From assembly GCF_029542205.1 (NCBI RefSeq), contig NZ_CP113783.1, positions 4,145,001 through 4,209,000 of the forward strand: DNA of 64,000 nt, given 5' to 3'. This DNA is from Pseudoxanthomonas sp. SE1 (GTDB lineage: Bacteria > Pseudomonadota > Gammaproteobacteria > Xanthomonadales > Xanthomonadaceae). How positions within the stretch are numbered: the stretch's first letter is position 1; each line of letters starts with the position of its first letter. The translations under genes were made by a program, and so were the position numbers. The notes beneath the pieces were generated by a model. The model was not told the DNA's origin and did not search any database. It worked only from the letters and a program-made list of their open reading frames with translations. Below are positions 1 through 64,000 of the stretch, piece after piece.

Positions 1-337
1 TCACCTGTGGATTGAGCCCACGCTCGCGCAGGTCGTCGGTGAAACTGGTCAGGCGCGAGAACTGGCGCAGGATGCGCTCGGCCACGAAGGTGCCGGCGCC
101 TTGACGCTGCACGAGCAGACCACTTTCGATCAACCCGGCCAGCGCCTTGCGAATGGTCACCCGCGAGAGATCCAGCAACTGGGCCAGGTCGCGCTCGCTG
201 GGAAGCGCCTGACCCGGCTTCAGCACGCCCGCGTCCATCAGGTTCTGCAGCGCGCGGCGCAGGCGCAGGTAGGCCACGGCGCGGGTGGACTCGCCGGTCT
301 GCAACCGCTGGTATTCCTCGAGCAGGTTCTTTTGCAT
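1..337 (-). CDS. GntR-family (HutC type) transcriptional regulator, partial
   Basis: The 5' end of the gene is present and the C-terminus is cut off by the window edge. The visible 112 residues start MQKNLLEEYQRL and form a GntR winged helix (roughly residues 20-85, with SERDLAQLLDLSRVTIRKAL as the recognition helix region and RQGAGTFVAE as the wing). They end in the start of a UTRA ligand-binding domain (FSRLTSFTDDLRERG), which places it in the HutC/NagQ subfamily that senses sugars or metabolites. It is divergent from zwf, and the intergenic DNA holds two similar operator-like sites, so it probably controls zwf-pgl and itself. The effector is unknown; an amino-sugar or hexose derivative is a guess from the family. 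Confidence 0.85.
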   Translation of the reverse strand, partial: MQKNLLEEYQRLQTGESTRAVAYLRLRRALQNLMDAGVLKPGQALPSERDLAQLLDLSRVTIRKALAGLIESGLLVQRQGAGTFVAERILRQFSRLTSFTDDLRERGLNPQV

Positions 338-347
338 GAGAATCAAG

Positions 348-364
348 ATACCAGTGCCGTACCA
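348..364 (-). promoter_or_regulatory. Operator-like site, copy 1 (next to the GntR gene)
   Basis: Read on the minus strand the site is TGGTACGGCACTGGTAT, two TGGTA half-sites in direct orientation. It lies 11 bp upstream of the GntR start codon. It matches the site at 409-425 in 14 of 17 positions but in the opposite orientation. It is likely bound by the GntR protein for autoregulation; the binding is inferred. Confidence 0.55.
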
Positions 365-408
365 ATATCGCAACAATCCTTTCACATGGCGGACCTGTTG
401 GCATCACG

Positions 409-425
409 TGGTACCGCGGTGGTAT
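409..425 (+). promoter_or_regulatory. Operator-like site, copy 2 (next to zwf)
   Basis: TGGTACCGCGGTGGTAT lies 36 bp upstream of the zwf GTG start. It repeats copy 1 (14/17 identical, inverted orientation), with starts 61 bp apart, close to six helical turns. HutC-type regulators often recognise TGGT-containing half-sites, so this is a plausible GntR-regulator site controlling zwf. Confidence 0.55.
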
Positions 426-460
426 TGTAAACGCTCATTCCCGTTGCACCGAGACACCCC

Positions 461-1939
461 GTGACTGCGAAGACCCTGCCCGTCGATATCTTCGATCTCG
501 TCATCTTCGGTGGCACCGGCGATCTGGCGCTGCGCAAGCTCCTGCCCGGGCTGCTGCGCCGCTACGCCGACGGCCAGATCCCCGAAGACAGCCGCATCCT
601 GGGCGTGGCCCGCGACAAGCAGGGCGATGCCGAGTACCGGGCGAAGGTCGGTGACGCGCTGGCCCGCGCCTGCGGCAACGATGAATCGCTGAAGGCCAAG
701 CTGCCGGCGTTCCTCGAGAAGTTGGGCTATCAGGCCCTGGATGCCACCAAGGACGAGGGCTGGGACGATTTCGCCGCCCGCCTGCAGACCCCCGGCGACC
801 GCATCCGCGTGTTCTACCTGTCCACCAGCCCCACGCTGTTCGTGAACATCTGCGACCGCCTGCGCACGCACGGCCTGAATACCGGCGGCGCCCGCGTGGT
901 CATCGAGAAACCCATCGGCCACGACTCGGCCAGCGCTGCTGTCATCAACGACGCCGTCGGCAGCGCGTTCGCGGAAAGCCAGATCTTCCGCATCGACCAC
1001 TACCTGGGCAAAGAAACCGTCCAGAACCTGCTGGCGCTGCGCTTCGCCAACATCCTGTTCGAGCCGCTGTGGAATGCCAGCCGCATCGACCACGTGCAGA
1101 TCACCGTGGCCGAGACCGTCGGCCTGGAGAAGCGCGCCGGCTACTACGACACTTCCGGCGCGCTGCGCGACATGGTGCAGAACCACCTGCTGCAGCTGCT
1201 GTGCATGGTGGCGATGGAACCGCCCGCCGCCCTGCAGGCCGACGCCGTGCGCGACGAGAAACTGAAGGTGCTGCGTTCGCTGCGCCCGATCACCGCCGAA
1301 GACGCCGGCCAACTGACCGTGCGTGGCCAGTACCGCGCCGGCGCCAGCAATGGCGCGGCCGTGCCCGGCTACCTGGACGAACTGGGCCGCGATGATTCGC
1401 GCACCGAGACCTTCGTGGCCATCAAGGCCGAAGTGGACAACTGGCGCTGGGCCGGCGTGCCGTTCTACCTGCGCACCGGCAAGCGCCTGTCCGAGCGCGT
1501 GTCGGAAATCGTCATCGCCTTCAAGCACGTGCCGCATTCCATCTTCGACGACAGCGCCGGCCCGGTGATGGGCAACAAGCTGGTGCTGCGCCTGCAGCCG
1601 GACGAAGGCGTCAAGCTGTGGCTGATGATCAAGGACCCGGGCCCCGGCGGCCTGCGCCTGCAGCACGTGCCGCTGGACATGAGCTTCGCCGAAGCCTTCG
1701 GCGTGCACCAGCCGGAAGCCTACGAACGCCTGCTGATGGACGTGGTGCGCGGCAACCAGACGCTCTTCATGCGCCGCGACGAAGTGGAAGCGGCCTGGAA
1801 GTGGGTCGACCCGATCCTGGCCGCCTGGGAAAACCTGCGCGAAGCCCCCAAGCCGTACACCGCCGGTTCGTGGGGCCCCAGCGCCGCCGTGGCCCTGGTC
1901 GAACGCGACGGCCGCACCTGGCACGAAGACACCGTCTGA
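461..1939 (+). CDS. zwf: Glucose-6-phosphate 1-dehydrogenase
   Basis: Oxidises glucose-6-phosphate to 6-phosphogluconolactone with NAD(P)+, the entry to the pentose-phosphate and Entner-Doudoroff routes; cytoplasmic. 492 residues, the usual bacterial length. An N-terminal Rossmann segment (FGGTGDLALRKLLP, about residues 13-27) is followed by the family signature RIDHYLGKETVQN (about residue 178), which holds the substrate-binding and catalytic His/Lys residues, and RTGKRL near residue 340. The start is GTG at 461, agreeing with the family N-terminus. pgl follows after 87 bp, so the two probably form one unit. Two GC-rich hairpins (about 1947-1966 and 1972-1986) sit in that gap without a T tract. 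Regulation probably involves the two TGGTA sites upstream and the divergent GntR protein. Confidence 0.97.
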   Translation: MTAKTLPVDIFDLVIFGGTGDLALRKLLPGLLRRYADGQIPEDSRILGVARDKQGDAEYRAKVGDALARACGNDESLKAKLPAFLEKLGYQALDATKDEGWDDFAARLQTPGDRIRVFYLSTSPTLFVNICDRLRTHGLNTGGARVVIEKPIGHDSASAAVINDAVGSAFAESQIFRIDHYLGKETVQNLLALRFANILFEPLWNASRIDHVQITVAETVGLEKRAGYYDTSGALRDMVQNHLLQLLCMVAMEPPAALQADAVRDEKLKVLRSLRPITAEDAGQLTVRGQYRAGASNGAAVPGYLDELGRDDSRTETFVAIKAEVDNWRWAGVPFYLRTGKRLSERVSEIVIAFKHVPHSIFDDSAGPVMGNKLVLRLQPDEGVKLWLMIKDPGPGGLRLQHVPLDMSFAEAFGVHQPEAYERLLMDVVRGNQTLFMRRDEVEAAWKWVDPILAAWENLREAPKPYTAGSWGPSAAVALVERDGRTWHEDTV

Positions 1940-2026
1940 CGCTGCCGGCCCCGCTCCTGCGGGGCCTAGCTCCGGCCACCGGCCGGCCTGTCTTCCCCCG
2001 GGAAGCCCCCACTCCCGAGTCGCCCC

Positions 2027-2740
2027 ATGCCCCCCACCGATCTATCGCTGCAGATCCAGCTGCACCCGTTCCCCGACGGCGACGCCGTCGCGACCGCGCT
2101 TGCCCAGGCGGTGGCCGACGACCTGCTTGCCGCGCTCGCCCAGCGAGGCCAGGCCAGCATCGCCCTGTCCGGCGGCACCACCCCGCGCCGCTTCCTGCAG
2201 GCACTGTCGCGGCAGCCGCTGGATTGGGCGAAGGTCACCGTCACCCTGGTCGACGAACGCTGGGTACCCGACGACCACGAGCGCTCCAACGCCCGCCTGG
2301 TGAAGGAACACCTGCTCCAGAACGCCGCCGCCAGCGCGCGCTTCATTCCACTCCACCGGTCCACCGCCACCCCGGACGACGCCCTCGCTGACGTCGCCGC
2401 CGACCTGCCGCCGGCGCTGGACGTGGTCGTGCTGGGCATGGGTGGCGACGGGCACACCGCCTCGTTCTTCCCCGGCGGCGACCGCCTCGCCGACGCGATG
2501 GACCCGGCCACGACCGCCGCCGTGCTGCCGATGCGCGCACCCGGTGCCGGCGAACCCCGCATCACCCTGACCCTTCCCATGCTGCGCGATGCCGGCCATC
2601 TGTACCTGCACATCGAAGGCGGCGAGAAGCGCCAGGTGCTCCAGCAGGCCCTGTCGGGCCACGGCGCGGGCGCCAGCTATCCGATCCGTACGCTGATGCA
2701 GGCGTTGCGCGCGCCATTGCAGGTCTATCTGGCGCAGTGA
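2027..2740 (+). CDS. pgl: 6-phosphogluconolactonase
   Basis: Hydrolyses 6-phosphogluconolactone to 6-phosphogluconate, the step right after zwf. 237 residues, normal for the DevB/Pgl family. Visible motifs are ALSGGTTPRRFL (about residues 45-56), VTLVDERWVPDDHERSN (about 70-86) and LGMGGDGHTASFFPG (about 137-151), which line the phosphate and lactone pocket. It follows zwf on the same strand. In many relatives the 6-phosphogluconate dehydratase and aldolase genes (edd, eda) come next; they are absent here and the following gene is an unrelated cytochrome. Confidence 0.95.
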   Translation: MPPTDLSLQIQLHPFPDGDAVATALAQAVADDLLAALAQRGQASIALSGGTTPRRFLQALSRQPLDWAKVTVTLVDERWVPDDHERSNARLVKEHLLQNAAASARFIPLHRSTATPDDALADVAADLPPALDVVVLGMGGDGHTASFFPGGDRLADAMDPATTAAVLPMRAPGAGEPRITLTLPMLRDAGHLYLHIEGGEKRQVLQQALSGHGAGASYPIRTLMQALRAPLQVYLAQ

Positions 2741-2756
2741 TCGCGATGCGCCGGTG

Positions 2757-2787
2757 TTGAGGCAAAGACGGCCTCACTGCTTATAAT
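2757..2787 (+). promoter_or_regulatory. Putative sigma-70 promoter for the cytochrome c gene
   Basis: A perfect -10 hexamer TATAAT (2782-2787) lies downstream of TTGAGG (2757-2762). The 19-bp spacing is longer than optimal. The promoter would give a leader of about 110 nt before the GTG start at 2907. The -10 is convincing in DNA this GC-rich; the -35 is weaker. Confidence 0.5.
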
Positions 2788-2906
2788 GCGTCCTTGCCCG
2801 CGGCGCTCCGGCGCCCGGTCCCGCCTGGATCGCGCAGCGCGTTGTCCGTCGGCCCCCGTTTTCGTAGCCATGCGCGGCCCCACGGCCGTGCTGCCAAAGG
2901 TGGAAA

Positions 2907-3425
2907 GTGCGTAACTACGACCTCGAATTCCTCAAGCATTTCTCAATGGTGATCGGCTTCCTGGTGCTGGTCACCGGCGGCCTGATCGTCGGTGCGTACT
3001 TCCTGCACGACACCCTGCCGCCGGAAGTGAACCCCAAGGCCGTGCAGATCACCGAGGCGCGCATCGCCCCGGCCGGCGCCGTCTATGCCGGTGAAACCGG
3101 TGCCGCTGCCCAGGCCGCCGCCGCCGCTGCAGCGCAAGCTGCCGCGGCCTCGCAGGTCGCCTACGGCGGCACGCTGGATGGTGGCGAGATCTACAAGAAC
3201 CTGTGCGGCGCCTGCCACACCAATGGCGTGGGCAAGGCTCCGATGCTGACGGCCGCCGGCATGGGCGCACGCGCCGCCAAGGGCGTGGACACGCTGTACA
3301 AGCACGCTATCGAAGGCTTCACCGGCCCGGACGGCGGCATCATGCCCCCCAAGGGCGGCAACCCGGCCCTCACCGACGAGCAGGTGCACGCCACCGTCGA
3401 CTGGATGCTGTCCAACAGCAAGTAA
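2907..3425 (+). CDS. Membrane-anchored cytochrome c5 family protein
   Basis: Electron-transfer cytochrome facing the periplasm. 172 residues: one membrane segment near the N-terminus (about 12-33, an uncleaved anchor), a low-complexity Ala-rich linker (about 65-83), then a class I haem c domain with C100-GA-C103-H104 as the haem site and a GGIMPPKGG segment that supplies the axial methionine. The start is GTG at 2907, chosen because AAAGGTGG lies 4-11 bases before it and the reading begins directly before the anchor. A strong terminator follows, so it looks monocistronic. The partner oxidase or dehydrogenase is not in the window. Confidence 0.9.
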   Translation: MRNYDLEFLKHFSMVIGFLVLVTGGLIVGAYFLHDTLPPEVNPKAVQITEARIAPAGAVYAGETGAAAQAAAAAAAQAAAASQVAYGGTLDGGEIYKNLCGACHTNGVGKAPMLTAAGMGARAAKGVDTLYKHAIEGFTGPDGGIMPPKGGNPALTDEQVHATVDWMLSNSK

Positions 3426-3443
3426 GGCACACCGCCTTCCACG

Positions 3444-3470
3444 AAACGCCGCCTCCGGGCGGCGTTTTTG
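3444..3470 (+). terminator. Rho-independent terminator of the cytochrome c gene
   Basis: Stem AACGCCGCC / GGGCGGCGTT with a short TCC loop, followed by a T-rich run, 18 bp after the stop codon. Confidence 0.9.
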
Positions 3471-3500
3471 TTTGTGCCGCACTAGGGGGCCCGAACACTC

Positions 3501-3549
3501 CCTTCTCCCCGCCTGCGGGGAGAAGGTGCCGAAGGCGGATGAGGGGCGA
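3501..3549. repeat. Dispersed intergenic repeat (CCTTCTCCC hairpin plus GGATGAGGGGC tail), copy 1
   Basis: A hairpin CCTTCTCCCC-GCCTGC-GGGGAGAAGG is followed by TGCCGAAGGCGGATGAGGGGC. The same layout recurs at 24487-24632 and, more diverged, at 40057-40229, always between genes. The rest of the 3471-3708 gap shows no further recognisable element. Confidence 0.7.
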
Positions 3550-3708
3550 ACGAAGTCCCGCTGCCTCTTGTCCAAGGGCACCCGACACCCGCGCGCGATA
3601 GCGCGTCGACCCTCGCCCAGCACGCGGGACGCGGCGGCGCACCGGCATCGCATCTGCCGTCACCCATTCCGTTTACCCTTGCCGCCTCGCTCCAAAGGTC
3701 GCCCCACG

Positions 3709-5430
3709 ATGACGTCTCCCCGCTCGTTGCTCATCCCCGCCCTGCTCGCCTCCCTGACGCTGCCCGCGTGCGCGGCCACACCGAAGGAGCGCGTCATGCC
3801 CATCGGCCAGGTGCAGGGTGAAAGCACGCGCAGCGCGCTCGACGGCCAGACCGTCACGGTCGAAGGCATCGTCACTGGGGCCTTCCCGGATCTGGGCGGC
3901 TTCTTCGTGCAGGACGCCGGTGACGGGAAGGCGGCGACCTCCGACGCCCTGTTCGTGGCCTTCGAGGAGGGCGCACCCGTGCCGGCCGTCACCGCAGGCG
4001 ATCGCGTCCGCGTGCGCGGCATCGTCGGGGAGCGCAAGGCAGGTGGAGACGACACGCTGACCGCACTCCACGCGCCTGTGATCCAGCCGCGCGGCAAAGG
4101 CAGCATCCCGCCCACCGTGCTGACCTCGGTACCCGGCGACTGGGAAGCGCTGGAAGGCATGCTCGTCCGCATCGACGCCCCGCTCACGCTCAGTGGCACG
4201 CATACGCTCGAGCGCTTCGGCGAACTGATCGCCAGCTTCGACGGCCGCCTCTGGCAGCCCAGCGAACTCGCCGCACCCGGCAGCGCCGAGGCCAAGCGCC
4301 TCGCCGCCGACAATGCGCGCCGCACCCTGCTGCTGGACGACGGCAGCGCCAAGCGCGATCCGTCCACCGTCTGGTACGTGAAGGACGGCCAGCCACTGCG
4401 CACCGGCACCGTGCTGACCGGCGTGCAGGGCATCGTCGAGCAGCGCCTGGGCAGTTGGCGCCTGCAGCTCACCGCCGCGCCGACGATCGCCGCGCCGGAA
4501 CGCCCGGCCACTCCGCAGGTCGCCGGCAATGTGCGCGTCGCCGCCTTCAATCTGGAAAACCTCTTCAACGGCGACGGCAAGGGCGGCGGCTTTCCCACCG
4601 AACGCGGTGCGAAGACGCCCGCGCAGCTGAAAGCCCAGCTAGCCAAGCTCACCGCCACGATCCGCGGCCTGAACCCCGACATCGCCGCGCTGATGGAGCT
4701 GGAGAACGACGGCTACGGCGCGGATTCCAGCCTGGCGCAGCTGGTCGCCGTGCTCAATGCGGGCGGCGGTACGTGGCGCTTCATCGACGCGAAGCAGGGC
4801 CCGGGCCCCGACACCATCCGTGTAGGCCTGATCTATCGCAGCGACCGCGTGAAGCCCACCGGCAAGCCTGCGACGTTGCAGGAAGGTCCGTTCGGCGAAC
4901 GCAGCCGCAGTCCGCTGGCACAGGCGTTCGTGCACGGCAGCGGCAAACCCTTCGTCGTGGTCGCCAACCACCTGAAGTCCAAGGGCTGCTCGGAAGCCAC
5001 CGGCCCGGACGCCGACCAGAAGGACGGTGCGGGCTGCTGGAATGCGCTGCGCCTGGATTCGGCCAAGCGTCTGGATGCGTGGTTGAAAGCCGACCCGACC
5101 CGCACGCGCACTGACCGCATCGTCATGCTCGGCGACTTCAACGCCTATGCGATGGAAGCGCCGGTGCGCTGGCTGCGCGACGACGCCGGCTGGGTGGATG
5201 CCTTCAAACAGGCCGGCGTGGAACAGCCCTACAGCTACGTCTACAGCGGCCTGACCGGCCGGCTCGACCACGCCCTGCTCAGCCCCTCACTGGCGAAGCA
5301 GCTGCGCGGCGCCGCCGAGTGGCACATCAATGCCGACGAACAGGATGCGCAGGGCTACGCCGACGGCGACCCCGCCGTGCCCTTCCGCAGCTCCGACCAC
5401 GATCCGCTGCTGCTCGGCTTCGATCTCTGA
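3709..5430 (+). CDS. ExeM/NucH-like endonuclease lipoprotein (endonuclease/exonuclease/phosphatase domain)
   Basis: Predicted envelope-anchored or extracellular DNase. The ATG at 3709 gives 573 residues with a lipoprotein signal ending in LPAC (Cys near residue 22), so the mature N-terminus is probably acylated. Residues about 30-270 hold OB-fold-like segments (VEGIVTGAFPDLGGFFVQD is typical of the NucH/YhcR type). The C-terminal half is an endonuclease/exonuclease/phosphatase domain starting AAFNLENLFN, with LMELENDGYG, VVANHLKSKGC, MLGDFNAY and a terminal SSDHDPLL, which supply the metal and catalytic Asn, Glu, Asp and His. The reading frame is open further upstream, but that part crosses a repeat and is not used. 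Roles in scavenging or degrading extracellular DNA are inferred from the family. Confidence 0.88.
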   Translation: MTSPRSLLIPALLASLTLPACAATPKERVMPIGQVQGESTRSALDGQTVTVEGIVTGAFPDLGGFFVQDAGDGKAATSDALFVAFEEGAPVPAVTAGDRVRVRGIVGERKAGGDDTLTALHAPVIQPRGKGSIPPTVLTSVPGDWEALEGMLVRIDAPLTLSGTHTLERFGELIASFDGRLWQPSELAAPGSAEAKRLAADNARRTLLLDDGSAKRDPSTVWYVKDGQPLRTGTVLTGVQGIVEQRLGSWRLQLTAAPTIAAPERPATPQVAGNVRVAAFNLENLFNGDGKGGGFPTERGAKTPAQLKAQLAKLTATIRGLNPDIAALMELENDGYGADSSLAQLVAVLNAGGGTWRFIDAKQGPGPDTIRVGLIYRSDRVKPTGKPATLQEGPFGERSRSPLAQAFVHGSGKPFVVVANHLKSKGCSEATGPDADQKDGAGCWNALRLDSAKRLDAWLKADPTRTRTDRIVMLGDFNAYAMEAPVRWLRDDAGWVDAFKQAGVEQPYSYVYSGLTGRLDHALLSPSLAKQLRGAAEWHINADEQDAQGYADGDPAVPFRSSDHDPLLLGFDL

Positions 5431-5460
5431 CGCAGACCCGGCGATGCGCCCGCAGGCCTC

Positions 5461-5736
5461 ACTCAAGCTTCGATGTGCGACATCGAAGTTCTGATGTGCG
5501 CTGACGAAGTTATTTTCTCCCCATCGACGAAGCATTCAGGTGCCTTGACGAAGCTTTGAAGTGAGTCGACGATGCATTCAGGTGAGATGCCGCACCTCGG
5601 AGGTGCGTCGTCGCTGTTCCATTGTGCGATGACAAGGCTTTGGGGTGAGATGACGAAGCTTTCTTGTGCCATGACGAACAAAAGAGCCTCGCCCGCAGAG
5701 TTCCGAGCTTCGACGTCGAAGAAAATTACTTCGTCA
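5461..5736. repeat. Array of about eleven degenerate 21-bp repeats with flanking inverted arms
   Basis: A 331-bp gap (5431-5761) holds no convincing gene. It is filled by units close to TGACGAAGCTTTCAGGTGAGA. The GACGAAG-like anchor starts at 5461, 5482, 5503, 5526, 5547, 5568, 5589, 5610, 5631, 5652 and 5673: steps of exactly 21 bp except one of 23. Base composition is more AT-rich than the neighbours. TGACGAAGTTATTTTC at 5502-5517 returns inverted at 5721-5736 with 15/16 matches, and CTTCGACGTCGAAG (5708-5721) is a perfect palindrome. Read on the minus strand the units give a weak seven-residue periodicity ([AS]PxSFV[ID]), but no start signal or family supports translation. Function unknown. 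Confidence 0.8.
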
Positions 5737-5761
5737 TGGCACAGAAGGACATCGGCGGCGT

Positions 5762-6196
5762 CTATGGGCCCGGCGCAACCCGGCCCTCGATGCGCGCAGC
5801 GACCGGCGAGCAGTAGGCCAGCGCCAGGCATGCGCCCCACGCCAGCGTCGACGCATCAGTCAGCATCGCCTCGATCGGCGACGATAACGTGGGGCCGGTC
5901 AGCAGATACAGGGGTAAGCAGAGCACGGTGATGCCCAGCGACAGCGCGCGACCCCAGCGCTTCAACAGGAAGAGGCCCGCGAACCCCACTACCGTGATGG
6001 CGAGTGCCGCCATACCCACCCCGGTCGCGATCCCTTCCTTCTTGAACAACCACGGCGGCGGCTCACTGGCATAGGCATCCGCCAGCGCCTGCGAGTAGCC
6101 ATCGGGCAGGAAGACCGTCGCGATGGCCGCGATGGAGAGGGTCGCGGAAGCGATCAGGAACAGACGGAAGCGAGCGATCGTCATGGGCGATGGCAT
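5762..6196 (-). CDS. Small integral membrane protein, unknown function
   Basis: 144 residues with four hydrophobic segments (about 10-30, 55-78, 84-104 and 116-136), so probably a four-helix inner-membrane protein. No enzymatic motif is seen. An alternative start is ATG at 6184 (MTIARF), which would remove four residues; neither has a strong Shine-Dalgarno sequence. It lies 21 bp downstream of the DUF1697 gene on the same strand, so it may be the last gene of that small operon. Not recognised as a named family. Confidence 0.7.
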   Translation of the reverse strand: MPSPMTIARFRLFLIASATLSIAAIATVFLPDGYSQALADAYASEPPPWLFKKEGIATGVGMAALAITVVGFAGLFLLKRWGRALSLGITVLCLPLYLLTGPTLSSPIEAMLTDASTLAWGACLALAYCSPVAARIEGRVAPGP

Positions 6197-6217
6197 CGGC
6201 AGGGAAAGGAACGGAGG

Positions 6218-6760
6218 TCAGGCATCGATCTTGTCGACCAGCGCCTGCAGTTTCAACACGGTGGCCCAGTTGCGGGTGGTGGCGGCTTTGCCTGCCTTGC
6301 CCAGCAGCGTTTCGGCCGCCTTGCTTTCCAGGATGCCGCTGGCGCAATGCAGGTAGGCGGCGTGCGTGCCGACGTGGAACTTCTCCGGCGCGACGACGTG
6401 CGGCTCGATCGCCGACATGGCCGACAGCATGCCGGTTTCCGCCACGAAGGCGACCAGCAGGCGCGAGGGATCGTCGACCGAGGCGAACGGGTTCTCGCGG
6501 ACGATGAGCGCCAGTTCCTTGGCCGATGCCACAATGACGGGGACCTCAATGCCGAGGCGCGTCGCGATGGCGGCCGAGATGTCGGCAGCGAGCTTCTTCG
6601 GCGTGCCCTTGCCCGCTTTGAACACCACGTTGCCGCTGTTGAGCAGCGTGGCGACATCGGTGTAGCCGAGCCCTTCCAGGAGCACGCGCAGGTCCGCCAT
6701 GGCGATGCGCTTGGCCTTGCCGACATTGATGCCGCGGAGGAGGGCGATGCAGGTGGTCAT
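6218..6760 (-). CDS. DUF1697 family protein
   Basis: 180 residues beginning MTTCIALLRGINVGKAKRIAM, the standard N-terminal signature of DUF1697, followed by TLLNSGNVVFKAG (about 38-50) and a C-terminal NWATVLKL segment. These are conserved cytosolic proteins whose biochemical function is not established. GAGG lies 7-10 bases before the start. It starts 7 bp after the DUF1653-containing frame ends, so the two are probably co-transcribed. Family assignment is confident; role is unknown. Confidence 0.88.
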   Translation of the reverse strand: MTTCIALLRGINVGKAKRIAMADLRVLLEGLGYTDVATLLNSGNVVFKAGKGTPKKLAADISAAIATRLGIEVPVIVASAKELALIVRENPFASVDDPSRLLVAFVAETGMLSAMSAIEPHVVAPEKFHVGTHAAYLHCASGILESKAAETLLGKAGKAATTRNWATVLKLQALVDKIDA

Positions 6761-6767
6761 GCCCGCC

Positions 6768-7304
6768 TCATTCGACCGGCGCGAAGCGCCGCACGCTCCG
6801 CCCGTCTACCGCCACTTCTTCGCAGAACATCGCGTACGGCCGCACCCACAGCCCGCCTTCGCCATACAGCGCGCGGTACACCACCACCGGCTCCAGCGTC
6901 TCGCTGTGCCGCGCCACTGCGACCACTTCGTAGTCGTTGCCTTTGTAGTGGCGGTAGAGGCCGGGGGCGAGTGCGGGAAGGGCGGGGAGTGTGGCCATGG
7001 CGTGCATCCAGGTTCGTAGGATGGGTTGAGCGAAGCGATACCCATCGTCGTAGGTTTGAGGGTGGCGTGCTGGCAGGTAAGGGTCGCCATTGAAAGCTGC
7101 TTCGCTCAGTCCGTCATACGAGCTTTGCGCCAACGAGCTAAGGATGCCTGCATGATATTCGACATCCTTGTCCCGGAACGCCAAGGTTCCCGACTGCAGA
7201 TCAATATTGATGAAGACCTCGCCGTAGTGGTCTTCAGGGCCCTTCTCAATGAAGGCCTTTATTTTCGCTGGTGAGTTTAGAAGGTTGGAAGGATCATCAT
7301 TCAT
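6768..7304 (-). CDS. DUF1653 domain protein with a hypothetical N-terminal frame joined through a REP element
   Basis: The last 76 residues (from the ATG at 6998, MATLPALPALAPG) are a complete stand-alone DUF1653 domain: GLYRHYKGNDYEVVAVARHSETLEPVVVYRALYG with the terminal WVRPYAMFCEEV. The frame stays open upstream to an ATG at 7304 (MNDDPSNLLNSPAKIKAF), adding about 102 residues of lower GC with no family I recognise. The junction (residues about 86-99, DDGYRFAQPILRT) is the translation of the REP palindrome at 7016-7047. So either the DUF1653 gene starts at 6998 and the upstream frame is a remnant, or the two are really fused. The start at 7304 overlaps the stop of a short frame ending ...FFGFDPESNWPE, which looks like the tail of another broken gene. 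Confidence 0.6.
   Translation of the reverse strand: MNDDPSNLLNSPAKIKAFIEKGPEDHYGEVFINIDLQSGTLAFRDKDVEYHAGILSSLAQSSYDGLSEAAFNGDPYLPARHPQTYDDGYRFAQPILRTWMHAMATLPALPALAPGLYRHYKGNDYEVVAVARHSETLEPVVVYRALYGEGGLWVRPYAMFCEEVAVDGRSVRRFAPVE
7016..7047 (+). repeat. REP-type palindrome, class GTAGGATGGGTT
   Basis: A GTAG head is followed by an imperfect palindrome (GATGGGTTGAGCG ... CGATACCCATC). It lies inside the open frame of the DUF1653-containing gene. Confidence 0.75.
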
Positions 7305-7391
7305 TCCGGCCAATTCGACTCAGGGTCGAAGCCAAAGAAGCTGGCGAGGGCACTCATCGAGCAGTCCTTGTTCGGTCGGGCGGAGAGGCTC

Positions 7392-7499
7392 GTAGGATGG
7401 ATAGAGCGAAGCGGCTTTCAACGACGATGCCGACTTGCCCACGTGTTTCTCTTCTGATGAGGAAATGATGGGTATCGCCTGCGGCTCAACCCATCCTAC
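7392..7499. repeat. Inverted pair of REP palindromes, class GTAGGATGG(G)
   Basis: The left copy starts GTAGGATGGATAGAGCGAAG at 7392. The right copy, inverted, ends at 7499 with the same head and GGGTTGAGC core as the REP at 7016. The gap 7305-7503 otherwise holds only the tail of a short frame (stop near 7302) and appears to be decayed DNA. Confidence 0.75.
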
Positions 7500-7503
7500 G
7501 CAG

Positions 7504-7737
7504 CTAGAGGTTATGCCGCGGGTACCATATTCCTCGTACGACCAGCGGTCCGGCATTCGGCAAGACATGATTCGCATCGAGAGTATCCACGGCCACATCT
7601 TCGATGATGCCGGTGATCCGCACATCTGCTGACGGATAACCGTACTTCGCGAGCAGGTCGCGTGCATCGTCGACCGACATAGCGGTCACTCCGTATCCGA
7701 GGCCGTGGCCCGTCTGGAACCAGTAGCGTCTCAGCAC
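7504..7737 (-). CDS. Small hypothetical protein downstream of ggt
   Basis: 77 residues, read VLRRYWFQTGHGLGYGVTAMSVDDARDLL... from a GTG at 7737 with GGGAGAG placed 4-10 bases upstream, which decides the start. It begins 11 bp after the ggt stop codon on the same strand, so it is probably in the ggt operon. It has no signal peptide, membrane segment or recognised catalytic motif. The compact WF...GYGVTA..DDA pattern resembles small soluble proteins of unknown role in related bacteria; no function is assigned. Confidence 0.65.
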   Translation of the reverse strand: MLRRYWFQTGHGLGYGVTAMSVDDARDLLAKYGYPSADVRITGIIEDVAVDTLDANHVLPNAGPLVVRGIWYPRHNL

Positions 7738-7748
7738 GATGCTCTCCC

Positions 7749-9482
7749 TCAATACCCCGCCGCCTGCCCATCCTTGCGGCTCTCGCTGGCGCCGTAGTAC
7801 ACGCCGGTCTCCGGGTCGCGCTTGATCGCCTGGTAGCCGCCGTACGGGCCCAGCGCCCATTCGACGTGGTGGCCCTTGTCCATCAGTGCGCGCACGGTTT
7901 CGTAGGGGAAGCCGGACTCCAGCTGCACCACGCCGCCGTCGGTCATCGCGGTGGCGCTGCCGACCGGTTCGGTGGAGCCGTCATGCTGGATGCGCGGGGC
8001 GTCGCCGGCTTCCTGCAGGGTCATGCCGAAGTCGACCAGGTTCATCACGATCTGCACATGCCCCTGCGGCTGCATCGCGCCGCCCATCACGCCGAAGCTG
8101 ACCCACGGCTTGCCATCCTTCGTGATGAAGGCCGGGATGATGGTCTGGAACGGGCGCTTGCCCGGTGCGTAGCAGTTGGGATGCGGCGCGGCGCCGTCGC
8201 AGCCGTTCAGCACGAACATCTCGCCGCGGTCCTGCAGGATGAAACCCAGGCCGGTCGGCGCCATGCCGCTGCCCATGCCGCGGTAGTTGGACTGGATCAG
8301 CGAGACCATCATCCCGTCCTTGTCGGCCACGGTCATGTAGATGGTGTCGCCTTCGTCCAGTTCCTTCGGCGTGCCGGGCTGCACTTCGCGCAGCACCTTG
8401 TCGGACGAGATCAGCTTCGCGCGATCGCGCGCGTAGGGCTTGGAGATCAGGCGCGCAACGGGCGCGGGCTGGAAGGCGGGATCGGCATACCAGCGCGCGC
8501 GGTCGGCGAATGCCAGCTTCTTGGCTTCCACCAGCAGGTGCACGTGCTCGGGACTGCCGAAGGGAATCTTCGAGAAGTCGTAGCCTTCCAGCACGTTGAG
8601 CATCTGCAGCGCGGCGATGCCCTGCCCGTTCGGCGGCAGTTCCCACACGTCGTAGCCACGATAGTTGGTACTGACGGGCGTGACCCATTCGCCGGTGTGC
8701 GCCGCCATGTCCTCGTACGACAGGAAGCCGCCGTTGGCCTTGAAGTACGCGTCGATGGTGCGGGCGATGTCGCCCTTGTAGAACGCGTCGCGGCCGCCAT
8801 CGGCGATCTTCTGCAATGTGGCGGCGAGGTACGGGTTCTTCCACATCTCGCCGGTACGCGGCGCGCGTCCATCGAGGGTGAACTGCTCGGTGAAGCCCGG
8901 GAACTTCGACAGCCGCGGCACCGAGCGTTCCCAGTAGTACGCAATCGTCTGGTGCACGGGATGCCCTTCGCGCGCATAGCGGATGGTCGGCGCCAGCACG
9001 TCGCGCATCGGCAATCTGCCGAAGCGGCCATGCAGCGCGAACCAGCCGTCGACGGTACCCGGCACGCTCACCGGCAGCGGCCCGTGCGGCGGAATGTCGG
9101 TGATGCCCTGTTGCTTGAAGTAGTCCAGCGTCAGCGACTTCGGCGAACGGCCCGAGCCGTTGTAGCCGTGCAGTTTCTTCGTTTTCGGATCCCAGACGAT
9201 GGCGAACAGGTCGCCGCCGATGCCGTTGCCGGTGGGCTCCATCAGGCCGAGCGCCGCGTTGGCGGCGATGGCCGCATCCATCGCGGTACCGCCCTGCTTC
9301 ATCACGTCCAGCGCGATCTGCGTGGCCAGCGGGTGCGAAGTGGCGGCCATCGCGTGCGGCGCGATCACGTCCGAACGCGTGGCGAATGCACGCCCGGTGA
9401 TGCGGTCGGCGGCGGAAGCGGGCAGGACGGCGGCGGCGGCCAAGGCCGTCGCCAGGCAGGACATCAGGAGAGTGCGCATCAT
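7749..9482 (-). CDS. ggt: Gamma-glutamyltransferase (glutathione hydrolase), periplasmic
   Basis: Cleaves the gamma-glutamyl bond of glutathione and transfers it to water or amino acids. The 577-residue proenzyme carries a Sec signal peptide (about 1-25, ending PASAAD), so it acts in the periplasm. The Ntn-hydrolase precursor should self-cleave before Thr380 in DEGDT-IYMTVADKDG, giving large and small subunits; Thr380 is then the nucleophile. Other family segments are GNGIGGDLFAIV (about 85-96), PPNGQGIAALQMLN (about 283-296) and SNYRGMGSGMAP. Length and order match bacterial GGTs. A 77-residue protein follows closely. No clear promoter was found in the short 51-bp gap from the TPR gene upstream. 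Confidence 0.95.
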   Translation of the reverse strand: MMRTLLMSCLATALAAAAVLPASAADRITGRAFATRSDVIAPHAMAATSHPLATQIALDVMKQGGTAMDAAIAANAALGLMEPTGNGIGGDLFAIVWDPKTKKLHGYNGSGRSPKSLTLDYFKQQGITDIPPHGPLPVSVPGTVDGWFALHGRFGRLPMRDVLAPTIRYAREGHPVHQTIAYYWERSVPRLSKFPGFTEQFTLDGRAPRTGEMWKNPYLAATLQKIADGGRDAFYKGDIARTIDAYFKANGGFLSYEDMAAHTGEWVTPVSTNYRGYDVWELPPNGQGIAALQMLNVLEGYDFSKIPFGSPEHVHLLVEAKKLAFADRARWYADPAFQPAPVARLISKPYARDRAKLISSDKVLREVQPGTPKELDEGDTIYMTVADKDGMMVSLIQSNYRGMGSGMAPTGLGFILQDRGEMFVLNGCDGAAPHPNCYAPGKRPFQTIIPAFITKDGKPWVSFGVMGGAMQPQGHVQIVMNLVDFGMTLQEAGDAPRIQHDGSTEPVGSATAMTDGGVVQLESGFPYETVRALMDKGHHVEWALGPYGGYQAIKRDPETGVYYGASESRKDGQAAGY

Positions 9483-9533
9483 CGTCGGACGATGGCGCGC
9501 ACCGCGCGCGCCTTCAGCCGCCGATATTACGCA

Positions 9534-10166
9534 TTACGGCCACGTCGGCGGATTGACCTGCCACGCGCCGAGCACTTCGGCCAGGGTGTCGCGGTCTTCC
9601 TGCCGCCAGTCCGGCAGCAGTGCCGCGAAGTTCCGCGCGTCGGTCCACTGCGTGGGCTCGGTGCGCACGGCGGCGCCATACCACTGCACGGCTTCGTCCT
9701 TGCGGTCCAGCTTCCACAACGCCAGCGCCAGCGTAGGCGGCACCCACGAAGCCCCGCCTACGGCGCCCACCAGCGGGATCCATTGGTCCAGCGCCTCCTG
9801 GAATTGTCCCTGCCGGTAGAGATCCCAGCCGTAATTCCAGCGGATCGACCGCCATGTATGGCTGCCGTCCTGTGCACCGGCCAGCGCCTGCTGATACAGC
9901 TGTACGCCCAGATCGGCGCGGCCGCCCGCAATGGCGACATGCGCCAGCTGGGCGGTGGCTTCCACCGTCTTGCGGCCGCGTTCGCGCGCCTTCATCAGCT
10001 GGTCGATCAACGCGTCGCCCTCCACGCCGGTGATCGCCACCACGGGTGCCGCCGCGCGGTCTTCGTCGAAGTAGAACTCCTTCGGCTTCGGCAGGTTCTG
10101 CGCCTGCGCCGAAAAAACGCTCAATGCCAGCACGGTGGCCAGCAGCAGATATTTACCGGATTTCAC
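9534..10166 (-). CDS. Exported tetratricopeptide-repeat-like protein
   Basis: 210 residues from a GTG at 10166, supported by GGGGGA about 5 bases upstream and by a clean Sec signal peptide right after it (KSGKYLLLATVLALSVFSAQAQ). The mature part is alpha-helical with repeated TPR-like units (AQLAHVAIAGGRADLGVQLYQQAL, NYGWDLYRQGQFQEALDQW, LALALWKLDRKDEAVQWYGAA), which usually mediate protein-protein contacts. It is a periplasmic scaffold or assembly protein of unknown partner. It is divergent from the large ferredoxin oxidoreductase gene and lies 51 bp upstream of ggt on the same strand. Confidence 0.8.
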   Translation of the reverse strand: MKSGKYLLLATVLALSVFSAQAQNLPKPKEFYFDEDRAAAPVVAITGVEGDALIDQLMKARERGRKTVEATAQLAHVAIAGGRADLGVQLYQQALAGAQDGSHTWRSIRWNYGWDLYRQGQFQEALDQWIPLVGAVGGASWVPPTLALALWKLDRKDEAVQWYGAAVRTEPTQWTDARNFAALLPDWRQEDRDTLAEVLGAWQVNPPTWP

Positions 10167-10230
10167 AGCATCCCCCAGACAACAGTGTTCCCCCGACTGC
10201 CATCCTAACCGCTGCAACGCACAACAGCCG

Positions 10231-10246
10231 AGTGACCGGCGTCACA
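10231..10246. promoter_or_regulatory. CRP/Clp-like binding site and possible promoter before the ferredoxin oxidoreductase
   Basis: AGTGA-CCGGCG-TCACA matches the CRP-family consensus TGTGA-N6-TCACA in 9 of 10 positions. A -10-like TACAAT follows at 10261-10266. Clp is the CRP homologue of xanthomonads; binding here is inferred. The core TGACCGGCGTCAC also occurs upstream of the first tldD-like gene (19550-19562). Confidence 0.4.
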
Positions 10247-10321
10247 GAAAAAGCCGCTGTTACAATGCGCGCCTTCATGCCCGAGGGGTTTTCGGGCCAC
10301 GCCAGCCGCTTTGGGCCCGCC

Positions 10322-13300
10322 ATGACCAGCACCGCCGAACTCACCTCGCCCTCGTCCGCCAACACGCCGCAGATCGGGGTGATCGACAGCGATTACACGC
10401 TGGAGCACAAATACACCCGCACCGACGGCCGCATCTACCTGAGCGGTGTGCAGGCGCTGGTGCGCCTGCCGCTGATGCAGCGGCTGCGCGACCAGGCCGC
10501 CGGGCTGAACACCGCCGGCTTCATCAGCGGTTACCGCGGCAGCCCGCTGGGCGGCTTCGACCTGGAGCTGTGGCGCGCGCGCAAACATCTTGAAGCCGCC
10601 GCGGTGAAGTTCACGCCGGGCCTCAACGAGGATCTGGGCGCCACGATGGTCTGGGGTACGCAGCAGACCAATCTGTTCCCGGGCGCCAAGGTCGATGGCG
10701 TGTATTCGATGTGGTACGGCAAGGGGCCCGGCGTGGACCGCTGCGGCGATGTGTTCAAGCACGGCAACGCCGCCGGCACTTCGAAGTTCGGCGGCGTGCT
10801 CGCACTGGCGGCGGACGACCACAACTGCCGCAGCTCGACGCTGCCGCACGGGTCGGAAGACGAATTCGTCAGCGCGATGATGCCGGTGCTGAACCCGGCC
10901 GGCGTGCAGGACATCCTCGACCTGGGCCTGGTGGGCTGGGCGATGAGCCGCTACACCGGCCGCTGGATCGGCTTCAAGACGATCGCCGAGACGGTGGAAT
11001 CGTCGGCTTCAGTGCAGGTGGATCCGTTCGCGCGCGAGATCATCCTGCCGGAGGACTTCGCCATGCCGGCCGGCGGCCTCAACATCCGCTGGCCGAATCC
11101 GCCGCTGGACCAGGAGATGCGCCTGCACAAGTACGCGGTCGCCGCGGCGCAGGCGTTCGCGCGGGCGAACAAGGTGGATCGCATCGTGCTGGATTCGCCG
11201 CGAGCGCGGCTGGGCATCGTCACCACCGGCAAGAGCTACCTGGACGTGCTGCAGGCGCTGGAATACCTCGGCCTGGACGAACAGGCCTGCGCCGACATCG
11301 GCATCCGCGTCTACAAGGTCGGCATGACCTGGCCGCTGGAGCCGGTGGGCATCACCGAGTTCGCCAAGGGCCTGGAAGACATCGTCGTGGTGGAGGAGAA
11401 GCGCGCCTTCATCGAGCGGCAGATGAAGGAATACTTCTACAACTGGCCGGCGAATGCGGGCACGCGCCCGTCCATCGTCGGCAAGTACGACGAAGCCGGC
11501 GAGTGGATCCTGCCGTCCACCGGCGAACTGACCCCGGCCACCATCGCCGGCGTGATCGGCCGCCGCATCCAGCGCTTCTTCACGACGGAGTCCATCGAAC
11601 AGCGCCTGCGCTGGATGGAGGAGAAGGAAGCCGAAATGGCGCTGCCGCGCGCCAACTTCCCGCGCGTACCGCACTACTGCAGCGGCTGCCCGCACAACAC
11701 CTCGACGGTGGTACCGGAAGGTTCGCGCGCGCTCGGCGGTATCGGTTGCCACTACATGGTCACGTGGATGGACCGTAACACCGACACCTTCACCCACATG
11801 GGCGGCGAAGGCGTCACCTGGTCCGGGCAGGCACCGTTCACCGAGACCGAGCACGTCTTCCAGAACCTGGGCGATGGCACGTTCTTCCACTCCGGCTCGC
11901 TGGCGGTACGCCAGTCGGTGGCCACCGGGGTGAACATCACCTACAAGATCCTCTACAACGACGCCGTGGCGATGACCGGCGGCCAGCCGGTGGACGGCAC
12001 GCTGTCGGTGCCGCAGATCGCCCACATGATGCGCGCCGAGGGTGTGGATACCATCGTCGTGGTCAGCGACGACGTGGGCAAGTGGAGCAAGCGCGAGCTG
12101 TTCCCCAGCGGCGTGGAGTTCTTCGACCGCGCGGAACTGGACGACGTGCAGCGCCACCTGCGTGAAGTAAAGGGCGTCTCGATCCTGATCTACGACCAGG
12201 TCTGCGCCACCGAGAAGCGTCGCCGCCGCAAGCGCGGCAAGCTGCCGGACCCGGCCAAGCGCACGATGGTCAACACGCTGGTCTGCGAAGGCTGCGGCGA
12301 CTGCGGCGTGAAGAGCTTCTGCGTGTCGGTGCTGCCGAAGGAGACCGAGTTCGGCCGCAAGCGCGAGATCGACCAGTCCAACTGCAACAAGGACTTCCGC
12401 TGCGTCGACGGCTTCTGCCCCAGCTTCGTCACCGTGCACGGCGGCACGCCGCGCAAGGGCAAGAAAGCCAATGCGGCGGATCTGTTGGCCGCGTTGCCGG
12501 CACCTACATTCAAGTCCGACCTCGACCAGCCCTGGAACATCCTGATCACCGGCGTCGGCGGCACCGGCGTGGTGACCATCGGCGCGCTGCTCGGCATGGC
12601 CGGCCACCTGGAAGGCAAGGGCGCCAGCGTGCTCGACCAGACCGGCCTGGCGCAGAAGGGCGGCGCGGTGACCACGCACATCCGCATCGCGCGCACGCCG
12701 GAAGACATCCACGCCGTGCGCATCGCCGCCGGCGAAGCCGACCTGGTGCTGGGCTGCGACATGGTGGTGGTCAACGACTACTGGGTGCTGTCGAAGGTGC
12801 GGGGCGAACGCTCGCAGGTGGTGCTGAACACCTACGAGGCGATGCCGGGCACGTTCACCACCCACCCGGACATGCAGTTCCCGGCCAACGACATCGTCGC
12901 CGGCGTGAAGGTCGCCCTGGGTGGTCGCGAACCGATGCTGGTCGATGCCACCCAGGTGGCGACCGCACTGATGGGCGACGCGATCGCCAGCAACCTCTTC
13001 ATGCTCGGATACGCGTGGCAGCAGGGTCTGGTGCCGATCTCGTACGACGCCATCATGCGCGCGGTCGAGCTCAACGGCGCCGCCATCGAGATGAACAAGA
13101 CCGCCTTCGCCTGGGGCCGCCTGGCGGTGGTCAACCCGCTCGCCGTGCAGGAAGCTGCCGGCTTGATCCACAACGCGCAAACCGAGAGCGAGCGTACGCC
13201 GGGGACGCTGCAGATCCTGCCGCCAGGCGAGTGGGAAAGCACCGAGTGGGGCGCCAATGCCGCGCCGCGCAACCCGGGCAACGAGAGCGAACTGCGCGGC

Positions 13301-14032
13301 CTGCCAGACAACGGTGCGGGCAGCGGCGACAACGTCGCCTTCCTGCCGCTGGACGACCTGCGCCTCTCGCGCTCGCTGGACGAACTGGTCGCGCGTCGCT
13401 CGGCCTTCCTCACCGAATACCAGGATGCCGCCTACGCGCGCCGCTACACCGACCTGGTGGCGAAGGTGCGCTCGGCCGAGAACATCAAGGCGCCGGGGTC
13501 GACGGCATTGACCGAGGCCGTGGCCCGCTACTTCTTCAAGCTGATGGCGTACAAGGACGAGTACGAAGTGGCGCGCCTGTACACCAGCGGCGACTTCCAG
13601 CGCCGCCTGCAGCAGCAGTTCGACGGCGACTACCAGGTGCACTTCCACCTGGCGCCGCCGCTGTTCGCCAAGAAGGATGCGCACGGCCGCCTGATGAAGA
13701 AGGAATACGGCCCGTGGATGTTCAAGGCCTTCGGCCTGCTGGCGAAGCTGCGCTTCCTGCGCGGTGGCACGTTCGACGTGTTCGGCTACACCGACGAACG
13801 CAAGGGCGAGCGCCAGCTGATCGCGGACTACGGCAAGACCATGGACGAGCTGCTGGCTGCGCTGGACGCCGACCGCTTGGGCTTGGCGGTGGAGATCGCC
13901 AGCATCCCCGAGCACATCCGCGGCTACGGCCACGTCAAGGAGAAGCACCTGCACGCGGCCAAGGCACGCGAGGCCGAGCTGCTGGGCCTGTGGCGCAATC
14001 CCAAAGCCCTGCACATCGTGCAGGCCGCGTGA
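10322..14032 (+). CDS. Indolepyruvate ferredoxin oxidoreductase family protein (fused alpha/beta/gamma subunits)
   Basis: Very large (1236 residues) thiamine-diphosphate and iron-sulfur enzyme predicted to decarboxylate aryl or branched 2-oxo acids to acyl-CoA using ferredoxin. Order: an N-terminal pyrimidine-binding region (SGVQALVRLPLMQRLRDQAAG, GYRGSPLGGFDLEL), a central TPP-binding part (HYCSGCPHNTS, GIGCHYMVTWM, GEGVTWSGQAPF, ILYNDAVAMTGGQP), a cysteine-rich segment around residue 660-705 (CEGCGDCGVKSFC ... CNKDFRCVDGFCPSF), and a C-terminal gamma domain (ITGVGGTGVVTIGALLGMA, DQTGLAQKGGAV). Archaeal enzymes split these over IorA and IorB; the fused form is common in proteobacteria. The ATG at 10322 is preferred; an in-frame ATG at 10264 overlaps the putative -10. 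A terminator follows. Confidence 0.92.
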   Translation: MTSTAELTSPSSANTPQIGVIDSDYTLEHKYTRTDGRIYLSGVQALVRLPLMQRLRDQAAGLNTAGFISGYRGSPLGGFDLELWRARKHLEAAAVKFTPGLNEDLGATMVWGTQQTNLFPGAKVDGVYSMWYGKGPGVDRCGDVFKHGNAAGTSKFGGVLALAADDHNCRSSTLPHGSEDEFVSAMMPVLNPAGVQDILDLGLVGWAMSRYTGRWIGFKTIAETVESSASVQVDPFAREIILPEDFAMPAGGLNIRWPNPPLDQEMRLHKYAVAAAQAFARANKVDRIVLDSPRARLGIVTTGKSYLDVLQALEYLGLDEQACADIGIRVYKVGMTWPLEPVGITEFAKGLEDIVVVEEKRAFIERQMKEYFYNWPANAGTRPSIVGKYDEAGEWILPSTGELTPATIAGVIGRRIQRFFTTESIEQRLRWMEEKEAEMALPRANFPRVPHYCSGCPHNTSTVVPEGSRALGGIGCHYMVTWMDRNTDTFTHMGGEGVTWSGQAPFTETEHVFQNLGDGTFFHSGSLAVRQSVATGVNITYKILYNDAVAMTGGQPVDGTLSVPQIAHMMRAEGVDTIVVVSDDVGKWSKRELFPSGVEFFDRAELDDVQRHLREVKGVSILIYDQVCATEKRRRRKRGKLPDPAKRTMVNTLVCEGCGDCGVKSFCVSVLPKETEFGRKREIDQSNCNKDFRCVDGFCPSFVTVHGGTPRKGKKANAADLLAALPAPTFKSDLDQPWNILITGVGGTGVVTIGALLGMAGHLEGKGASVLDQTGLAQKGGAVTTHIRIARTPEDIHAVRIAAGEADLVLGCDMVVVNDYWVLSKVRGERSQVVLNTYEAMPGTFTTHPDMQFPANDIVAGVKVALGGREPMLVDATQVATALMGDAIASNLFMLGYAWQQGLVPISYDAIMRAVELNGAAIEMNKTAFAWGRLAVVNPLAVQEAAGLIHNAQTESERTPGTLQILPPGEWESTEWGANAAPRNPGNESELRGLPDNGAGSGDNVAFLPLDDLRLSRSLDELVARRSAFLTEYQDAAYARRYTDLVAKVRSAENIKAPGSTALTEAVARYFFKLMAYKDEYEVARLYTSGDFQRRLQQQFDGDYQVHFHLAPPLFAKKDAHGRLMKKEYGPWMFKAFGLLAKLRFLRGGTFDVFGYTDERKGERQLIADYGKTMDELLAALDADRLGLAVEIASIPEHIRGYGHVKEKHLHAAKAREAELLGLWRNPKALHIVQAA

Positions 14033-14037
14033 CCGGG

Positions 14038-14061
14038 AACCCCGCTTCGGCGGGGTTTTCG
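14038..14061 (+). terminator. Rho-independent terminator after the ferredoxin oxidoreductase
   Basis: AACCCCGC-TTCG-GCGGGGTT hairpin followed by TTCG, 6 bp after the stop. Stable UUCG-type loop; the T tract is short. Confidence 0.8.
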
Positions 14062-14080
14062 TTGCGTGGCTCCCAGGGAT

Positions 14081-14150
14081 GCAAGCTATATGTTGCTTTA
14101 CGAAAATGCAACGTATCGCTTGCGTTTCGGATAGGCAAGCGCTAGGTTGC
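14081..14150. promoter_or_regulatory. Three evenly spaced palindromic operators of hipBA
   Basis: Three 16-bp near-palindromes of the form GCAAGC-N5-GTTGC start at 14081 (GCAAGCTATATGTTGC), 14108 (same sequence inverted, 14/16 matching) and 14135 (GCAAGCGCTAGGTTGC). They are exactly 27 bp apart and end 25 bp before hipB. A weak TTGCGT-N17-TAGGTT promoter (14120-14148) would overlap the second and third sites. HipB-type antitoxins bind repeated palindromes before their own gene (GCAA-N8-TTGC here versus TATCC-N8-GGATA in E. coli), so autorepression is likely. Confidence 0.75.
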
Positions 14151-14175
14151 CCGTGCTATCCAACAGGGCACGCAC

Positions 14176-14436
14176 ATGACGGCCGCGCAGTATCCGATCC
14201 AGACACCTCAGCAGCTGGCCCCTTTGTTGCGCGCCCTGCGCAAGAAGCAAGGCTTGACCCAGGCCGACCTGGCCGAGCAGCTCGGTATCACACGACAAGC
14301 AGTAACCGCTCTGGAGGCCCGACCGGAAGCCGCGACATTCGAGCGCCTGATGAAAGTCTGGGCTGTCCTGGGCCTGCAAGTGTTGCTGGCTCCACGCACG
14401 CCCCCTTCGCCCTCGCTGGATGCGGTGGAGTGGTAG
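14176..14436 (+). CDS. hipB: HipB-like antitoxin, XRE helix-turn-helix
   Basis: 86-residue DNA-binding antitoxin. A classic Cro/CI-type helix-turn-helix covers about residues 14-68 (LLRALRKKQGLTQADLAEQLGITRQAVTALEARPE), and a short C-terminal tail follows. It should bind the three palindromes just upstream and neutralise HipA by complex formation. The hipA start lies 3 bp after its stop codon, the usual antitoxin-first order. Because of the operator array, the pair is expected to be autorepressed, with conditional cooperativity possible. Assignment rests on the fold and on the adjacent clear HipA. Confidence 0.92.
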   Translation: MTAAQYPIQTPQQLAPLLRALRKKQGLTQADLAEQLGITRQAVTALEARPEAATFERLMKVWAVLGLQVLLAPRTPPSPSLDAVEW

Positions 14437-14439
14437 CTC

Positions 14440-15753
14440 ATGGGTGAGCTGCGGATATGGATGAACGGTGTGGAGGCCGCCACTTGGCAGGATGCGCAGC
14501 CCACGCGCCTGACTTACGTTTCCAGTTGGCTGGCCTCATCTTTGGCGCGCCCTTTGTCCCTGTCGCTGCCCCTGCTGCCGGAGGGCACGTCGCACCGTGG
14601 CGACGTGGTGGAGAACTACTTCGACAATTTGCTGCCAGACAGCACGAACATCCGTGCGCGCCTTCGCAATCGCTTCGCCGTTCCTTCCAACAGCACGTTC
14701 GCGCTGCTGGAACAGATCGGCCGTGACTGCGTAGGCGCGATCCAGCTGTTGCCCGCGAACACTCTGCCGGACGAAGTACGCACCATCCAGGCCCGAGCCC
14801 TGGATGAGGCCGGTGTCGCCCGCCTTCTCCGGGGCGTGGCATCCCCTCTGTTGCCCGGAAACCACGACGGAGATTCGTTCCGCCTGTCGTTGGCGGGCGC
14901 ACAGGAAAAGACCGCGCTCCTGTTTCACAACGGACAGTGGTGCGTCCCACTGGGGAGCACGCCCAGCACGCACATATTCAAACTGCCGCTCGGACGGGTG
15001 GGAAACATGCGCGCCGACATGGCCTCGTCGGTAGAGAACGAGTGGCTTTGCATGCAACTGTTGCGTGCATTCGGCCTGCCCGTGGCGAACACGTCCATCG
15101 GCAGATTCGAAGAGCTTCGCGTCCTGGTGGTCGAGCGTTTCGACAGGCGATTGTCCGGGGACGGCAGCTGGTGGATCCGCCTGCCGCAGGAAGACCTTTG
15201 CCAGGTGTTCGGCCTGCCTTCTTCGCGCAAGTACGAAAACGATGGCGGGCCTGGGGTCGTGCAGATCATGGATCTGCTGCGTCAGTCCATCGAGCCCCGC
15301 GACCGCGAGATCTTCTTCAAGACGCAGATCCTGTTCTGGCTGCTTGCCGCAACGGACGGACACGCGAAGAACTTCAGCCTGCACATCGAGCCACAGGGCC
15401 GGTTCCGCCTGACGCCACTTTACGACGTGTTGTCCGTCTATCCCATTCTGGGCCATGGCCCTCAACAGCTGGATCCCCACGAGGCCGTGCTGGCCATGTC
15501 GGTGGTCGGCAAGAACAAGCACCGGAAACTGCTGAACGTACGCCGACGCCACTGGAACGAAACAGCTCGGGCGTGCGGCGTTCGCCACGGCGCCGAACCC
15601 TGGCTGGAAGACCTCCTGGGAAGGATAGAGCCGGCGATCACGTCGGTCGCCGCTCAGCTGCCCACAGATTTTCCCGTCGAAGTGGCGCACGCCATCTTCG
15701 ACGGCCTTCGACGCGCGGGCGACAGATTGCGAGGAATGGCACCCGGCCATTGA
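14440..15753 (+). CDS. hipA: HipA-like serine/threonine kinase toxin
   Basis: 437 residues, close to E. coli HipA (440). HipA-type toxins phosphorylate glutamyl-tRNA synthetase or related targets, stop translation and induce dormancy. Visible features: an N-terminal subdomain 1 (NYFDNLLPDS, about 59-68), the phosphorylatable loop RLSLAGAQEKTAL with Ser150 at the same number as the autophosphorylated Ser150 of E. coli HipA, the hinge LVVERFDRR (229-237), the catalytic DGHAKN with Asp306, and the metal-binding LTPLYDV (about 324-330). All key residues are present, so the kinase should be active. The true target (GltX or another synthetase) cannot be told from sequence. Confidence 0.95.
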   Translation: MGELRIWMNGVEAATWQDAQPTRLTYVSSWLASSLARPLSLSLPLLPEGTSHRGDVVENYFDNLLPDSTNIRARLRNRFAVPSNSTFALLEQIGRDCVGAIQLLPANTLPDEVRTIQARALDEAGVARLLRGVASPLLPGNHDGDSFRLSLAGAQEKTALLFHNGQWCVPLGSTPSTHIFKLPLGRVGNMRADMASSVENEWLCMQLLRAFGLPVANTSIGRFEELRVLVVERFDRRLSGDGSWWIRLPQEDLCQVFGLPSSRKYENDGGPGVVQIMDLLRQSIEPRDREIFFKTQILFWLLAATDGHAKNFSLHIEPQGRFRLTPLYDVLSVYPILGHGPQQLDPHEAVLAMSVVGKNKHRKLLNVRRRHWNETARACGVRHGAEPWLEDLLGRIEPAITSVAAQLPTDFPVEVAHAIFDGLRRAGDRLRGMAPGH

Positions 15754-15861
15754 AGGACGTTCCACGCCGCTATTGCTGTGCTCGCTACGTCTCGATGGCC
15801 TTCCACGACACCAGACGGAGGCTGTTCGCCAGCATCGCGTTGTCTTCGATCCGCCATGCGC

Positions 15862-16647
15862 CTAGGCGCGGTTTCCCCGCAGTGACGCCAGCGCCTGCCG
15901 CAGCGGCGGCTTGAGTGGCCGCGCGAACGTACGGTAGACGAACGATAGCGCGCGCCGTGCGCGCGGTACGCGCCACGCCAATCCTTCTTCGATCGTATAG
16001 ATACACGGCGCACAGGCACCGCAGGGCTTGCCGCGCAGCGGACGATGGCAGAACCACGTCATTTCCATCAGCGCGCCCCAACCGGCCAGGCGCGCCTCCG
16101 TTTCCATCGCGCGCTTGTCGATGGAGAACAGGGGGAAGCTGAAGTAGCGGAACAGCGTGTGCTCCGGCGTGCCGGCCTGGCCCGGCGCCACGCGCACGCT
16201 GCGATACGCGCCCGTCTGCTGGAACGCGACCACGCGCGAGGACAGCAGCGCCTGCACCTTGTCGTCCACGTGCACGCTCATCTCGATACCGTCCACGCCA
16301 TGCTGCTTGCAGAACATCGGCAGCCACGCGTACTGGCTGCCGATGTACATCCGCGTACGCACCTCGCGCAGCGCGTCGGCGATGCCGGCATCGGGCGCCA
16401 GGTCGGCGACCCGGAAGCGGCGCAGCGGCCGCAACAGCGCGCGCGTATGCGGGTACTGCGCATGCACGGCGTCGGTGATCCGCGCGATCGCCGCGAGTTC
16501 GGTGGGCGTCGACGCCCGCGTCGGATCTTCCAGGTAGTAGGGCGTCACCGGCAGACGATGCACCAGCAGCAGGCGCAGCAGCTGGAAGGTGGAATCCCAG
16601 CCGCTGGTCCACAGCAGCCGCACGCCTTCGCTTGCCGGGTCGTTCAT
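15862..16647 (-). CDS. QueC-like PP-loop ATPase (7-cyano-7-deazaguanine synthase paralogue)
   Basis: 261 residues from the ATG at 16647. The PP-loop reads T-S15-G-W-D18-S19-T, a variant of the SGGxDS pyrophosphate loop. Near the C-terminus, C200-x8-C209-x2-C212-x2-C215 (FCHRPLRGKPCGACAPC) exactly matches the spacing of the QueC zinc site. True QueC makes preQ0 from 7-carboxy-7-deazaguanine; the altered P-loop and distant sequence suggest a different amide- or nitrile-forming or adenylating role. QueC-like proteins also occur in Qat and type IV CBASS defence systems, but no partner genes of those are here. It is divergent from the diiron-type protein 261 bp away; that gap shows no recognised element. 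Substrate unknown. Confidence 0.72.
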   Translation of the reverse strand: MNDPASEGVRLLWTSGWDSTFQLLRLLLVHRLPVTPYYLEDPTRASTPTELAAIARITDAVHAQYPHTRALLRPLRRFRVADLAPDAGIADALREVRTRMYIGSQYAWLPMFCKQHGVDGIEMSVHVDDKVQALLSSRVVAFQQTGAYRSVRVAPGQAGTPEHTLFRYFSFPLFSIDKRAMETEARLAGWGALMEMTWFCHRPLRGKPCGACAPCIYTIEEGLAWRVPRARRALSFVYRTFARPLKPPLRQALASLRGNRA

Positions 16648-16908
16648 GTCGCGGTTCCTGCGGGCCGTATCGCAATGGCCACCTCCGGTTCGTCGCGGCG
16701 ATGCTAGCAATCCCGCCATGGACGTACGGCGGTTTCTCTTCACATCGATGAGCGCTGCCCGACGCCGCGCGTTCGTTCACGCACGCGTCGCGCATTCATC
16801 TCGTGTGTGCACGTTCTTCTCACGCCGGCGATCTCCATCATCCGTGACGACGGCGTGCACGCGCGCTTCCGCCGCGCTGCGCTCCGCCCCACCCACTGGA
16901 GCGATGCA

Positions 16909-17631
16909 ATGCAAGACCAGCCCTTGACCCGGGAGCGATTCTGGCGCTTCGCCGACGCCGCGAAGGAGGCCACCGAAGCGCTGGCCGTACAGCGCATGAA
17001 GGTCCTTCCCAGCCTCGACATCGCCGACCTGCGCGGCTTTTGCGTGCAGTACCGGTTCTTCACCATCGACTACATCACCGATCTCGCCCTGCTGGTCTCG
17101 CGGCTGCCGTTCGGTGGTCTGCGCAGCCTGCTCGGCCAGATCCTGTCGGAGGAGCTTGGCGAAGGCGACCCGGCACGCGCGCACCCGACGGTGTACGACC
17201 GCTTCCTGGCCAGCATCGGCGTGGACGAGCGCGATATCGAGCGCGTGCTTCCGGCGAACGCGCGCATCCTGCAGGGCCTCACCCGCGACATGACCCGCAA
17301 TCCCGTCGCCTACGGCGTGGGGCTGCGCGGCATGGGCGGGGAATGCCTGTGCCAGACCTACCTGTCGGTGATGTTCGACCACATGCGCGAGCACCCGTAC
17401 CTGCGCGCGCACGAGGACATGATCGACTGGGAGTTCTGGACGATCCACACCGGCGAGGAGGACATCGTCCACGGCGAGCTGACGCGCGCGGCGATCGACG
17501 AGTACCTGCGCCAGGACCCGAGCGTGCTGCCCGAACTCGCGCGCGGCTACGAACGCAGCATTACCGCCTGGAACCTGTTCTGGCAGAACATCCTCGATGC
17601 GCACGCACCGCAGCTGGAGGTCGCCTCGTGA
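16909..17631 (+). CDS. Iron-containing redox enzyme family protein (haem-oxygenase-like diiron fold)
   Basis: 240 residues, all-helical, resembling the TenA/PqqC/CADD superfamily and the haem-oxygenase-like diiron oxidases. The likely metal ligands are visible: E81-E82 and H92 in SEELGEGDPARAHPTVYDRFL, a Glu at 145 (GMGGECL), and H180 with D185 and H188 in FWTIHTGEEDIVHGEL. Such enzymes oxidise small amino-acid-like or fatty substrates (for example BesC, UndA, SznF). The ATG at 16909 is preferred because GGAG lies about 9 bases upstream. It overlaps the VOC gene by GTGA, so the two are translationally coupled. Substrate and product are unknown; a catalytically inert TenA-like role cannot be ruled out. 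Confidence 0.7.
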   Translation: MQDQPLTRERFWRFADAAKEATEALAVQRMKVLPSLDIADLRGFCVQYRFFTIDYITDLALLVSRLPFGGLRSLLGQILSEELGEGDPARAHPTVYDRFLASIGVDERDIERVLPANARILQGLTRDMTRNPVAYGVGLRGMGGECLCQTYLSVMFDHMREHPYLRAHEDMIDWEFWTIHTGEEDIVHGELTRAAIDEYLRQDPSVLPELARGYERSITAWNLFWQNILDAHAPQLEVAS

Positions 17632-18059
17632 ACGCCGTCACCGCCACGATCAGCCAGTTCCACCTGGCCTTCCCCGTGCGCGACCTGGACGAGGCCCGCC
17701 GCTTCTACGGCGGCACGATGGGCTGCCCGATGGGCCGCAGCGACGCCTCTTACCAGGATTTCGACTTCTTCGGCCACCACCTGGTGGCCCACATCGGGGG
17801 CGATGGCGAGCCGCTGCACAGCGGGCGCTTCGATGGCGAGGCGGTGCCGGTGCCGCACTTCGGCATGAACCTGGACCGCGCCGCGTGGGAGGCGCTCGCG
17901 ATGCGCCTGAAGGCTGCCGGCATTCGGTTCCACGAAGCGCCGCACCTGCGGCTCAAGGGCAAGCCGGGCCAGCACGTCACCATGTTCCTGTTCGATCCGT
18001 CGGGCAACGCGCTGGAGTTCAAGTCGTTCGACGATCCCGGACAGACCTTCATTCCCTGA
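17628..18059 (+). CDS. VOC (glyoxalase/dioxygenase superfamily) protein
   Basis: 143 residues from a GTG at 17628 that overlaps the stop of the preceding gene (GTGA). One VOC module pair: FHLAFPVRDLDEARRFYGG (about residues 10-28) supplies the first metal His, PVPHFGMNL the second, and LFDPSGNALEFKSF (about 121-134) the Glu. These are typical of small VOC metalloenzymes or binding proteins. Translational coupling to the diiron-type protein suggests action on the same substrate. It ends 3 bp before the convergent DUF938 gene with no terminator between them. The specific reaction is unknown. Confidence 0.82.
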   Translation: MNAVTATISQFHLAFPVRDLDEARRFYGGTMGCPMGRSDASYQDFDFFGHHLVAHIGGDGEPLHSGRFDGEAVPVPHFGMNLDRAAWEALAMRLKAAGIRFHEAPHLRLKGKPGQHVTMFLFDPSGNALEFKSFDDPGQTFIP

Positions 18060-18062
18060 GCG

Positions 18063-18661
18063 TCAGGCGATGCGCCGCCAGACGAGGCAACGATTGTTCG
18101 CCGGCATCGCGTTGTCTTCGACCAGCCCCAGTCCCATGCCGCGCGCCAGCGCATCGACCGCCTCGAAGTCCCGGATGCCCGAAGCGGGATCGCGATCCTT
18201 CAGCCACTGATCGAACACGCGGTTGCTGTCGCTGGTGAAGTCGCCGCCGTAGTTGAAGGGCCCGTAGGCGATCAGGTGCCCGCCGGCATCGAGCACGCCA
18301 TCGACGCCGGCGAAAAACGCCTGCACCTGCGGCCAGCCCATGATGTGCAGGCTGTTGGCGGTGAAGACGGCATCGAACGTGGTGTCGGGCCACGGTCCGT
18401 CGACATCCTGCTCCATGGCAGGCGGCGTATTGGGCCGCGCCGCCTCGTCCAGCCACAGCGCGATGCCCGGCAGGTTCTCGGCGCGATCACTGCACTGCCA
18501 GGCCAACCAGGGCATCGCGTTTGCGAAATGCACCGCATGCTGGCCGGTGCCGCTGCCGATCTCAAGGACGCTTCGCGTATCGCCGAAGTGGCGCAACAGG
18601 ACCTCGAGGATCGGTCCCTGGTTGCGTTCGCATGACGGCGCGAACGGCTTCTCCGTCGCCA

Positions 18662-18662
<1 letters not shown>
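18063..18662 (-). CDS. DUF938 family SAM-dependent methyltransferase
   Basis: 199 residues. The N-terminus KPFAPSCERNQGPILEVL (about 6-23) and the SAM-binding VLEIGSGTGQHAVHFA (about 32-47) identify the DUF938 class I methyltransferases; AYGPFNYGGDFTSDSN is also characteristic. The substrate of the family is not established. The ATG at 18662 shares its A with the TGA of the upstream NYN gene (TGATG), so translation is coupled; a GTG at 18665 is the alternative. Co-expression with a NYN RNase is therefore likely, though a functional link is not known. Confidence 0.88.
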
Positions 18663-19495
<833 letters not shown>

Positions 19496-19619
19496 GCGGG
19501 GTGACTCCTGTGCGGAATACGGCGCATTGTGCACCACGTATCGATGGCATGACCGGCGTCACTTGACGCTGCGCTGCATGCCGACGACAGTCCGGGGGCT
19601 TCCGCTTCCGGACCCCGAC

Positions 19620-21248
19620 ATGCAACGACGCGACTTCCTCGCCCTGGGCGGACTGGCCTTCGCCGGACTCGCCCTGCCCGCCACGCGCGTGATCGCTGCC
19701 GAGGCGTTGCTGGAACCCGGCGACGTGGCGATGAAGAAGCGCCTGGCCGATGCCGCGCTGGCGGCTGCGACGGCAGCAGGCGCAAGTTATTGCGATGTCC
19801 GCATCGGCCGCTACCTGCGCCAGTCGCTGATCACGCGCGAGGACAAGGTGCAGAATGTGGTGAACACCGAATCTTCCGGCATCGGCGTGCGCGTGATCGC
19901 GCAGGGCGCATGGGGTTTCGCGGCGACGAACGACCAGACCCCCGACGGCGTCGCCGCTGCGGCAAGGCAGGCCGTGACCATCGCGCAGGCGAACGCCCGC
20001 ATCCAGGGCAAGCCGGTGCAGCTGGCGCCCTTGAAGGGCGTGGGCGAGGTGGCGTGGCGCACCCCGATCGTGAAGAACGCGATGGCGGTCCCCGTGAAGG
20101 AGAAGGTGGACCTGCTGCTGGGCGCCAACGCCACCGCGCTGGCCGCCGGGGCCAGTTTCGCGGCCTCGCGCATGTTCGTGATCAACGAACAGAAGTACTT
20201 CGCCAGCACCGACGGGTCGTACATCGACCAGGATGTGCACCGCATCTGGGTGCCCTTCACGGTGACCGTAGTGGACAAGGCCACCGGCCGGTTCAAGACC
20301 CGCGACGGTCTGTCCGCGCCGATGGGCATGGGCTACGAGTATCTGGATGCCAACGCTGCCGACAAGTTCGCGCTGCCGGGCGGCGTGGTGGCTTATGGCG
20401 CGTCGTATGACCTGCGCGAGGACATCGTGGCCGCGGCGAAGCAGGCGCGCGCGAAGCTGGCCGCGCCGTCGGTGAAGCCGGGCAAGTACGACCTGGTGCT
20501 GGACCCGTCCAACCTGTTCCTGACCATCCACGAGAACGTCGGCCATCCGCTGGAACTGGACCGCGTGCTGGGCTACGAGGCCAACTACGCCGGCACCAGC
20601 TTCGCCACCCTGGACAAGCGCGAACAGAAGTTCCAGTGGGGCAGCCCGATCGTCAACTTCACCGCCGACAAGACCGAGCCGCGCAGCCTCGGCGCGGTCG
20701 GCTACGACGACGAGGGCGTGAAGACCCGGCGCTGGGACCTGGTCAGGGACGGCGTGCTGGTGAACTACCAGGCGACCCGCGACGAAGTGCACATCCTCGG
20801 CGAGGACGCCTCGCACGGCTGCAGCTACGCCGATTCGTGGAGCAGCGTGCAGTTCCAGCGCATGGCCAACGTGTCGCTGGCGCCGGGCAAGACGCCGCTG
20901 ACGGTGGCGGAAATGGTGAAGGGTGTCGAGAACGGCCTCTACATCCATGGACGCGGGTCGTACTCGATCGACCAGCAACGCTACAACGCCCAGTTCGGCG
21001 GACAGCTGTACTTCGAGATCAAGAATGGCGAAGTGGCCCGCCAGGTCGAGGACGCCGCCTACCAGATCCGCACGCCCGAATTCTGGAATGCGTGCACAGC
21101 GATCTGCGATGCACGCGACTTCCGCCTCGGCGGTTCGTTCTTCGACGGCAAGGGCCAGCCCAGCCAGGTCTCAGCGGTGTCGCATGGATCGGCCACCACG
21201 CGCTTCAACGGCGTCAACATCATCAACACCGCGCGCAGCCTCGGATGA
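19620..21248 (+). CDS. TldD-like metalloprotease with Tat signal, paralogue 1
   Basis: 542 residues starting MQRRDFLALGGLAFAGLALP, a twin-arginine signal, so it is predicted to be exported folded. The rest is TldD/PmbA family: SYCDVRIGRYLRQSLITREDKVQNV, the zinc motif H-E-N-V-G-H (HExxxH) around residue 303 and a C-terminal GGSFFDGKGQPSQVSAVSHGS. Cytoplasmic TldD pairs with TldE to cleave unstructured peptides such as microcin B17 leader and CcdA. The next gene is a close paralogue and the one after is TldE-like, so the three likely form a complex. TTGACG (19563-19568) before it resembles a -35 that is also kept before paralogue 2. Confidence 0.9.
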   Translation: MQRRDFLALGGLAFAGLALPATRVIAAEALLEPGDVAMKKRLADAALAAATAAGASYCDVRIGRYLRQSLITREDKVQNVVNTESSGIGVRVIAQGAWGFAATNDQTPDGVAAAARQAVTIAQANARIQGKPVQLAPLKGVGEVAWRTPIVKNAMAVPVKEKVDLLLGANATALAAGASFAASRMFVINEQKYFASTDGSYIDQDVHRIWVPFTVTVVDKATGRFKTRDGLSAPMGMGYEYLDANAADKFALPGGVVAYGASYDLREDIVAAAKQARAKLAAPSVKPGKYDLVLDPSNLFLTIHENVGHPLELDRVLGYEANYAGTSFATLDKREQKFQWGSPIVNFTADKTEPRSLGAVGYDDEGVKTRRWDLVRDGVLVNYQATRDEVHILGEDASHGCSYADSWSSVQFQRMANVSLAPGKTPLTVAEMVKGVENGLYIHGRGSYSIDQQRYNAQFGGQLYFEIKNGEVARQVEDAAYQIRTPEFWNACTAICDARDFRLGGSFFDGKGQPSQVSAVSHGSATTRFNGVNIINTARSLG

Positions 21249-21258
21249 CCGCCGGGCC

Positions 21259-21329
21259 GTAGGAGCGCCCTCGGGCGCGATGCTCTTCGTTCCGCCACAT
21301 AAGAGCATCGCGCCCGAGGGCGCTCCTAC
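21259..21329. repeat. REP pair (perfect 29-bp inverted repeat), class GTAGGAGCGCC
   Basis: The arms 21259-21287 and 21301-21329 are perfect inverted copies beginning GTAGGAGCGCCCTCGGGCGC, with a 13-bp centre. A single transcript would fold into a long hairpin between the two tldD-like genes. Confidence 0.85.
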
Positions 21330-21482
21330 AGGCAATGTGGGTCCATGTATGCCTAAAGTCATTTGACGCTGTCGGCACACGGGGCAAGAATCGGGGACGA
21401 CCTGCGCGGGGATGGCGCGGGCCACAACGCGTCCGTCGCAGTCCCCGCCTGCCCATGCAGGCCCAACCGGTGGAGAACAGCC

Positions 21483-23117
21483 TTGCAACGTCGTGACTTT
21501 CTGGCCCTGACCGGCCTCAGCGTAGGCGGCCTGATGGTGCCGTCCTTCTTCGGCAAGGCGATCGCCGCCGAACAACTGCAGTCCACCCTGGACGTCGCCT
21601 TCAAGAAGCGCCTCGCCGATGCGGCGCTGGCAGCGGCCAAGCAGGCCGGCGCGACCTACTGCGACGTGCGCATCGGCCGCTACCTGCGCCAGTTCGTGAT
21701 CACGCGCGAGGACAAGGTGCAGAACGTGGTGAACACCGAATCCACCGGTGCCGGCATCCGTGTGATCGCCAACGGCGCCTGGGGCTTCGCCGCCACCAAT
21801 ACGCTCACCGCCGAAGGCGTGGCCAGCGCCGCGCGCCAGGCCGCCGCCATCGCCAAGGCCAACAGCAAGACCCAGACCGCGCCGGTGCAACTGGCCAAGG
21901 CGCCGGGCTTCGGCGAGGTGTCGTGGAAGACGCCGATCAAGAAGAACGCGATGGAGGTGCCGATCAAGGACAAGGTCGACCTGCTGCTGGGCGTGAACGC
22001 CGCCGCGATCAACGCGGGCGCGGACTTCGTCAACTCGATGATGTTCCTGGTCAACGAGCAGAAGTACTTCGCCAGCACCGACGGCTCGTACATCGACCAG
22101 GACGTGCACCGCATCTGGGTGCCGATGACCGTGACCGCCATCGACAAGGCCAGCGGCAAGTTCCGCACCCGCGACGGCCTGTCCTCGCCGATGGGCCTGG
22201 GCTACGAGTACCTGGACGGCGACGCCTCGCAGAAGTTCACCACGCCCAACGGGGTGATCAACTACGGCCTCTCCTACGACATGAAGGAGGACGCCATCGC
22301 CTCGGCCAAACAGGCGCGCGCCAAGCTGACCGCGCCGTCGGTGAAGCCGGGCAAGTACGACCTGGTGCTGGACCCGTCGCACACCTGGCTGACCATCCAC
22401 GAATCCGTCGGCCATCCGCTCGAACTGGACCGCGTGCTGGGCTACGAGGCCAACTACGCCGGTACCAGCTTCGCCACGCTGGACAAGCGCGAGCAGCGCT
22501 TCCAGTACGGCAGCGAGCTGGTCAACCTGTTCGCCGACAAGACCCAGCCCGGCAGCCTGGGCGCGGTCGGTTACGACGACGAAGGCGTCAAGACCAAGCG
22601 CTGGGACCTGGTCAGCGCCGGCAAGCTGGTCGACTACCAGACCATCCGCGACCAGGCCCATATCCTGGGCAAGACCGAATCCGACGGCTGCTGCTACGCC
22701 GACTCGTGGAGCAGCGTGCAGTTCCAGCGCATGGCCAACGTGTCGCTGGCGGCCGGCAAGCAGAAGCTCTCGGTCGCCGACATGGTCAAGGATGTCGAGA
22801 ACGGCATCTACATCATCGGCGACGGTTCGTTCTCCATCGACCAGCAGCGCTACAACGCGCAGTTCGGCGGCCAGCTGTTCTATGAGATCAAGAACGGCAG
22901 GATCACCCAGCAGATCGAGGACGTTGCCTACCAGATCCGCACGCCGGAATTCTGGAATGCCTGTGCCGCGGTCTGCGACGAGAGCGACTACCGCCTGGGC
23001 GGTTCGTTCTTCGACGGCAAGGGCCAGCCCGGCCAGGTATCCGCCGTCTCGCACGGATCGTCCACCGCGCGCTTCAACGGCATCAACGTCATCAACACCG
23101 CCCGCTCGCTCGGCTGA
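21483..23117 (+). CDS. TldD-like metalloprotease with Tat signal, paralogue 2
   Basis: 544 residues from a TTG at 21483, chosen because it lines up with the paralogue upstream (QRRDFLALTGLSVGGLMVP twin-arginine signal) and has GGTGGAG upstream. The protease domain is nearly colinear with paralogue 1, including H-E-S-V-G-H, ADKTQPGSLGAVGYDDEG and GGSFFDGKGQPGQVSAVSHGS. This indicates a tandem duplication that also kept a TTGACGCTG promoter-like start (21363-21371; AAGAAT at 21386 is a weak -10). It is probably co-transcribed with the TldE-like gene 27 bp downstream. Confidence 0.9.
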   Translation: MQRRDFLALTGLSVGGLMVPSFFGKAIAAEQLQSTLDVAFKKRLADAALAAAKQAGATYCDVRIGRYLRQFVITREDKVQNVVNTESTGAGIRVIANGAWGFAATNTLTAEGVASAARQAAAIAKANSKTQTAPVQLAKAPGFGEVSWKTPIKKNAMEVPIKDKVDLLLGVNAAAINAGADFVNSMMFLVNEQKYFASTDGSYIDQDVHRIWVPMTVTAIDKASGKFRTRDGLSSPMGLGYEYLDGDASQKFTTPNGVINYGLSYDMKEDAIASAKQARAKLTAPSVKPGKYDLVLDPSHTWLTIHESVGHPLELDRVLGYEANYAGTSFATLDKREQRFQYGSELVNLFADKTQPGSLGAVGYDDEGVKTKRWDLVSAGKLVDYQTIRDQAHILGKTESDGCCYADSWSSVQFQRMANVSLAAGKQKLSVADMVKDVENGIYIIGDGSFSIDQQRYNAQFGGQLFYEIKNGRITQQIEDVAYQIRTPEFWNACAAVCDESDYRLGGSFFDGKGQPGQVSAVSHGSSTARFNGINVINTARSLG

Positions 23118-23144
23118 CCGGCGCTTTAAGGAGATCACCAGAAC

Positions 23145-24479
23145 ATGAGCATCCTCACCGAAGCGCAGGCCAAGGCCATCCTGGACAAGGTCATCGCGCT
23201 GTCCAAGGCCGATGAGTGCACCGCCTCCCTCACCGGCTCGATCGAAGGCAACATCCGCTTCGCCCTCAACAATGTGTCCACCAGCGGCATCGTCAGCAAT
23301 ACCGACCTGGCCGTGCAGGTGGCGTTCGGCAAGCGCACCGGCGTGGCGACGATCAACGAGTTCGACGACGCCGCGCTGGAGCGCGTGGTCCGCCGCGCCG
23401 AAGACCTCGCCCGCCTGGCACCGGAAAACCCCGAGTTCATGCCGGCCGTCGAGAAGCAGACCTACAAGGCCTCGCCCACCTTCAGCGAATCCACCGCCGC
23501 CATCACGCCGGAATTCCGTGCGCAGGTGGCCGCCGACTCGATCGGCCCGTGCAAGGCCGAGAAGCTGATTGCCGCCGGCTTCCTTGAAGATGGCCAGAGC
23601 TTCGTCGCCTTCGCCAACAGCAAGGGCAACTTCGGCTACCAGAAGGCCACCGCGTTCAACTACACCTGCACGGTGCGCACCGAAGACGGCCGGGGTTCCG
23701 GCTGGGTGGGCCGCAACCTGAAGGACGCGAATACCTTCAAGGCCGATAGCGACATCCGCACTGCCATGCGCAAGGCCAGCGAATCGGCCGAAGCCAAGGC
23801 GCTGGAACCGGGCAAGTACACGGTGATCCTGGAACCGGCCGCGGCCGCGGGCCTGATCTCCTTCATGATGAATTTCTTCGACGCGCGCCAGGCCGATGAA
23901 GGCCGCAGCTTCCTGTCCAAGAAGGGCGGCGGCAACAAACTGGGCGAGCAGGTCTACGACCCGCGCGTGAACATCAGTGCCGACCCGTGGCACCCGGGCG
24001 CGGAAGTGATGCCCTGGGACAACGAAGGCCTGCCGCGGGAGAAGATGGCCATCGTCGAGAACGGCAAGGTGGTCAACCTGGAGTACTCGCGCTTCTGGGC
24101 GCAGAAGCAGGGCAAGCGCGCGATCGGTTCGCCGGGCAACCTGCTGGTGGCCGGCGGCACCAAGTCCACCGCCGAGCTGGTCGCCGGCACGCAGAAGGGC
24201 ATCCTGGTCACGCGCACCTGGTACATCCGCATGGTCGACCCGCAGACCGTGCTGCTGACCGGCCTGACCCGCGACGGCACGTTCTACATCGAGAACGGAC
24301 AGATCAAGCACCCGGTGAAGAACTTCCGCTTCAACGAGTCGCCGGTGATCATGCTCAACAACATCGAAGAGCTCGGCAAGCCGGTGCGCGTGGCCGGCGA
24401 CGAGTCCAGCTTCGTGATGATGATCCCACCGATGAAACTGCGCGACTTCACGTTCACGTCGCTGTCGGACGCGGTGTAA
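23145..24479 (+). CDS. TldE/PmbA-like protein, partner of the TldD paralogues
   Basis: 444 residues, TldD/PmbA superfamily, preceded by an ideal AAGGAG. It lacks the HExxxH zinc motif of its neighbours (the region reads ILEPAAAAGLISFMMNFF), as TldE subunits do, and ends in a family-typical SPVIMLNNIEELG ... MKLRDFTFTS. No Sec or Tat signal is visible (MSILTEAQAKAILDKVIAL), while both TldD paralogues have one. If they form a heterodimer, it must be assembled before export and carried by the partner's signal, or stay cytoplasmic with unprocessed TldD. Confidence 0.88.
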   Translation: MSILTEAQAKAILDKVIALSKADECTASLTGSIEGNIRFALNNVSTSGIVSNTDLAVQVAFGKRTGVATINEFDDAALERVVRRAEDLARLAPENPEFMPAVEKQTYKASPTFSESTAAITPEFRAQVAADSIGPCKAEKLIAAGFLEDGQSFVAFANSKGNFGYQKATAFNYTCTVRTEDGRGSGWVGRNLKDANTFKADSDIRTAMRKASESAEAKALEPGKYTVILEPAAAAGLISFMMNFFDARQADEGRSFLSKKGGGNKLGEQVYDPRVNISADPWHPGAEVMPWDNEGLPREKMAIVENGKVVNLEYSRFWAQKQGKRAIGSPGNLLVAGGTKSTAELVAGTQKGILVTRTWYIRMVDPQTVLLTGLTRDGTFYIENGQIKHPVKNFRFNESPVIMLNNIEELGKPVRVAGDESSFVMMIPPMKLRDFTFTSLSDAV

Positions 24480-24486
24480 CGCTTTC

Positions 24487-24632
24487 TCCTTCTCCCCTCG
24501 GGAGAAGGTGCCCGCAGGGCGGATGAGGGGCGAGCGCAGTCCGTGATGCCTGAACCGTCAGGACGCCATCGCCCCTCACCCCAACCCCTCTCTCCCACAG
24601 GGACTTCCTCCGGTCGCCGTCGGGAGAGGGGC
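24487..24632. repeat. Dispersed intergenic repeat, inverted pair (CCTTCTCCC class), copy 2
   Basis: The left part CCTTCTCCC-CTC-GGGAGAAGG...GGATGAGGGGC (24487-24532) and the inverted right part (24571-24632, GCCCCTCACCCCAACCCCTCTCTCCC...) flank a 38-bp centre. Same family as 3501-3549. It sits just before the MoxR operon and may act as a transcript hairpin. Confidence 0.75.
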
Positions 24633-24650
24633 TTTCAGAGACTCCCGGCT

Positions 24651-25361
24651 TTGCTCCACTCCCGGCTAACGCGAGCACAATTCCTCCACCTCATGCTCGG
24701 CGGCGTGGTGACGGCTGCATTGACCAGGCAGGCACGCGCCGCCGGCGCCTACGACTTCTGGTTCACCCGGCTGAAATACGACTCCGGCGACTGGGACGTG
24801 GACGCGCGCATGCCGTCCAACCTCATCACGTCGCTGATCGACTACACCACCCTGCGCGTGGACCCGAAGGAACATGTGCTGGCGCTGTCCGACCCGCGCA
24901 TGCTGACGGCACCGTTCTGCTACCTGGCCGGGCACAAGCTGGTGGAGTTCAACCCGGCGGAGCGGCGCAATTTCGAGCGCTACGTGCGCAACGGCGGCTT
25001 CGTGTTCGTGGACGACTGCAACCACGACATCGACGGCCTGTTCGCCAAGTCGTTCGAAGCGCAGATGGCGTCGATCTTCGGTGCCAAGGCGATGAAGAAA
25101 CTGCCGAACACGCATGCCATCTATTCCTCGTTCTTCACGTTCGACGGCCCGCCGGCCACCAGCTTCGAACTCAACGGTTGGGGCGACGACCTGGTGCACG
25201 AATACCTGCAGGGCATCGAGATCAATGGCCGCCTCGGCGTGCTCTACAGCAACAAGGACTACGGCTGCGAGTGGGACTACGACTGGCGCAACAAGCGATT
25301 CCTGGCGGAGGACAATACGAAGTTCGCTGTCAACCTCGTGATCTATGCGCTGACGACATGA
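24651..25361 (+). CDS. DUF4159 domain protein, exported
   Basis: About 236 residues from a TTG at 24651, which gives LLHSRLTRAQFLHLMLGGVVTAALTRQARA, a short Tat/Sec-like signal; an ATG at 24693 would cut into it. Mature part: YDFWFTRLKYDSGDWDVDARMPSNLITSLIDYTT, then RYVRNGGFVFVDDCNHDIDG and a C-terminal NDYGCEWDYDW-like segment, which are DUF4159 hallmarks (a domain related to class I glutamine-amidotransferase-like folds). DUF4159 proteins regularly accompany MoxR/DUF58/BatA operons, as here, and are thought to act in the cell envelope. The exact role is unknown. Start uncertain. Confidence 0.82.
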   Translation: MLHSRLTRAQFLHLMLGGVVTAALTRQARAAGAYDFWFTRLKYDSGDWDVDARMPSNLITSLIDYTTLRVDPKEHVLALSDPRMLTAPFCYLAGHKLVEFNPAERRNFERYVRNGGFVFVDDCNHDIDGLFAKSFEAQMASIFGAKAMKKLPNTHAIYSSFFTFDGPPATSFELNGWGDDLVHEYLQGIEINGRLGVLYSNKDYGCEWDYDWRNKRFLAEDNTKFAVNLVIYALTT

Positions 25362-25377
25362 CTACCGAACCACCCCT

Positions 25378-25441
25378 GTAGGAGGGCCTTCAGGCCCGAC
25401 CGTCGATCCGCAGCAAGCATCGGGGCTGAAGCCCCTCCTAC
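25378..25441. repeat. REP pair, class GTAGGAGGG(C/G)C
   Basis: GTAGGAGGGCCTTCAGGCCC (left) and, inverted, GTAGGAGGGGCTTCAGCCCC (right) form an imperfect pair between the DUF4159 and moxR genes. Confidence 0.8.
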
Positions 25442-25459
25442 ATTGCCTCCCCTGACGAC

Positions 25460-26458
25460 ATGACCATGACCCCCCTCACCGAATCCGACCTCCAGCAACA
25501 GCTCGCCAAACTCGGCGAGCTCCGCGCCGCCATCGGCCAGGCCATCGTGGGCCAGCAGGATGTGGTGGAGCAGTTGCTGATCGGCCTGCTCGCCGGCGGC
25601 CACTGCCTGCTCGAAGGCGTGCCCGGCCTGGGCAAGACCCTGCTGGTGCGCTCGCTGGGCCAGGCGTTGCACCTGCAGTTCCGGCGCGTGCAGTTCACGC
25701 CCGACCTGATGCCCAGCGACATCCTGGGCACCGAGTTGCTCGAAGAAGACCATGGCACGGGTCATCGCCATTTCCGCTTCCAGCCGGGACCGATCTTCAC
25801 CAACCTGCTGCTGGCCGACGAACTCAACCGCACGCCCCCCAAGACCCAGGCCGCACTGCTGGAAGCCATGCAGGAACGCACTGTCAGCTACGCCGGCACC
25901 ACGCATGCACTGCCCTCGCCGTTCTTCGTGTTGGCCACGCAGAACCCGCTGGAGCAGGCCGGCACCTATCCGCTGCCGGAAGCGCAGCTGGACCGTTTCC
26001 TGCTGCACATCCGCGTGGACTACCCGACCGAACAGGAAGAGCACGACATCCTGGCGCAGACCACAGGCCGCGCGGATGGCGACGTGCCCCGCGTAATGGA
26101 GGGCGAAGCCGTGCTGGCGCTGCAGAAGCACGTGCGCGACGTACATGTCAGCGACGACCTGCTGCGCTGGATCACGAAACTGGTGCGCGCCAGCCGTCCC
26201 GGCGACGGGGTGCCCGACGAGGTCCGCAAGTACGTGCGCTGGGGCGCCGGTCCGCGCGCGGGCCAATCGCTGGTGCTCGCCGCGAAAGCGCGCGCGCTGC
26301 TGCACGGCCGCCTGGCGGCCACGCGCGAGGACATCGTCGCGCTGGCCAAGCCGGTGATGCGCCACCGCCTGCTGCTGTCGTTCGCGGCGGAAGCCGAGCA
26401 GGTCGGCGCGGACGACGTGATCGCCGCGCTGCTGCGCGGCGTGCCATTGACCGCCTGA
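25460..26458 (+). CDS. MoxR-family AAA+ ATPase
   Basis: 332 residues. Walker A is GVPGLGKTLLVR (about 54-65), Walker B LLLADELNRTPPKTQAALLEAMQE (about 115-138), followed by sensor 1 (FVLATQNPLEQAGTYPLPEAQLDRFL) and a C-terminal lid. MoxR ATPases act as chaperones for envelope or metalloprotein assembly, usually with the VWA or DUF58 proteins encoded beside them. DUF58, BatA-like and two further membrane genes follow almost without gaps. An alternative start is the next ATG (MTPLTES). Confidence 0.95.
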   Translation: MTMTPLTESDLQQQLAKLGELRAAIGQAIVGQQDVVEQLLIGLLAGGHCLLEGVPGLGKTLLVRSLGQALHLQFRRVQFTPDLMPSDILGTELLEEDHGTGHRHFRFQPGPIFTNLLLADELNRTPPKTQAALLEAMQERTVSYAGTTHALPSPFFVLATQNPLEQAGTYPLPEAQLDRFLLHIRVDYPTEQEEHDILAQTTGRADGDVPRVMEGEAVLALQKHVRDVHVSDDLLRWITKLVRASRPGDGVPDEVRKYVRWGAGPRAGQSLVLAAKARALLHGRLAATREDIVALAKPVMRHRLLLSFAAEAEQVGADDVIAALLRGVPLTA

Positions 26459-26468
26459 TCGACGCACC

Positions 26469-27359
26469 GTGGCGCACGACCTGATCCCCGCCGACGTCCG
26501 CAGCCGGTTGAAGGACCTGCGGCTGACCGCGCGCCGCGCCATCGGTGCGCAGGGCATCGGTGTGCACCATAGCCGCAGCCGCGGTGCCGGTCTGGAGTTC
26601 GCGCAGTACCGCGCCTATGAACCCGGCGACGAACTGCGCCAGATCGACTGGAAGCTGTACGCACGCTCGGACCGCTTCTTCGTGCGCGAAGCCGAGCGCG
26701 AGAGTCCGCTGACGGTGTGGATCGTGCTCGATGCGACCGCCTCGATGACGCAGCGCGATGGCGAGCGTGGCACGCGCTTCGATGCCGCGCGCCGGCTGGC
26801 CGCCTGCATCGCCGAGCTGGCGTTGCGTCAGGGCGACCGCTTCGGCCTGCTGGTGCTGCATGGTGATGGCGTGCGCCTGGTCTCGCCGGGCAACGGCGTG
26901 CGCCAGCGCGACCAGCTGCTACTCGCCTTGCACAGCCTGCGTGCGGACGGCGCATTTCCCGCGCAGGGACGGCTGGGTCCTGTGTTCGAACGCATCGGCG
27001 TCGGCGATCTGGTGCTGGTGCTCAGCGATTGGTTCGACGACGCGATTCCCGCTCTGGCGGAACGCCTGGCGGCGGCGCGCCGCGAAGTGCTCGCGATCCA
27101 GCTGCTGACGGCGGACGAGCGCGACTTTCCGTTCACCGGCGGGCATCGCTTCCGCGATCCGGAAACCGGCGAGGAACTGCTGGGCGATGCCGCCGCGCTG
27201 CGTGCGGACTACCTGCAACGCTTCGCGGAGGCTCAGCGCCTGTTGGATGCGCGACTCGATGCCAGCGGGATCCGCCATGCGCGCTACTACACCGACCAAC
27301 CGCTGGACCTGCCGCTGCGGCGGCTGTTCGGCGCGCGCGACGCGGCGGAGTACGCATGA
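26469..27359 (+). CDS. DUF58 domain protein (VWA-like)
   Basis: 296 residues from GTG at 26469, 10 bp after moxR. The signature SRSRGAGLEFAQYRAYEPGDELRQIDWKLYARSDRFFVREAERE (about 37-80) is the DUF58 core, followed by a von Willebrand A-like fold with an incomplete metal site (VLDATASMTQR replaces DxSxS). DUF58 proteins work with MoxR in envelope or stress-related assembly. No membrane segment is seen. Its stop codon overlaps the next start (ATGA), so it is coupled to the BatA-like gene. Confidence 0.93.
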   Translation: MAHDLIPADVRSRLKDLRLTARRAIGAQGIGVHHSRSRGAGLEFAQYRAYEPGDELRQIDWKLYARSDRFFVREAERESPLTVWIVLDATASMTQRDGERGTRFDAARRLAACIAELALRQGDRFGLLVLHGDGVRLVSPGNGVRQRDQLLLALHSLRADGAFPAQGRLGPVFERIGVGDLVLVLSDWFDDAIPALAERLAAARREVLAIQLLTADERDFPFTGGHRFRDPETGEELLGDAAALRADYLQRFAEAQRLLDARLDASGIRHARYYTDQPLDLPLRRLFGARDAAEYA

Positions 27360-28519
27360 GCCTGGCGTTGCTGCTGCCTGCCGGGCTGGTCGCGCTTGTG
27401 GCGTTGCTGCTGCCATTGCTGCTGCACCTGGCGCGCCGGCATGAGCAGACACCGACCGACTTCGCCGCGCTGCGCTGGTTGCGGCAGAAGCCCAAGCCCC
27501 GCCACCAGATCCGCTTCGACGAGTGGCCGCTGCTGCTGCTTCGTCTTCTGCTGCTTGCGCTGCTGGCGCTCTGGCTGGCCCGGCCGGTGCTGTCGGGCAT
27601 GGACGATGCGCGCCCGTGGGTCGTCGCCGTGCCCGGCGTGGATGCCGCGATGGCCCGGGGACAGACCGGCGATCAGAAGGCGAGCCTGCGCTGGCTGTCA
27701 CCCGGCTTTCCGTCGCTGGACGAACCCGTCCCCGGCGGAACGCCCGCCATCGCCAGCCTGTTGCGCCAACTGGACGCCGAGCTGCCGCCCGATACGCCGC
27801 TGACCGTGGTGGTACCTGCGACGCTGCAAGGCGCGGATGCCGAGCGACCGATGCTGTCGCGCGCGGTGACGTGGATGGTGGTCGATGGCGCGATGCCGGC
27901 GTCGCCCGCGCCGCCGTCGGCACCTCCGTCGCTCGTCCTGCGCCACGAGGCGGGCGACGTCACCGGCCTTCGTTACCTGCGCGCCGCCGCGCGTGCCTGG
28001 CAGCCGGATCCCGACAGGCCATCACCCTTGCAGATCGGCATGCGTGAAGACGCCCTGCCTGCGAACACGCGTCCTTTGATCTGGCTGGTCCCCGGTCCGG
28101 TGCCCACACCGGTCGTGCAGTGGGTCGCGTCGGGCGGCACCGTGTTGTTGGCGAACGACAGTACGTTCGACGGCTTTGCGCCGGACACGACGCCGTGGCG
28201 CGATGCCGATGGCACTGCCGTGGTCGAATCCGCCATCCGCGGCAAGGGACGCGTGCTGCGCTTCACCCGGCCGCTGCGGCCCGATGCGATGCCGGCGCTG
28301 GTCGAAGCCGACTTTGCGCAGCGCCTGCGCGCCCTGTTCGATGCTCCTGTCGAGGCGCCCCGTCGTGTGCGGGCCACCGACTACGCACCGGTGACCGGCG
28401 GCGAGACCTATCCCGTCGCGCCACGCGACCTGCAGCCGTGGCTGGCGCTGCTGATTGCCCTGCTGCTGCTGGTGGAGCGCTGGATGGCCACGCGACGCAC
28501 GCGGAGCGCGGCGCCATGA
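27356..28519 (+). CDS. BatA-like membrane protein without VWA domain
   Basis: 387 residues. The N-terminal BatA signature holds a membrane helix (about 3-23), HLARRHEQTPTDFAALRWL and a second helix (about 59-77). The central domain resembles a class I glutamine-amidotransferase-like periplasmic fold, and a last membrane helix near 359-378 precedes a basic tail. Bat operons support oxidative-stress tolerance or envelope assembly in other bacteria. It starts within the stop of the DUF58 gene (ATGA) and ends within the start of the next gene (ATGA), so the whole set is one translational unit. Confidence 0.85.
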   Translation: MSLALLLPAGLVALVALLLPLLLHLARRHEQTPTDFAALRWLRQKPKPRHQIRFDEWPLLLLRLLLLALLALWLARPVLSGMDDARPWVVAVPGVDAAMARGQTGDQKASLRWLSPGFPSLDEPVPGGTPAIASLLRQLDAELPPDTPLTVVVPATLQGADAERPMLSRAVTWMVVDGAMPASPAPPSAPPSLVLRHEAGDVTGLRYLRAAARAWQPDPDRPSPLQIGMREDALPANTRPLIWLVPGPVPTPVVQWVASGGTVLLANDSTFDGFAPDTTPWRDADGTAVVESAIRGKGRVLRFTRPLRPDAMPALVEADFAQRLRALFDAPVEAPRRVRATDYAPVTGGETYPVAPRDLQPWLALLIALLLLVERWMATRRTRSAAP

Positions 28520-30690
28520 CGCTCTCGGCGACCGACCGTCTGGCGCAGGTACGCCGGCATGCGCTGCTCGGCCAGGTGCTGCTGGGTGCGGCTATCCCGG
28601 TGGCGGTCGGCGGCGTGTTGTGGCGCGCCGCGTCGCCAGGTCTCGCGACCTGGATCGTCGCCATGGGCATCGCGCTGCTCGCGGTCCTCGCGTGGCGACG
28701 GACGCGCGCCTTCGACACCCCCTGGCTGGTGCGCCAGCTCGATGCGCGGCGCAAGGATCTCGACGACAGCGCCGACCTGCTGCTGACGCCGCCCGCTTCG
28801 TTGTCACCCCTGCAACAGTTGCAGCAGGCACGCGTGCGCGACCGTCTGCGCACGCGGCCGGCGCCGGACCTGCGTACCCCGTGGCCATGGGCGCGCATCG
28901 CGGCGCTGTGGATCGCGGCGACGGTCGTGATCGCAACCGCGCTGCTATGGCCCGGTCGTGCCGGCGAGCCCGGTGTGCTCCAGCCCTCGGACGAACCTGT
29001 CCCCACCACGCCCGGCATCCCGCACCTCGTGGCCCAGCGCCTGCATGTGGCCCCGCCCGCCTACACTGGCATCGCAGCGCATGACGAGCCCTCGCTGGAC
29101 GCGAAGGCCCCGGCCGGCTCGCGATTGGCGTGGACGCTGCGCTTCGATCCGCAACCGACCGCGGCGGCGCTGGTCTTCCACGACGGGCAGCGGATCGCGC
29201 TGGCCCGCGACGGCGATACCTGGCAGGCGACACGCGTGCTGGCGAAGTCGACCTTGTATCGCGTGGTTGCCGCCGGCACCGAGGGCCAACCGCCGACGAA
29301 GCTGCACCGGCTGGATGCGATCCTCGACCGCGTGCCGGAAGTGAAGGTGCTGGCCCCGGATCGCGGCCTCAGCCAGGTGACGGTGGGGCAGACACGGTGG
29401 CCGCTCGCTTTCGAGGCCCGCGACGACTACGGCATCACGCCCAGCGCCACGCTGAAGCTGACGCTCGCGCAAGGCAGCGGCGAGAACATCGCCTTCAAGG
29501 AACAGGTGATGACGCTGCGTGGCACAGGTCCGGCGACATCCCGTCGCTTCAGTGCGTCGCTCGACCTGAAGGCCCTCGGCATGGCCGTGGGCGACGACCT
29601 GATCGCACAGCTCACCGTGCACGACACCCGTTCGCCCTCACCACAGCGCGCGCAGAGTCCCGGGCTGATCCTGCGCTGGCCCGCCGACCTGGGCCAGGAG
29701 AGCACGGGGCTGGAAGGGCTGGTGAAGAAGGTGATGCCGGCCTACTTCCGCAGCCAGCGCCAGATCATCATCGACGCAGAGGCCTTGCAGAAGCAGAAGC
29801 GCAGCCTGCCGGCGGAGCGCTTCGTCCAACGCTCCGACGCGATCGGCGTGGACCAGCGCATCCTGCGCCTGCGCTACGGCCAGTTCCTCGGCGAGGAAGC
29901 CGAAGGCGAGCCGCAACCGCCGCCGACCAACGATGCGGAGGACGGCCACACGGACGACGACGGCCACGACCATGCCGGCGAATCCGCGCAGGCCGACGAC
30001 GGCCATGGTCATGGCGAGGCCACCAGCGCGACCGGCGCCAGCTTCGGCCGCGAAGCCGACGTGCTGGAAGCCTACGGCCACACCCACGACCATGCCGAAG
30101 CCGCGACGCTGCTCGATCCGGAGACACGCGCCACCCTGAAGAAGGCGCTGGACCAGATGTGGCAATCGGAACTGCACCTGCGCCAGGGCCACCCGGACCG
30201 GGCGCTGCCGTTCGCCTACAAGGCGCTGGAGTACATCAAGCAGGTGCAGCAGGCCACGCGCATCTACCTGGCGCGGGTGGGGCCGGAACTGCCACCGATC
30301 GACGAGACGCGCCGGCTCGGTGGCGACCGCACGGGCATCGCGCCGCGCGCGCTCGGACCACTCGCCCGCCCGCAGGAAGACGATGCGCCGGCACCAACGC
30401 GAGCCTGGTCTGCGCTGGCGAACGACCGCGTGCCCGTGGATGCCGCCAACCTTGATGCATTGCAGGCATGGCTGCGCAGCAACGAGGCGCGCGTGCCGGA
30501 TGCGCTCGACCTGTTCGCCGCCATCGACGAAGTGCGCGGCGATCCGGCCTGCGCGCCCTGCCGGCAGCGCCTGCGAGCGCTCTTGTGGTCGGTCTCGGCG
30601 CAACCCCCTGCGCAGGTGCCGCGGCGCGATGGGGCGGATGAGACAGGGCGTCATTACCTGGATGCCTTGCAGCAGGAGCCGCCGCGATGA
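28516..30690 (+). CDS. DUF4175-like membrane protein with histidine-rich insert
   Basis: 724 residues. Two membrane helices near the N-terminus (about 18-36 and 42-60) and another near 129-148 anchor a large periplasmic region of beta-rich repeats. A coiled-coil-like C-terminal part (ALDQMWQSELHLRQGHPDRALPFAYKALEYIKQVQQ) follows. A His/Asp-rich segment at about 475-502 (DGHTDDDGHDHAGES, then DDGHGHGE) and YGHTHDHAEA near 520 could bind metal. The general design matches the large DUF4175-type proteins of MoxR/Bat operons. Function unknown; start overlaps the previous stop (ATGA) and the end overlaps the next start (ATGA). Confidence 0.78.
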   Translation: MTLSATDRLAQVRRHALLGQVLLGAAIPVAVGGVLWRAASPGLATWIVAMGIALLAVLAWRRTRAFDTPWLVRQLDARRKDLDDSADLLLTPPASLSPLQQLQQARVRDRLRTRPAPDLRTPWPWARIAALWIAATVVIATALLWPGRAGEPGVLQPSDEPVPTTPGIPHLVAQRLHVAPPAYTGIAAHDEPSLDAKAPAGSRLAWTLRFDPQPTAAALVFHDGQRIALARDGDTWQATRVLAKSTLYRVVAAGTEGQPPTKLHRLDAILDRVPEVKVLAPDRGLSQVTVGQTRWPLAFEARDDYGITPSATLKLTLAQGSGENIAFKEQVMTLRGTGPATSRRFSASLDLKALGMAVGDDLIAQLTVHDTRSPSPQRAQSPGLILRWPADLGQESTGLEGLVKKVMPAYFRSQRQIIIDAEALQKQKRSLPAERFVQRSDAIGVDQRILRLRYGQFLGEEAEGEPQPPPTNDAEDGHTDDDGHDHAGESAQADDGHGHGEATSATGASFGREADVLEAYGHTHDHAEAATLLDPETRATLKKALDQMWQSELHLRQGHPDRALPFAYKALEYIKQVQQATRIYLARVGPELPPIDETRRLGGDRTGIAPRALGPLARPQEDDAPAPTRAWSALANDRVPVDAANLDALQAWLRSNEARVPDALDLFAAIDEVRGDPACAPCRQRLRALLWSVSAQPPAQVPRRDGADETGRHYLDALQQEPPR

Positions 30691-32516
30691 ATCTGTCCGC
30701 CACCCTGCCGCTGTTGCTCGCCGTACTGCTGACGCTCGCCGTGATGATGGCGTGGCTGCGCCTCGCACGGTGGCGTCGCAGCGCACCGCACGACCGCCGA
30801 GGTCCGCCGACGCGCTTCGTGTTGCTGTGCCTGCTGCAGCCGGTCGGTGCGCTGCTGCTCTACTTCACCCTGTTGCCTCCGCGACAGACCGTCGCCACGG
30901 GCTCGCTGGTGGTGATGACGTCGCGGGCGGACGATGTCGCCCTGCCCGCGACGCTGCAGGGCCAGCCGCGCGTCGTGTTGCCGGAAGCGCCAGCCAATGT
31001 CGATGCGGAGCGCGTGCCCGACCTCGGCACCGCGCTCCGTCGTCATCCGGAAGCGCAGGCGCTGCACATCGTCGGTGCAGGCCTGGAAGCACGCGACCGC
31101 GATGCGCTCGGCGACCGCGCAGTGACGTTCGCCGCTGCGCCGCTACCGCGCGGCATCATGCAGCTGGCACCGGCCGCGCCAGTCGCACCCGGCACCCCCT
31201 TCGTCGTCAGCGGTCGCGTGCACGACCTGCCGCAGGCGACGGTCGTGCTGCGCGATCCGGCCGGCCAGCGCATCAGTACGACGACGCCGGATGCGCAGGG
31301 CGGCTTCCGCCTGGGCGGCCTGGCGCGCCTGCCGGGTCCGGCGCAGTTCCGCATCGAGGTGCTCGATGCGAAGCGTGCCGTCGTCGACACCGCGACCGTG
31401 CCGGTATGGACGCAGCCCACGCCTGCGCCGCGCGTGTGGGCACTGGCGGGAGCGCCCAATGCGGAGTGGAAGTACCTGCGCCGCTGGGCCACCGATGCCG
31501 GCATTCCGCTGCATCTGCAGGTCAGCCTGGGCGGCGGCCTGCAGCTGGGCGATACACCGCTGCCGATGACGGCCGATACGCTGCGTCGGTTCGACGTGGT
31601 GCTGCTGGATGCACGCAGCGCTGCGGCGCTCGGCGACGGCCAGCGCGCGGCGCTCATCGCGGCCATCCGCGACGGCCTGGGCGTGCTGGTGCGTGCCGAT
31701 GGCGCGCTGGCGCCAGGTGTGCAACGCCTGCTCGGCCTGTCGCTGGCCGGCAACGACGACACCGAATTCCACCTGCCACGTCCGGCACCCGATGACGACG
31801 CCTGGCGCGCGCGCCGCGGCGCGGGCACCACGGAGGCGCCGGTCGATGCGGATGCCGTGCCGGCGGGACTGCCGACGCTGACGCGGCGGGCACTGCGGAC
31901 GTCGTCGCCGGAGGCGATCGCGCTGCTGCGCGACGCGGACGGCACCGCGGTCGCCTGGTGGCGCGCGGCGGGCCGCGGGCGCATCGCGGCGTGGACGCCG
32001 ATCGATACCTACAGGCTGGCGCTGTCCGGACATGCCGACGCCCATGGCGCGTTGTGGTCGCAGGCACTGGGCACGCTCGCGCGCACGACGACGGTCGCTG
32101 CTCTGGCGGTACCCGACGACGCCCGTATCTCGCAGCGCGTGGCGCTCTGTGGCCTCAACGACGGGGCGCAGGTGACCGCGCCGGATGGAACCCTCACCCG
32201 CGTGCCGCGCGATCCGGTCACCGGCACGGCCCGCTGCGGTGGTTTCTGGCCCCGCATGGCGGGCTGGCATCAGCTGACGTCGGGCGAAGCGGCTGCACCC
32301 TTCCACGTGCGTGCGGCAGGGGACGCACCCTCCCTGCATGCCATGGCCGTGCGCGAACAGACCGTGCGCCTGGCGGCAAGACCCTCGACGGGTCAGGTCG
32401 CCCCCGCGCTGGCAACGCAGGGGTCGCGTGGGGCCGCGTGGCCGTGGTTCCTCGGCTTCCTGCTCGCGGCCGGTCTGCTGTGGTGGCTGGAGCGCCGCCG
32501 TCCCGTGATCGGTTAA
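30687..32516 (+). CDS. Large membrane-anchored protein at the end of the MoxR operon
   Basis: 609 residues. Membrane helices near the N-terminus (about 5-25 and 44-64) and one near the C-terminus (about 582-600) bracket a periplasmic region with an Ig/transthyretin-like segment (VSGRVHDLPQATVVLRDPAGQRI ... GGFRLGGL, about 172-215) and a glutamine-amidotransferase-like part (RFDVVLLDARSAAALGDGQRAALIAAIRDGLGVLVRADGAL). No catalytic triad is obvious. It is the last gene of the coupled operon, so it likely works with the MoxR/DUF58/BatA proteins at the inner membrane. Named function unknown. Confidence 0.75.
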   Translation: MNLSATLPLLLAVLLTLAVMMAWLRLARWRRSAPHDRRGPPTRFVLLCLLQPVGALLLYFTLLPPRQTVATGSLVVMTSRADDVALPATLQGQPRVVLPEAPANVDAERVPDLGTALRRHPEAQALHIVGAGLEARDRDALGDRAVTFAAAPLPRGIMQLAPAAPVAPGTPFVVSGRVHDLPQATVVLRDPAGQRISTTTPDAQGGFRLGGLARLPGPAQFRIEVLDAKRAVVDTATVPVWTQPTPAPRVWALAGAPNAEWKYLRRWATDAGIPLHLQVSLGGGLQLGDTPLPMTADTLRRFDVVLLDARSAAALGDGQRAALIAAIRDGLGVLVRADGALAPGVQRLLGLSLAGNDDTEFHLPRPAPDDDAWRARRGAGTTEAPVDADAVPAGLPTLTRRALRTSSPEAIALLRDADGTAVAWWRAAGRGRIAAWTPIDTYRLALSGHADAHGALWSQALGTLARTTTVAALAVPDDARISQRVALCGLNDGAQVTAPDGTLTRVPRDPVTGTARCGGFWPRMAGWHQLTSGEAAAPFHVRAAGDAPSLHAMAVREQTVRLAARPSTGQVAPALATQGSRGAAWPWFLGFLLAAGLLWWLERRRPVIG

Positions 32517-32575
32517 CGACTCTCGAATGTGAGATACGTAATCTTTCCTTCAGACCCATCCTTCCGGAGTTCCGC

Positions 32576-32941
32576 ATGATCCGAACGGCGATCCCCGCCC
32601 TGTTGCTGACCCTCTCGCTGGCCGCGTGTTCAGCGCCCGATACGGATGAGCAGACCGCCGCCGCGGAGCAGGCCCAGGCCGCCGCCAGCGAGGCCGCCAC
32701 GCCACCGCCCGCGCAACCGGCACCGACCGAACTCGCCGGCACCTGCGACGACACCCAGGCGCAGTGGATCATCGGCAAGACGCCCAGCGAGAAGGACATC
32801 GAGCAGGCGAAGACGGACAGCAAGTCGGATTCCGTGCGGGCCCTGAAGCCGGGCGACGCGGCGACGATGGACTTCAATCCGGACCGCCTGAACATCATCC
32901 TCGACGACAAGGGCGCGGCGACGTCGGTCAACTGCGGCTGA
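32576..32941 (+). CDS. Peptidase inhibitor I78 family lipoprotein
   Basis: 121 residues with a lipoprotein signal (LSLAAC, Cys18) and an Ala/Glu/Pro-rich linker. The I78 domain follows: GTCDDTQAQWIIGKTPSE, a central SVRALKPGDAATMDFNPDRLNIILDDKG and the closing VNCG, with the typical pair of Cys. I78 proteins inhibit serine proteases such as subtilisin. It is probably acylated and held in the envelope to protect against host, prey or own proteases. CGGAG lies 6-10 bases before the ATG. A strong terminator follows. A second protease-inhibitor lipoprotein (I42) is at 49083. Confidence 0.88.
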   Translation: MIRTAIPALLLTLSLAACSAPDTDEQTAAAEQAQAAASEAATPPPAQPAPTELAGTCDDTQAQWIIGKTPSEKDIEQAKTDSKSDSVRALKPGDAATMDFNPDRLNIILDDKGAATSVNCG

Positions 32942-32967
32942 CGTCGCACGCATTGCCAGACAAACCT

Positions 32968-32999
32968 ACGCCGTCCGTCTTTCGCGGACGGCGTTTCTT
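32968..32999 (+). terminator. Rho-independent terminator of the I78 inhibitor gene
   Basis: Ten-bp stem ACGCCGTCCG / CGGACGGCGT (32968-32977 and 32985-32994) followed by a T-rich run. It lies close to the end of the convergent lipase gene and may serve both. Confidence 0.9.
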
Positions 33000-33018
33000 T
33001 TACGCCCCGGCTTACGCC

Positions 33019-34410
33019 TCACCTGGCCAGACCGTGTTCCGTCCTGCCGTGTAATTCGCCAACGGATGTGGCGCCTGGTCCTTCGTGCGAAGGCCCGATC
33101 CCGTTCTGCGCGAGCAGGCGCTCCTGGCCATTCTTCAACCAGGCTTCGGCTTCCGGCGAAGCATGCAGGCGCTCCATCGCAGCGCGGCAAGCATCTGCAT
33201 CACCCCTCGACGCCGCTTCGAGCATGCGCGCCAGTGCCTCGCGGCCGCTTCCGGCCAACAGCGCATGGCCAGTCGCCGGAAACGTTGCTTCATGCGCCGG
33301 CTGCCGTGCTTCATGGCTCGCCAACGGAGGCTCGGGAGGCAACGCACGCTCGCCGAAGATGGGCAGCGGTTGCCGTTCACCCTGCTCCTGCCGGCGCACC
33401 GCTTCCTCGAACACCCCCACGATGCGGCTCATGTCATGTCGATCCAGCGCATCCACGCCGTGCTGACTGCCATGTGCGATCGGGCCGACCAGATTGGCCA
33501 ACCGCCCAAGACCGCTGGCCTTGAAGGCCTGGCCGGCCAGCGGCGTTTCGTTGATGCCTCCGCCGACCAGGCCGGCGACATAGCGCGCGTGTGATCCGAA
33601 ACCTTCTCGCCCCTCCAGGCTGGATATCGACTGCGCTTCGCCGATATGGGGGCCGGTCTTGTGCGACACCACGCTGTTGTTGACGGTGTAGTTGAGGAAG
33701 CCGCCATCGAACGCATCCGCCCGGAAGTCCGGAGCCTGCATCGGCGTCATCCGGTGCTCGCCAAGCCACTGCCGATACCCGTCCGACGCCACGATGTTGG
33801 CGGCCCCGGGCGCGTCAAAGGTGCGTCCGCCCCAGCCGAAGGTATGGCTGAGCACCTGCGCATGCGCACCGCCTGCCGAGTGGCCGGTCACCTCTATCCG
33901 GTAGCCCTGGCGGCCATAGGTGTCCTGCACGCCCTTGGCGAAGTCGAGCGCCTGCTGGAACTGCGGATCCCAGGCATCGCCTGGCAGCACCGCCTCCTGC
34001 AGGCGGGCCATCTGCGCCCGCGTGCGATCAGTGGCCGGCGCCGGCGCTCCCATCAGGTCGGGCAGCTCGCCATCGCGGGCCACGGCGATGTTTGGGCCCT
34101 TCCAGTCCAGCGGATCGTCGCTGCCGCGGACGGCGATGACGATGTGCTTCTCGGCGTCGTTGGCGAAGGCATGGATCACCAAGCCGCTGGTGGAATTATG
34201 GTCTCCGCTGTGTAGCAGCCTCCATCTCTGCGATCCGAGTGACTCGGCGAAGAGCTGCTCGTAATCCGGGTTGATGCGCTTATCAGCACTGTTGATGCCC
34301 GATTGGTCCAGGTAGCTTGCGCGACTGAAGCGCGCCATGACCAACTCTTTTCGGTAATCCACGCCACGTGTCCATTCGGCGGGGGTATCAGGAATTTCAA
34401 GATCATCCAT
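33019..34410 (-). CDS. Lipase-fold effector-like protein (class 3 lipase type)
   Basis: 463 residues from the ATG at 34410, which has AGGAG 8 bases upstream. A class 3 lipase-like core holds YRKELVMARFSRASYLDQSG, IAVRGSDDPLDW (oxyanion region, about 92-103) and the nucleophile elbow VTGHS178AGGAHA. A Pro/Glu-rich linker precedes a small helical C-terminal part (about 395-445). No signal peptide. The preceding gene is a lipoprotein on the same strand, 43 bp away, which matches the arrangement of the Xanthomonas phospholipase effector XAC0574 and its immunity lipoprotein XAC0573. The XVIPCD secretion domain expected of T4SS effectors is not recognisable, so the delivery route is open. Lower GC than neighbours suggests transfer. 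Confidence 0.65.
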   Translation of the reverse strand: MDDLEIPDTPAEWTRGVDYRKELVMARFSRASYLDQSGINSADKRINPDYEQLFAESLGSQRWRLLHSGDHNSTSGLVIHAFANDAEKHIVIAVRGSDDPLDWKGPNIAVARDGELPDLMGAPAPATDRTRAQMARLQEAVLPGDAWDPQFQQALDFAKGVQDTYGRQGYRIEVTGHSAGGAHAQVLSHTFGWGGRTFDAPGAANIVASDGYRQWLGEHRMTPMQAPDFRADAFDGGFLNYTVNNSVVSHKTGPHIGEAQSISSLEGREGFGSHARYVAGLVGGGINETPLAGQAFKASGLGRLANLVGPIAHGSQHGVDALDRHDMSRIVGVFEEAVRRQEQGERQPLPIFGERALPPEPPLASHEARQPAHEATFPATGHALLAGSGREALARMLEAASRGDADACRAAMERLHASPEAEAWLKNGQERLLAQNGIGPSHEGPGATSVGELHGRTEHGLAR

Positions 34411-34453
34411 GGCATAGCTCCTTGCTGACACCGCTTGTTTGATGCACGCGAGG

Positions 34454-35191
34454 TCATTCCTGACCCAGGTCATACAGATCTATTCTGACTCGCGTGACGC
34501 CTTGTCTCCATAAGTGCGTAGTCTTGTGCTCGGGAAAGTCGTTGCAAATGAAAAGCGTGTCGCCGATACGCTTATCTGGCGGAATGCGATGGCACCGAAC
34601 CTCCACCGGGATAGTCTCATCTGCATTGCTCAGGCGCCTGCTGCGCTCCTCCGTACATCGGGGATGGCCAGGCTCGCAGCGCGGCGCTGTGTCGTCCTTG
34701 CCCCTGATATCACCAACAACCAGTTGTCCGCCGCCAAGCAGCCCCTTGTGGGTCCACTCAAGCTCGGCAGGCTTTACGATGATCAGCGTGCCTGCATCGA
34801 TGTTCCATCCACATCGCCCCGGCAGGTAGCGGTCCACCACCAGATCCGCTTCCCACGTCTCCCCCTTGCGAACCGGGTAGATGTCGTAGGAGAACGCCTT
34901 TTCACCGCCTCCCTCCCAGAAGCCAGCATGATTCCAGCAGCCGCCTTCGCGATTGGTGGACAGGAAAGCGACGCGGAAACGGAAGTCGAGCGTCTCTGGC
35001 GCACGGCCATACAGTCGGACGACGTGCGCCGGATAGGGATTCAGCGGCGGATCGGATGGCTCCACCTTCGACGGCGCGACGATGCGGCCGACCGGTCCTG
35101 CGGTCTGGCAGGCTGCCAGCAGCGGCAACAATAATAGGGTCAGCGCTGCGGCCCTGGCGGCGGCATTTCGGTCCTGCTTGCACACTGACAC
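34454..35191 (-). CDS. Lipoprotein, candidate immunity protein for the lipase
   Basis: 245 residues from a GTG at 35191 with AAGGAGG upstream. A hydrophobic signal ends in L25-A-A-C28, a lipobox, so it is probably acylated and in the periplasm, where a lipase arriving from a neighbour would act. The mature part is beta-rich with several Cys (GGCWNHAGFWEGG, GRCGWNIDAG, PRCEPGHPRC, VRCHRI, ICNDFPEHKTT). No known domain is recognised. The immunity role is inferred from position before the lipase gene and from known lipoprotein immunity partners in this family. Confidence 0.6.
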   Translation of the reverse strand: MSVCKQDRNAAARAAALTLLLLPLLAACQTAGPVGRIVAPSKVEPSDPPLNPYPAHVVRLYGRAPETLDFRFRVAFLSTNREGGCWNHAGFWEGGGEKAFSYDIYPVRKGETWEADLVVDRYLPGRCGWNIDAGTLIIVKPAELEWTHKGLLGGGQLVVGDIRGKDDTAPRCEPGHPRCTEERSRRLSNADETIPVEVRCHRIPPDKRIGDTLFICNDFPEHKTTHLWRQGVTRVRIDLYDLGQE

Positions 35192-35214
35192 GTGGAACCT
35201 CCTTGTCGCGTACA

Positions 35215-35231
35215 GGCCGGACGGTCCGGCC
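35215..35231. promoter_or_regulatory. Perfect palindrome upstream of the lipoprotein/lipase pair
   Basis: GGCCGGAC-G-GTCCGGCC (8-bp arms, one-base centre) lies 24 bp upstream of the lipoprotein start. It could be an operator or a transcript hairpin; there is no evidence to choose. Confidence 0.35.
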
Positions 35232-35413
35232 GTGCGGAGTGACGTATTACCTCATCTGCCTTGGTGCATGCGTGAACATGGTCGCAGCGCTCTCTTCCTC
35301 CTGTTCTCCTCGCCGCAGCGAAGCGGACAGGGACATTCCTGGCGACCCCGGCTTCGGGGCGTCGGACGCCGTGCACCGCGATGCCGGAAAGTTAACCCAT
35401 GCGCCCACAAAAA

Positions 35414-35469
35414 GTTGCCGTTGCAACCAACAAGTGGCGCTCAAAAGGTGTTGTTGCGGCGTCGCAACA
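35414..35469. promoter_or_regulatory. Two GTTGC-N4-GCAAC palindromes upstream of gltB
   Basis: GTTGCCGTTGCAAC (35414-35427) and TGTTGCGGCGTCGCAACA (35452-35469) are palindromes with the same GTTGC arms and 4-base loops, with centres exactly 40 bp apart, about 90-150 bp before gltB. They are good candidates for a dimeric regulator of glutamate synthase. The rest of the 369-bp divergent gap (35192-35560) shows only the palindrome at 35215 and no clear sigma-70 promoter. Confidence 0.5.
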
Positions 35470-35560
35470 TCTATGGTCTAGTCGGATTTCCGGTGACATT
35501 TCGAAGTGCCGCTGCGCGGGCAGGGCACGGTGTCGCCGTCACTCCGGTTTGAGGCAAGAC

Positions 35561-38500
35561 ATGGCCCCTCGCAATCGCCAAGGCGGCTTTGACCAGGGTC
35601 TTTACGACCCGAACGACGAACGCGACGCCTGCGGCTTCGGCATGATCGCGCAACTCGACGACCAGCCCTCGCGCGCGCTCGTCGATACCGCCATTGCCGC
35701 GCTCTCGCGCATGACCCATCGCGGCGGCGTCGCCGCCGACGGGCTGACCGGCGATGGCTGCGGCCTGCTGATCCGCAAACCGGATGCTTTCCTGCGCGCG
35801 CTGGCCGCTGAATCCAGCATCGCGCTGGGCGAGCGCTTCGCTTCCGGCCTGGTCTTCCTGCCGCACGACGACGCGCTCGCCGCGCAGTGCCGCGCCACGC
35901 TGGAAGCCGAACTGTTCCGCACCGGCGTGGCGGTGAAAGGCTGGCGCGTGCCGCCGACCAACGACGCGGTGTGCGGGCAACTGGCCAAGGACACGCTGCC
36001 GCGCATCGAACAGCTGTATGTCGACGCGGGCGCCGAGCAGGGCGACGACGACTTCACGCTGGCGTTGTTCCTCGCCCGTCGCCGCAGCGAACAGCAGCTG
36101 CGTACTTCCGTGCCGGATTTCTATGTGGTGACGCTGTCGCCGCATGCGATCGGCTACAAGGGCATGGTGCTGCCCGACAAGCTGTCGACCTTCTACCCCG
36201 ACCTGCAGCGCGCCGAGCTGGCCAGCAGCGCGGTGGTCTTCCACCAGCGCTTCTCGACCAACACGCTGCCGCGCTGGCCGCTGGCGCACCCGTTCCGCCT
36301 GCTGGCGCACAACGGCGAGATCAACACCATCGAGGGCAACCGCCGCTGGGCGCAGGCGCGCAGCAAGGTGTGGAAGACGCCGCGCTTCGACATCGCCGAG
36401 TTCGATCCGGTCATCTCGATGCACGGCTCCGATTCGCAGAGCCTGGACAACATGCTGGAACTGCTCGTCGCCGGTGGCATGGAGCTGATCCAGGCGCTGC
36501 GCATCCTGGTGCCGCCGGCCACGCAGTCGCTGGAATTCAAGGACGCCGACCTGGCCGCGTTCTACGAGTTCTACGGCCTCAACACCGAACCGTGGGACGG
36601 TCCGGCCGGCATCGTCTCGATGGACGCGCGCTACGCCGCATGCACGCTCGACCGCAACGGCCTGCGCCCCGCGCGCTGGATGCTGACCAGCGACCGCCAC
36701 TTCATCGTCGCCAGCGAAGCCGGCGTGTGGGAAGTGCCGGCCGAGCGCGTGACCCGCAAGGGCAAGCTCGGCCCGGGCGAGATGATGGCCATCGACCTCA
36801 AGCGTGGCGACCTGCTGGACAGCGAGGCGGTGGACCGCATCAACCGCGGTCGCGCGCCGTACAAGCAATGGCTGCACCAGGGCGTCACCTACCTGCAGAC
36901 CGAGCTGATCGATCCGTCGCTGACCGATGCGCCGTTCGACGAGAAGACGCTGCGCGGCTACCACAAGCTGTTCCAGCTGACGTCGGAGGAAGTCGAAGGC
37001 GTGCTCCGCCCGCTGGCGGAGACCGAGCAGGAAGCCACCGGCTCGATGGGCGACGACACGCCGATGGCCGTGCTGAGCCGACAGACGCGTCCGCTGTACG
37101 ACTACTTCCGCCAGGCGTTCGCGCAGGTCACCAACCCGCCGATCGATCCCCTGCGCGAAGACTGCGTGATGTCGCTGACCACCCAGCTGGGACGGGAGAC
37201 CAACATCTTCCACGCCGGGCCGGAAACTGTGCACCACATCATCCTCAATTCGCCGGTGCTGTCCCAGCGCAAGCTGCGGCAGATCGTGAAGATGGCGCCG
37301 TACGACCAGAAGCACCGCTACATCGACCTGTCGTACGACCCCGCGGAAGGCATGAAGGCCGCCATCGAGCGCATCAGCGCCGAGGTGGCGCAGGCCGCAC
37401 GCGAGGGCATGGTGATGGTGGTGCTGAGCGACCGCCGCCCGCAGCAGGGCCGGCCGATGGTGCACGCCCTGCTCGCCACCGGCGCGGTGCACCACCACCT
37501 GTGCCGCGAAGGCCTGCGCTGCGACGTCAACCTGATCGTCGAAACCGGCACTGCGCGCGACCCGCACCACATCGCCTGCCTGATCGGCGTGGGCGCCACC
37601 GCCGTGTATCCGTACCTCGCCTACCAGACGCTGTTCGACCTGGGCCGGCGCGGCATCCTGCAGATCAAGAAAGGCGGCGAGCAGGCGCAAATCGGCCGCA
37701 GCTACCGCAAGGGCATCTACAAGGGCCTGTCCAAGATCATCTCGAAGATGGGCATCTGCACCATCAGCAGCTACCGCGGCGCGCAGCTGTTCGAGATCGT
37801 CGGGCTGGATCCGGAGGTCGTCGACCTCTGCTTCGCCGAAACGCCGTCGCGCATCGGCGGCGTCGGCTTCGAACGGCTCGACCTGGAAGCCCGCCAGCTG
37901 GAAGCGCGCGCCTGGAACGACCGCGAGTCGCCCGAAGTCGGTGGCCTGCTGAAGTACGTGCACGGCGGCGAGTACCACATGTACAACCCGGACGTGGTGA
38001 TGACGCTGCAGCGCGCGACGCGCACCGGTGAAGCGCGCGACTGGCACGCCTATGCCGACGCGGTGAACTCGCGGCCGCCCTCGGCGCTGCGCGACCTGCT
38101 GCAGTTGAAGAAGGCCGACACACCGACGCCGCTGACCGAGGTGGCCGACGCCTCCGACCTGCTGCGCCGCTTCGACACCGCGGCGATCTCGCTCGGCGCA
38201 CTGTCGCCCGAGGCGCACGAGGCGCTCGCCATCGCGATGAACCGCCTCGGCGGCCGCAGCAACTCCGGTGAGGGCGGCGAAGACCCCGCGCGCTACGGCA
38301 CCGAGAAGCGCAGCAAGATCAAGCAGGTCGCTTCCGGCCGCTTCGGCGTGACGCCGGAGTACCTGGTCAATGCCGAAGTGCTGCAGATCAAGGTCGCACA
38401 GGGCGCCAAGCCCGGCGAAGGCGGCCAGCTGCCCGGCCACAAGGTCAACGAGCTGATCGCGCGGCTCCGCTACGCCAAGCCCGGCATCGGCCTGATCTCG

Positions 38501-40033
38501 CCACCGCCGCACCACGACATCTATTCGATCGAAGACCTCGCGCAGCTGATCTTCGACCTCAAGCAGGTCAACCCGACCGCGCTGGTGTCGGTGAAGCTGG
38601 TGTCGCACGCAGGCGTGGGCACCATTGCCGCGGGCGTGGTGAAGGCGGGCGCGGACCTGATCACCATCTCCGGCCATGACGGCGGCACCGGCGCCAGCCC
38701 GGTGAGCTCGATCCGGTATGCCGGCGTGCCATGGGAACTCGGCGTCGCCGAAGCGCACCACGCGCTGGTGGTGAACCAGCTGCGCGACCGCACCGTGCTG
38801 CAGACCGACGGCGGCCTGAAGACCGGCCTGGACGTGGTCAAGGCGGCGCTGCTGGGCGCCGACAGCTTCGGCTTCGGCACCGGCCCGATGATCGTGCTGG
38901 GTTGCAAGTACCTGCGCATCTGCCACCTCAACAACTGCGCCACCGGCGTGGCCACGCAGGACGAGCGCCTGCGCACGCAGTACTTCACAGGCCTGCCCGA
39001 GCGCGTGGAGAACTTCTTCCGCCTGCTGTCCGAGGAAGTGCGGCAGTGGCTGTCGTACCTGGGCGCGCGCTCGCTGGACGAGATCGTCGGTCGCACCGAC
39101 CTGCTGCAGCAGATCGAGGTGTCGCCGCGGGAAGGCGTCAACATCGACCTGTCGCGCCTGTTGAAGGGCGCAAAGGTCGACAGCAGCACCTGCGCTGCGC
39201 AGCGTCTGTACGAGTCGCCGGACAGCCTGGCCACCCAGTTGGACGGCCTGCTCGCCGAACCGATCCGCAGGAAGAGCGGCGGCGACCATCGCTTCCTGAT
39301 CCACAACACCGACCGCAGCATCGGCACGCGCCTGTCCGGCACCATCGCGCGCGTACATGGCAACCACGGCATGGCCGACGCACCGTTGAACCTGCGCTTC
39401 CGCGGCAGTGCCGGCCAGAGCTTCGGCGCATTCAACGCCGGCGGCCTGCTGATGGAGCTGGAAGGCGAAGCCAACGACTACGTGGGCAAGGGCATGGCCG
39501 GCGGCCGGCTGGTCGTGCGTCCGCCGCGCGGCGCGCGGTTCGAGGCACGCAACACGCCGATCATCGGTAACACCTGCCTGTACGGCGCCACCGGCGGCGA
39601 GCTGTTCGCAGCCGGACGTGCCGGCGAGCGATTCGGCGTGCGCAACTCCGGCGCGCTGGCGGTGATCGAAGGCGCGGGCGACCACTGCTGCGAGTACATG
39701 ACCGACGGCATCGTGCTGGTGCTCGGCAAGGTGGGCCTGAACTTCGGCGCCGGCTTCACCGGGGGCCTGGCCTACGTGCTCGACCTGGACCGCGATTTCG
39801 TCGACCGCTACAACCACGAACTCATCGACATCCACCGCATCAGCCCGGAAGGCTTCGAAAGCCACCGCCAGCACCTGCACACGCTGATCAGCCGCCATCG
39901 CGAACTGACCGGCAGCATCTGGGCGCAGCAGATCCTGGACGAGTTCCGCGACTACGTGGGCAAGTTCTGGCTGGTGAAGCCGAAGGCCGCGAGCATCGAT
40001 TCGTTGAACGAGACCTTGAGGCGCGCGGCATGA
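35561..40033 (+). CDS. gltB: Glutamate synthase (NADPH) large chain
   Basis: Converts glutamine plus 2-oxoglutarate to two glutamates with GltD. 1490 residues, usual length. The ATG at 35561 gives a 23-residue propeptide before Cys24 (DERDA-CGFGMIAQL), the Ntn glutaminase nucleophile freed by processing. Next come the glutaminase domain, the central domain, the FMN/2-oxoglutarate synthase domain (GGRSNSGEGGEDPARYG, ISGHDGGTGASP) with the 3Fe-4S cysteines near residue 1115 (CKYLRICHLNNCATG), and the beta-helix GXGXG domain (GNTCLYGATGGELFAAGRAGERF). gltD follows. Possibly controlled through the two upstream palindromes. Confidence 0.98.
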   Translation: MAPRNRQGGFDQGLYDPNDERDACGFGMIAQLDDQPSRALVDTAIAALSRMTHRGGVAADGLTGDGCGLLIRKPDAFLRALAAESSIALGERFASGLVFLPHDDALAAQCRATLEAELFRTGVAVKGWRVPPTNDAVCGQLAKDTLPRIEQLYVDAGAEQGDDDFTLALFLARRRSEQQLRTSVPDFYVVTLSPHAIGYKGMVLPDKLSTFYPDLQRAELASSAVVFHQRFSTNTLPRWPLAHPFRLLAHNGEINTIEGNRRWAQARSKVWKTPRFDIAEFDPVISMHGSDSQSLDNMLELLVAGGMELIQALRILVPPATQSLEFKDADLAAFYEFYGLNTEPWDGPAGIVSMDARYAACTLDRNGLRPARWMLTSDRHFIVASEAGVWEVPAERVTRKGKLGPGEMMAIDLKRGDLLDSEAVDRINRGRAPYKQWLHQGVTYLQTELIDPSLTDAPFDEKTLRGYHKLFQLTSEEVEGVLRPLAETEQEATGSMGDDTPMAVLSRQTRPLYDYFRQAFAQVTNPPIDPLREDCVMSLTTQLGRETNIFHAGPETVHHIILNSPVLSQRKLRQIVKMAPYDQKHRYIDLSYDPAEGMKAAIERISAEVAQAAREGMVMVVLSDRRPQQGRPMVHALLATGAVHHHLCREGLRCDVNLIVETGTARDPHHIACLIGVGATAVYPYLAYQTLFDLGRRGILQIKKGGEQAQIGRSYRKGIYKGLSKIISKMGICTISSYRGAQLFEIVGLDPEVVDLCFAETPSRIGGVGFERLDLEARQLEARAWNDRESPEVGGLLKYVHGGEYHMYNPDVVMTLQRATRTGEARDWHAYADAVNSRPPSALRDLLQLKKADTPTPLTEVADASDLLRRFDTAAISLGALSPEAHEALAIAMNRLGGRSNSGEGGEDPARYGTEKRSKIKQVASGRFGVTPEYLVNAEVLQIKVAQGAKPGEGGQLPGHKVNELIARLRYAKPGIGLISPPPHHDIYSIEDLAQLIFDLKQVNPTALVSVKLVSHAGVGTIAAGVVKAGADLITISGHDGGTGASPVSSIRYAGVPWELGVAEAHHALVVNQLRDRTVLQTDGGLKTGLDVVKAALLGADSFGFGTGPMIVLGCKYLRICHLNNCATGVATQDERLRTQYFTGLPERVENFFRLLSEEVRQWLSYLGARSLDEIVGRTDLLQQIEVSPREGVNIDLSRLLKGAKVDSSTCAAQRLYESPDSLATQLDGLLAEPIRRKSGGDHRFLIHNTDRSIGTRLSGTIARVHGNHGMADAPLNLRFRGSAGQSFGAFNAGGLLMELEGEANDYVGKGMAGGRLVVRPPRGARFEARNTPIIGNTCLYGATGGELFAAGRAGERFGVRNSGALAVIEGAGDHCCEYMTDGIVLVLGKVGLNFGAGFTGGLAYVLDLDRDFVDRYNHELIDIHRISPEGFESHRQHLHTLISRHRELTGSIWAQQILDEFRDYVGKFWLVKPKAASIDSLNETLRRAA

Positions 40034-40056
40034 GTGCGCGCCGGTGCCCGGGACTC

Positions 40057-41773
<1,717 letters not shown>

Positions 41774-41809
41774 GCTAGACTCGCCGCTCACCTTCCACAC
41801 GATCCGCCC

Positions 41810-42697
41810 ATGCGCCTCGGCCTTGCCGCCAACCGCCTGCATCACCACACCGAGGACGCCGCGCTGTTCCGCTGGCTGCGCGCCAGCGAATCCGGCATCC
41901 GCGAACTGCAGTTGGGCCTGCATGCCGTCGGACGCACGCACGATGCGATTGCGGCTGCCGGCATGCTGCGCGGCTACGACGGACTCAGGCGCTATCCCTA
42001 CGGCCGCGATGGCGGGTTGATGAAGCTGGTGGCGGAAGTCGTCGGGCTGGAAGGCGCGGAACGGAATCTCGATGGCGCGATCTACTTCATCGATCCCGTG
42101 GATCCGTCCTCGATCTTCCCCGAAGCCGTGGCGCTGAAGCGGCAGTGCGTCATCCACGGCAAGCCGTTCCTTTCCACCGTGGCGTCGGCACGCGACTGGG
42201 TCGAGATGGAGCGCATCCACGCCGGTTTCGCACCGGACCGCGGGGCGGACCGCTTCCATGCACTGGAAACGCAGACGCTGGCCCTGATCGCGCACGATGC
42301 GATGAAACCGCAGATGGTCGCGTTCGTCGGCGATCATTTCGACGTGCTGTCGCGTTTCGCCCACCGCATGGCCACCGGCACCACCGGCCAGCAACTCAAT
42401 GAACTGGCGTGGAGCCGCGGTTGGCCAACCGATACGCCGTGGGTGGAGCGCTTCCAGAGCGGCCCGCTGGGCGGCGACGCGCAGATCGCCGATCGCGTGC
42501 TGGAACACCGCTGCCAGCGCGTGATCTTCTTCGAGAACCCGCATGTCGCGCGCCAGCACGAGGCCGACATCCAGCTGCTGGAGCGCGCCGTCACCACCGT
42601 AACCGACGAGGCCGTGTGCACGACGTCGCTGGCCGTGGCCAGGCGATGGTGTGAGGCGGTAACCAAGCGCCGCCTCGCTGTTGTGGGAGCGACGTAA
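41810..42697 (+). CDS. Methylglyoxal synthase-like protein with two tandem MGS domains
   Basis: 295 residues, about twice E. coli MgsA (152). The C-terminal copy (about 155-285) has the full active site: LIAHDAMK, ATGTTG, SGPLGGD223AQIADRV, FFENPHVARQH250EAD253. This supports conversion of dihydroxyacetone phosphate to methylglyoxal, a phosphate-releasing bypass of lower glycolysis. The N-terminal copy (about 1-131) keeps the fold (YGRDGGLMKLVAEV, IYFIDPVDPSSIFPEAV, GKPFLSTVASARDW) but has lost the His-x-x-Asp pair, so it is probably regulatory or structural. The last residues (VVGAT) and the TAA stop come from a REP element. Confidence 0.8.
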   Translation: MRLGLAANRLHHHTEDAALFRWLRASESGIRELQLGLHAVGRTHDAIAAAGMLRGYDGLRRYPYGRDGGLMKLVAEVVGLEGAERNLDGAIYFIDPVDPSSIFPEAVALKRQCVIHGKPFLSTVASARDWVEMERIHAGFAPDRGADRFHALETQTLALIAHDAMKPQMVAFVGDHFDVLSRFAHRMATGTTGQQLNELAWSRGWPTDTPWVERFQSGPLGGDAQIADRVLEHRCQRVIFFENPHVARQHEADIQLLERAVTTVTDEAVCTTSLAVARRWCEAVTKRRLAVVGAT

Positions 42698-42798
42698 GTC
42701 GCGAAGGCGCGAGGCCTGTCGAGGCATGCCTGTTGGCCATCATGGGAATGACGATCGAAGTTGGTTGAGAAGGCGTTCGCGACTTACGTCGCTCCCAC
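42683..42798. repeat. REP pair, class GTGGGAGCGAC, supplying the stop codon of the mgsA-like gene
   Basis: Left GTGGGAGCGACGTAAGTCGC and inverted right GTGGGAGCGACGTAAGTCGC flank about 70 bp. The TAA stop (42695-42697) lies in the loop of the left palindrome. Confidence 0.85.
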
Positions 42799-42813
42799 AA
42801 GAGAAACGGCTCC

Positions 42814-43992
42814 ATGGACCCCCACCCACCCCGCCACCTGCTGAAAGACCTGTCCCTCTCCGCCATCGCCGCCGGCTTCGTCACCGTGCTGGTCGGCTTC
42901 GCCAGCTCCGCCGTCATCGTATTCCAGGCGGCCCAATCGCTGGGCGCCTCGCCGGCCGAGATCAGTTCCTGGATGTGGGCGCTGGGCCTGGGCATGGGAC
43001 TGACCTGCATCGGCTTGTCGCTGCGCTACCGCATGCCGGTGGTGACTGCGTGGTCCACGCCGGGGGCCGCCATGCTGATCAGCAGCGCGGCCGGGTTGCC
43101 GCTGTCGGATGCGATCGGTGCGTTCCTGCTGTCGGCGCTGTTGATCGCGGCCTGCGGCTTTTCGGGTTTCTTCGAACGGATGATCAGCCGCATCCCGGTG
43201 TCGCTGGCGTCGGGCATGTTGGCCGGCGTGCTGCTGCGCTTCGGCCTGGAGGCGTTTGGCGCGATGAAGACGCAACTGGGCATGGTGCTGACGATGTTCG
43301 TCGTCTACCTGCTCGCGCGCCGCCTGCTGCCGCGCTATGCGGTGATCCTGACCTTGCTCGTCGGCATCGCCTTCGCGGCCGGGCTCGGATTGCTGCGTGT
43401 GGATGGGCTTTCGCTGGAACTGGCGAAGCCGATCTTCATCGCGCCCACCTTCTCGTTGGCCGCAGTGGTCGGCATCGCGCTCCCGTTGTTCATCGTGACC
43501 ATGGCCTCGCAGAACGTACCGGGCGTGGCGGTGATCCGTGCGTCCGGGTATGCGATCCCGATCTCGCCCGTGATCGGCTGGACCGGTGTCGCCAACCTGC
43601 TGCTGGCGCCGTTCGGCGCGTTCGCGTTGAACCTCGCCGCGATCACCGCCGCGATCTGCATGGGCCGCGAAGCGCACGAGGATGCCTCCCGGCGTTACGT
43701 GGCGGCCATCGCGGCCGGGGTGTTCTACGTCGTCGTCGGCCTGTTCGGTGCGACGGTGGCCGCGCTGTTCGCCGCGTTCCCGAAGGAACTGATCCTGGCG
43801 ATCGCCGGCATCGCGCTGTTGGGCACCATCGGCAACAGCCTTGCCGCCGCGCTGCGCGAGGAATCCGATCGCGAGCCGGCGCTGGTCACGTTTCTGGTGA
43901 CCGCATCCGGATTGTCGCTGGCAGGTATCGGATCGGCTTTCTGGGGACTGCTCGCCGGCGTGGCCGCGCTGCTGGTGTGGCGGCGCGCATAG
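42814..43992 (+). CDS. benE: BenE family benzoate/H+ symporter-like transporter
   Basis: 392 residues with 11-12 membrane helices. BenE family segments: DLSLSAIAAGFVTVLVGFASSAVIVFQAA (N-terminus), VVTAWSTPGAAMLISS (about 70-85, family signature), SQNVPGVAVIRASGY and a terminal helical bundle. BenE takes up benzoate by proton symport, but no benzoate catabolic genes are in the window, so substrate may differ. It lies directly behind the REP pair, with no close partner gene. Confidence 0.9.
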   Translation: MDPHPPRHLLKDLSLSAIAAGFVTVLVGFASSAVIVFQAAQSLGASPAEISSWMWALGLGMGLTCIGLSLRYRMPVVTAWSTPGAAMLISSAAGLPLSDAIGAFLLSALLIAACGFSGFFERMISRIPVSLASGMLAGVLLRFGLEAFGAMKTQLGMVLTMFVVYLLARRLLPRYAVILTLLVGIAFAAGLGLLRVDGLSLELAKPIFIAPTFSLAAVVGIALPLFIVTMASQNVPGVAVIRASGYAIPISPVIGWTGVANLLLAPFGAFALNLAAITAAICMGREAHEDASRRYVAAIAAGVFYVVVGLFGATVAALFAAFPKELILAIAGIALLGTIGNSLAAALREESDREPALVTFLVTASGLSLAGIGSAFWGLLAGVAALLVWRRA

Positions 43993-44124
43993 CGAGCGCC
44001 CGTGTTCGCGTGCCGCTCATGCAGGTGAAAGCGGCGTGGACTATTCAGTTTGAAGCCGTCGGATTCACCCGGGGGTGATGTGGGCGTGGGCAGGATCGCC
44101 GCTACACCCTTGCAGGAGAATCCC

Positions 44125-44583
44125 ATGCACACCACCCGCTACCGCCAGCACCTGTTGACCCTGGCCGCGCTTGCCGCCCTTTCCGGCACCGCCTTCGCGC
44201 AGGCGCCCGCGCCCACGGCCGGCAAGGACGCGCTGAAGGAGCCGCAGGTACGCGCGCTGCTGACCGAGAAGGGCTACACCAACATCGACGACCTCGATTT
44301 CGAGGACGGCCAGTGGGAGACCGATGCCACCAGCGCCAACGGTGACCGCGTCGATGTGCGCATCAATCCGGCCAGCGGCGACATCGTGGCGGAGAAGCTG
44401 GTGTCGAACCTGAGCGAGAACGACATCAAGGCCAAGCTGGCCGCCGCCGGTTACTCGAAGATCCACGATGTCGGCTTCGACGACGGCGTCTGGAAGGCCG
44501 AGGCCGAGCGGGCCGACGGCAACGATGTCGAGATCCACCTGGCCGCCAACACCGGCGAGGTCATCCACGTCGAGAACGATTGA
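44125..44583 (+). CDS. Exported PepSY-domain protein
   Basis: 152 residues with a Sec signal peptide (about 1-26, ending SGTAFAQ). Two PepSY-like repeats follow: VRALLTEKGYTNIDDLDFEDGQWETDATSANGD and IKAKLAAAGYSKIHDVGFDDGVWKAEAERADGN, with terminal EVIHVEND. PepSY proteins are periplasmic and often inhibit or chaperone proteases; the target is unknown. GCAGGAG lies 7-13 bases before the ATG. A bidirectional terminator follows. Confidence 0.85.
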   Translation: MHTTRYRQHLLTLAALAALSGTAFAQAPAPTAGKDALKEPQVRALLTEKGYTNIDDLDFEDGQWETDATSANGDRVDVRINPASGDIVAEKLVSNLSENDIKAKLAAAGYSKIHDVGFDDGVWKAEAERADGNDVEIHLAANTGEVIHVEND

Positions 44584-44604
44584 TCGACATCGTCTGCCCA
44601 CCAT

Positions 44605-44635
44605 GAAGAAGGCCGCCCGAGGGCGGCCTTCTTCT
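44605..44635. terminator. Bidirectional terminator between the PepSY and MFS genes
   Basis: GAAGAAGGCCGCCC-GA-GGGCGGCCTTCTTC, a 14-bp stem with T-rich flanks on both strands, placed between convergent genes. Confidence 0.9.
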
Positions 44636-45879
44636 TAACGTGCCTGGGCCGAGGGAGGCCGCGCGAAACGCCAGCCCACCAGCCAGCCGATGGCCAGCAG
44701 CAGCGCCGCCAGCAGCCACGGAGCGCCGGGCAGATGCATCGGCGCCTGCTTGCCGATGAACAGCGCGAAGGTGCCGGCGAACATCATCGGACCCACGATG
44801 CCGGCCAGGCTCACCAGGCTCATCAACGCCCCCTGGATGCGGCCCTGCACGTCGGCGCCCACCTGCTGCGTGATCAGCGCCTGCGTGGCCGGACCCGCGA
44901 GGCCCCACAGCGCGCTGATCGGCAGTCCGATCAGGAACATCCAGCCGACGTCCGCCGTCCCGTAGATGAAGAAACCGACCACGCCGCAGGCCAGACCGAA
45001 CAGCAGCGTGCGGCGCTCGCCGAACTTCGGTACCACACGGCCGACCAGACCCGCCTGTACGATCACGCTGAACACGCCGACCGCGGCCAATACCCAGCTG
45101 ACCTGGCGCTCGCTCCAGCGATACTGGTACTCGGCGAACAGCACGAACACGCTCGGATAGACGTAGTGCGCGAGGTTGGCGATCAGCACCACGGCGGCCA
45201 GCCCGAACACCTGCGGATAGCGCTTCAGCAACACCATCGATCCGACCGGGTTGGCATGCGCCCAGTCGAACGTCGCGGTCCGCTTCTCCTTCGGCAGCGA
45301 TTCCGGCAGCACGAAGTAGCCGTACAGGAAGTTCAGCAGCGCCAGGCCCGCCGCGAACCAGAACGGCAGGCGCAGGTCGATGGCACCCAGCTCGCCGCCG
45401 ATGATCGGGCCGATGATGAAACCGACGCCGAATGCGGCGCCGATCATGCCGAAGGCCTTCGCGCGGCCTTCCGGCGGCGTGATGTCGGCGATGTAGGCAT
45501 TGGCCGTGGTGAAACTGGCCGAGAACACCCCCGAGAAAATGCGCGCCACCAGCAACCAGGGCAACGACTGCGCGAGTGCCATCAGGATGAAGTCGACGCC
45601 CAGCCCCAGGCACGACAGCAGGATCACCGGCCGACGGCCGAAGCGGTCCGACAGTGTTCCCTGGATCGGGGTGCAGACGAACTGGATGGCCGCGAACAGC
45701 ATGCCGAACACGCCCACCCACCATGCGGCCTGCGCGAAGTCACCGCCCGTGAACTGGCGCACCAGCCCCGGCAGAACCGGAATGATCACGCCGAACGACA
45801 GCACGTCGATCAGCACGGTGATGAAGATGAAGATCAGCGCGGCGCGACGACCGGGTTGTGCGTGCGATTCGGCGTTCAC
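44635..45879 (-). CDS. MFS transporter, TCR/Tet efflux family
   Basis: About 414 residues from a GTG at 45879; an ATG at 45924 would add 15 residues that look unlike protein, but neither start has a good ribosome site. Twelve membrane helices. TCR/Tet features: [22 protein letters not shown] (helix 1), the loop 2-3 motif [12 protein letters not shown] (G/S-DRFGRR), [37 protein letters not shown] (helices 4-5). Probable proton-coupled drug exporter; substrates unknown. No TetR-type regulator is adjacent. Confidence 0.9.
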
Positions 45880-45945
45880 GGGACCGGGACAGGCGGAAGG
45901 GTGCGCAAGTGTAGGCCATGCCACCAGCCGTGGTGGAGGCTTCTT

Positions 45946-46079
45946 GTGGGAGCGACGTCAGTCGCGATCGCAGACCATGGCGGTCCATGATGTTCGATGT
46001 TCGCGATCTGGACGCACTTCCGCACCCTTGGCGCCGTGCACACCGGTACGCGTGCGATCGCGACTGACGTCGCTCCCAC
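45946..46079. repeat. REP pair, class GTGGGAGCGAC
   Basis: The left arm GTGGGAGCGACGTCAGTCGC and its inverted right copy, identical over about 26 bp, lie between the MFS and mutarotase genes. Confidence 0.85.
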
Positions 46080-46088
46080 AGGTGGGCT

Positions 46089-46955
46089 CTACAGGACGGC
46101 CGCCGAGATCACATGGCTCAGCCGATGGCGCTGGCCGGGCTCCAGTTCGATGGCATCGTCGCTCGCATTCGCGGCTTCCAGGCAAACAAAGTTCCGCCAT
46201 CCCGCGTCGGGCAGATCGGCCATGCCGCGCGCGCCGGCCTCGCCCGGATTCCACACCACCAGCGAGCGGCTGCCGAAGGTGTCGAGCCGGATGCGGCGAC
46301 CGCCTGCGGGGTCGAGCAGGTCGAACCGGTGTCCGGTGCCGGCATAGATGCGGTCGCTGCGGCCAGGATCGCGCGGGTCGTGCAGCGACCAGTCGCCGGA
46401 CTGCACGTGCGTGCCGCCGTCGTACTTGTCGTCGTAGCGCAGGCCGTCGAGCCCGGTGACGCGCACCTGCATCGCATCGGCGACGTGGAAGTAGGTATGC
46501 AGGGCCTGCGTCAGCCGGTACGGTGCTTCACCACGATGCAGCGTGTCGATGCTCTGCCGCAGCTCGCGCCCGATGTGCAGGGACATCTGCAGTTCCAGCG
46601 GCACGCCGTCGCGCAGCGGCAACGCGAGCTTCAGCACGACACCGCCATCGGCTTCGCGACGCGCGTCGGTCAGCGGCCAGCGCGAGAGGCGGGCGTGGCC
46701 GTGTTGGGGGGCGTCGTCCGGCTGTCCCTGTCTGCCGAAGTACGGCCAGCAGACAGGCACACCGCCCCGGATCGCTTTCGGCGGCAATGCGGTGGTGGGT
46801 GATACCCAGAGCAGGTCATCGAAGCCTGTTGGCACGAACGACAGCACCTGCGCGCCATGCAGACTGAGGCGGGCGACGGAGAACGGTGTTTCCACACGCA
46901 GCACGTCGATGCCCTGCCAGGCCTCACGGGTCACGCCATCGGGAAGCGCATTCAT
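46089..46955 (-). CDS. D-hexose-6-phosphate mutarotase (aldose 1-epimerase family)
   Basis: 288 residues, YeaD-type. Interconverts alpha- and beta-anomers of glucose-6-phosphate, which helps feed Zwf (beta anomer). Motifs: AIRGGVPVCWPYFG (about 62-75), the substrate-contacting HGHARLSRW (about 85-93), ALHTYFHVAD (about 150-159), SRSLVVWNPGEAGARGMADL and NFVCLEAAN near the C-terminus. The start overlaps the stop of the upstream MltB-like gene (ATGA), so the two are coupled. Confidence 0.92.
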   Translation of the reverse strand: MNALPDGVTREAWQGIDVLRVETPFSVARLSLHGAQVLSFVPTGFDDLLWVSPTTALPPKAIRGGVPVCWPYFGRQGQPDDAPQHGHARLSRWPLTDARREADGGVVLKLALPLRDGVPLELQMSLHIGRELRQSIDTLHRGEAPYRLTQALHTYFHVADAMQVRVTGLDGLRYDDKYDGGTHVQSGDWSLHDPRDPGRSDRIYAGTGHRFDLLDPAGGRRIRLDTFGSRSLVVWNPGEAGARGMADLPDAGWRNFVCLEAANASDDAIELEPGQRHRLSHVISAAVL

Positions 46956-48238
46956 GGCCGGGGCGACTCCGGCAGCGCAACGGGAGGACCTTCGGCCTTC
47001 AATGCGGTGAGGATTTTCGTGCCAGCCCGGCCGTCTGCGGGCAGCAGGCCCAGGCGCTGCTGTTCGAGGACGATGGCGCGCCGCGTCTGCGTACCGATCA
47101 TGCCGTCCGCGGTACCGATGGCGTGGCCTCGCGCGAGCAGCAGGGTTTGCAGCGCACGGCGTTCCGGACGCCCCAGGCCGGGATCGTCCGTCGGCCAGGC
47201 CGTGACCAGGCCCGTGCCGCCACGCAGGCGGTCGGCCAGCAGCGCGATGGCCAACGCGTAGCTTTCCGCTGCGTTGTAGGAATAGATCGCGTCGTAGTTC
47301 TTGAACACCACGAACGCAGGACCCGCGACACCCGTCGGCACCAGCACTGCGGCATTGCGGTCATCCGCCGGCAACGGCTGGCCATCGATGCGGGTCAAGC
47401 CCTGCGCCACCCACTGGGTCAGGGGCTTGCGGCTCGTGCGTCCTGCCTGCGCGATGTCGAAGCCGGCAGGCAGCCTCACCTCATACCCCCACGGCTCGCC
47501 GGTGCGCCATCCGGACTTCACCAGATAGTTCGCGGTAGAAGCCAGCGCATCGGGAATGCTGTCGATCAGGTTGCGACGACCATCGCCGTCGAAGTCGACC
47601 GCGATGCGTTCGTATGTGCTGGGCATGAACTGCGTATGGCCGAAGGCGCCGGCCCACGATCCGTTCAATCCCTCCGCCCGCACGTCGCCGGCCTGCAGCA
47701 ACTCCAGCGTGGTCAGGAACTCGCCGCGGAAGAACGCCTGGCGACGGCCGAAGCACGACAGCGTGGAAAGCGACACCAGCAGCGGGCGTTTGCCGAACAC
47801 GCGACCGTAGTCGCTCTCCACGCCCCACACGGCGACGACGGTCGCAGGGTCCACGCCATAGGCCTGCGATACGCGGCCCAGCAGTTCCGCATGCGTCGTC
47901 AGCATCGCCTGCCCGTCCGCCACGCGCTGGTCATCGACCAGCGCGGCCAGGTAATCCCACAGCGGCGTGGTGAACTCCGGCTGCGCATCCAGCAGGTCCA
48001 GCACGCTCATGTCGGCGACCAGGTCTTTCGTGTAGGTGTCGAAGCTGGCCGTCGTGACGCCCTGCTTTTCGGCAATGCCGCGCAGGGTGGTCATGCAGGT
48101 GGTGAAGACGGGATCCGGCACCGGCCCGGCAATGGCGGCCGATACGGGTGGCGAAGGAGCCACGACCGGGGGCGAATCCTGCGCAAAGATGGGACCTGCC
48201 GCCATCGACAGCAGAAGCAAGAGCGCGGAGTGTTTCAT
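46952..48238 (-). CDS. Lytic murein transglycosylase, MltB type, with peptidoglycan-binding domain
   Basis: 428 residues from the ATG at 48238 (GGGAGG upstream). Sec signal (about 1-20, ending IFAQ). The SLT_2/MltB catalytic domain has VVAVWGVE141SDYG with the catalytic Glu141 and GAFGHTQFMPSTYERIAVDFDGDGRR. A C-terminal PG_binding_1-like part follows (RRALQTLLLARGHAIGTADGMIGTQTRRAIVLEQQRLGL). It cuts peptidoglycan to give 1,6-anhydro products in the periplasm. E. coli MltB is a lipoprotein; this one has no lipobox. Coupled to the mutarotase by a 4-bp overlap. Confidence 0.92.
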   Translation of the reverse strand: MKHSALLLLLSMAAGPIFAQDSPPVVAPSPPVSAAIAGPVPDPVFTTCMTTLRGIAEKQGVTTASFDTYTKDLVADMSVLDLLDAQPEFTTPLWDYLAALVDDQRVADGQAMLTTHAELLGRVSQAYGVDPATVVAVWGVESDYGRVFGKRPLLVSLSTLSCFGRRQAFFRGEFLTTLELLQAGDVRAEGLNGSWAGAFGHTQFMPSTYERIAVDFDGDGRRNLIDSIPDALASTANYLVKSGWRTGEPWGYEVRLPAGFDIAQAGRTSRKPLTQWVAQGLTRIDGQPLPADDRNAAVLVPTGVAGPAFVVFKNYDAIYSYNAAESYALAIALLADRLRGGTGLVTAWPTDDPGLGRPERRALQTLLLARGHAIGTADGMIGTQTRRAIVLEQQRLGLLPADGRAGTKILTALKAEGPPVALPESPRP

Positions 48239-48340
48239 GGCGGCCTCCCTGGCCTTTTCTGGGGGAGGCGTCACTTTGCCCTCAGGTGACTGCGAAGCCA
48301 AGCCACCGATTGCGCGGGCGAGGCCATGTCGCTTGGAACG

Positions 48341-49030
48341 TCACCGGGGATGGACGCTCCAGTAGACCTCTGTCTTCGGCGAGCAATGGAAGCCCTCCAG
48401 CCGTGTATCCACACTCAGATGTTCAAGGATGTCATTGGAAGCGCACAGGAACGTGCAGTGACTATCCCAATGGGCCGTCCATAGCAGGCGCCGGTCCGGG
48501 GTGTGGATGCTGCAGTGGGAGGGAAGCTGCACGGAACCAGCCACCAGGTCGCCGATCGGATGCATTCGGGCGCCTTCCCCGAATTCATCCGCGACGACAG
48601 CCGCGTCATGACCAAGCTCCGCGAACATCTGCATCACCATCGCAAACATCAGTTCCGGATGGTGGCCTTCGGCCGGAGGGATGAGTCCTTCTCTTGCAAG
48701 GCAAGACACCAGCCGTTCCGCCAGATCCTCGCGACACAGATCGCGACGCAGTCCAAGGAGCGAGGTCCTCAGCGCGATGTCGATCTCCTCGAGCGACTCG
48801 AAGCCCGCGAGCCGCTGGACGTCGGCCCAGCAGACCGGCGCGCAGTTCGCCACGATCATCCGATGATCCGGATAGGTGTCTGGCCGGAACCGATCCCGCA
48901 GCATCGAACGCGGCCTGATGAAAGGCGAGAGCGCCACGTAAATCGTGTCGTACTCGCCCGCGAAATGCGCGAGGATCTTCCCGTCCTGCGGACACCTCGG
49001 CGACACGGACCCGCCGAGCGGAACACTCAT
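48341..49030 (-). CDS. Hypothetical protein (possibly DUF2711-like)
   Basis: 229 residues from the ATG at 49030, which has GGGAGG a few bases upstream; a start farther upstream is possible but weaker. No signal peptide or membrane segment. Segments worth noting: ALSPFIRPRSMLRDRFRP, VANCAPVCWADVQRLAGFESLEE, HWDSHCTFLCASNDILEHL and the terminal VYWSVHPR. The overall look resembles DUF2711, but I cannot confirm it. Lone gene with 102 bp to the MltB-like gene downstream on the same strand. Function unknown. Confidence 0.65.
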   Translation of the reverse strand: MSVPLGGSVSPRCPQDGKILAHFAGEYDTIYVALSPFIRPRSMLRDRFRPDTYPDHRMIVANCAPVCWADVQRLAGFESLEEIDIALRTSLLGLRRDLCREDLAERLVSCLAREGLIPPAEGHHPELMFAMVMQMFAELGHDAAVVADEFGEGARMHPIGDLVAGSVQLPSHCSIHTPDRRLLWTAHWDSHCTFLCASNDILEHLSVDTRLEGFHCSPKTEVYWSVHPR

Positions 49031-49082
49031 GGCGCCTCCCTGTTGCCCGGTCGTCCGTGCAGGCTGCAATGACCCGCCGGCG

Positions 49083-49505
49083 TCATTCGACCTTTACCTC
49101 ATACTCCACCACCTCCACCGGCGGCACCGTTTCCCACGAACGCCGATAAACCATCCGCACGGTGACCTCGCCCGGCTTCTCCGCGCGGAACCACCAACGC
49201 GCCAGCGACGGTGCGCCCGGCATCGGCGGCTGGGTATCCATCGGCGGCGGCGTGGCCGGGCCGGTGGTCCGGGCCAGCACCGGGGCACCGTCCGAGGTGA
49301 ATTCCCACTGGTAGCCCGTGCTGGCATTGGCCATCAAGGCAATCTCGAGCACCTGGCCCACCCGCATCGTCACCGGCGCGTCGCCTTGTGGGCGGACCAG
49401 GCCATCGTCAGACAGCGCATCCGTGGGCGGACCGCTGCCAATGACGGGGCCGCTGGCACAGGCAAACAGCAGCAGGCACAAGCACGGCAACAGCAGTGAT
49501 CGCAT
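49083..49505 (-). CDS. Chagasin-like cysteine-protease inhibitor (I42) lipoprotein
   Basis: 140 residues with a lipoprotein signal (LLLFAC, Cys16). The I42 fold is recognised by the three inhibitory loops: NASTGYQWEF (NPTTGY equivalent, about 60-69), the middle PPMPGAP region, and RWWFRAEKPGEVTVRMVYRRSWE (about 103-125). Such proteins block papain-like proteases in the envelope. AGGAAGG lies just upstream of the ATG at 49505. Divergent from queF, 69 bp apart. Confidence 0.85.
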   Translation of the reverse strand: MRSLLLPCLCLLLFACASGPVIGSGPPTDALSDDGLVRPQGDAPVTMRVGQVLEIALMANASTGYQWEFTSDGAPVLARTTGPATPPPMDTQPPMPGAPSLARWWFRAEKPGEVTVRMVYRRSWETVPPVEVVEYEVKVE

Positions 49506-49574
49506 GGTCGCGTCCTTCCTGGAGACGCCGTCCTTATACACCCCGGCTTTAGGCCCCGTCCGTAAAATGGCGGC

Positions 49575-50393
49575 ATGAACAATACCCCCCAGGATTCCTC
49601 GCTGGGTCGCGAGGTCGCGTATCCCGCGCATTACGACCCCACCCTGCTGTTCCCCATCCCGCGCCAGGGTGCGCGGGACGAGATCGGCATCGCCGCCGAT
49701 GCCCTGCCCTTCGTCGGCCACGACCGCTGGCATGGCTATGAACTGAGCTGGCTGGATGCCCGCGGCAAGCCGCGCGTGGCGACCGCCACCCTGACCGTGC
49801 CGTGCACGTCGCCGTGCCTGATCGAATCCAAGTCGCTCAAGCTCTACCTCAACTCGCTCAACAGCACCCGCTTCAACAGCGACGCCGCCGTGCTGGAGCG
49901 CATCGCCACGGACCTGTCGGCGCGCGCCGGCGCGGATGTGGGCGTGGTGCTCGGCCTTCCACCGATGGCGGAAGCACCCGAGGGTGAATCGATCGATGAG
50001 CTGGACGTGGAGATCGACCATTACGGCCCGCCGCGTGCCGAGTTCCTGGCCGCCGATCCGGAAGAACAGGTCGAGGAAGTGCTGTCGTCCGGATTGCTGA
50101 AGTCGAACTGCCCCGTCACCGGCCAGCCCGACTGGGCCACGGTGGTGATCCGTTACCGCGGCCCGCGCGTCGACCGTGTCGAGCTGCTGCGCTATCTGGT
50201 CAGCTTCCGCGACCACGCCGAATTCCACGAACAATGCGTCGAACGGATTTTCCACGACGTGATGGCGCACTGCCGGCCTTCGTCACTGTCCGTCGAAGCG
50301 CGCTACACACGGCGTGGTGGCCTGGACATCAACCCGTGGCGGGCAACGTCGGACATGAATGCACCGCTCATGAAGCGCGACGTACGACAGTAA
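49575..50393 (+). CDS. queF: NADPH-dependent 7-cyano-7-deazaguanine reductase (long form)
   Basis: 272 residues, YqcD-type (E. coli form 282). Reduces preQ0 to preQ1 with two NADPH in queuosine synthesis. The QueF motif [11 protein letters not shown] (about 84-94) binds NADPH; LLKSNC179PVTGQPD186W has the thioimide-forming Cys and the acid Asp; [12 protein letters not shown] supplies the substrate Glu. Tandem T-fold halves. queC, queD and queE are not in the window; the QueC-like protein at 15862 is too divergent to be assumed to serve this pathway. After the gene a small GTTACTCAGGTAAC palindrome occurs at 50395. Confidence 0.96.
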
Positions 50394-50500
50394 AGTTACT
50401 CAGGTAACAATAGAGCCCATTTCACGCCCGCGCTATGGTTTCTTAACAACGCACGTGCAACGCTTGCTCATCCCACAGCCCGCCAGGAAGGGTGGTTGCA

Positions 50501-50806
50501 ATGAGCACAGAAAAGAAGGCTGACTTCTCAGACGTCAGCGCTAAGGTGACATCGACCGAGCAGATCGTCGAGAAAGCGGATTTCTCGGACGTTACTGCGC
50601 GCGTCGAGAGCACCGAGGAGATCGTGGGTCAGCAGACCTATACGATCGAGAAGGGCGACACGCTCTCCAAGATCGCGAAGGAACATCTCGGCAGCGCCAA
50701 TGCGTGGAAGCAGATCTTCGAAGCCAATCGCGACACCATCGACGATCCGGACCGCGTCTTTCCCGGGCAGGTCATCAAGCTGCCCCCGAAGCCTGCCGAC
50801 GCCTGA
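50501..50806 (+). CDS. LysM domain protein with duplicated N-terminal segment
   Basis: 101 residues. N-terminal 19-residue tandem repeat: KADFSDVSAKVTSTEQIVE (6-24) and KADFSDVTARVESTEEIVG (25-43), 14/19 identical. The C-terminal LysM domain (about 47-96, TYTIEKGDTLSKIAKEHLG ... VFPGQVIKLP) binds peptidoglycan or chitin-like glycans. It resembles the C-terminal part of YgaU (Kbp), in which BON precedes LysM; here BON is replaced by the repeat. No signal peptide is seen. AGGAAGG lies 10-16 bases upstream. Probably co-transcribed with the lipoprotein gene 34 bp downstream. Confidence 0.85.
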   Translation: MSTEKKADFSDVSAKVTSTEQIVEKADFSDVTARVESTEEIVGQQTYTIEKGDTLSKIAKEHLGSANAWKQIFEANRDTIDDPDRVFPGQVIKLPPKPADA

Positions 50807-50840
50807 TCGCCACTCCACTTCATCCACAAGGATCGAACCC

Positions 50841-51323
50841 ATGAAGCAGAACCGCATTTCTTACGCACTGGCCGCTGCGCTGGTCGGCACCGTCGCCCTG
50901 GTCGGCTGCAAGAAGAAAGAAGAACCCGTCGTCGCGCCGCCGGCCGCCGTTGAGCCGGCGCCTGCACCCGCCGAGCCCATACCCGCGCCCATGCCTGTCA
51001 GCGCAACCAGTGTGACGGTTGGTAACACGATTGCTGCGGACAAGTCCGTCGCCGCCGTCGGCATGTTCGGCGTCAAGGACAAGATCATCGTGTCGGTCAA
51101 GACCGATGCCGCCACGCCGGCCGACGCCACCATTGACGCCAAGCTGACCTTCCAGGACGGCCAGGAAGCCGGCAAGCAGTCCACGACCGTCAAGGCCGAA
51201 GACGCTGGCACCACCAACATCGAGTTCACCAAGGCCACTGATTGGCCTGCCGGCAAGTACAAGGTCGACGTGACCTTGAATGGCCAGCCGGTCGGCATGA
51301 CCCAGGAAATCGAAGTCAAGTAA
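50841..51323 (+). CDS. Hypothetical lipoprotein
   Basis: 160 residues with a lipobox LVGC (Cys23) followed by a Lys-rich and then a Pro/Ala-rich linker (about 24-53). The mature domain (about 55-160) is beta-rich and Ig-like, with DKIIVSVKTDAATPADATIDAKL and GKYKVDVTLNGQPVGMTQEIEVK. It probably faces the periplasm, anchored in the outer membrane. AAGGA lies before the ATG. Same strand as the LysM gene and closed by a strong terminator. Function unknown. Confidence 0.82.
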   Translation: MKQNRISYALAAALVGTVALVGCKKKEEPVVAPPAAVEPAPAPAEPIPAPMPVSATSVTVGNTIAADKSVAAVGMFGVKDKIIVSVKTDAATPADATIDAKLTFQDGQEAGKQSTTVKAEDAGTTNIEFTKATDWPAGKYKVDVTLNGQPVGMTQEIEVK

Positions 51324-51364
51324 TCCGCAAGGCAAGTCTCTCTCCCACGTGTGTGGGGCAAGCT

Positions 51365-51396
51365 CGGGCGTGGAGGAATCCACGCCCGCTTTTTTT
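51365..51396 (+). terminator. Strong rho-independent terminator
   Basis: CGGGCGTGGA-GGAA-TCCACGCCCG with a following run of seven Ts, 42 bp after the lipoprotein gene. The remaining 51397-51578 gap has no clear feature. Confidence 0.95.
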
Positions 51397-51542
51397 GCGT
51401 GGCGTTTGGACAGATGGACCGTTCCGGCCGCAACCGCTCCGAGCTTTCCCGCCTGTCCCGGGACAGGTGCGGCATGCGACACCGGCATCCATACCCCCTC
51501 GTTTTGCCCTGGGTGCGGCGGCGCGCGACAATGGCGTGCTGA

Positions 51543-53810
<2,268 letters not shown>

Positions 53811-53836
53811 CGTCAAACACCTCACCGCTGCATCCG

Positions 53837-53858
53837 ACGCCCGGCCTCTGCCGGGCGT
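53837..53858 (+). terminator. Probable terminator of icd
   Basis: ACGCCCGG-CCTCTG-CCGGGCGT hairpin followed by TGTGTTT, 27 bp after icd. Confidence 0.65.
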
Positions 53859-53884
53859 TGTGTTTCCAGTCTGCGATCTCCACT

Positions 53885-53951
53885 GTAGGAGGGGCTTTAG
53901 CCCCGACAGGAACAACGCTGGATCGGTGGTCGAGGCCAAAGCCCCTCCTGC
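53885..53951. repeat. REP pair, class GTAGGAGGGGC
   Basis: Left GTAGGAGGGGCTTTAGCCCC and a diverged inverted right copy (GCAGGAGGGGCTTTGGCC). It ends 18 bp before the gamma-glutamylcyclotransferase start. Confidence 0.8.
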
Positions 53952-53968
53952 AGCTCTGTTGCGACACG

Positions 53969-54316
53969 ATGGAAGACACCCGCAACATCCTCCTTTTCTC
54001 GTACGGCACGTTGCAGCTGGAAAACGTGCAGCGGTCGTCCTTCGGTCGCCGGCTGGACGGCCAGCCCGATGCGATGCCCGGCTACACGCGGACGATGGTG
54101 GAGATCACCGACCCTGCCGTGCTGGCGGCCAGCGGTGAACGCTTCCATCCCATCGTCAGCCCCAGCGGCGATCCCACCGACGAAGTGGCCGGCACCGTCT
54201 TCCGCATCAGCGCCGAAGAACTCGCCGCCGCCGACCGGTACGAGGTCGAGGATTACCAGCGCGTGCAGGTGCGCCTGACGTCCGGCCGCGAAGCCTGGGT
54301 CTACGTGAAGGCATGA
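53969..54316 (+). CDS. Gamma-glutamylcyclotransferase (AIG2-like)
   Basis: 115 residues. The GGCT/AIG2-like signature [14 protein letters not shown] (about 8-21) forms the substrate loop; the catalytic Glu lies in a [22 protein letters not shown] segment (about 70-91). Such enzymes release 5-oxoproline from gamma-glutamyl peptides. Starts right after a REP pair, and the ATG has no clear ribosome-binding site. With ggt at 7749, the window has two gamma-glutamyl enzymes, but they are far apart. Confidence 0.87.
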
Positions 54317-54339
54317 ACCCGCAGGACGCCGGAACCGGT

Positions 54340-54404
54340 GTGGGAGCGACGTAAGTCGCGAAATGGCCTCCGCGGAGGTCCATCGCGACTTGCGTCGCTC
54401 CCAC
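54340..54404. repeat. REP pair, class GTGGGAGCGAC
   Basis: Left GTGGGAGCGACGTAAGTCGC and inverted right GTGGGAGCGACGCAAGTCGC with a palindromic centre (GGCCTCCGCGGAGGTCC). It lies between two convergent genes. Confidence 0.85.
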
Positions 54405-54418
54405 AATAGAGAGTGCCC

Positions 54419-54646
54419 TCAGCGGAACAATGACAGCGAGGTCATCGCGCGCAGCCGGCGCGCGCTCAATCGCTCGAGCGCACGCCGGTGCCGGACCTTG
54501 CCAGCCACATCGTGCACGTGGTGAAGGCGATGCTCCTGCGCCTGCGGAGACGCGACGGGGTGGGCGACATGGCCGTGCAGGAACAACATGCCCTGGCTCA
54601 TGCCACCCAGCTGTTGCCACCACTGTTTCCTGGTTTCGTCTTGCAT
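54419..54646 (-). CDS. Small hypothetical protein
   Basis: 75 residues (MQDETRKQWWQQLGGMSQGMLFLHGHV...), divergent from the LysR gene, with GGAG 8-11 bases before the ATG. The rest is rich in His and Arg with no recognised domain. Divergence from a LysR-type gene is the usual place for its target, so LysR may control it. Short and unsupported by a known family. Confidence 0.55.
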   Translation of the reverse strand: MQDETRKQWWQQLGGMSQGMLFLHGHVAHPVASPQAQEHRLHHVHDVAGKVRHRRALERLSARRLRAMTSLSLFR

Positions 54647-54755
54647 GGGACTGCTCCGTGGCGCCGGCTTCCGGCTTGAAGGACTACCAAGCTAGGCGCA
54701 TCATCGGCACTGAAAAAGCGAAACCTCCGCAACCCAGCCTTGAGGTGGATTCAAG

Positions 54756-55634
54756 ATGAGCCGGCTGCCGCTGGACCAGGTGGATGCCTTCGTCACCGCC
54801 GCGCGACTGCGCAACCTGACGCGTGCGGCCGAGGCGATGCACCTGACCGTCAGCGCGCTTAGCCACCGCATGCGATTGCTGGAACAGCGGCTGGGCCACA
54901 AGCTGCTCGCACGCGGTCCGCGCGGGGTGGAACTGACGCCGGACGGACAGCGCCTGTTCGATGCGATCTCGGGCCCGCTCGACACCATCGACCATGCCCT
55001 GCGTCGCGCGACCTTGCGCAACGACCACACGGTCACGCTGAGCCTGATCCCGTCGATGGCGACCGCATGGCTGGTGCCGCGCCTTCCGGCCTTCCTCGCC
55101 GCGCATCCGGAGCTCGGCCTCAACCTACAGTCGAGCACGCACGTGGTCGATTTCGAGCGCGAACCCGTGGACCTGGCGCTGCGCCTCGGGGGCGGCCGTT
55201 GGCCGAACGTGCACGCCGAGTTCCTGTTCCACGAATGGATCACGCCCGTGGCCAGTCCCGCACTGGTGAAGAAGCACGGCAAGCCGGCACCGGACCAGAT
55301 GGCGAAGCTGCCACTGCTCGGCGACCCTGCCAATCGCTGGAAGGACTGGTTCGAGCACTTCGGCGGGCAACCGCCCATGCGCTACGTGGCGCAGTTCGAC
55401 GATACCGAGACGTTGCACCAGGCCGCAGCGCAGGGCGTCGGCGTGGCGCTGGCGCGCTGGACGCTGGCCGAGCCGCTGGTGAAAGCCGGGCGGCTGGTGA
55501 TGCTGACGAAGAAACGGCTGCAGGCGGACTTCGCGCACTACCTGGTCTATCCCGAGCGCAGCCTCGCGCATCCCGGCTTCCGCAAGGTGCGTGGCTGGTT
55601 GCTGGAACAGGCGGGCATCGCGGTGGAGCGATGA
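54756..55634 (+). CDS. LysR-family transcriptional regulator (GcvA-like)
   Basis: 292 residues. N-terminal winged helix-turn-helix (about 5-64: LDQVDAFVTAARLRNLTRAAEAMHLTVSALSHRMRLLEQRLGHKLLAR) and a LysR substrate-binding domain (about 90-285) of the GcvA group (LAHPGFRKVRGWLLEQA near the C-terminus). Divergent from a 75-residue hypothetical gene; the 109-bp gap between them is the likely site of action. aceK follows 30 bp later on the same strand, so read-through into aceK is possible. Effector unknown. Confidence 0.93.
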   Translation: MSRLPLDQVDAFVTAARLRNLTRAAEAMHLTVSALSHRMRLLEQRLGHKLLARGPRGVELTPDGQRLFDAISGPLDTIDHALRRATLRNDHTVTLSLIPSMATAWLVPRLPAFLAAHPELGLNLQSSTHVVDFEREPVDLALRLGGGRWPNVHAEFLFHEWITPVASPALVKKHGKPAPDQMAKLPLLGDPANRWKDWFEHFGGQPPMRYVAQFDDTETLHQAAAQGVGVALARWTLAEPLVKAGRLVMLTKKRLQADFAHYLVYPERSLAHPGFRKVRGWLLEQAGIAVER

Positions 55635-55664
55635 CTCCAGCGGACGGCGGCTAACATCGCGCGC

Positions 55665-57374
55665 ATGGTCCACGACGACGCCATCGCCCGCCTGATCCAC
55701 GACGCCTTCGCGGACTACCACGCGCGGTTCGCGGAGATCACGCAGCGTGCGAAAGGCCGGTTCGAGACGATGGACTGGGCGGGCGCCCGCGCCGATGCGG
55801 TCGAACGCATCGAACTGTACGACCAGTGCATCGCCGAGTGCGCGCTGCGGCTTCAATCGGTACTGCTGGGACAGGCCCATGACCGGACGCTGTGGATCGC
55901 CGCGCGCACGGCGTTCGAGAAGTTGGTCGCCGGACAGATCGACCGCGAGCTCTACAAGACCTTCTACAACACGCTCAGCCGGCGCTTCCTGCGCATCCGC
56001 GGCGTGGATCCGGCGCTTGAGTTCGTGGCGCTGGATGTCGAACCCACCGACGCCATCACCCACCCGGTCGCGCGCCACAGCTACGCGGTGTCCGAGCAGC
56101 GGCCGACCGACACCTTCGCACGCGTATTGGCGGACTACGGTTTCGACGTTCCCTACGCGCACCGCACCCGCTGTGCCGCCGCGATCGCGGTGCGCCTGCA
56201 GGATGATCTGGCGCACTGGGGCGCGAACCCGGTGCGCGGCATCGAGCTGCTGGACACCGTGTTCTACCGCGAACGGCGTGCCTATCTGGTGGGCCGCGTG
56301 TTCGGCGAACACCGGTTCTCGCCCTGTGTCATCGCCCTGATCAACGACGGCGGACAGCTGAAGGCCGAAGCGGTGCTGACCCATCGCGGCGACGTGGCGC
56401 ACCTGTTCGGCACCTCGCGCAGCTATTTCCATGCCGACCTGACAACGGTCGGCGACGCGGTGGTGTTCCTGCGTTCGCTGTTGCCGGGCAAGCCGATCGA
56501 CGAGATCTACACGGTGCTCGGCCGCGCCAAGCAGGGCAAGACCGAGCGCTACCGGACGTTCTTCCATCATTTCGCCGCGCTCCCGGACGAGCGGCTGGTG
56601 CACGCCGAAGGCACGCCCGGCATGGTGATGGCCGTGTTCACCTTGCCCAGCTATCCCCTGGTGTTCAAGGTGATCCGCGACCGCTTCGCCTACCCGAAGG
56701 CGATGAGCCGGCAGGACGTGGAGGACAAGTACGATTTGGTGTTCCACCTGGACCGCGTCGGCCGGCTGCTGGATACCCAGGCGTTCCGTTTCCTGCGCTT
56801 CCCGCGAGCGCGCTTCTCGCCTGAACTGCTGCAGGAGCTGCGCGAGAGCTGCGGCCAGAGCATCAGCGAGGACGGCGACGACCTGGTCATCCACCTGTGC
56901 TACGTACAGCGCCGCCTGCGGCCGCTGAATCTGTACCTGCGCGAGCAGAAGGCGGATGCGGCACGCATCGCTGCGCTCGACTATGGGCAGGCGATCAAGG
57001 ACATGGCGCGCAACAACATCTTCCCCGGCGACATGCTGCTGAAGAACTTCGGCGTATCGCGCCACGGCCGCGTCGTGTTCTACGACTACGACGAAATCCG
57101 CCTGCTCACCGATTGCCGGTTCCGCGACTGGCCGCAACCGACCACGTACGAGGAACAGATGGCGGACAGTCCCTGGTTCCACGTGGACGCGGGCGACGTG
57201 TTCCCCGAGCGCTTCCCGCAATTCCTGGGCCTGCCCGAATTGCAGGCGAAAGCATTGAAGGCCGCGCATGGCGACCTGTTCCGTCCCGCCTGGTGGCGCG
57301 ACCTCCAGTCGCACCTCGCCGACGGCCACTACCCGGATACTGCGCCGTATCCGGATGCGTTGAAGCTGGCGTGA
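55665..57374 (+). CDS. aceK: Isocitrate dehydrogenase kinase/phosphatase
   Basis: 569 residues, usual AceK length. It phosphorylates (and dephosphorylates) isocitrate dehydrogenase to direct carbon to the glyoxylate shunt. Regions: N-terminal regulatory domain, the loop [14 protein letters not shown] (about 286-299), the ATP-site [23 protein letters not shown], and the catalytic [14 protein letters not shown] ... VVFYDYDEI. All key residues appear intact. icl and aceB are not in the window. See icd entry on substrate type. Confidence 0.96.
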
Positions 57375-57441
57375 CCACGCGCATGCGGACTCGATACGCA
57401 TCGCGCTACCCTTGCCGGCATCCGGAGAACGCTGTCCTGCC

Positions 57442-60147
57442 ATGAGCACCTACCGCCTCGATTCGATCTTCCGACCGCGTGCCGTGGCGGTGGTGGGCAG
57501 CCAGTCGCGGCCGCGATCGGTCGGTCGTGCGGTGATCGAGAACCTGCGCGCCGGTGGCTTCGAGGGCCAGATCGGGCTGGTGAACAGACACCCGACACCG
57601 ATGGACGGCGTTGCGACTGTGCGGCATCTGCGCGACCTGCCGTGGACACCGGACCTGGTGGTGATCGCCACGCCGGCGGCCACCGTGCCGCAGCTGGCGG
57701 CGGACGCGGCGGAAAAGGGAGCCGGCGCCGTGGTCGTGCTGACCGCCGCGATGGGCAGCGGCCCAGGTTCCCCGGCGGCGCAGCTCGAAACGCTCACGCG
57801 CGAGAAGGGGCTGCGCGTTCTCGGCCCGAACTGCCTGGGCGTGATCGCCCCGCACGCGCGCCTGAACGCCAGCCTCGCGAGCCGCTTTCCGAAGGCCGGC
57901 GACCTCGCGCTGATTTCGCAGTCGGGTGCGATCTCCGGCGGCCTGGTGGAATGGAGCATGAGCCAGCCGGTCGGTTTCTCCGCCGTCGTGTCGCTGGGCG
58001 ATGCGCTGGACGTGGATTTCGCCGACCTGCTGGACTACTTCGCCACCGACACCCGCACGCGCGCGATCCTGCTGTACGTGGAAGCCATCCGCGATGCGCG
58101 CAAGTTCATGTCGGCCGCACGTGCCGCTGCGCGCACCAAGCCGGTGGTGGTGGTGAAATCCGGACACAGCGGCCGCGCACAGGTGACGCCGGCCGGGAGT
58201 ACGCACACGCAGAACCTGGCACGGCCGAACGCGGTGTATGGCGCGGCATTCCGTCGCGCCGGCCTGCTGCGCGTGCGCTCGCTGCACGAACTGTTCGCCG
58301 CCGCACGCACGCTGGGCCAGGTGCGTCCGTTCCACGGCCGTCGCCTGGCGATCCTGACCAATGGCGGTGGCGTGGGGGCCCTGTCTGTCGATCATCTTTA
58401 CGAACAGGGCGGCACGCTGGCGACACTGTCGGACGCCACCCGCGATGCGCTCGACCGCATCCTGCCGGTGGGCTGGTCGCGCACCAACCCGGTCGACCTG
58501 CTGACCGACATCGATGCCGACCGCTACGCCGCGACGATCGAGGCGCTGCTTGCCGATCCGGAAAACGATGCACTGCTCGCCGTCAACGTGCCGACGGTAT
58601 TGTCTTCATCCTCTGAAGCCGCGCATGCGGTCACCCACGTGCTGGCGCAGCGGCCGGCACACGGCGCGCGCAAACCGGTCTTCACCGTCTGGCTGGGCAA
58701 CGATCCGCAAGCGGAAGCCATCCTCGATGCCGCCCAGGTGCCGCGCTATCCGAACGAGTCAGACGCCGTCGCCGGCTTCATGCACCTGGTCCGCCACCGC
58801 GAGGTGCAGGCCGCGCTGATGGAGACGCCGCCCAGCCTGCCGGAGGATTTCAGTCCCGACATGGTCACTGCGCGCGCGCTGGTCGATGCAGCGCTGGATG
58901 CCGGCCAGACCTGGCTGGATCCCCTGGCCACCACGCAGCTGCTCGCGGCGTACGGCATCCCGATGGCGCCGCTGTGGCGGGCCACCGACGCCGAGGATGC
59001 CGCCCGCATCGCAGCGCCGCTGCTGGCCGAAGGTGCGACGGTGGCGGTGAAGATCCTGTCGCCCGACATTCCACACAAGTCGGACGTCGATGGCGTCCGC
59101 CTCAACCTGCCGAACGCCAATGCCGTGCGCGAAGCCACGACCAACATCCTGCAGCGCGCGCGCGAACGCCGGCCGGACGCGCGCATCGAAGGCGTGCTGG
59201 TACAGCCGACAGTCCTGCGACCGAAAGCACGCGAGCTGATCGCCGGGATCGCCGACGATCCTGTGTTCGGGCCGGTGATCGCGTTCGGCCGTGGGGGCAC
59301 CGCGGTGGAAGTCATCAACGACCAGGCCGTCGCGCTGCCGCCGCTGGACCTGCGCCTGGCGCACGAACTGATCGCGCGCACCCGCGTTTCGCGCGTGCTG
59401 AAGGCTTACCGCGATGTCCCGGCCGCCGATGAGCGTGCAGTCGCGCTGGTGCTGGTGAAGCTGGCGCAACTGGCCGCCGACATCCCCGAGATCCAGCAGC
59501 TCGACATCAATCCGCTGCTCGCCGACCGTGATGGTGTGGTGGCCGTGGACGCGCGCATCGCGCTCGCGCGCGGTCGCGCGCTGCACAAGGGCCGCGGCCA
59601 TCCGCGCTTCGCGATTTTTCCGTATCCGAAGGAATGGGAGCGGACCATCGACCTCGCCGACGGCCGACCGGCGCTGGTGCGCCCGGTACGGCCGGAAGAC
59701 GACGCGATGTTCCGCGAATTCTTCACCCACGTGACCGACGAAGACCTGCGCCTGCGTTTCTTCCAGTCCGTGCGCCACTTCAGCCACGAATTCATCGCGC
59801 GCCTGACCCAGCTCGACTACGCGCGCTCGATCGCACTGGTGGCGGTGCATCCGGATACGCACGAGATGCTCGGTGCAGTGCGCCTGCACGCCGACGCGAA
59901 CTACGAGAAGGGTGAGTACGGCATCCTGGTGCGCTCGGACCTCAAGGGCCACGGCATCGGCTGGAAGTTGATGCAGATCATGATCGAGTACGCGCAGTGG
60001 CAAGGCCTGAAACTCATCGAAGGCCAGGTGTTGCGCGAGAACCGCACCATGCTGGCGATGTGCGAGAGCCTGGGCTTTCAGGTGAAGTTGGATCCGGACG
60101 ACCCCACGCTGATGAATGTCAGCCTGCCGGTGCCCTCCTCCGCATGA
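57442..60147 (+). CDS. ADP-forming acyl-CoA synthetase-like protein with C-terminal GNAT domain (Pat-type protein acetyltransferase)
   Basis: 901 residues. CoA-binding domain (LDSIFRPRAVAVVGSQSRPRSVGRAV, about 5-30), ligase/CoA domains (SQSGAISGGLVEW, LTNGGGVGALSVDHL), ATP-grasp-like domain (about 465-700; VAVKILSPDIPHKSDVDGVRLNL), then GNAT (about 735-895; VTDEDLRLRFFQSVRHFSHEFIARLTQLDYARSIALVAV and SDLKGHGIGWKLMQIMIEYA). Same order as E. coli Pat (YfiQ/PatZ), which acetylates lysines of acetyl-CoA synthetase and others. The synthetase part is catalytically inactive in Pat; whether it is so here cannot be stated. Coupled to the next gene by ATGA. Confidence 0.9.
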   Translation: MSTYRLDSIFRPRAVAVVGSQSRPRSVGRAVIENLRAGGFEGQIGLVNRHPTPMDGVATVRHLRDLPWTPDLVVIATPAATVPQLAADAAEKGAGAVVVLTAAMGSGPGSPAAQLETLTREKGLRVLGPNCLGVIAPHARLNASLASRFPKAGDLALISQSGAISGGLVEWSMSQPVGFSAVVSLGDALDVDFADLLDYFATDTRTRAILLYVEAIRDARKFMSAARAAARTKPVVVVKSGHSGRAQVTPAGSTHTQNLARPNAVYGAAFRRAGLLRVRSLHELFAAARTLGQVRPFHGRRLAILTNGGGVGALSVDHLYEQGGTLATLSDATRDALDRILPVGWSRTNPVDLLTDIDADRYAATIEALLADPENDALLAVNVPTVLSSSSEAAHAVTHVLAQRPAHGARKPVFTVWLGNDPQAEAILDAAQVPRYPNESDAVAGFMHLVRHREVQAALMETPPSLPEDFSPDMVTARALVDAALDAGQTWLDPLATTQLLAAYGIPMAPLWRATDAEDAARIAAPLLAEGATVAVKILSPDIPHKSDVDGVRLNLPNANAVREATTNILQRARERRPDARIEGVLVQPTVLRPKARELIAGIADDPVFGPVIAFGRGGTAVEVINDQAVALPPLDLRLAHELIARTRVSRVLKAYRDVPAADERAVALVLVKLAQLAADIPEIQQLDINPLLADRDGVVAVDARIALARGRALHKGRGHPRFAIFPYPKEWERTIDLADGRPALVRPVRPEDDAMFREFFTHVTDEDLRLRFFQSVRHFSHEFIARLTQLDYARSIALVAVHPDTHEMLGAVRLHADANYEKGEYGILVRSDLKGHGIGWKLMQIMIEYAQWQGLKLIEGQVLRENRTMLAMCESLGFQVKLDPDDPTLMNVSLPVPSSA

Positions 60148-61049
60148 AGCGCCGCGCCGTAGTTGTCGCGACATCGCTGGCGCTGGTGGCTTCGATTGCC
60201 GGCGTCATGACATGGAAAGCTGCGCACATGAGGCGCACTCCCGTACCCAAGGCGTCGATACCGGAAGGTGCGAGCCTCCTGGAGACTGCTCACTACCGCG
60301 TGCACAGCACGGCGACGCCCGCACAGACCCGGGAGATCGCCGCCGCTGCGGAAAGCCTGCATGCCGCCTACCTATCGCTGTTCTCAGACCACGTGGTGCT
60401 GTCGACCACGCCGCTGACCCTGGTGCTCTATCGCGACGCGGACGAGTTTGCGCGCAACAACCGCAGCCGACCGTGGGCGGAAGCCTACTATCTGCGCCCC
60501 GCCTGCTACGCGTACTACGGGGGCGGAAAGGCGAACCCTTACCACTGGATGCTGCACGAAGCCACGCACCAACTGAATACCGAAGTCGCCGGATGGCGCC
60601 TGCCCGCCTGGGCCAATGAGGGCGTCGCCAGCTATCTGGGCGCTGGCTGGATGGAGAACGGCGTCCTGACACCTGGCCGCAGCGACCCGGATGCGCATCC
60701 AGTCTGGTGGCTGTCCGGCATGGGGTTGACGGGCAATCTACCTGCCGACGTCGCCGCGGGCCGCATCATTCCGTTGCAACAGTTGCTGGAAGGCACGGGC
60801 CCCGACATCAACCAACACGTCAACTTGTACTACCTGCACTACTGGAGCCTGTCCCACTTCCTCTTCCACGCGCGGGAAGGCGCATACGCGGCACCCTACA
60901 AGCAGCTATTGGCGCAAGGTGCCGCGACACACGATTTCGAACGACTGATCGGGCCCCTCGACGCCATCGAATCCGAGTGGTACGGCTACCTGCTGGCGGC
61001 CATGAAGATGATGCAGCGACACGAGGTGGAGAACCGCATCGCGCGCTGA
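60144..61049 (+). CDS. Gluzincin-type metallopeptidase-like protein (DUF1570-like)
   Basis: 301 residues. N-terminal membrane anchor (about 5-25). The zinc motif H138-E139-A-T-H142 (WMLHEATHQLN) and a downstream Glu in LPAWANE159GVASYLG give a gluzincin signature. The region before it (TTPLTLVLYRDADEFARN) matches peptidase_MA-like/DUF1570 proteins. Predicted periplasmic side protease of unknown substrate. The ATG lies in the stop of the acetyltransferase gene (ATGA). Ends 10 bp from the convergent MDR gene. Confidence 0.8.
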   Translation: MKRRAVVVATSLALVASIAGVMTWKAAHMRRTPVPKASIPEGASLLETAHYRVHSTATPAQTREIAAAAESLHAAYLSLFSDHVVLSTTPLTLVLYRDADEFARNNRSRPWAEAYYLRPACYAYYGGGKANPYHWMLHEATHQLNTEVAGWRLPAWANEGVASYLGAGWMENGVLTPGRSDPDAHPVWWLSGMGLTGNLPADVAAGRIIPLQQLLEGTGPDINQHVNLYYLHYWSLSHFLFHAREGAYAAPYKQLLAQGAATHDFERLIGPLDAIESEWYGYLLAAMKMMQRHEVENRIAR

Positions 61050-61059
61050 GCGCACTCTG

Positions 61060-62088
61060 TCAGAGCTTCACCACCACCTTGCCGAAGTTCTCCCCGCGCA
61101 GCAGGCCGATCAGCGCACGTGGCGCACTCTCCAGCCCTTCCACGATGTCCTCGCGGTAGCGGATCTTGCCTTCGGCGAGCCATGCGCCCATCTCGCGCAG
61201 GAACTGTGGATACAGCGCGATGAAGTCGTGCTGGATGAAGCCACGCACGGTCAGGTGGCGGGTCAGGATCTGGCTCATCAGCCATGGCATGCGGTCGGGG
61301 CCGGGCGGCAGTGCGGTGTCGTTGTAGTACGCGACCAGTCCGCAGACCGGGATGCGGGCGAAGTCGTTGAGCAGCGGCACCACCGCATCGAAGACCGCGC
61401 CGCCGACATTCTCGAAGTACACATCGATGCCGTCGGGACAGGCGGTGCGCAGCCGGTCGGCGAAGTCCGGCGTGCGATGGTCGAGCGCCACATCGAAGCC
61501 GAGCTCATCGCGCAGGTAGGCGCGCTTGGCTTCGCCACCGGCGATGCCGACGGTACGCGCGCCCTGCAGCTTCGCGATCTGTCCCACGGTCGCGCCGACC
61601 GGTCCGCTGGCCGCGGCGACCACGACGGTTTCGCCGGGCTGCGGCTTGCCGATCTCGTGCAGACCGACGTAGGCGGTGAATCCCGGCATGCCATGCACGC
61701 CCAACGCGGTGGTCAGTGGCGCGACATGCGCATCCAGCTTGCGCTTCAGCGTCCGTCCATCGGCAACGGCATGTGTCTGCCAGCCGCCGTGCGCCAGCAC
61801 CATGTCGCCGACATGGAGGTCGGGATGACGCGAATCGATGACCTCAGAGACCGTGCCGCCGTCCATCACCTCGCCGATCTCGACCGGCTTCGCGTACGAC
61901 CGACCGGCATTCATGCGCCCTCGCATGTAAGGATCCAGCGACAGGTAGCGGTTGCGCAGCAGTACCTGGCCCTCGCAGGGCTCGGGCAGCGGCGCGTATT
62001 CGAGGCGGAAGTCGTCTGCGGTCGGTTCGCCCTGCGGACGCGCGGCCAGCACGATGCGGGTGTTGCGGTCTTCGCCGTGGTGGTCCAT
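61060..62088 (-). CDS. NADP-dependent medium-chain oxidoreductase (CurA/leukotriene B4 dehydrogenase type)
   Basis: 342 residues. YLSLDPYMRGRMN (about 48-60) is the family signature, followed by MPGFTAYVGLHEIGKPQPGETVVVAAASGPVGATVGQIAKLQGARTVGIAGG (NADP-binding Rossmann, about 134-185) and a C-terminal RGFIQHDF ... GENFGKVVVKL. Zinc-free enzymes of this type reduce alpha,beta-unsaturated carbonyls such as curcumin or 2-alkenals. Lone gene; the divergent methyltransferase gene starts 141 bp away. Substrate unknown. Confidence 0.92.
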   Translation of the reverse strand: MDHHGEDRNTRIVLAARPQGEPTADDFRLEYAPLPEPCEGQVLLRNRYLSLDPYMRGRMNAGRSYAKPVEIGEVMDGGTVSEVIDSRHPDLHVGDMVLAHGGWQTHAVADGRTLKRKLDAHVAPLTTALGVHGMPGFTAYVGLHEIGKPQPGETVVVAAASGPVGATVGQIAKLQGARTVGIAGGEAKRAYLRDELGFDVALDHRTPDFADRLRTACPDGIDVYFENVGGAVFDAVVPLLNDFARIPVCGLVAYYNDTALPPGPDRMPWLMSQILTRHLTVRGFIQHDFIALYPQFLREMGAWLAEGKIRYREDIVEGLESAPRALIGLLRGENFGKVVVKL

Positions 62089-62229
62089 GTGGCATCTCCG
62101 GTGTCAGTGACCCTTGCAGTCTAGCGACGGCGCATGGATGCGACGAAGCGTGCAGGGTATGCGGTGGCCGCGATGCCCCGTGAACAGACCGCGTGCTAGG
62201 CTCCGCGCATCTTTATGGAGGGCTGACGC

Positions 62230-63096
62230 ATGACGATCCGCTTTGTTCCGCTGTCCCTGGCGCTCGTGGCCGCACTTGCTGCATCGCAACCATCGTTGGC
62301 CGCATCGCCGGCCAAGCCCGCGGACACCGCGCAGGCGCTGCCTGCCGCCGACGCCGCTGCACTGGATGCCGCACTGAAAGGCGACTGGCGCGATCCGAAG
62401 AACGTGGCGCGCGACGTCTACCGCCACCCGAAAGAGACGCTGTCGTTCTTCGGCGTGTCGCCGACGAAGACCGTGGTCGAGATCACGCCCGGCGGTGGTT
62501 GGTACTCCGAGATCCTGGCGCCATACCTGGAAGCCGATGGCCAGTATGTCGCCGCCGTGGTCGACCCTGCCACGGTCGCCGAGAAGAGCCGCAACTACTA
62601 CCAGCGCAGCGTCGACGGCCTGCAGAAGAAGTTCACCGAGGGTCCCGCGCAGTACGGCAAGGCCACGACGGTGAAGTACGACCCGGCCGCGCCGGTGTTC
62701 GGCACCGCAGGCTCCGCCGACGTGGTGCTGACTTTCCGCAACGTGCACAACTGGCGCAGCGCCAACCAGGCCGAAGGCATGTTCAAGGGCTTCTTCGCCG
62801 CGCTCAAGCCCGGCGGCGTGCTGGGCGTGGTGGAGCACCGGGCGAACCAGGACGTGGCGGCCGACGACAAGAGTGGCTACGTCAGTGAGGCGCAGGTGAT
62901 CGCGCTGGCCGAAGCCGCCGGCTTCCGCCTCGACGCGAAGAGCGAGGTCAACGCCAACCCGAAGGACACCAAGGACCACCCGAACGGCGTGTGGACCCTG
63001 CCACCGTCCAACAACCACCCGGAAGCCGATCGCGCCAAGTACCAGGCGATCGGCGAAAGCGACCGCATGACGCTGCGGTTCGTGAAGCCGCGTTGA
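62230..63096 (+). CDS. Exported class I SAM-methyltransferase-like protein
   Basis: 288 residues with a Sec signal (about 1-25, ending PSLAAS) before a methyltransferase-like domain: VVEITPGGGWYSEILAPYL (about 78-96, motif I with GGGW), VVLTFRNVHNW (about 158-168) and a C-terminal WTLPPSNNHPEADR. Such COG4798-type proteins are predicted to be periplasmic, which is unusual for SAM-dependent enzymes, so activity is uncertain. ATGGAGG lies before the start. A hairpin follows between it and the convergent anti-sigma gene. Confidence 0.85.
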   Translation: MTIRFVPLSLALVAALAASQPSLAASPAKPADTAQALPAADAAALDAALKGDWRDPKNVARDVYRHPKETLSFFGVSPTKTVVEITPGGGWYSEILAPYLEADGQYVAAVVDPATVAEKSRNYYQRSVDGLQKKFTEGPAQYGKATTVKYDPAAPVFGTAGSADVVLTFRNVHNWRSANQAEGMFKGFFAALKPGGVLGVVEHRANQDVAADDKSGYVSEAQVIALAEAAGFRLDAKSEVNANPKDTKDHPNGVWTLPPSNNHPEADRAKYQAIGESDRMTLRFVKPR

Positions 63097-63105
63097 GTGG
63101 CGACA

Positions 63106-63130
63106 GGTGCGGCCCGTCCGGGGCCGCACC
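63106..63130. terminator. Perfect hairpin between convergent genes
   Basis: GGTGCGGCCC-GTCCG-GGGCCGCACC, ten perfect pairs, located just downstream of the methyltransferase stop and near the end of the anti-sigma gene. No T tract, so terminator activity is only possible. Confidence 0.4.
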
Positions 63131-63135
63131 GTCGG

Positions 63136-63894
63136 TCAACCGTTCTCCAGCAGACGTGGCAGCGCCCGCGCAGCGGCATCGGCGGCGTCACTGACCAGCG
63201 CGAAGCTGGTGCCGCGGTGCGACCAGTACTGCGCCAGCAGGTCGCCGTCACGGCGCTGGCCGTCGCCCGCCAGCCGACCGCGCGGGCGCAGATAGAAGCC
63301 CACCCGTGCGCCGGACCCGTCCTGGTAGACCAGCATCGCGGCGGCGCCCTGCTCGGTGGACAGCAGGCGACCGCCCATCAACCGGTAACCGGCCTGGCTG
63401 AGATCGGGCACCCGTCCGGCCTCGCCGAAGTGACGCGATAGCCAGCGTTGCAGGTCGTCGGCCCGGGCCGTATCGAATTCCATCGGCGGCGCATCGGCCT
63501 CGGCGAATTGGCGGTAGGCGGCCACCGCATCCGCCATGGGCAGGGTCGAAGGCGACGGGCGCAGCTCGCGCATCTGCCAACCCACGCCACCTCCGATGAC
63601 GAACGCAAACATCCACGACGCGGCGATGCCCATGTGCCGACGGCGCCGGGCCCGCAGGCCGAGCCTGACCTGTGCGGGCGCCAGCGACGCGTTCGGCGCC
63701 CAATGCTCGGGATTGGCGGCCAGCGCGCGCAGGCGTTCGGCGTCGCGCTTCCAACCTTCCACCTCGGCCGCACGCTCGGGATGCGCCTCCAGCCAGGTGA
63801 CGACGGCCGCGCGGCGCGCAGGATCGAGCCGGCCGTCGACGTAGGCATGCAGTTCGTCGTCCGTGGGTACGTCGTGCAGGGTCTTGATGGTCAT
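63136..63894 (-). CDS. Anti-sigma factor, single-span membrane protein
   Basis: 252 residues. Cytosolic N-terminal part (about 1-86, DDELHAYVDGRLDPARRAAVVTWLEAHPERAAEVEGWKRDAERL), one membrane helix (about 88-106), periplasmic C-terminal sensor domain. The zinc HxxxCxxC motif of many such proteins is absent. It follows an ECF sigma factor gene with an ATGA overlap, which is the standard sigma/anti-sigma arrangement, so it probably holds that sigma factor inactive at the membrane until an envelope signal arrives. The signal is unknown. Confidence 0.9.
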   Translation of the reverse strand: MTIKTLHDVPTDDELHAYVDGRLDPARRAAVVTWLEAHPERAAEVEGWKRDAERLRALAANPEHWAPNASLAPAQVRLGLRARRRRHMGIAASWMFAFVIGGGVGWQMRELRPSPSTLPMADAVAAYRQFAEADAPPMEFDTARADDLQRWLSRHFGEAGRVPDLSQAGYRLMGGRLLSTEQGAAAMLVYQDGSGARVGFYLRPRGRLAGDGQRRDGDLLAQYWSHRGTSFALVSDAADAAARALPRLLENG

Positions 63895-64000
63895 CGCAAG
63901 GCCTTCAGGGCAGGCGTGGGCGGCGTTTCCTCCTGCATCGCGCGCAGCGCCTGGCGCGCGCGCGACAACCTCGACATCACCGTGCCCACCGGGATGCCCA
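63891..64000 (-). CDS. ECF RNA polymerase sigma factor, C-terminal fragment
   Basis: Only the last 35 residues are present (GIPVGTVMSRLSRARQALR, then MQEETPPTPALKALR); the gene continues past the window edge. The sequence is the recognition helix of region 4.2 of an ECF sigma factor. The stop overlaps the start of the anti-sigma gene (ATGA), so the two are co-translated. The promoter group it reads cannot be told from the fragment. Confidence 0.88.
   Translation of the reverse strand, partial: GIPVGTVMSRLSRARQALRAMQEETPPTPALKALR

Follow-up and report, generated by a model that had tools for sequence, protein, structure and literature searches.

What is the repetitive element that fills the gap between two converging genes in Pseudoxanthomonas sp. 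SE1, and does its regular 21-bp step reflect protein binding, folding of the nucleic acid, a hidden gene or merely the way in which repeats copy themselves? The window analysed here is a stretch of 64,000 nucleotides (positions 4,145,001-4,209,000 of a single 4.23-Mb contig), in which a 331-bp gap houses a chromosomal, intergenic and apparently non-coding array of about a dozen imperfect 21-base units. The features on which the argument draws are as follows (window coordinates):

3688..5430, plus strand: upstream gene, within ORF 3472-5430, with an endonuclease/exonuclease/phosphatase domain (PF03372; Pfam)
5463..5753, no strand: whole 21-bp array (inverted-pair search, autocorrelation, unit scan)
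5467..5508, minus strand: two direct units of 21 nt each (PSSM scan)
5502..5533, no strand: left arm of a long-range closing stem (seven-species alignment, folding)
5532..5594, minus strand: three direct units at exact 21-bp steps (PSSM scan, Tandem Repeats Finder)
5591..5607, no strand: central 8-bp dyad CGCACCTC-G-GAGGTGCG (seven-species alignment)
5595..5615, minus strand: degenerate unit holding most of the central dyad (score 8.3, under the scan threshold)
5616..5678, minus strand: three direct units at exact 21-bp steps (PSSM scan, Tandem Repeats Finder)
5707..5736, no strand: right arm of the long-range closing stem (seven-species alignment, folding)
5708..5721, no strand: perfect 14-bp palindrome CTTCGACGTCGAAG (pattern scan)
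5709..5750, plus strand: two units in inverted orientation closing the array (inverted-pair search, PSSM scan)
5762..6196, minus strand: downstream gene of 144 aa, without a Pfam family (ORF list, Pfam)

Periodicity and layout of the array

The 21-bp periodicity is confirmed as genuine. Over positions 5461-5736 the identity at lag 21 is 0.51, with lag 42 as the runner-up, and none of 5000 dinucleotide shuffles attained this value, whether at lag 21 or elsewhere in the lag range 5-69; Tandem Repeats Finder, for its part, reported two period-21 pieces, at 5524-5586 and 5622-5678. The step proposed in a preliminary description of this DNA is thereby borne out by both checks, as is its statement that the region is AT-richer than its surroundings (GC of 0.52 in the array against 0.67 across the window). 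Its list of eleven GACGAAG anchors was too generous: the motif is exact at four (5503, 5526, 5547 and 5652), matches in six of seven letters at 5568 and 5673 and in five at 5482 and 5631, so that eight of the eleven reach at least five of seven, and those at 5461, 5589 and 5610 match fewer. Nor is the anchor step uniform, the interval 5503-5526 measuring 23. The element also reaches about 5753, beyond the end that had been given for it.

Units were placed by a position-weight (PSSM) scan with a score of at least 14, which returned eight minus-strand units (5467 to 5678) and two plus-strand units (5709-5750), with two lone matches over the 64 kb outside the array. A step of 44 leads from the pair at 5467..5508 to the unit that follows, a slip of 2 nt; the best local matches to the family profile are two of the three units in 5616..5678; and aligned stretches within the array share a mutual identity of 60-75%. 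The perfect 14-bp palindrome noticed earlier is present at 5708-5721, where it is the sole match in the window to C[TC]TCGNCGNCGA[AG]G, and the same 14-mer was found again in the arrays L029 and L151. The 16-bp arm reported to return inverted at 5721-5736 does so with one mismatch (15/16), and a longer inverted pair of 35 nt, 80% complementary, joins 5484-5518 with 5720-5754. At the centre of the array, five pairs of the dyad (GCACC/GGTGC) are invariant in all seven aligned species.

A dispersed family with patchy presence

By blastn, related arrays were recovered in 9 of 61 genomes, all of the same genus (which supplies 37 of the 61, own genome included); the array of the window belongs to a family scattered among intergenic sites. 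Sets of 30 and 45 stretches were used to train two models based on sequence alone. The first, at E<=0.01, matched 13 of 38 genus genomes, among them G035, whose match (L161) was dropped since no array lies at the matched site; model R2, at E<=0.001, found arrays in 12 of the 38, and a thirteenth carrier, G014, with a shortened array, was found via blastn and synteny. In 15 genomes the endonuclease protein is at least 89% identical to the query, and all 13 carriers belong to this set; the next such protein stands at 78%, and five of the 38 genomes have no match to it. The 12 carrier genomes hold about 38 clusters (counted by eye), one to six in each, two of them being single matches without neighbouring units; L194 and L196 were dropped. 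A second array of the own genome lies at 644,481-644,761, between kdpC and kdpD, and in this genome the 14-mer palindrome pattern occurs at 28 places, against two per strand for a reversed control. The models show no match in the close relatives G019 and G028, which argues that the arrays are dispensable. A search of the open-access literature found no paper describing these 21-bp arrays, and to that extent the family seems undescribed.

The arrays recur at shared loci. With the flanking genes of 40 array loci called by a simple GC-position rule, five of the 40 arrays overlap a called ORF. Recurrent sites are the endonuclease gene (seven genomes) and kdpC-kdpD (nine genomes), and further ones lie near an aminopeptidase gene and in the ispH/phasin and pilU regions; the names kdpC, kdpD, aminopeptidase, ispH/phasin and pilU are what we presume these genes to be from our own recognition of their sequences, not a database assignment. 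The 144-aa gene adjoins the array in four of the six other genomes that carry one at the endonuclease locus. At the kdp locus, for which 33 genomes had a match, 9 of the 30 loci examined bear at least five units; the spacer is a bare 25 bp in G028 and G019, and spacers without scored units measure 219 bp in G030, G001 and G014 and 198 bp in G021. At the endonuclease locus an array is present in 7 of the 30 loci examined; 8 of the 15 close genomes are free of it there, six of them having REP-type inverted repeats (read by eye), while G030 has a different insert and G028 34 bp alone. In a two-gene tree, several other nodes of which are weak, array-free genomes group with carriers: G028 with G061 (support 87) and G019 with G021 (support 91). 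Shared loci, patchy presence and this grouping together imply that arrays were gained or lost more than once.

Several observations on these loci stand in their own right. In the endonuclease downstream gap of G020, G001, G029, G022, G019 and G027, a GTGGGAGCGACGTCAGTCGCGATG-type repeat, present as two inverted copies, stands in place of the array (by eye). At the kdp locus (L200, G000:C1, about 643505-644905), repeats stretch the kdpC-kdpD spacer to 651-1056 bp in nine species, inside an apparent operon; in several relatives this spacer is 4-25 bp. A short ORF of some 50 codons, seemingly conserved and containing a single hydrophobic segment (both read by eye), lies in the spacers of G030, G001 and G014 (L207, L210 and L206) and at the beginning of the G029 spacer (L203); it may encode a small membrane protein. 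The kdp spacers of G000 and G061, and of G022 and G027, are roughly 81-98% identical over long stretches, with kdpC fourfold sites at 79% and 75%, which suggests that the spacer was exchanged between species. Separately, at L110, the record JAHREJ010000008.1, titled Bacillus subtilis, encodes an endonuclease homolog of 62% identity that resembles those of Stenotrophomonas records; the assembly is possibly contaminated or mislabelled.

Unit symmetry, substitution and the competing explanations

Across 28 array loci we placed 313 non-overlapping units, and 260 of the 283 spacings between them are exact multiples of 21, an upper estimate, as admission required an in-phase neighbour and the three unit classes were seeded by eye; the remaining spacings are off by -1 (1), +1 (14) or +2 (8). 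The autocorrelation evidence for phasing is independent of this selection rule. When the mean unit profile is circularly shifted against its reverse complement, the correlation at one of the shifts is r = 0.776, a value that none of 2000 null profiles reached (null maximum 0.37 +/- 0.08); by class, r is weak in A (0.318) and stands at 0.825 in B and 0.808 in C. The dyad axes of the mean profile lie 10.5 bp apart, and 10.5 bp is one turn of B-DNA. Idealised by eye, the unit is a 14-bp palindrome CTTCGNCGNCGAAG followed by a 7-bp spacer that is often AT-rich; exact idealised 14-mers are rare, occurring once each in 6 of 35 loci scanned, besides the one at 5708-5721 of the window.

Substitution between orthologous arrays follows this profile, falling as positional information rises (Spearman -0.87 over 15 ortholog pairs, which have species in common and are not independent). 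The relation persists when the tested position is excluded from unit selection (-0.87 and -0.89, 12 pairs), and when the profile is trained on other loci (-0.78 over 8 pairs, and -0.76 for the endonuclease locus alone); with that profile it is weak and not significant at the kdp locus alone (-0.32, p = 0.16). At threshold 15, changes were counted at 5 of 126 sites for one of the two strictest positions and at 8 of 127 for the other; position 1 had changed at 42 of 128. Overall, substitutions in the unit core are about half as frequent as those at the variable positions. Between-species identity of the arrays at the endonuclease locus is close to that of fourfold-degenerate codon sites, so any constraint would act on the core and not on the whole array.

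We lean, tentatively, towards an array of symmetric sites, in phase with the helix, to which a DNA-binding protein would attach. Each 21-bp unit would be a degenerate palindrome; because the units are palindromes, a run of them would set a dyad axis every 10.5 bp, one turn apart, and place the units on the same side of the DNA. A dimeric protein could then bind successive units cooperatively and form a local nucleoprotein patch between genes, acting as an insulator, an anchor or a silencing/nucleation site. Whole-turn spacing, a dyad-symmetric site and a core less changed between orthologs, all of them found here, are marks of phased operator or nucleoprotein arrays, and the operator-like array phased at two helical turns that the preliminary description envisaged fares as the better reading, with the binding itself a prediction from sequence. 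Arrays in other genera that hold to the 21-bp period in different letters (below) also speak for it. Counting against a protein-site array are the failure of our analysis to find a binding protein, the rarity of exact 14-mers, the low self-symmetry of A-type units, the weak core effect at kdp, the overall identity near that of fourfold sites, the lack of model matches in G019 and G028 and the covariation of the closing stem (below), which favours a structural role instead.

A serious rival, second in our estimation and on balance unlikely, holds that the arrays are a functionless satellite spread by copying, whose period and palindromes are maintained by slippage, template switching (quasi-palindrome correction) and recombination between strains. 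The patchy presence at the endonuclease and kdp loci (7 and 9 of 30), the grouping of array-free species with carriers, the REP-type repeats that occupy the same site in other species, the shortened array of G014 and the identity near fourfold sites all fit such an origin, and template switching could also yield the covariation of the closing stem. What a decaying satellite would not be expected to produce is the position-specific difference in substitution, although homogenisation towards a consensus could mimic part of it; the low copy number, one to six clusters per genome, likewise speaks against it.

Third in order, and also a serious if improbable rival, is a structural element, acting either as RNA (a bidirectional 3' UTR hairpin, a terminator or an mRNA stabiliser) or as a DNA cruciform, in which the array's two ends would base-pair with each other around smaller hairpins. 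Folding speaks for it: single-sequence folding yields z = -4.2 and -4.0 on the two strands, and alignment folding scores better than each of 100 column shuffles on either strand (z -5.2 and -5.9), even if good folding is to be expected of every repeat with dyad symmetry. In seven species the closing stem, 27 pairs long, is 85% paired, with nine pairs changed on both sides, a number reached by none of 500 shuffles and set against one to three in slid controls, and the five pairs of the central hairpin, the same in all seven species, add to the case; the number of further pair types in the stem, on the other hand, was reached by 81 of 500 shuffles. Such covariation could arise from RNA, from a cruciform or from arm-to-arm copying by template switching. 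Changes in the closing stem show no clear G-U excess (13 G-U against 11 A-C); in the full 52-pair structure, which was predicted with G-U allowed, they number 39 and 15. When 14 ortholog pairs at six loci were pooled, predicted pairs were hardly better kept than slid ones: the Watson-Crick share of double changes was 0.43-0.44 against 0.37-0.38, the double-change rate 0.038 against 0.038-0.039, and one strand had 218 G-U and 185 A-C single changes, the other 186 and 220. A promoter/terminator scan found no such site, and an Rfam search of 5200-6000 at a permissive threshold gave four matches, all under the gathering score. Since G-U and A-C changes are nearly equal in the closing stem and pooled pairing constraint is slight, we do not prefer an RNA; both facts speak for DNA.

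That the array is a minus-strand protein-coding repeat gene (with an FVISPES-like heptad) is very improbable, and this coding reading is largely refuted. A minus-strand ORF does span 5463-5840, and at least one frame is stop-free over most of each of ten arrays examined, L147 excepted; a stop-free 21-nt unit, though, keeps one frame open automatically. We take the array to be non-coding because the third codon position of the open frame changes least between species (0.13-0.14 against 0.19) and because slips of 1-2 nt occur within arrays and between species (in the alignment, G000 has +2 nt relative to the other six species and G023 +1 nt). Searched against 5.8 billion proteins, with matching limited to relatives sharing short exact words, the frame gave two matches, both of which run on as antisense of the neighbouring gene. 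Codon positions, indels and protein search thus make no conserved protein frame evident over the array, in keeping with the earlier view of it as gene-free.

Least credible of all are plasmid-type iterons or an integrated origin, likewise thought unlikely at the outset, for which direct 21-bp repeats in AT-richer DNA could be cited: blastn of the array against 72,556 plasmid and 50,697 phage records gave no match, nor did a viral-contig search, Pfam assigned families to five of nine neighbouring ORFs, none a replication initiator (the other four have no family), and several arrays lie per chromosome at unrelated genes.

Relation to known repeats and to other genera

REP elements and BIMEs are short palindromic bacterial intergenic repeats, often clustered, which carry GTAG or CGTC tags and occur in the related Stenotrophomonas; the CGTC type is defined by the tag followed by a stem of 8-9 bp with a loop of 4-5 nt (PMC3733652). 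The arrays are likewise short palindromic intergenic repeats; however, their units tile head to tail at 21 bp, of ten arrays tested, eight lack the GTAG tag and two have it a single time, and a CGTC (or TGTC, CCTC) tag with a stem-loop, in the sense of that definition, is found at two places in the ten arrays (L146 and L158), with one mismatch each. Genomes hold one to six array clusters, against more than 100 REP elements. On tag, stem-loop and copy number alike, assignment of the array to the GTAG or CGTC REPs fails.

Iteron and centromere arrays of plasmids consist of direct repeats whose length is close to two helical turns and which are interpreted as sites of cooperative protein binding. 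The present arrays share that spacing; unlike them, they are chromosomal, multi-locus and highly degenerate, with units that are dyad-symmetric on average, and in contrast to iteron origins they have no replication-initiator family among the neighbours scanned here. The arrays resemble tandem-repeat loci or VNTRs in their head-to-tail units and in a length that differs between species, but they are only 60-75% self-identical, have a core less variable than the rest and carry a unit that recurs at unrelated loci.

A period of 21 bp with different letters is present in two further genera of Xanthomonadaceae. A family-wide sample under stricter filters gave matches in 15 of 395 genomes and 4 of 54 genera. 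Among three extra-genus matches, L198 (lag-21 identity 0.47) and L197 (0.46) are 21-bp arrays in other letters, neither value being reached in 500 shuffles of its own; the third, L199 (G177), was dropped, as was a match outside the genus at L163 (G064), no array being found at either. Within the genus of L198, matches came from 5 of 17 genomes, one of which has two copies 82% alike, and six more loci are periodic at 21, 42 or 63 (L265, L261, L266, L263, L267 and L264); for L262, the stretch inspected for periodicity missed its match. L264 (G146) is itself a 42-nt array with period 42 only; a AAAATTTGTCCAACCG-like segment recurs in it, and its letters do not resemble those of the Pseudoxanthomonas units. 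Matches in the genus of L197 occur in 2 of 11 genomes, the second one weak.

These arrays may conceivably represent a seemingly undescribed class of intergenic chromosomal element in Xanthomonadaceae, built to a fixed two-turn plan of 21-bp dyad-symmetric units in genus-specific letters, that would nucleate a filament of a protein with a co-evolved recognition sequence; we regard this as doubtful, and with equal reserve note that such nucleation would make the arrays a chromosomal counterpart to plasmid centromere arrays. If the arrays bind protein, they would offer bacterial chromosomes natural docking platforms with many sites in helical phase, for which orthologous loci with an array, with a shortened array and without one exist as natural controls. 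If nothing binds them, slippage and template switching alone would keep a palindromic two-turn satellite in register across species, a warning against interpreting such arrays as operators.
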